A stretch of 7,805 nt of DNA, taken from Ktedonobacter sp. 13_1_20CM_4_53_11. Its GTDB lineage: Bacteria; Chloroflexota; Ktedonobacteria; Ktedonobacterales; Ktedonobacteraceae. The notes under the pieces were generated by a model. It was not told where the DNA came from. It ran no database searches and worked only from the letters and a program-made list of their open reading frames with translations. Position 1 is the stretch's first letter. Every line of letters begins with the position of its first letter. Below are positions 1 to 7,805 of the stretch, piece after piece. Made by a program: the position numbers and the translations under genes. Location of the stretch: positions 1 through 7,805 of the forward strand of contig MNIY01000058.1 of the NCBI GenBank assembly GCA_001919995.1, in the 5' to 3' direction.

Positions 1-1151
1 CCCATACGCCCCGTAAAGTTGCGGTTCATCGTCGTCAAAGCGCGCTCACCAGGTGCCAGTACACCATAGTGCCGGCCAATACAGGGGCCACAACCGGGAG
101 TGCCAACCGACGCGCCAGCCTGAATAAACGTTTCCAGGTAGCCCAGCCGCATCGCTTCCAGGTAAACCTCGCGAGAAGCGGGAACAACCACCATACGTGT
201 CTGGGGGTGAAGCGTCTTACCCCGCATGATGTTTGCGGCGATAGCAAGATCGTCAAGGCGACCGTTCGTACAGGTGCCGAGAAACACCTGGTCGATCTTC
301 ACTTGCTCGACCTCCTCAACCGGGACAACATTATTGACATCCGGCGGACAGGCAATCAGCGGTGACAGTTCCGAAGCATCAATCTCCACCACCCGTTCGT
401 AACGCGGATTGCATGGTGCCAGCATAGGATAATCGCGGTCGATACGACCACGCAACCACGCCCGGGTCATTGCATCGGGGGCAACGAGTCCCGCCTTGCC
501 GCCCATTTCAATCGCCATATTGCAGATGGTGAAACGCTCGCTCACCGACATCTGCTCGACCAACTCTCCCGTATACTCGATGGCGCGATAGTTGGCGCCA
601 TCAACGCCTACTTTGCGCACCATTTCAAAAGTCACATCCTTCGTATAAACACCAGAGGGAAGTCTTCCCGTCATGTGGATATTGATTGTTGGCGGGATAA
701 GAAACCAGGCTCGCCCGGTTGCATAGGCAACCCCGATGTCGGTAGAGCCCATGCCAGTAGCAAAGGCTCCGAGCGCCCCATAGGTACATGTGTGGCTATC
801 GGCCCCAACGATGATGTCACCCGGAGTAACATAACCACGCTCCGGCATTACCTGGTGGCAGATGCCCTCTTGCAAGATACCAATGTCCTGCTCCTGTGCA
901 AACGCGCGCACATCACGATGCAGCGTGGCCGCTGCAATGGTCGCTGCTGGTACGATGTGGTCAAACACAATATGCGAGCGCTGGGAATCGAAGACGCGCC
1001 CACCATTCGTCAATTTGCGAAAGGCCTGGATCGCCAGGGGAGTCGTCGTATCGTGGCTCATTACGCGGTCAACATCCACCACGACGGTCTCGCCCTGCGC
1101 TACCGTACGGCCCAACTTGTGGCTAAAGATTACTTCGGTTAAGGTTCCCAT
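1..1151 (-). CDS. lysT: Homoaconitase large subunit (LysT), 3' end cut by the window edge
   Basis: Catalytic [4Fe-4S] subunit of the aconitase/LeuC superfamily. In the AAA pathway it interconverts homocitrate, cis-homoaconitate and homoisocitrate; in Thermus the enzyme mainly does the second half-reaction. It needs a small swivel-domain subunit (LysU), which is not in this window. I read 383 codons by translating the minus strand from the ATG at 1151-1149. The three cluster-ligating cysteines are visible: C294 in FLGTCTNGRLDD, and C354 and C357 in GCGPCIGRHYGVLAPGE. VFDHIVP (about 63-69) and GADSHTCTYGALGAFATGMG (117-136) are also family hallmarks. The frame is open to the edge, reaching NRNFTGRMG; the family is usually about 420 residues, so roughly 35-40 are missing. 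The start overlaps the end of the homocitrate synthase gene by 13 bases, with AGGAAG (1158-1163) 6 bases upstream. Isopropylmalate isomerase (LeuC) is close in sequence; the lysine-gene context and the CIGRH loop favour homoaconitase. Confidence 0.88.
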   Translation of the reverse strand, partial: MGTLTEVIFSHKLGRTVAQGETVVVDVDRVMSHDTTTPLAIQAFRKLTNGGRVFDSQRSHIVFDHIVPAATIAAATLHRDVRAFAQEQDIGILQEGICHQVMPERGYVTPGDIIVGADSHTCTYGALGAFATGMGSTDIGVAYATGRAWFLIPPTINIHMTGRLPSGVYTKDVTFEMVRKVGVDGANYRAIEYTGELVEQMSVSERFTICNMAIEMGGKAGLVAPDAMTRAWLRGRIDRDYPMLAPCNPRYERVVEIDASELSPLIACPPDVNNVVPVEEVEQVKIDQVFLGTCTNGRLDDLAIAANIMRGKTLHPQTRMVVVPASREVYLEAMRLGYLETFIQAGASVGTPGCGPCIGRHYGVLAPGERALTTMNRNFTGRM

Positions 1152-2350
1152 GTTACACTTCCTTTCTCCTGATTCCCCTCCCGCAGCGCTATGTCGGCTC
1201 CACTACATTCCGCTCGACTTACGCTCCCCTCCTCCCACCAACTATGAATAAATGCATCGACTTCTTCCTGGTTCAGCGAACCGCATTCAGCTCGCTCTTT
1301 AAGAGCCTGAGTAAGATGACAAACCTCGTCATTGCTGAGGCGCAGCCCCAATGCCGTAGCGCGATGCCCTACGGCATGGCGTCCCGTGAAACGAGACCCA
1401 ACATCAATGCTGCGCATCAGTCCAAAGTCTGCTGGAGCCATCACCTCATACGAACGAGGATTCTTGAGCACTGCTTTTGTATGCACACCGGCTCTGTGCG
1501 CAAACGCTCCTGGAGCAGTGATCGGCATATTAAAGGGAATTGGCAAATCGAGGCACTCTGATACAAAGTGATCAAGTAGCGCCAGCTGCGTGAGATCGTA
1601 CGTCTCCAGCAGCTCCGGGTAATGAATATAGAGTTGCGCGATCAGGCCACTGAGCGAGGCGATACCATTGCGTTCGCCGATACCCATGACGGTAACGTCG
1701 AGGCAATCCGCACCACCCTCCAGCGCCGCGACAGTATTAGCAATAGCACATCCGGTATCATTGTGCCCGTGGAACTCAATACCAACCTGTGGATAACGTT
1801 CAGTGCAGAGAGCGACAAGCCGCTCAACCTGTCGCGGTGTGGCAATACCAACGGTGTCGGGCAAACCAATGCGCTGCACTCCTGCCTCAACGACAGCGTC
1901 AAAGACGGTCAGCAGGTCAACCAGGTCGCTGCGAAAGGCATCCTCAGCGGAAAAGCGCACGTAGCGCCCAGTCGATCGGATGAGTCGAATCAACGGTACA
2001 GCGTCGGCGAGAAGCTGGTCGATGCGGCGGCCATGGCTGTAGGTACGGAGCTCTGCTGACGTTCCATAAAAGAGATTCAGGCCGAAAACAGATGTATCCA
2101 GTGCAGCCCGCACATCAGCCTCGACACAGCGCACATGTGCTACAACGTGCGCAGACAAACCAATTTCACATAGCGCTTGCACCGTCCGCCGCATCTCCGG
2201 CGAGACGGCAGGCGAAGGAACCTCTATGAACTCCACGCCGACGGCATCCAGTAAACGCGCAATCTTCAGTCGCTGCTCAAAGGTAAAGAAGGCACTGGTA
2301 AATTGCTCACCTTCGCGAAGCGTCGAATCGAGAATAGCCAGTGATCTCAT
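1139..2350 (-). CDS. hcs: Homocitrate synthase
   Basis: Condenses acetyl-CoA with 2-oxoglutarate to homocitrate, the committed step of the AAA pathway; a cytosolic metal-dependent TIM-barrel enzyme of the HMGL-like/LeuA family. At 403 residues it aligns by eye along its length with the Thermus enzyme (about 376). DSTLREGEQ (8-16) supplies metal and 2-oxoglutarate contacts including R12. H72 lies in VVAHVRC, RFSAEDAFRS is at 132-141, PDTVGIATPR at 164-173, and the metal-binding HGHND at 194-198. GIGERNG (223-229) is the LeuA/HCS signature and AHRAGVH (284-290) carries the catalytic His. H72 and the RFSAED segment favour homocitrate synthase over isopropylmalate or citramalate synthase; NifV is a less likely reading because no nitrogenase genes are near. 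About 28 residues past the usual end form a polar tail. The ATG overlaps the lysJK stop as ATGA, with AAGGAG (2361-2366) 10 bases upstream, suggesting translational coupling. Thermus HCS is inhibited by lysine; that cannot be judged here. Confidence 0.93.
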   Translation of the reverse strand: MRSLAILDSTLREGEQFTSAFFTFEQRLKIARLLDAVGVEFIEVPSPAVSPEMRRTVQALCEIGLSAHVVAHVRCVEADVRAALDTSVFGLNLFYGTSAELRTYSHGRRIDQLLADAVPLIRLIRSTGRYVRFSAEDAFRSDLVDLLTVFDAVVEAGVQRIGLPDTVGIATPRQVERLVALCTERYPQVGIEFHGHNDTGCAIANTVAALEGGADCLDVTVMGIGERNGIASLSGLIAQLYIHYPELLETYDLTQLALLDHFVSECLDLPIPFNMPITAPGAFAHRAGVHTKAVLKNPRSYEVMAPADFGLMRSIDVGSRFTGRHAVGHRATALGLRLSNDEVCHLTQALKERAECGSLNQEEVDAFIHSWWEEGSVSRAECSGADIALREGNQEKGSVTWEP

Positions 2351-4797
2351 TGTGTCGTTTCTCCTTGCAGGGCAAGTTCCCCCAGTACCAATTCAAGCAC
2401 ATCGATGGCATGCATATACTCGGCGACGCGTATATGCTCCTGAGGTGTATGATCGAGGCGCGAGTCACCGGGCCCATATGCAACGATGTTCTGTCCCCAG
2501 AACGGTCCCACGACATTCATATCCGCTGTCCCCGTTTTGTGCTTGAAGACTGGTTGTCCTCCGGTAGAGCGAATAGCAGATATGAAAGCTCGCGATAAGG
2601 GTATCGCACGCGTCGTCTGGAAGGCCGCCTCTTCACCTGAAAAACTGATTTGAGCCTCATCTTCGTAAGCCCATTGCTCCAGTTGGATACGCAAACCCTC
2701 GCTATCGTACCCGGGTGGTAAACGGTAACCAATAAGAAGCTGCGTCTGTTCCTCTAACCCATCTTGACTGCTGTTAATGCCGCGTAGCGATGGCATAAGC
2801 GCAGCAAAAGTAGAATGTGCCGCATGCTGCTCGTTCCAACCGGTGGCATGGTCACGCACTCGATTCCAGAAGGCCACAGCCACCTCGTTACCATTCTTAT
2901 GCAGACCTGCGCTATGCTGTATCTGGCGCGTAACACAGTACTCCACCAGCAACCTGCCCTTATACCCAATCGTCACTGCCTGACTTCCACTCGGCTCGCC
3001 GATTATGCAGGCAAGAGGCCGATAGCGTTCTACGACTGCTCGCGCCCCACGAGAGGTCGCAGATTCCTCTTCAACAGCTCCTATCACAACAACTGGATGC
3101 TGCAAGGAGTCTAAGCGGCTGGAACGTACCAGCCGGGCTGTGGCACTCAGGAAAGCCGCCAACGGACCTTTGGCATCTACCGCGCCCCGGCCATACAGCA
3201 CACCATCCTGTAATTTCACCGGAACGTGACCACGCACTGTATCCATATGACCGAGCAAGATAACAGGTTGCTGGTTCATACTGTTTTCAAGAAGATGCGT
3301 GGTGGCTATGAAGTTTCCAGCCTCGTCTATAGAGGCATGCAAACCCATTTGCTGTGCCTGCTCAACCATGTACCGGGCTAAATCTCGTTCCCGTCCCGAA
3401 TAGCTCGGAATAGTGAGCATGTTATAGAGAAGCGCTATTTCTGCGTTTGCATCACAGGTCAGGTTACCAGCGTGACCACGAGTGATCGCTCCCTCTATGT
3501 CGTGAAAGTGCCGCTGGGTCCCGTTCGTCCATGGTAGGGGTGATCCCTCGTGGGCGGGCTTATGCGGCTGTGTTGCACTCGTTCTTTCATTCGCCAACAT
3601 AGTCCCTTGTGCTCGCCCTGTCACATCCCGTTCCACCAGTACCTCTTCTACCGCAGCCAGTACCCGTTCCAATTGTGCCTCCGTAATTACCAGCGGAGGT
3701 AACAGGCGAATGACGTTTGGGCCGGCCTGAAGAGCGAGGATGCCTCGTTCGAACAGTGCTTCGAGGTACGGTTGAGCGCGTCGGCTGAGCTCGATGCCAA
3801 GTAACAATCCTCTCCCGCGTACCTCGCGGATGAGCGGAGTTCGTAGCTTTCTTAGTCGATCAAGAGCGAGTGAGCCAAGTGCAGCCGCACGCTCAGGTAG
3901 AGCTTCTCGTTCAAGGATGTCGAGGCTGACGAGGGCAGCTGCGCAGGCCAATGGATTACCGCCAAAGCTGCTGCCGTGGATGCCCCTGGTAATACGCCCG
4001 CTCTCCATTACGCGCGGACCCAGGCAGACCGCTCCCATAGGAATACCACCGGCCAGGGATTTTGCGAGGCAGAGAATATCCGGCTGGAGGTCATAGTGGT
4101 CACAGGCAAAGAGAGATCCCGTACGCCCAAAGCCCGTCTGCACTTCGTCAACAATCAGCAAGACCCCGCGTTCACGGCAAAGTGCTGCAAGACCCCGCAC
4201 GTATTCATCCGAAGCCACGTGAACACCTCCTTCCCCCTGCACCAGTTCAATGATTACTGCCGCGGTCTGCTCATTGATGGCTGCTCGGGCAGCTGCGAGA
4301 TCGTTATAACGTATATGGCTGACATCGGGAACGAGCGGCGCGAAGGGCTCACGGTAGTGCGGTTCCCATGTTGCCGAAAGCGCACCCATCGTGCGACCAT
4401 GGAAGCCCCGCAGCGCCGCAACTATTCCTGCGCGCCCAGTGGCAATGCGTGCAAATTTGATTGCCCCCTCCACAGCCTCGGTACCGCTGTTGCATAAGAA
4501 GATGTGTGTGAGTCCTTCCGGCACAAGGCATGCAAGGCGTTCAAGCAAACGAGCCCGTACATCGTTGTAGACAATTTCTGGGCAGGTGATGAGGCGCAGT
4601 GCTTGCGCTGCAATGGCAGCAGCAACCTCTGGCCGTGCATGCCCGGCGCTCGCCACGCCGTAGCCTGCGGTGCAGTCGATATATTCGTGTCCATCGGCAT
4701 CCCATAATAAGGCGCCGCTTCCCCGTACGATAACTACAGGGCGCTTACTGTACACGCCACAACTGTAGGTGTTTTCGAGGTCGATGGCAGCAATCAT
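2347..4797 (-). CDS. lysJK: Fused LysJ aminotransferase - LysK hydrolase (bifunctional)
   Basis: One 816-residue frame carries the last two carrier-bound steps. Residues 1-390 are a class III PLP aminotransferase like LysJ/ArgD, which transaminates LysW-aminoadipate semialdehyde to LysW-lysine. Visible are SGTEA (104-108), GFHGRTMGALS (131-141), the PLP-contacting DEVQTG (217-222) and the Schiff-base lysine K246 in CLAKSLAGG. YIDCTAGYGVA and LALQAGPNVIRLLPPLVI match Thermus LysJ as I recall it. Residues 391-450 are a polar linker rich in His, Pro and Thr. Residues 451-816 are an M20-family zinc hydrolase like LysK (Thermus about 360 residues), which frees lysine from LysW. H517 and D519 (GHMDT), D541 (GRGAVDAKGP), E577/E578 (VEEES), E601 (GEPSG) and H783 (LDHTP) form the complete dinuclear metal and base set. 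The ATG overlaps the lysZ stop (ATGA) and has AAGGA at 4805-4809, 7 bases upstream. LysJ and LysK are separate proteins in the characterised systems. A dual role in arginine synthesis (ArgD/ArgE-like) is possible. Confidence 0.93.
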   Translation of the reverse strand: MIAAIDLENTYSCGVYSKRPVVIVRGSGALLWDADGHEYIDCTAGYGVASAGHARPEVAAAIAAQALRLITCPEIVYNDVRARLLERLACLVPEGLTHIFLCNSGTEAVEGAIKFARIATGRAGIVAALRGFHGRTMGALSATWEPHYREPFAPLVPDVSHIRYNDLAAARAAINEQTAAVIIELVQGEGGVHVASDEYVRGLAALCRERGVLLIVDEVQTGFGRTGSLFACDHYDLQPDILCLAKSLAGGIPMGAVCLGPRVMESGRITRGIHGSSFGGNPLACAAALVSLDILEREALPERAAALGSLALDRLRKLRTPLIREVRGRGLLLGIELSRRAQPYLEALFERGILALQAGPNVIRLLPPLVITEAQLERVLAAVEEVLVERDVTGRAQGTMLANERTSATQPHKPAHEGSPLPWTNGTQRHFHDIEGAITRGHAGNLTCDANAEIALLYNMLTIPSYSGRERDLARYMVEQAQQMGLHASIDEAGNFIATTHLLENSMNQQPVILLGHMDTVRGHVPVKLQDGVLYGRGAVDAKGPLAAFLSATARLVRSSRLDSLQHPVVVIGAVEEESATSRGARAVVERYRPLACIIGEPSGSQAVTIGYKGRLLVEYCVTRQIQHSAGLHKNGNEVAVAFWNRVRDHATGWNEQHAAHSTFAALMPSLRGINSSQDGLEEQTQLLIGYRLPPGYDSEGLRIQLEQWAYEDEAQISFSGEEAAFQTTRAIPLSRAFISAIRSTGGQPVFKHKTGTADMNVVGPFWGQNIVAYGPGDSRLDHTPQEHIRVAEYMHAIDVLELVLGELALQGETTQ
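3448..3627 (-). other. Interdomain linker coding segment of the LysJ-LysK fusion
   Basis: Codes for about residues 391-450 of the fusion, between the last helix of the aminotransferase (AAVEEVLVER) and the first helix of the hydrolase (NAEIALLYNML). It is polar, with several His, Pro, Thr and Gly residues and no catalytic motif of either family, so it is probably flexible. An in-frame ATG at 3598-3600 (Met400) has only a weak, too-close AAGGG three bases upstream, so a separate LysK product starting here is possible but not favoured. Boundaries are by eye and could be off by about ten residues either way. Confidence 0.7.
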
Positions 4798-5624
4798 ATG
4801 CCGATCCTTTCTCTTGAACTGTAGGATGATTCAATAGTTGTTCCCACTCCATTGAGCACCTCTAACAATGAGATGCTCCCAATACAGACTCGGGGCACAC
4901 CGCCCTGTATGGCTTCCTGCGCACCCAGCAATTTCTTGCGCATACGGCCCTGGGCATATTCAGCGAAGTCTGCAATGCGTTCGGCAGGGATAGTACGGAT
5001 GAGCGTAGCGTTGTCCCCTGGGTCGGCCAACAAACCGGGAACGTTCGTCATGATGACCAGGGCCTCGGCCTGTAGCGCGACGGCAACTGCAGCAGCTGCA
5101 CGGTCTCCATCCACATTCAGGCGTTCTCCCTCCCGGCTTAATGCCAGCGGCGCGATGACGGGGGTATAGCCAGCATCAAGTAACTGCCGGAGCAGTCTAT
5201 CATTCACCCGCTCGACCTGTCCGGTGTAGTCGTCGCGCAGTATTTGTAGGCGTCCCTCGGGAGTGAGCGAGCGTACAATTGACTTGCGTCTCGCCAGCAG
5301 CAGTCTCCCATCTACTCCAGCTAGCCCGAGGGCATTGATACCCTGTTGCTGCAAGCAGGCCACCAGCTCGGTATTGATCTGTCCGGCCACAGCCATAGCA
5401 TAGACGCGCAGGGTTTCGCTATCCGTGTAGCGGCTAACCATCCCACCTGGTGAAGTAACCATACGTGCTGGGCGCCCCAAACGCTCAGAGAGCGAGTTCG
5501 TGAGATCAGATCCTCCATGCAGTACGACGATACGCTCTCCCTGAGCAACACACTTCGCTATCTCACACACGATGTTCGCAGTGGTGGCCCCGGAGCTACC
5601 GCCAATCTTTACGACAAGCGTCAT
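4794..5624 (-). CDS. lysZ: LysW-aminoadipate kinase (LysZ)
   Basis: Amino-acid-kinase-fold enzyme that phosphorylates the side-chain carboxylate of LysW-bound AAA, making the acyl phosphate used by LysY. The 276-residue length is normal for the ArgB/LysZ family. Motifs are VVKIGGS at 4-10 (ATP phosphate binding, K6), HGG at 36-38, SRYTDSE at 64-70, LNVDGDRAAAAVA at 169-181 and GRMRKKLLGAQEA at 226-238 with the phosphate-binding lysine. SRYTD in place of the GLRVTD-type loop of N-acetylglutamate kinases, and MRKK in place of MxPK, are what I know of LysZ and argue for the carrier-bound substrate. It starts a sub-block after the only gap in the operon. Its Shine-Dalgarno is strong but distant. 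Its stop overlaps the lysJK start as ATGA. In organisms with one set of these genes LysZ may also serve arginine synthesis; that cannot be told here. Confidence 0.92.
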   Translation of the reverse strand: MTLVVKIGGSSGATTANIVCEIAKCVAQGERIVVLHGGSDLTNSLSERLGRPARMVTSPGGMVSRYTDSETLRVYAMAVAGQINTELVACLQQQGINALGLAGVDGRLLLARRKSIVRSLTPEGRLQILRDDYTGQVERVNDRLLRQLLDAGYTPVIAPLALSREGERLNVDGDRAAAAVAVALQAEALVIMTNVPGLLADPGDNATLIRTIPAERIADFAEYAQGRMRKKLLGAQEAIQGGVPRVCIGSISLLEVLNGVGTTIESSYSSRERIGI

Positions 5625-5635
5625 AGCAAAGCTCT

Positions 5636-5644
5636 ATCCTTCCT
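5636..5644 (-). promoter_or_regulatory. Distant ribosome binding site of lysZ
   Basis: The minus strand reads AGGAAGGAT here, followed by an unusually long spacer (about 11-12 bases) before the lysZ ATG at 5624-5622. No closer Shine-Dalgarno is present. The only other in-frame Met codons lie deep in the kinase fold after its VVKIGGS loop, so the start stands. Translation from this site may be weaker than for the other genes, which have 6-10-base spacers. Confidence 0.55.
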
Positions 5645-5667
5645 AATGTACAATCAATTGACCCTTT

Positions 5668-5677
5668 GGGCTTGCTC
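5668..5677. repeat. Direct repeat copy 1, GGGCTTGCTC
   Basis: First copy of an exact 10-base direct repeat inside the lysY-lysZ gap, about 45 bases before the lysZ start. The start-to-start distance to copy 2 is 50 bases, close to five helical turns, which would suit a protein binding two sites on one face of the DNA. The repeat is short and could be chance. Confidence 0.4.
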
Positions 5678-5717
5678 ATGTATACTCTTCTTCATATAGA
5701 GGCGCAGCGCGAGGTCA

Positions 5718-5727
5718 GGGCTTGCTC
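5718..5727. repeat. Direct repeat copy 2, GGGCTTGCTC
   Basis: Second exact copy of the 10-base repeat, on the same strand, nearer the lysY stop. The flanking bases differ from copy 1, so identity is limited to the ten bases. Regulatory use is a guess. Confidence 0.4.
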
Positions 5728-5762
5728 TCTTTTACGATCCGCCTTGAGGATACTGCAAACAA

Positions 5763-6881
5763 CTATACGGGATGCAAACCAGGAAAGGTCAATCCCAACG
5801 ACTCGTCCCAACCGTACACGCAATTGAGAGCTTGTACAGCATTTCCGGCTGCGCCTTTCAGCAGGTTGTCCAGGGCAGCGATGATCACTACGCGCCTCCC
5901 TTCCTCCCTCGAAGTGTCTCCCAGACGCTTCCCTCCATCCGCCCCTACCCTCTGCTGAATAGGGTCGAGTTCAAAGCCGATATCGCAATAGTTGCTTCCC
6001 GCCAAAATCTTCGGTTCGGGATACCGGTAAACACCACTGCGTTCTTTGATCAGCCGGATGAAAGGCTCGTGTTGATAGGCTTCGCGATAGAGCCTCCACA
6101 AGGTACGCTCGTCTACATTCTCATTCAAAAAGGGATGGGCAGTAACAAGCACTCCGCGCACTAACTCGACCGCCGTTGCAGAGAAGGCGATGTGCTGGCG
6201 AAGTTCCCCGCCAGAGGCTCGACCAAGCTCCTGTATGAGTTCGGCAGTATGACGATGCCCGGTAGGTTGAAATGAGCGCACGGCACCGCTCCTATCGGGA
6301 TGATGGCTGCCGGGACCTGGTGTGGCACCTGCTGCCGATGAGCCGACTTTGGCTTCCACTACGAGAGGAAGTGTATCGTCCACGAGACCAGCCCGGTAGA
6401 GTGGAGCCAATCCCAGGATGGCTGCAGTTGCCATACACCCGGTGCCACTTACAAGCGTCGCACCAGGCAGTTCCTCACGGTGTAGTTCAGGCAGGCCATA
6501 GACAGCCTCATCCAGAAGATGGGATGCGCAATGCGGCTCGCCATACCATTGTTCGTAAAGCCCGGCGGAGCGCAATCTGAAATCGGCTGAAAGATCGATG
6601 ACGCGTGGCGCAATTGACCGGTAGCGTTCAATCTCCCTGGAGGCTAAGCCATGTGGCAGGCAAAGGAAAAGCAAATCGCATGATTTCAGATCGTCGGGAT
6701 GACAGAAGCGCAAAGAACTGATTTTACGCAGATTCGGATGCACGCTATGCAAGTATTGCCCGGCATGACTGCCAGATGCCACCCGCGTCAATTCAACCCG
6801 TGGATGGAAGAGTAGGAGCCGCGCCAGTTCTCCTCCTGTATAACCAGATCCGCCAATGATAGCAACACGCAGGCGATTCAT
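5763..6881 (-). CDS. lysY: LysW-aminoadipyl-6-phosphate reductase (LysY)
   Basis: NADPH-dependent reductase of the ArgC/aspartate-semialdehyde dehydrogenase family. It converts LysW-aminoadipyl phosphate to the semialdehyde that LysJ transaminates. With the chosen start it is 372 residues; relatives are about 345-350. The Rossmann loop is GGSGYTGGE at 10-18, DLSADFRLR is at 96-104, the catalytic cysteine is C149 in SGTGCMATAAI, the GHRHTAE segment at 208-214 holds the conserved His, and LDNLLKGAAGNAVQALN at 337-353 is the C-terminal signature. GTGCMATA in place of the PGCYPT loop of ArgC fits LysY. I chose ATG 6881-6879 over the upstream in-frame ATG at 6905 because the fold begins at MNRLRVAIIGG, AGGAGGAGG lies 7 bases upstream, and this start overlaps the lysX stop as ATGA. 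A segment of about 24 residues (306-329) before the last strand has no counterpart in the relatives I recall and explains the extra length. Confidence 0.92.
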   Translation of the reverse strand: MNRLRVAIIGGSGYTGGELARLLLFHPRVELTRVASGSHAGQYLHSVHPNLRKISSLRFCHPDDLKSCDLLFLCLPHGLASREIERYRSIAPRVIDLSADFRLRSAGLYEQWYGEPHCASHLLDEAVYGLPELHREELPGATLVSGTGCMATAAILGLAPLYRAGLVDDTLPLVVEAKVGSSAAGATPGPGSHHPDRSGAVRSFQPTGHRHTAELIQELGRASGGELRQHIAFSATAVELVRGVLVTAHPFLNENVDERTLWRLYREAYQHEPFIRLIKERSGVYRYPEPKILAGSNYCDIGFELDPIQQRVGADGGKRLGDTSREEGRRVVIIAALDNLLKGAAGNAVQALNCVYGWDESLGLTFPGLHPV

Positions 6882-7741
6882 CTTACAGCCTCCTCCTGCG
6901 CGCAACTAAGTACATAGTCAAGCATTGCATTGGGTATATCAACGCCTGTTGGAGCAATGCTATTGCGGAACTCCATCGTGGCATTGATTTCATTGATCAG
7001 CAGGCCGCGCCGCTCGTCTTCAAGCACGTCGATTGCCAGGATACCCCCACCGACAGCCTGTGCAGCACGCACACACAGGCTATCAAGCTCAGGTGTAACC
7101 GGGCAATTGCTGGCAACCGCACCACGAGCGGTGTTTGTGACCCAGTGTTCACTTGTACGATAGATTGCACAGATGGTACGCTCACCAACGACAAACGCAC
7201 GAATATCACGCTGCGGCTTGGCAATATACTCCTGTATATAGTGGATATGATGCTGATAGGAGCCGAGCGTCTCCCGGTGTTCGAGCACTGCTTCTGCAGC
7301 ATCGCGGTCATTAATACGCGCCAGCAAGCGCCCCCACGACCCCGATGTTGGCTTAAGCACGACGGGATAACTCAACATATCCATACCTTTAATGGCCACC
7401 TGTGAATCAAAGGCCAGCATGGTATGCGGTGTCGGGATACCTGCACGGAGCAGCGCCAATGTCGTGAGCAGCTTATCGTTACACGTTGCAGTCACAGTTG
7501 CCGGGTTATAGACGCGTACGCCCCAGTGCTCTAATACATGCAGCATTGCTAACCCACGCGATTGACTCATGCTGCGGCAGAGGACAGCATCATACTCACG
7601 CCATCGCTCATCAGGATATGACAGGTCAAGCAGCAATTCTCCATCATCAACGATGTCAAATGCAATTGCCCTCTGTCTCAGCGCATCGATCAATAGTCTC
7701 TCTTCCACGCGAATGCGCGATGTGAGAATAGCCAGGCGCAT
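6878..7741 (-). CDS. lysX: LysW-aminoadipate ligase (LysX), ATP-grasp
   Basis: ATP-dependent ligase that joins the amino group of AAA to the gamma-carboxyl of the C-terminal Glu of LysW, protecting it for the following steps. The protein has 287 residues, close to the family norm of about 280. RimK-type ATP-grasp features are NDKLLTTLALLRAGIPTP (88-105, K90), YPVVLKPTSGSWGRLLARI (125-143, K130 and the glycine-rich loop), YIQEYI (168-173), RDIRAFVVGE (178-187), NTARGA (203-208) and the metal ligands D238, E251 and N253 in AIDVLED and INEINATMEFRNS. TMEFRNS followed by TGVDIP is characteristic of LysX/ArgX. I chose ATG 7741-7739 because the family begins at MRLAILTSRIR, GGGGAGAG lies 7 bases upstream, and the ATG at 7768 would overlap the end of lysW. 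The position right after lysW supports the role. Ala254 is odd, since I recall His there in Thermus LysX. Confidence 0.93.
   Translation of the reverse strand: MRLAILTSRIRVEERLLIDALRQRAIAFDIVDDGELLLDLSYPDERWREYDAVLCRSMSQSRGLAMLHVLEHWGVRVYNPATVTATCNDKLLTTLALLRAGIPTPHTMLAFDSQVAIKGMDMLSYPVVLKPTSGSWGRLLARINDRDAAEAVLEHRETLGSYQHHIHYIQEYIAKPQRDIRAFVVGERTICAIYRTSEHWVTNTARGAVASNCPVTPELDSLCVRAAQAVGGGILAIDVLEDERRGLLINEINATMEFRNSIAPTGVDIPNAMLDYVLSCAQEEAVR
6889..6897 (-). promoter_or_regulatory. Ribosome binding site of lysY
   Basis: The minus strand reads AGGAGGAGG with a 7-base spacer to the ATG at 6881-6879. It lies inside the last codons of lysX. It settles the lysY start, since the longer alternative at 6905 would put this site inside the coding region. 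Confidence 0.85.
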
Positions 7742-7745
7742 CGTG

Positions 7746-7805
7746 TCACTCTCCCCAATCTTCTTCAACCTGGGGTGCCAGCGCTACGGCCGGTGGTTCC
7801 AGGCG
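7746..7805 (-). CDS. lysW: Amino-group carrier protein LysW, C-terminal end only
   Basis: Only the last 19 codons and the stop are inside the window; the zinc-ribbon N-terminal part lies beyond the right edge. The readable C-terminus is RLEPPAVALAPQVEEDWGE. The terminal EDWGE is the invariant tail of LysW, whose last Glu receives AAA through its gamma-carboxyl, and RLEP matches the start of the acidic tail in Thermus LysW. LysW is a small acidic protein (about 54 residues in Thermus) that carries the growing lysine between LysX, LysZ, LysY, LysJ and LysK. The stop is 4 bases before the lysX ATG. The stretch between RLEP and EDWGE is about five residues longer than the Thermus tail as I recall it. 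Despite its small size the call is firm, because the tail is diagnostic and lysX follows at once. Confidence 0.88.
   Translation of the reverse strand, partial: RLEPPAVALAPQVEEDWGE
7749..7756 (-). promoter_or_regulatory. Ribosome binding site of lysX
   Basis: The minus strand reads GGGGAGAG, formed by the last codons of lysW (Gly-Glu), with 7 bases to the lysX ATG at 7741-7739. It fixes the lysX start and implies that translation of the carrier and of its ligase is coupled. Confidence 0.7.

Follow-up and report, generated by a model that had tools for sequence, protein, structure and literature searches.

An in-frame lysJ-lysK fusion, putatively bifunctional, in the LysW-type lysine operon of Ktedonobacter and its family

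Does a single long reading frame in the 7,805-nucleotide window (the whole stretch of Ktedonobacter DNA analysed here) unite two successive enzymes of LysW-carried lysine biosynthesis in one chain, and if so, where did such a fusion come from and how widely is it kept? In our judgement (probability roughly 0.82), the gene encodes one bifunctional polypeptide, of single origin, that carries out the last two LysW-carried lysine steps and whose linker acts as a flexible tether. The gene, hereafter lysJK, is divided as follows:

2347..4797, reverse strand: lysJK fusion gene, 816 codons plus stop (2347-2349), from frame reading and homologues
3634..4797, reverse strand: LysJ-type class III aminotransferase domain, about residues 1-388, from profile models, Pfam, structural relatives, alignment and fold search
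3457..3633, reverse strand: linker, about residues 389-447, predicted to be disordered and hypervariable, from alignment, dN/dS and AlphaFold
2350..3456, reverse strand: LysK-type M20 hydrolase domain, about residues 448-816, with H517, D519, D541, E577, E578, E601 and H783, from profile models, Pfam, structural relatives and alignment

Open-frame reading of the window follows lysJK without a break from an ATG at 4797 to its stop, bearing out the unbroken 816-codon frame of the preliminary description. Its claim of a complete aminotransferase and a complete M20 hydrolase in one chain also held: Pfam recovered Aminotran_3 and Peptidase_M20 only, profile searches placed LysJ/ArgD models over residues 5-387 and the LysK model over residues 451-809, and AlphaFold, run on a 77-sequence alignment, gave two confident domains (mean pLDDT 86.1, pTM 0.54; an earlier model, built on 92 close sequences, was of low quality at pLDDT 62.7). 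The LysK half scored 387.9 bits with NF003367, above the cut-off of 363. For the LysJ half, the top model among 107 was Thermus LysJ (NF042418), a narrow, Thermus-named model, at 465.8 bits (cut-off 700); this half shows a class III aminotransferase fold with the PLP lysine, K246 being the expected PLP-binding residue. Solved relatives are 1vef for the LysJ half and 4q7a and 5xoy for the LysK half. Among the fold-search matches listed, the aminotransferase half fills every row, so that the LysK half rests on the sequence models and on AlphaFold confidence.

When the window protein was aligned with 91 of 120 listed homologues (near copies removed by eye), K246, H517, D519, D541, E577, E578, E601 and H783 proved invariant in 92/92 fused sequences, including all six residues singled out beforehand (K246, H517, D541, E578, E601 and H783). 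By alignment, the seven M20 residues are likewise identical in the solved chains 4q7a and 5xoy, and we take them to fill the metal and base roles of the LysK half. We infer the activities and substrates as follows: the N-terminal LysJ half would use PLP on K246 to aminate LysW-bound aminoadipate semialdehyde, and the C-terminal LysK half would cut the isopeptide bond at a two-metal M20 site, yielding lysine and free LysW. The presumed benefit of the flexible linker would be to fix a 1:1 dose and to hold the two enzymes near each other.

The surrounding genes run in the order lysW-X-Y-Z-JK-homocitrate synthase-homoaconitase, as read from the window together with L006, a contig 99% identical to it:

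7746..7805, reverse strand: 3' end of lysW, carrier protein, ending in EEDWGE; the remainder, beyond the window edge, is present in L006
6878..7741, reverse strand: lysX, aminoadipate-LysW ligase, ATG at 7741 taken as start, GSWGR and EFRNS motifs, from profile model and motif
5763..6881, reverse strand: lysY, ArgC-type reductase, ATG at 6881 taken as start, from frame and profile model
4794..5624, reverse strand: lysZ, [LysW]-aminoadipate kinase, ATGA overlap with lysJK, from frame and profile model
1139..2350, reverse strand: homocitrate synthase gene, ATGA overlap with lysJK, from frame and profile model
1..1151, reverse strand: homoaconitase-family large subunit gene, incomplete at the window end, from frame and profile model

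The full LysW of L006 has the Cys pairs and terminal EDWGE that constitute the LysW motif in the accessible part of PMC10433800. LysX scored 341.1 with TIGR02144 (cut-off 275.6) and the homoaconitase 495.5 with a HacA family model (cut-off 385.7). The best model for the homocitrate synthase, TIGR02146, gave 393.5, below its cut-off of 413.55, and this shortfall, like that of the LysJ half, counts against the bifunctional reading. The proposed identity of both halves and their LysW operon setting are nonetheless supported by profile models, operon genes and alignment. Further genes of the operon share ATGA-type overlaps.

The preliminary description had suggested mapping the spread of the two-domain architecture. 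An in-frame lysJ-lysK junction is present in 26/29 examined genomes of the Ktedonobacteraceae-type family, across 11 genera; of the other three, one has the locus cut by a contig end and two are without it. The complete chromosome of Ktedonosporobacter rubrisoli carries the same junction, and because the junction is common to so many genomes, this chromosome included, assembly error, a chance frame and a local sequencing error are ruled out. LysX is above cut-off in exactly the 26 fused genomes. LysA is above cut-off in 13 of them, implying another lysine-related decarboxylase there, which also counts against the bifunctional reading; dapB exceeds its cut-off in only 2/26. Outside the family, none of 13 Chloroflexota loci with long frames (L118-L130), chosen from listed matches within this phylum in a list reaching about E 1e-102, had both domains in one frame, and LysK adjoins LysJ in 7 of the 13. 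As to whether such a fusion might be common and already described, it is indeed common within one family, while no published description was found in the literature searched, which included few subscription papers. Some database entries already bear a machine-made name listing both activities. Two listed homologues are named solely as a hydrolase; best-hit naming of lysJK drops one enzyme.

The two nearest unfused genomes (G085 and G077) point to the origin of the fusion. In both, lysJ and lysK lie in different frames and overlap by ATGA, and both are the nearest kin of the fused sequences in the LysJ and LysK trees. In the LysJ tree the fused sequences fall into a single clade (support 100/99). 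Coupled sister genes and a single fused clade together suggest one origin from a coupled gene pair: in an ancestor of the family, adjacent ATGA-overlapping cistrons would have been brought into one frame, and the fusion appears to have arisen once and then been kept across the family. The trees hold one row per locus and leave out L122, L123, L124, L126, L127 and L129, which have LysJ and no full LysK in the sequence taken for each locus. The LysK tree counts two changes because L111 (genome G266) was labelled separate though its contig ends inside the domain; this tree has no outgroup. Elsewhere in the tree analysis, L130 groups with the outgroup through a long branch, and several rows have odd composition. 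At L128, an ATGA occurs at the lysJ stop, outside the LysK frame, and was therefore not counted as an overlap.

Between two domains under strong purifying selection (dN/dS 0.04-0.19), the linker evolves faster (dN/dS 0.22-1.03), ranges from 16 to 133 residues and has a mean identity to the window of 0.15 in the 92-sequence alignment; residues 391-446 have AlphaFold pLDDT <50. A predicted disordered, fast-evolving segment of such variable length is more in keeping with a loose tether than with a rigid tunnel. It therefore weighs against channelling, in which LysW-lysine would move from the LysJ to the LysK site unreleased with LysW staying docked, as does the pTM of 0.54, which does not indicate a fixed interface. 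We regard channelling as unlikely, even though the steps are successive on one carrier, the domain order matches the reaction order and the fusion is retained in 26/29 family genomes. A looser, family-wide hand-over, in which the LysJ half would complete the product on its carrier and the LysK half, held by the tether, would capture LysW-lysine before LysW diffuses off, seems to us similarly doubtful. A stronger competitor, to which we give somewhat less than even odds, is a nearly neutral fusion, in which a minor shift of frame in an already coupled pair would have become fixed through drift, or simply to control dose, without catalytic gain. The ancestral-type ATGA overlap in both sister genomes, the fast-evolving linker and the similar overlaps between other operon genes would all suit it, but no split back into two genes was seen among the 26 fused genomes, and the frame changes found in G322 and G335 sit inside the domains, away from the junction.

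Two proteins might also be made from lysJK, through internal initiation in the linker or proteolysis. The window linker does have an ATG (residue 400) behind a sequence that contains AAGG, and proteases would readily cleave a disordered linker; yet this ATG is missing from L086, 91% identical, where the same upstream sequence leads into a TTG. Candidate linker starts are scarce or lacking in several fused loci, with none in L095 or L096. An internal start was rejected as not conserved among fused loci, and we hold two products to be improbable. Least probable of all is an operon making ornithine, or ornithine and lysine. LysW enzymes of hyperthermophilic archaea serve both products, according to the accessible part of PMC10433800, and the LysJ half also exceeds the argD model cut-off in the profile search. 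Against this, the LysX motif EFRNS resembles that of Thermus LysX (1uc8, EFKNS), unlike ArgX (3vpb, EFKGF), and so points to aminoadipate over glutamate; the operon contains homocitrate-branch genes; T-box leader matches carry lysine specifier triplets in 6/6 cases (4/6 matches being below the gathering score); and 23/26 fused genomes also encode another class III aminotransferase that stands alone and shares 36-43% identity with the LysJ half. Lysine as the product is thus supported at the level of sequence by motif, gene content and leaders.

With separate proteins, it is difficult to follow how LysW-bound intermediates are transferred from one enzyme to the next. Natural linkers of 16-133 residues, with the unfused sister pairs for comparison, make tether length, dose and hand-over directly testable, and the locus shows a coupled gene pair becoming a fusion. 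Among known systems, LysJ of Thermus thermophilus (1vef; NF042418) is stand-alone, whereas the Ktedonobacter LysJ half is fused and scores below the NF042418 cut-off. LysK, the [LysW]-lysine hydrolase (5xoy, 4q7a; NF003367), shares its M20 residues and model with the window, but is stand-alone rather than the C-terminal half of a fusion. The sister genomes have the same lysJ-lysK order, but as two cistrons in different frames sharing an ATGA. The AroL-AroB fusion, in the accessible part of PMC7311316, likewise joins a pair of enzymes from a single amino-acid pathway in one polypeptide; compared with what is described there, lysJK differs in that its steps follow directly on each other and work on an intermediate attached to a carrier protein. 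In its logic, the hand-over reading would resemble tethered domains acting on acyl carrier proteins.

The lysJK gene occupies 816 codons on the minus strand, from 4797 to 2347, and bears out the single LysJ-LysK frame of the preliminary description. Pfam assigns residues 20-387 of the 816-residue protein to Aminotran_3 and residues 514-805 to Peptidase_M20. Among NCBIfam models, the Thermus LysJ model ranks first for residues 5-387 (465.8 bits vs a cut-off of 700), with TIGR00707 (argD) over its cut-off for the same half, and residues 451-809 exceed the cut-off of NF003367, [LysW]-lysine hydrolase (387.9 vs 363). By sequence comparison, the nearest solved chains are 1vef for the LysJ half, and 4q7a and 5xoy for the LysK half. 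K246, H517, D519, D541, E577, E578, E601 and H783 are invariant in 92/92 fused sequences, including the six residues named earlier (K246, H517, D541, E578, E601, H783). By analogy with the two enzyme families, K246 would be the PLP Schiff base lysine and the other seven would form the two-metal site and base.

The preliminary description had proposed a homologue search for this two-domain architecture and its taxonomic spread. Across 47 genomes of the class, 29 of which belong to the family of G001 (the genome nearest to the window), an in-frame LysJ-LysK junction was found in 26 of the 29 family genomes, spanning 11 genera and including Ktedonobacter racemifer, K. robiniae, Ktedonosporobacter rubrisoli and Ktedonospora formicarum. 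The fusion is a single open frame in 23 of the 29. In genome G229 the contig terminates within LysK; in G322 the frame changes inside LysK (contig L100, ~2950-2960), and in Ktedonospora formicarum (G335) inside LysJ (L016, ~8800-8830). The last two changes may represent sequencing error, decay or recoding; relatives of both genomes have intact copies. LysX exceeded its cut-off in exactly the 26 family genomes bearing the fused junction. G266, not counted as fused, has LysK at a contig end, and neither LysJK nor LysX was found over cut-off in family genomes G165 and G237.

A protein database search returned 4711 matches among 7997 scored proteins, with both Pfam domains present in all of the best 120 of the 4711; it took proteins of 449-1428 residues, and therefore cannot reveal stand-alone LysK. 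Some homologues carry a JGI machine name giving both activities, so the architecture is already in databases. No description of the fusion was found in the literature searched, most subscription papers lying outside its reach, nor in passages of PMC7311316, PMC3356886, PMC5584792, PMC10433800, PMC3766115 and PMC2494555.

On the minus strand, the window contains the end of lysW, followed by lysX, lysY, lysZ, lysJK, homocitrate synthase (HCS) and a homoaconitase-family large subunit (HacA), with ATGA overlaps at lysZ-lysJK and lysJK-HCS. The lysW gene is complete in L006, a contig 99% identical to the window, and encodes 53 residues with two Cys pairs and an EEDWGE terminus. This full order recurs in 5/7 fused loci with flanks checked (L006, L010, L012, L013, L016); contig ends interrupt the other two (L007, L009), which are consistent as far as visible. 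Among five unfused loci checked, HCS and HacA lie upstream in L134, L017 and L018, and are absent from the fetched DNA of L132 and L133.

The two halves are joined by a highly variable linker, 18-80 residues long between fixed columns in the 26 family loci and 16-133 (median 39) in the 92 sequences, while the LysJ half is constant at 384 residues in 85/92. Compared with the window, the sequences have an average identity of 0.84 in LysJ, 0.76 in LysK and 0.15 in the linker (comparable in 88/91 rows). In 16 pairs of relatives, excluding the near-identical window and contig L001, dN/dS was 0.04-0.15 for LysJ and 0.04-0.19 for LysK; linker values of 0.22-1.03, computable in 11/16 pairs, come from few codons, with dS saturated in some pairs. 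AlphaFold gave pLDDT <50 for residues 391-446 (pTM 0.54). An ATG at linker residue 400 is not conserved; locus L086 lacks it and has a TTG after the same upstream sequence.

LysJ and LysK are both present in two of the remaining 18 class genomes, G085 and G077, where they are encoded by separate genes in different frames, the lysJ stop and lysK start sharing ATGA. Overlapping junctions whose start codon is in frame with LysK occur in 7/16 unfused loci whose junction was read, frames being derived arithmetically: ATGA in L112, L116, L018 and L130, TAATG or TGATG in L017, L019 and L110. The LysJ tree comprises 48 rows, of which 27 are fused, 18 separate and 3 an ArgD-like outgroup; its fused rows are monophyletic (100/99), with G085 and G077 as sister (99/97). 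The midpoint-rooted LysK tree (44 rows) unites 26 fused rows and L111, whose contig ends before its fusion state is visible, in one clade (100/99) that joins G085 and G077 at 99/96. The simplest reading of these sequences is a single origin of the fusion from a coupled gene pair. Elsewhere in Chloroflexota, lysJ and lysK share a frame with one (L118, genome G225) or two (L120, G081) stop codons between them; judged by their frames, these are near-fusions via another path. Locus L019, on a contig titled Planctomycetota, has adjoining lysJ and lysK that group among Chloroflexota sequences, and may reflect misbinning or transfer.

Our best reading is that of two predicted activities on one tethered chain, in which the LysJ half would aminate the LysW-bound semialdehyde, the LysK half would release lysine, and the linker would set the dose and proximity of both enzymes. 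Channelling between the halves, as raised in the preliminary description, is one possibility. A serious competing account is that the fusion was fixed neutrally or for dose alone, because a slight shift of frame is enough to fuse a coupled pair.

T-box leaders were found 5' of lysW in all four loci searched with E-values:

T-box leaders (locus, coordinates, score)
L006, 1-258: T-box leader, 85.9 bits
L013 (Ktedonobacter racemifer), 4198-4473 and 4542-4816: tandem T-box leaders, 94.7 and 65.0 bits
L010 (Ktedonosporobacter rubrisoli), 4216-4490 and 4556-4826: tandem T-box leaders, 82.5 and 82.4 bits
L132, 4552-4815: T-box leader, 94.5 bits

Two of the six matches pass the gathering score of 93; at that score alone none appears in L006, L010 or the window, which ends short of the leader. 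The specifier, read by eye in the Rfam consensus register, is AAA or AAG in 6/6 matches, an agreement lost when the register is moved by one base. No paper combining Ktedonobacter and T-box was found in the literature searched.

Over cut-off, lysA occurs in 23/47 class genomes and dapB in 6/47, 2 of the latter among the 26 fused. The presence of lysA in 13/26 fused genomes, all 13 without dapB over cut-off, speaks against the LysW route as exclusive, but few genomes have dapB over cut-off. G085 has LysX, lysA and dapB each over cut-off. Among the matches listed, counted by eye, 23/26 fused genomes have a further class III aminotransferase that is not part of a fusion and is 36-43% identical to the LysJ half; no second LysK is among these matches. 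Nine genomes of the same order (G010, G042, G033, G141, G280, G157, G252, G101, G197; completeness 79-94%) have neither LysX over cut-off nor a lysA or dapB match, and may be lysine auxotrophs or users of an unrecognised route.

The LysX of the window carries the motifs GSWGR and EFRNS. According to PMC10433800, Asn-Thr vs Gly-Phe in this second motif shifts aminoadipate vs glutamate, its placing onto the letters given here being our own assignment. The aligned motif reads EFKNS in 1uc8 and 3vpd, EFKNA in 5k2m and EFKGF in 3vpb.
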